A stretch of DNA of 6,847 bases from Bacteroidota bacterium (GTDB lineage Bacteria > Bacteroidota > Rhodothermia > Rhodothermales > Rubricoccaceae): the NCBI GenBank assembly GCA_022564455.1, contig JADFLK010000117.1, positions 1-6,847 of the forward strand, read 5' to 3'. The notes beneath the pieces are model-generated. The model saw only the letters and a list, made by a program, of their open reading frames with translations, made no database searches and had not been told where the DNA came from. A program made the position numbers and the translations under genes. How positions within the stretch are numbered: position 1 is the stretch's first letter; every line of letters starts with the position of its first letter. Positions 1-6,847 of the stretch are shown here, one piece after another.

Positions 1-12
1 CCTATATTTCCA

Positions 13-38
13 GTAGACGCCCCGCAGGGCGTCTCCAC
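13..38. repeat. GC-rich palindromic hairpin (intergenic repeat-like)
   Basis: Arms AGACGCCC (15-22) and GGGCGTCT (27-34) are perfectly complementary around a 4-nt CGCA loop. The flanks GT (13-14) and CCAC (35-38) look like remnants of a longer palindrome of the GTAGAGACG...CGTCTCTAC type, which I recall as a dispersed intergenic palindrome in several phyla (memory, not checked). No T-run follows the stem on either strand, so it is not a standard intrinsic terminator, although it could still end or stabilise an upstream transcript. It lies just before the aminotransferase gene. Confidence 0.6.
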
Positions 39-84
39 GGCTGCTCGCATCCGCCCACACGCCCATTCTCCCACACTCAGAAAC

Positions 85-1269
85 GTGAAGCCCTTAGCCT
101 CCCGCACCGACACGCTCCGCCAGAGCGACATCCGCGCCGTTACGTTTGCAGTAAACCGCGTGAACGGTATCAACCTCGGGCAGGGGATCTGCGATTTACC
201 TACACCCGATCCGATCAAGCAAGGCGCCATCGAGGCCATCGAAGGCGACCAATCGATCTACACGGCCTACAATGGCATCAAACGGCTGCGCGAACAGATT
301 TTGAAGAAGGCGCGGACGTTCAATCATATCCCGGCCACGAGCGACGCCGAGGTGATGGTCTCCGTGGGCTCGACGGGCGCGTTCGTGTCCGCGGTGCTCA
401 CCCTCTGCGAGCCCGGCGACGAGGTCATCCTCTTTGAGCCGTTCTACGGCTACCACATCGGCATCCTGAAGCTGTTGGGGATCAAGCCGGTGGCGGTGCC
501 GCTTTCCCGTAAAGAGTGGACGGTCGATTTTGAGGCGCTCGAAGCCGTCATCACCGAAAAGACGAAAGCGGTTCTCGTTTGTACGCCGGCCAATCCGAGC
601 GGCAAGATGTGGACGGAGGACGAGTTAGCCACGTTTCTCGGCATTCTCCTGAAGCACGACCTCTGGGCCGTCACCGACGAGATCTACGAATACATGACGT
701 ACGACGGACGACGGCACGTTTCGCTGGCGAGTTTGCCCGGTGCGTACGAGCGCACGATCACGCTCTCGGGTTTCTCGAAGACGTTTAACATGACGGGCTG
801 GCGGTTGGGCTACGCCGTTGGGCCGGAGGAAGTGATTGAGAAGATGGGCCTCGTGAACGACCTCGTCTACATCTGTGCTCCCGCGCCGCTGCAGTACGGT
901 GTGGCCGATGCACTGCCGATGGACGAGACCTACTACGATCAGATGCTCGCCGACTACGCCGTAAAGCGCGCGCTGATGTGCGAGACGCTGGAGGCCTGTG
1001 GCTTCGATGTGACCTGGCCGGAGGGCTCGTACTACGCCTTCGCCAACTTCGAGCGGCTATCGAAGGATCGCCCCGGTTTCTCCGACGACCGCGAGGCCAC
1101 GAACACGCTCATCGAAACCTCCGGTGTAGCCTGCGTCCCCGGCAACTCGTTCTTCGCCAATCCCGAGGACGGCCGATATTTCCTCCGCTTCTGCTACGCC
1201 AAGGAGATGGATGTGCTGGAGGATGCGTGCGGGAAGTTGCGAGGGGCATTTTCGCAGGGGAAATTATGA
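85..1269 (+). CDS. Class I/II PLP-dependent aminotransferase
   Basis: This 394-residue protein is a fold-type I aminotransferase, cytosolic, moving an amino group from an L-amino acid to a 2-oxo acid through pyridoxal phosphate. All the landmarks are visible: an N-terminal GINLGQG substrate-loop motif (about 28-34), NPSG with the cofactor-contacting Asn170, TDEIYEY with Asp198 (pairs with the pyridine nitrogen) and Tyr201, the Schiff-base Lys232 in SGFSKTFNMTGWRLGY, and Arg368 in RYFLRF for the substrate carboxylate. The length is normal for the family. The style resembles the kynurenine/methionine/aspartate aminotransferase-like subgroup, but substrate cannot be read from sequence, so no symbol is given. 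The GTG at 85 is the first usable start: the frame stays open to the window edge without an ATG, GTG or TTG, and the family's N-terminus is complete from here. No Shine-Dalgarno sequence is evident. The next gene starts 88 bp downstream with its own likely promoter. Confidence 0.93.
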   Translation: MKPLASRTDTLRQSDIRAVTFAVNRVNGINLGQGICDLPTPDPIKQGAIEAIEGDQSIYTAYNGIKRLREQILKKARTFNHIPATSDAEVMVSVGSTGAFVSAVLTLCEPGDEVILFEPFYGYHIGILKLLGIKPVAVPLSRKEWTVDFEALEAVITEKTKAVLVCTPANPSGKMWTEDELATFLGILLKHDLWAVTDEIYEYMTYDGRRHVSLASLPGAYERTITLSGFSKTFNMTGWRLGYAVGPEEVIEKMGLVNDLVYICAPAPLQYGVADALPMDETYYDQMLADYAVKRALMCETLEACGFDVTWPEGSYYAFANFERLSKDRPGFSDDREATNTLIETSGVACVPGNSFFANPEDGRYFLRFCYAKEMDVLEDACGKLRGAFSQGKL

Positions 1270-1289
1270 ATCGCCCCTACGTTGTTTGT

Positions 1290-1318
1290 TTGAGAATCTC
1301 CCACTTGTAGCCTACATT
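1290..1318 (+). promoter_or_regulatory. Putative sigma70-type promoter for the LVIVD protein gene
   Basis: TTGAGA (1290-1295), one mismatch from TTGACA, is followed after exactly 17 nt by TACATT (1313-1318), which matches the -10 consensus at four of six positions. Transcription would start near 1325, leaving a leader of about 33 nt that contains the GAGG ribosome-binding sequence. If the organism uses the Bacteroidota-type promoter instead, GATATTTG (1319-1326) is one base from TAnnTTTG, but its upstream TTTG is too far away. Confidence 0.4.
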
Positions 1319-1345
1319 GATATTTGTAGTAGTTGGTCACGCAGC

Positions 1346-1350
1346 AGAGG
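1346..1350 (+). promoter_or_regulatory. Ribosome binding site deciding the start at 1358
   Basis: AGAGG lies 7 nt before the ATG at 1358. It is the only convincing Shine-Dalgarno sequence before a start codon in the window. It favours 1358 over the upstream in-frame ATG at 1211, which would sit inside the aminotransferase gene. Confidence 0.6.
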
Positions 1351-1357
1351 TATTGCT

Positions 1358-3673
1358 ATGCGATATGTTGTCACAGCTCTCGTCTCGTTCCTGCTTGCAG
1401 GCTCTGGAGTCGCGCAGGAGTTTCAAGATCTTCGCGATCCCGAAACAGCAGAACCCATTCCTGTTGGATTCGCGGTGCCTCCGACGGATTACGAACGACC
1501 GGACAGGAGCGGCGGGTTTGAATTGATACCCATCCAGCACGTGGCCGAGGGTTCAACCAAACTGGTCCGGACCCACCCGAACGGCGTGCTCTTTCAAAAC
1601 GGAGCCTACCTGATCTCAGGTGAAATCCTCCACACGAATCCGGACACGGCGTTTGTAGAAGAATTCGACCGCGTCACGCTTCCGGCGCAGCCGGCTGACC
1701 TTGCTATTCGCGACAATCTGGCTTTCGTGGCACTGCGGAAAAATAGAGGCCTCCTCATTCTCGATATCACAAACCCGCTGGATCTGCAGGAAGTGGGCGC
1801 TCTCGAAGGGGAGGATCTACTGGCTATCGCGGTGGAGGGCGACTTCGCCTACGTTGGCCGGGGCGTGGATGGAATAGGGGTGTATGACATCAGCGATCCA
1901 TCCTCTCCGACGTTGGTGCATACGTCTGACACGCCGGGATCGGCGAACGGGATCGCCGTGGCGGGGACGACGATGTACGTGGCCGACGGCAACAACGCAA
2001 ACGGTCCCGACTTCCGGATTTATGACATCAGCACACCCGAGAGTCCGACGTTGCTTGGTGAGTTCGAGGCGGGCGGCTTCGTGACGTATGTATCAGTCGA
2101 TCAGTTTTCCACTTCCATTTTGTATTTGTCAGGAGATTTTGGCCTCAAGGTTCTTGATGTGTCAAATCCGGCCCTTCCGGTTGAAATTGGGAGCCTCTCG
2201 CTCGGAGAAGAGACAACGTATGAAGTGATTTCCGGGCCAAGTGACGACCAGGTCATTTTTGTCGTAGGGCTTACTGGGATCTACAAAGTTGCCGTCCCGG
2301 AACCTTCGATGCCTTTACTTGCTCAATCGTTTACTGATGTTGAACAAGGTCTTAGCCTTGCGTACCACCACGGTCACAATCTTGCGCTCTTGGCCGATCG
2401 TTTTGAGGGGTTAGGCATCCATCAAGCGCGGATTTTAGGCGGCAACGAGCTACCACAGATTGGCTTCTACGAAAACGCCGGATTTTCCAACAAGGTGTTC
2501 TTCGACGGGGATGAGCTGTACGTAACCGACCTCTCCGGCAGACTTCGGATTCTGGACGTTTCCGACGTGTTTGCAGGTGTTCAGGAGATCGCCCGCATTG
2601 CCGTGCCGCCCAATACACAGGAGGTCCACGTGGAGAGCGGTGTTGCCTACGTCACAAATAGTTTTCTGGGTGTTACACGGCTAACGATTCTGGATGTCGC
2701 CGATCCTACCAATCCTCAGATCATCGGAGAATGGGACAACGCGCATCCGGCCTTTGGCCTTGATGTGGTTGGCAGCACACTCTATCTCGCCAATGGTTTT
2801 TCGGGGTTGGTTGCCCTGGATGTCTCCAATCCTGCGAATGTGCAAGAGCTTGGTAGCTTCCCTATGGGCAGCAACACAGTAGACGTGGTGGTGGACTCAG
2901 CTCGCGCGGTGGCTTACGCCGTCAATTTTGGCACGGGGATGTATTCCATTGATGTCTCCGACCCGGCGAACATGCAAGAGTTGGACGCGGAGACGGATTG
3001 GGGGTTTTTGAATGCTATCACGTTTGAGCCAGACTTCTGTTGCCCATCGTACGGAATCGTATACGTTGCCGACGCATCGAACGGCATTAGGAGAGTCAAG
3101 GTCTGGGATCCAACAAACATTGAGCACCATTACTTCGAGCCTGTGGAGACGGAAGCAAAAGACGTGGCATCCGTTGTTGGCTTTTATGGGGATGTTTTTT
3201 TGTCGACTGGTTATGCCGCCGACGACTTCTTTGGTCTGACGTCTGAGAAAAGTTTTTTTGAGTCTGCCGATCGGGGTATCGGAATCACGGGTACGAATGG
3301 ACTGTTGCAGCAGGGCCGTCCAGCGCTTTTTGCTCTCGCGTCGGGTGAAACAGGTGTGTATTTGTTTGAGGGGCCACTTCTTGCGTCAGATGAGGCTCCT
3401 CCTGCTGCCGCCCCAATACGCCTTAGTTCTTCGCATCCAAACCCGGCAAGCGACGGATCCACACTACGCTATACCCTTTCAGCTGCGAAGTTGGTGAGGC
3501 TTGAAGCCTACGACCTCCTCGGCCGCCGCGTCGCCACGTTGGTTGATGGCCTCCAGACTGCAGGACCGCACGAGGTCACGTTTTACACTAACGATCTGCC
3601 CAGCGGCGTGTACATCCTGCGGCTGACGGCCAGAGACCAGGTTGCCACAACGAAAGTCTCGGTGATCCATTGA
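1358..3673 (+). CDS. Secreted LVIVD-repeat beta-propeller protein with T9SS sorting domain
   Basis: The 771-residue product begins with a signal peptide (basic MR, hydrophobic core about 4-14, probable cleavage after Ala19 in GVA|QEF). Eight clear LVIVD-type blades end in a [IVA]xDVSxP-like motif: ILDITNP 134, VYDISDP 175, IYDISTP 221, VLDVSNP 265, ILDVSDV 398, ILDVADP 444, ALDVSNP 486, SIDVSDP 530. They form two groups of four spaced 41-46 residues apart, with a degenerate stretch (272-397) and a weaker unit (VKVWDPTN, 580) around them. Such repeats are predicted to fold as beta-propellers. Residues about 687-771 form a T9SS type A sorting (FlgD-Ig-like) domain with HPNPAS, LRYTLS, AYDLLGRRVATLVDG, LPSGVYILRL and a lysine-containing C-terminal strand. 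It is therefore probably exported across the outer membrane and surface-bound or released. Ligand and role are unknown. The start is fixed by the signal peptide and ribosome-binding site; the frame is open back to 1211, giving a spurious 49-residue extension. It converges on ndk. Confidence 0.88.
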   Translation: MRYVVTALVSFLLAGSGVAQEFQDLRDPETAEPIPVGFAVPPTDYERPDRSGGFELIPIQHVAEGSTKLVRTHPNGVLFQNGAYLISGEILHTNPDTAFVEEFDRVTLPAQPADLAIRDNLAFVALRKNRGLLILDITNPLDLQEVGALEGEDLLAIAVEGDFAYVGRGVDGIGVYDISDPSSPTLVHTSDTPGSANGIAVAGTTMYVADGNNANGPDFRIYDISTPESPTLLGEFEAGGFVTYVSVDQFSTSILYLSGDFGLKVLDVSNPALPVEIGSLSLGEETTYEVISGPSDDQVIFVVGLTGIYKVAVPEPSMPLLAQSFTDVEQGLSLAYHHGHNLALLADRFEGLGIHQARILGGNELPQIGFYENAGFSNKVFFDGDELYVTDLSGRLRILDVSDVFAGVQEIARIAVPPNTQEVHVESGVAYVTNSFLGVTRLTILDVADPTNPQIIGEWDNAHPAFGLDVVGSTLYLANGFSGLVALDVSNPANVQELGSFPMGSNTVDVVVDSARAVAYAVNFGTGMYSIDVSDPANMQELDAETDWGFLNAITFEPDFCCPSYGIVYVADASNGIRRVKVWDPTNIEHHYFEPVETEAKDVASVVGFYGDVFLSTGYAADDFFGLTSEKSFFESADRGIGITGTNGLLQQGRPALFALASGETGVYLFEGPLLASDEAPPAAAPIRLSSSHPNPASDGSTLRYTLSAAKLVRLEAYDLLGRRVATLVDGLQTAGPHEVTFYTNDLPSGVYILRLTARDQVATTKVSVIH
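3416..3670 (+). other. T9SS type A C-terminal sorting domain (part of the LVIVD protein)
   Basis: Residues about 687-771 of the LVIVD-repeat protein. The order PNPAS, then YTLSAAKLVRLEAYDLLGR, then VATLVDG, then LPSGVYILRL is the usual Bacteroidota/Rhodothermota cargo signal recognised by the type IX secretion machinery. It implies that a T9SS (PorK/L/M/N, SprA, PorU) is encoded elsewhere in the genome; none of it lies in this window. Confidence 0.8.
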
Positions 3674-3712
3674 CCACACAATGTGGCGAAATGAATCTTT
3701 GCCTGCAAGAAA

Positions 3713-3781
3713 TATTGCGTAGAGCGTATTGCGCAAGGATAGCTGACCAGAGCAAATACGCAATACGAAACACGCACAAGT
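3713..3781. repeat. Inverted pair of heptamer repeat arrays (CGTATTG/CAATACG family)
   Basis: Left array: TATTGCG (3713-3719), TAGAGCG (3720-3726), TATTGCG (3727-3733). Right array, opposite orientation: AAATACG (3754-3760), CAATACG (3761-3767), AAACACG (3768-3774), CACAAGT (3775-3781). Both are in 7-nt register and are separated by about 20 nt of unrelated sequence. CGTATTGCG (3725-3733) and CGCAATACG (3759-3767) are perfectly complementary over 9 bp with a 25-nt loop. The element occupies most of the gap between the converging LVIVD gene and ndk. No T-tract follows, so a terminator role is possible but unproven. It reads as a degenerate short tandem repeat, not a gene. Confidence 0.7.
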
Positions 3782-3783
3782 CG

Positions 3784-4224
3784 TCAAGCATCAGTCACAT
3801 TCGCGCCATTGGCCACGATCTCGCTCTCGGAGAAGAAGTAGCGGCCTTCCTTGATACCGTTCTCCGGTGAATCCGAGCCATGCACGGCGTTTTCGCCCAT
3901 CGACGTGGCGAATTGCTTGCGGATGGTGCCCTCGGTGGCGTCAGCCGGGTTCGTAGCGCCGATGATCTCGCGCCACTTCGCCACGGCGCTCTCTCGCTCC
4001 AAAACAAGCGGAATGCACGGGGCACTCGACATGAACTCCGTTAGCTCGCCAAAGAATGGGCGCTCCGCATGAACGGCGTAGAAGCCTTCGGCCTCCGTTG
4101 TCGTGAGCTTGACGAGCTTCATCGCTCGAATAGAAAAGCCCTCAGAAATGATGCGGTCAATGATTTTACCTGCGTGGCCGCCTGCTACGGCGTCGGGTTT
4201 GATGATGGCCAGGGTGCGCTCCAT
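3784..4224 (-). CDS. ndk: Nucleoside diphosphate kinase
   Basis: The 146-residue product is a cytosolic kinase that moves the gamma-phosphate of ATP to other (deoxy)nucleoside diphosphates through a phosphohistidine. The family pattern is complete: TLAIIKPDAV at the N-terminus (catalytic-site Lys9), the FYAVHAERPFF segment (48-58), WREIIGATNPADA with Arg85 and Thr91, IRKQFA with Arg102, and the active-site NAVHGSDSPE with Asn112 and the phosphorylated His115. The length is slightly above the usual 140 or so because of a short C-terminal tail. The ATG at 4222-4224 puts the conserved beta-strand at residue 4, so the start is secure, although no Shine-Dalgarno sequence precedes it (GACGGCATTCC). 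It stands alone: convergent with the LVIVD gene downstream and divergent from the CarboxypepD_reg-like gene upstream, so it should have its own promoter in the 4225-4428 gap. I could not identify that promoter with confidence. Confidence 0.96.
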   Translation of the reverse strand: MERTLAIIKPDAVAGGHAGKIIDRIISEGFSIRAMKLVKLTTTEAEGFYAVHAERPFFGELTEFMSSAPCIPLVLERESAVAKWREIIGATNPADATEGTIRKQFATSMGENAVHGSDSPENGIKEGRYFFSESEIVANGANVTDA

Positions 4225-4317
4225 GGAATGCCGTCGGATGAATGCAAAATGTCGAACGAGTACTCCTCAAACAACCCATGTTTGGCCCCAGTCAACCACG
4301 AAGTCAGAGCGAATACG

Positions 4318-4349
4318 TTGAAATCCTTGGGCACTTCGAAGTACCCTTG
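4318..4349 (+). promoter_or_regulatory. Possible promoter for the CarboxypepD_reg-like gene
   Basis: TTGAAA (4318-4323) and TACCCT (4342-4347) are 18 nt apart. The downstream element read as TACCCTTG (4342-4349) is also one base from the Bacteroidota -7 box TAnnTTTG, with a TTG 21 nt upstream. The 10-bp perfect palindrome ACTTCGAAGT (4333-4342) lies in the spacer and touches the -10 box, where a repressor could bind. This is suggestive only. The rest of the 204-bp divergent gap shows nothing firm. Confidence 0.25.
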
Positions 4350-4428
4350 TGACTCAGACTACCCGCCTCGCGGCGACGTTGAACGAAAGTCGCCCTACAC
4401 CCAGCCTTCACCCGTCCTAATGATCCAT

Positions 4429-5619
4429 ATGCGCAGACTCTTCGTCGCTCTTCTTTTTGTTTCCCCCTTTTTTGTCAGTGCGCAGGCGCAAGATCGCGTG
4501 GTTGCCTCGCTCTCGGGAATCGTAACCGACGATGACGGCCGGCCAATCCCAGGGGTCAACGTATTTCTCGCGGGATCGCAACGAGGAACTGCAACAGATG
4601 CCAACGGCCACTATCGCCTAAACAACGTTCCGCTTGGCGTCCACCGGCTGGTCGCGTCGATCATTGGGTTTGAGACGAAAGCCGAGAACCTGAATCTCCG
4701 CCGAGCAGGCGAAAACAAAACGGTTGACTTCAGGATGGAGGAAGCTGTTCTGGAGCTGGGCCAGGTGACGATTGAATCCACCGAGGATGTTGAATGGCAG
4801 CGTCGGTACGAGCGGTTCAAGCGGCGGTTTATCGGAGAGAGCCCGAACGCAGCCGAAACGGAGATCCTTAATCCGTTCGTGCTCAACTTTTCCGACCGTC
4901 GGGGCGAGCTAAGGGCCGAGGCTTCTGAACCCCTTGTCATCGAGAACTACGCGCTGGGGTATCGCATCCGCTACGATCTAACCGATTTTGAGGCGCGGTC
5001 GAACTACAACTTTTTTCATGGCGAGCCATTCTTCGAGGAGATGGTGCCTGAGGACCGGGCTCAGGCCGCGCTTTGGCAGGCGAACCGTGCCCGGGCATAC
5101 GCCGGTTCGTTTCGTCATGCGCTTCGCTCCCTTCTGGCCAACAATGTCGAGGAGCAGGGTTTTCATCTGTATCTGTTGCCCAATCAGGGTCCGGGTCGGG
5201 GAAGCATTTTTGGGCAGTCTGGAGGATCGCTGGGTGGTGGCAATCGCTTCCCGACTACCCCGGAAGAAATCCTGAAGCCCAAACGCGACGGCGAAGAGTT
5301 CGATCTTGAGTTCCACGGCATCCTCCAAGTGATCTACGTCGGAGAGTCGGAAGACCCTTCCTATCTGGAGAGCGAATGGGTTAGCGAGCGCCGTGCCTTG
5401 CGTGATGTTCAGACCTCCGAATGGCGCTTCCCGATCCCCGAAGTGTCCGCGCGGTTGGACCGGTTCGGCGAGGAGGTCGATCCAAGGTCAATCACCGTCT
5501 CAGGCTACATGACGTTTGATCGGTTGGCCGACGAACTACCGATAGAATATGGCTTGGCCGAAAGTGGGATTCCGGGTGCTGCGGAGGCGATTCGGGCGTG
5601 GTCGGAAGAGGGCCCCTGA
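4429..5619 (+). CDS. Exported CarboxypepD_reg-like domain protein, function unknown
   Basis: From the ATG at 4429 the product is 396 residues. It opens with a clear signal peptide (MRR, then a hydrophobic stretch 4-16, cleavage likely after Ala18 or Ala20 in SAQAQD), so it should reach the periplasm or envelope. Residues about 28-105 form a carboxypeptidase-regulatory-like beta-sandwich: SGIVTDDDGRPIPGVNV, then GTATDANGHYRLNNVPLG, then the IIGF strand. This domain usually heads TonB-dependent receptors, but here no plug or beta-barrel follows. The remainder (about 120-396) has FKRRFIGESPNA, ILNP, LVIENYALGYRIRYDL and RAYAGSFRHALRSLL (222-236), a layout I recognise from Bacteroidota proteins annotated only as carboxypeptidase-like regulatory domain proteins. 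A glycine-rich loop spans 253-271. No catalytic motif is visible. An in-frame ATG at 4420 would add three residues; 4429 gives the better signal peptide. The frame is open back to 4069 across ndk, which is spurious. No Shine-Dalgarno sequence. The stop abuts the stop of the opposing lipoprotein gene. Confidence 0.82.
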   Translation: MRRLFVALLFVSPFFVSAQAQDRVVASLSGIVTDDDGRPIPGVNVFLAGSQRGTATDANGHYRLNNVPLGVHRLVASIIGFETKAENLNLRRAGENKTVDFRMEEAVLELGQVTIESTEDVEWQRRYERFKRRFIGESPNAAETEILNPFVLNFSDRRGELRAEASEPLVIENYALGYRIRYDLTDFEARSNYNFFHGEPFFEEMVPEDRAQAALWQANRARAYAGSFRHALRSLLANNVEEQGFHLYLLPNQGPGRGSIFGQSGGSLGGGNRFPTTPEEILKPKRDGEEFDLEFHGILQVIYVGESEDPSYLESEWVSERRALRDVQTSEWRFPIPEVSARLDRFGEEVDPRSITVSGYMTFDRLADELPIEYGLAESGIPGAAEAIRAWSEEGP

Positions 5620-6078
5620 TCATTGACACGCAGCATCCAACTGCTCCCTTGCGTCCTCGGGCGAGAGGTTCCTGGCCACGATAGTGAGCGAGATGCTGCG
5701 CCCACCCTCCGCGAGGCGCGCTTCGGTGCCGTCAAACAAACGGAACATGGAGGGGCCGATACGTGCCGGGCCTTCAAATACATCGCCGGCGGCCGGAGCG
5801 TAGTCGTCACCTGTCGTTTCAACCAGAGTCATGCCTTCCCGGAGTGTTTGCGCAACGAACGTGGAGCATCCAGGGTGCGTGAGGAAAACCGAGTGCGCCG
5901 CGATGCTGGCTTCGCCTGCGGAAAACAGGCTGATGCCGCAACCGGAGAAGAGTATGGAAAAGAGGAGAGGAAGAAAGGAGGAGGTTGATTTCGGATTTCG
6001 GATTTCGGATTTCGGTTGTCCGTTGTGGGAGCGCCCAACTTTCCGTCTGCCGTCTGCCATCTTCTGTCCGCGGTCCAT
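5620..6078 (-). CDS. Putative small lipoprotein, hypothetical, with repeat-derived N-terminus
   Basis: I do not recognise the family. The 152-codon frame has two parts. Residues 1-31 are the translation of a heptamer repeat tract and contain the only canonical starts (ATG at 6078 and, at residue 7, 6060). From residue 32 it looks like a real exported protein: a hydrophobic run SFLPLLFSILFSGCG (34-48) ending at Cys47, which could be a lipid-modified cysteine, although Phe at -3 is not the usual Leu/Val/Ile of a lipobox. A globular part of about 100 residues follows, with Cys at HPGC and near the end (DAACQ), GDVFEGPARIG, and strand-like SISLTIVARN. The first ATG directly follows the lipA stop (TAGATG), so translation could be coupled to lipA. 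The stop TGA shares the palindrome TGATCA with the opposing gene. That the downstream part is a gene is likely; the true start is uncertain. Confidence 0.6.
   Translation of the reverse strand: MDRGQKMADGRRKVGRSHNGQPKSEIRNPKSTSSFLPLLFSILFSGCGISLFSAGEASIAAHSVFLTHPGCSTFVAQTLREGMTLVETTGDDYAPAAGDVFEGPARIGPSMFRLFDGTEARLAEGGRSISLTIVARNLSPEDAREQLDAACQ
5987..6077. repeat. 91-nt mosaic of heptamer repeats (13 units in register)
   Basis: Four perfect GATTTCG units (5987-6014) are followed by GTTGTCC and GTTGTGG (6015-6028), two unrelated units (6029-6042), then CCGTCTG twice (6043-6056) and the decayed CCATCTT, CTGTCCG and CGGTCCA (6057-6077). The whole tract stays in a 7-nt register. Because 7 is not divisible by 3, every frame through such a tract repeats every 7 residues. 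The minus-strand reading gives fragments such as SEIRNPKS, which I remember as a recurrent artefact peptide in translated databases. The tract lies immediately downstream of the lipA stop. Confidence 0.85.
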
Positions 6079-6847
6079 CTAAACGTGCCGCTCCGCGTGG
6101 TACGACGACCGAACGAGCGGGCCGCTTTCCACGTACTCGATACCCTTCGCCTCTCCGACCTCCTTGTAGTACGCGAAAACGTCAGGGTGTACATATTCCT
6201 CGACGGGAAGGTGCATTTTCGTAGGCTGGAGGTACTGGCCGATGGTCATCACGTTCACGCCATGCGCGGCCAGGTCGTCCATTAGTGAGAAGACCTCCTC
6301 CTCCGTCTCGCCGAGGCCAACCATGATGCCGCTCTTGGTGCGGAGTCCGTGCTCGTCCTTTGCCATCTTGAGAACGTCGAGCGAACGCTGGTAGTCGGCT
6401 TGTGGGCGTACACGCCGATAGAGACGCGGGACGGTCTCGATGTTGTGGTTCAGGAGGTCCGGCTTCTGCTCGAAGATCTTTTCGAGGGCTGGGCGCAGGC
6501 CGCGCATGTCCGGGATGAGCACTTCGATGGTGCAGCCGGGTATTTGCTCGCGGACGAGCCGGATGGTTTCGGCAAAAATCGGGGCGCCGCCGTCCTCGCG
6601 GTCATCGCGGTTAATGGACGTAACCACGACGTGCTTGAGGCCCATCAACCGGGCGGCCTCGGCTACGCGCCGGGGCTCGTCCCAATCGAGGTCCTTGTCC
6701 GTTGGCCGGCCGGTTTGCACCGCGCAGAACGAGCACGAGCGCGTGCAGACGTCCCCGAGAATCATGAACGTGGCCGTTCCTGCCGTCCAGCACCGCCCCA
6801 GGTTTGGGCAACGGGCGGTCTGGCAAACGGGGTGCAGGCCATGCTCT
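6079..6847 (-). CDS. lipA: Lipoyl synthase, radical SAM (partial, N-terminus beyond window)
   Basis: LipA inserts two sulfurs into the protein-bound octanoyl group of lipoyl domains (pyruvate and 2-oxoglutarate dehydrogenases, glycine cleavage H protein), using two 4Fe-4S clusters and S-adenosylmethionine. The visible frame enters at 6846 and gives 255 residues. The auxiliary-cluster cysteines are present in [14 protein letters not shown] (C-X4-C-X5-C; codons 6823-6825, 6808-6810, 6790-6792), then [10 protein letters not shown], then the radical-SAM triad CTRSCSFC (C-X3-C-X2-C; codons 6745-6747, 6733-6735, 6724-6726). [43 protein letters not shown] and TIGQYLQPT follow in the usual order, and the C-terminal RSSY (6100-6111), which supplies the serine ligand, is intact. 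Roughly 35-45 residues are missing upstream, judging from the usual length of about 290. The ATG at 6765 is internal, not the start. The gene is probably functional and co-transcribed with the small lipoprotein gene after it. Confidence 0.96.

Follow-up and report, generated by a model that had tools for sequence, protein, structure and literature searches.

A mosaic heptamer tract beside lipA in a Rhodothermota-like bacterium, and its probable place among dispersed intergenic repeat tracts of G/C polarity

Does a run of unlike heptamers held in a single register betray a mechanism that counts seven nucleotides and is indifferent to base content? An earlier note, made from the letters alone, had proposed this for a 91-nt tract (positions 5987–6077) in the 6,847-nt stretch of DNA analyzed here (the window), which comes from a Rhodothermota-like bacterium and encodes an aminotransferase, an LVIVD-repeat protein with a secretion tail, ndk, a CarboxypepD_reg protein, a small lipoprotein, and lipA. 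The features referred to below are as follows:

3712–3783, no strand assigned: head-to-head tract between the LVIVD gene and ndk, GTATTGC-type units facing AATACGC-type units
5620–6078, minus strand: small lipoprotein, 152 aa, lipobox ILFSGC (by eye), 11 relatives found
5987–6014, plus strand: four perfect GATTTCG units, the G-rich arm
6015–6028, plus strand: GTTGTCC GTTGTGG, in phase with GATTTCG
6029–6042, no strand assigned: centre GAGCGCC CAACTTT, read from the sequence, outside both unit families
6043–6077, plus strand: CCGTCTG CCGTCTG CCATCTT CTGTCCG CGGTCCA, the C-rich arm
6079–6846, minus strand: lipA (lipoyl synthase, Radical SAM; PF04055, 7.6e-24; similar plasmid genes are annotated lipA)

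The 5′ end of lipA is cut by the window edge and its stop codon abuts the tract. The lipoprotein had no Pfam match and the window no Rfam match; scanning 5900–6200 for promoters and terminators revealed nothing at the tract and one terminator-like site at 5928–5943 (shuffles averaged 0.5). The nearest relative found was the genome (G001) of locus L001, a MAG labelled Bacteroidetes bacterium B7T1B5, with 78.5–94% DNA identity to the window in the aligned parts; genome-wide tests were run there and in other genomes of the order. Another related locus, L002, belongs to a MAG labelled Rubricoccaceae bacterium. The Pfam-less lipoprotein family (the part at 5620–5980) adjoins lipA in both the window and L001.

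The unit families that the note had named were all recovered. TRF called GATTTCG (4.1 copies, 100% match) at 5987–6015 and CCGTCTG (2.9 copies) at 6043–6062; GTTGTCC and GTTGTGG follow the GATTTCG units directly and in phase, matching the respective preceding unit at 4/7 and 5/7 positions (by eye). Over 5987–6077, self-identity was 55/84 at lag 7, 42/77 at lag 14, and 34/70 at lag 21, compared with 15–32% at those lags between 3 and 20 that are not multiples of 7. Without the GATTTCG part (6015–6077), lag-7 identity was still 30/56 (P ∼1e-4; 20,000 mononucleotide shuffles), that is, tandem 7-nt units beyond chance. The note had considered the register unbroken, but the 14 central bases (6029–6042) fit no unit, with just 1–2 of 7 positions like those of the neighbours (by eye). 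Because any contiguous 91 nt equal 13 × 7, “no break” is meaningful only where adjacent units resemble each other. The two halves of the tract are of opposite skew (G15:C6 at 5987–6030, G10:C20 at 6031–6077): the GATTTCG arm is G-rich on the plus strand and points away from the conserved part of the lipoprotein, and the C-rich arm, G-rich on the minus strand, points away from lipA, so that both halves have their G-rich strand directed away from the ORF closest to them. The GATTTCG repeats contain GG and not the GGG per unit, in at least four units, of the heptamers described by Rehm (2015; see below). A short imperfect inverted repeat, GTTGTGGGAGCGCCCAAC, is possible at 6022–6039, using 6022–6028 and the centre (by eye); as RNA, the tract folded no better than shuffles (z = +1.0).

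The tract is not plain intergenic DNA, as it lies within the lipoprotein open frame, of which it forms the 5′ part, encoding ∼25 N-terminal residues. Upstream of the lipid-anchor cysteine, only codons 1 and 7 are in-frame ATG, GTG, or TTG; thus, the tract is translated if the lipoprotein is made from one of these starts. The counterpart region in L001 is a longer mosaic (GCGGACA, CGGAGGA, AAGTACC, CAAATCC ×7.3, CCTTCTC), also open in frame, and the frames of the lipoprotein relatives are open despite very different tract lengths. Such openness is not automatic: in 22 arrays of G001 of at least 84 nt, 43% of the frames were open, versus 30% in controls. The N-termini of the relatives P0002, P0005, P0006, and P0008 resemble translated repeats (by eye). 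The signal peptide of P0004 consists of a plain 22 residues without tract, which indicates that the tract is not needed.

Comparison with L001 showed that turnover of the tracts is fast. The mature lipoproteins of L001 and P0002 are identical at 104/106 residues, yet their N-terminal parts comprise 105 and 71 residues, respectively. The flanks of the lipoprotein/lipA tract are 81.5% and 86.5% identical between the window and L001, and BLAST gave no alignment across 5978–6038; the part at 6039–6077 aligned. In the second tract of the window, the GTATTGC-type arm (3712–3745) is G11:C5 and the AATACGC-type arm (3752–3783; AATACGC called by TRF at 3755–3776) is G6:C9. Alignment with the L001 orthologue required one gap within the arrays, of exactly 7 nt and with the window being the shorter, and gaps of 2 and 3 nt beside them. 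Faint heptamer-like remnants (by eye) were also seen at 4225–4265 (G12:C8) and 4380–4428 (G7:C19), at either end of the DNA that separates ndk from the CarboxypepD_reg gene.

Of the two outcomes that the note had named as refuting it, neither occurred in the relative G001: its intergenic DNA has an excess of period 7, and the units are not confined to the window locus. The GATTTCG pair, GATTTCGGATTTCG, had 44 matches in the 3.1 Mb of G001 (overlaps counted), compared with none for the reversed control and none in G002. Runs of at least 10 matches were counted by period in 42 stretches of G001 that had not been picked for repeats (523 kb of coding as well as non-coding DNA; L028, fully masked, was dropped in later counts): there were 50 for period 7, 32 for 14, and 18 for 15, compared with 3, 4, 8, and 8 for 6, 8, 9, and 12, respectively. 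For period 7, five Markov simulations gave 0.6. Degenerate ones included, 92 period-7 arrays were found, of which 85 were intergenic; the best period of 121 intergenic arrays was 7 in 71 cases, 14 in 15, 8 in 10, and 15 in 7. Dispersal across intergenic sites and many unit families of one period are thus present in G001; the window's genome is known from two tracts in 6.8 kb. Elsewhere, period 7 is less special (12 runs versus 10 at period 6 in G046; 16 versus 21 at period 12 in G037). G002 had no such runs in 78 kb and no arrays, and what was sampled of G048 and G049 was likewise free of arrays; stretches that are masked in genomes other than G001 were left out as well.

Autocorrelation within the tract regions of G001 peaked at each multiple of 7 up to lag 84 (0.418 to 0.274; troughs ∼0.245), which means that the 7-nt register persists for ∼12 units. 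Separated arrays of one region did not prefer a shared register, in a test biased towards breaks because the array finder merges in-register neighbours. In 69 arrays of G001 that span 49 nt or more, adjacent units were 70.3% identical compared with 56.9% when the unit order was permuted (z 21); the likeness faded with distance (z 14 and 5.8 at distances 2 and 3) and by four units no longer exceeded that in permuted order; detecting arrays by lag-7 matches directly inflates the likeness at distance 1, not that at distances 2 and 3. Together with the single 7-nt unit by which the orthologous ndk tracts differ, the likeness of neighbouring units points to local duplication. That difference stands for one event and stems from sequence comparison, not from mutation followed in real time. 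One heptamer tract (L081, 2421–2542) contains a higher-order repeat of three units (21 nt).

The tracts also share a vocabulary: 155 9-mers were common to four or more of the 54 regions with tracts, compared with 2.6 on average, and 20 at most, in control draws. The leading units of G001 were AAATCCG, ATATCCG, AAATCCC, ACGGAGG, and AAGGGTG, partly from stretches picked for GATTTCG, and ACGGAGG, ATATCCG, AAATCCC, and ACAGAGG in the unpicked ones. Of 20 further stretches of G001, 18 (L064–L081) had been picked for GATTTCG pairs; the results on polarity, autocorrelation, and unit similarity draw on picked and unpicked stretches of G001. Units differ by genome (ACGGACC in G036, ACGGCTG in G037, ACGGAGG in G035), in counts for which the reversed-pattern control, as it keeps period 7, is a poor negative (53 control matches in G034).

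The G/C polarity of the window tracts, both of which obey it, is a rule among the relatives. The G-rich strand points away from the gene in 133 of 155 arrays less than 100 nt from a gene edge in 11 sampled genomes of the order, irrespective of whether the edge is a start (67:9) or a stop (66:13) and of gene arrangement (>> 38/41, << 54/67, >< 21/24, <> 20/23). The bulk of this count comes from G001. It excludes arrays whose neighbour call is missing, whose skew is zero, or which lie farther away, and its genes are from our own simple caller and not from annotation. Several arrays in the same region do not count as independent; where a region has only one array, the rule is obeyed in 62 of 73 cases. 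Across 130 arrays in G001, the left end of an intergenic region is G-skewed on the plus strand and the right end C-skewed (Spearman −0.58), and adjacent arrays are ordered GC in 33 pairs, CG in 1, GG in 17, and CC in 4. In 38 regions with a single array, the side opposite to it bears a weak trace of a partner (lag 7, 0.293 versus 0.256; skew −0.14). Array-free regions (n = 227) show mild skew at starts and none between convergent stops. Polarity fails for G001 arrays at least 100 nt from a gene (7 G : 11 C) and in G037 (start 1:1, stop 5:4), and was not seen on the 350-kb cyanobacterial plasmid NC_007410 (8 G : 5 C; few arrays); Nostoc plasmids lack the repeats of Rehm, according to the accessible text of that paper (PMC4692102). 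The same text reports matching placement in two Xanthomonas and one Nostoc; thus, heptamer tracts and their polarity were already published for these genera, and the rule itself is not new.

Polarity and reuse of words speak against a mechanism indifferent to base content, and the notion of counting seven is weakened by 8- and 9-nt families in relatives. Families of 8 nt surfaced in G021 (GGGTGTTT) and G022 (GGGAGAGT) from a spacing-8 pattern search intended as control, and subsequently in G033 (GGGTTTTC) and G035 (GGGAGTGT, GGGCGGAT). Among the 14 period-8 arrays of G020–G022, 2 lacked a neighbour call and were left out, and 9 of the other 12 were G-rich outward (by eye; weak alone). In G001, period-8 arrays numbered 10 in unpicked stretches (8:0 G-rich outward within 100 nt) and 13 in picked ones (6:2), and arrays of 15 and 16 occurred too. 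Within single regions of G035, an 8-nt G arm stands with a 7-nt C arm (L188) or an 8-nt arm with a 15-nt arm (L192). The four G035 regions were chosen by octamer matches, three of them for visibly facing arrays; a fifth, L191, lies in a called ORF and has no intergenic array. The spacing-7 and spacing-8 GGG counts include long poly-G tracts (G005, G013, G018, perhaps others); such tracts were seen in G005 (C3), G013 (C24), and G018 (C55), with facing poly-C in G005 and G013, and are possibly sequencing artefacts. What is drawn from these searches are the sequences themselves, with counts only where given.

In G035, the facing arms enclose a conserved core. L188, L189, and L190 have spacers of the same length, 51 nt, and L192 has one of 43 nt; the spacer sequences are related. 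A pattern from the former three (at most 2 mismatches) had 15 copies in G035, twelve of them at loci found by the core alone (L194, L198–L208), and one weak match in G033; none of the remaining 112 genomes of the order had a match, and the reversed control had 2 matches overall. At all 16 loci (the 15 plus L192), the 48 nt before the ∼50-nt core are G-skewed, and C-skew marks a 48-nt stretch after it that begins 52 nt beyond the start of the core. Clear tandem arrays (identity at their own period of at least 0.8) flank the core at 12/16 loci before and 11/16 after, the remainder being short or degenerate; their unit lengths are 8 or 9 before the core and 7, 8, 14, or 15 after it. The pair GGGAGTGT / GCCCATCC occurs at six cores (L194, L195, L196, L199, L200, L208) with 1–11 and 2–9 units, respectively. 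Eight of the core loci had no Rfam match at E up to 1, and nhmmer with the core found nothing convincing in the window and the other loci examined (best E 0.8, in G037). Polarity and, in G035, the core are steadier features than the number 7.

Which process makes such tracts? If 7 nt were the DNA stretch held by the replicative polymerase, slippage would proceed in steps of 7 whatever the sequence, a hypothesis of Mrazek (2007) as cited in the accessible parts of PMC4679880 and PMC4692102. The dominance of period 7 in G001 (71 of the 121 intergenic arrays, plus 15 at 14) agrees with such a ruler, as does the finding, in the accessible text of PMC6344855, that heptamers are the commonest intergenic tandem DNA repeats among 7006 prokaryotic genomes. 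However, the 8-nt families of G021, G022, G033, and G035, the ten period-8 arrays of G001 itself, and the 8-nt arms joined to 7-nt or 15-nt arms within single G035 regions render the ruler unlikely, and it leaves polarity and vocabulary unexplained. Selection of a nucleic-acid element, with quadruplexes of the G strand or an RNA hairpin between the arms regulating or protecting neighbouring genes, would be in line with the placement rule, which matches that of quadruplex-forming heptamers in Xanthomonas and Nostoc (PMC4692102, accessible text), and with 8 of 31 G..C pairs of G001 having a complementarity above the 95th percentile of the controls (phase-wise test). Yet, arrays without GGG or CCC are as polar as the others (56/65 versus 77/90), so that three-tetrad quadruplexes are not the cause of the rule (the comparison does not bear on two-tetrad ones), median arm complementarity equals that of controls (Smith-Waterman, within versus between regions), and the window tract folds no better than its shuffles; we consider such selection quite improbable. 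A hairpin as the driver was rejected on the grounds that arm complementarity within regions does not differ from that between regions and only the minority of 8/31 is complementary. Slightly less credible still is a phase-variable signal peptide, in which gain or loss of units would shift the lipoprotein frame and act as an on/off switch: the tract is 5′ coding sequence without a later start, and 7 is not a multiple of 3, but the relatives' frames stay open at very different tract lengths, P0004 does without the tract, 85 of the 92 period-7 arrays in the G001 sample are intergenic, and the perfect run here has just four units.

Head-to-head arrays could also arise if broken ends gained G-rich 3′ repeats, in the manner of telomeres, and were then joined. 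This predicts G..C order regardless of gene direction (33:1 in G001), G-rich units of 7–8 nt, and species-specific units, but the enzymes expected for it do not accompany the arrays. Reverse transcriptase (PF00078) was not found in G001, G046, G037, G021, G036, or G022, though it matched once in G035, and twice and 29 times in the array-poor G002 and G014, respectively. Ku is encoded by 10 of 114 genomes, none of them G001, G035, G036, G037, G046, G021, or G022, although two Ku genomes, G025 and G028, had 35 and 84 spacing-7 GGG matches (counts that may include poly-G tracts); LigD polymerase was found in G037 only, of 12 genomes. As their distribution does not track the arrays, reverse transcriptase, Ku, and LigD found no support as array makers. 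Moreover, a conserved core between the arms, as in G035, is unexpected at random breaks. We consider end addition the most far-fetched of these scenarios. Several of the 29 reverse-transcriptase matches of G014 are equal in score; an 80-kb sample of this genome held one period-7 array.

On balance, we favour a different origin: the window tract probably belongs to a class of short tandem-repeat tracts that are spread over the intergenic DNA of the genome, share a head-to-head G/C layout, and change by gaining whole units, through local duplication, or losing them. A typical tract would consist of a G-rich and a C-rich arm, head-to-head, which may grow, shrink, and drift through duplication or loss of whole units, most simply by replication slippage, and through point mutation; the step would usually be 7 nt here and 8 or 9 nt in other families. 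Unit duplication and loss with point mutation would yield an in-register mosaic. Slippage alone explains neither polarity nor shared vocabulary. Some copying between loci is suggested by the latter, since short composite pieces (arms, sometimes with a small core) that are mobile within the genome would make words recur at unlinked places. Tracts would persist where harm to coding is least, the one in the window being read into the N-terminal part of the lipoprotein. They presumably serve no host function, and the tracts of the window and of G035 appear to be of one kind of origin. More speculatively, and with considerable doubt, the heptamer tracts of many bacteria may be worn arms of a single class of small dispersed element, made of G-rich arrays that face each other across a short core. 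The geometry (polarity and core) would then be conserved, unit sequence and length (7, 8, 9, 14, 15) would be free, and some activity at the core would renew the arms.

Dispersed 7-nt tandem units are also known as the heptanucleotide STRRs of cyanobacteria, the units of which differ from those here; no description of mosaics or polarity in them was found in the literature searched. The note's comparison with cyanobacterial heptanucleotides was nevertheless a fair one, given the dispersed heptamers of Nostoc and Xanthomonas (GGGAATC / GGGGA(C/T)T; Rehm 2015, PMC4692102), which, as far as the accessible text describes them, are likewise intergenic and near ORF ends, with the G-rich strand away from the nearest ORF whatever its direction, and occur as convergent pairs, 70 and 75 of them in two genomes of Xanthomonas and few in Nostoc. 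Unlike these, the tracts here comprise many unit families per genome, often GGG-free and forming mosaics, and the relatives add families of period 8 and 9 with like layout and, in G035, the conserved core. According to the available parts of the respective papers, the TAACTGA repeats of Beggiatoaceae (MacGregor 2015, PMC4679880) are heptamer tracts too, but of a single unit and mostly just upstream of start codons, compared with dozens of units at both gene ends here; the constant-size, variable-sequence repeats of Bacillus (Subirana and Messeguer 2021, PMC8161180) similarly combine one size with many sequences, but with units of 52 and 20–21 nt; and the four-heptamer element of Geobacter metallireducens (PMC2700814) is also short and dispersed (49 copies), but has one consensus and lies within and between genes. 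No report of mixed-period arms, GGG-free families, or a core of the G035 type was found in the literature searched, mostly without subscription journals. For the function of intergenic heptamers, the authors of the survey of 7006 genomes had “no clear clue” (PMC6344855, accessible text). With a period that varies among relatives, polarity without GGG runs, and, in G035, a core amid several unit lengths, this question is now testable, and attention shifts from a 7-nt ruler towards core and polarity.

A different core is present in G001, inside C-rich heptamer arrays and hairpin-like. GATAGGCCAACCGGCGCGCTCGGCGATCACG and close variants occupy six in-array places with at least 25/31 matches (L080 twice, L033 twice, L082, L056), compared with 23/31 for the best of 40 shuffled cores; the best match in the window was only 18/31. 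REP elements are small dispersed hairpins with GTAG next to a palindrome, and the other strand of the G001 core plus the following CCCTACC likewise reads GTAG and then a palindrome (by eye). The Y1 transposase (PF01797) of REP and BIME systems was not found in G035, G037, or G021, and matched weakly in G001. As the G001 core is different and has six clear places only, the composite element is established for G035 alone. Weaker forms of the G001 core occur at L076 and L064.
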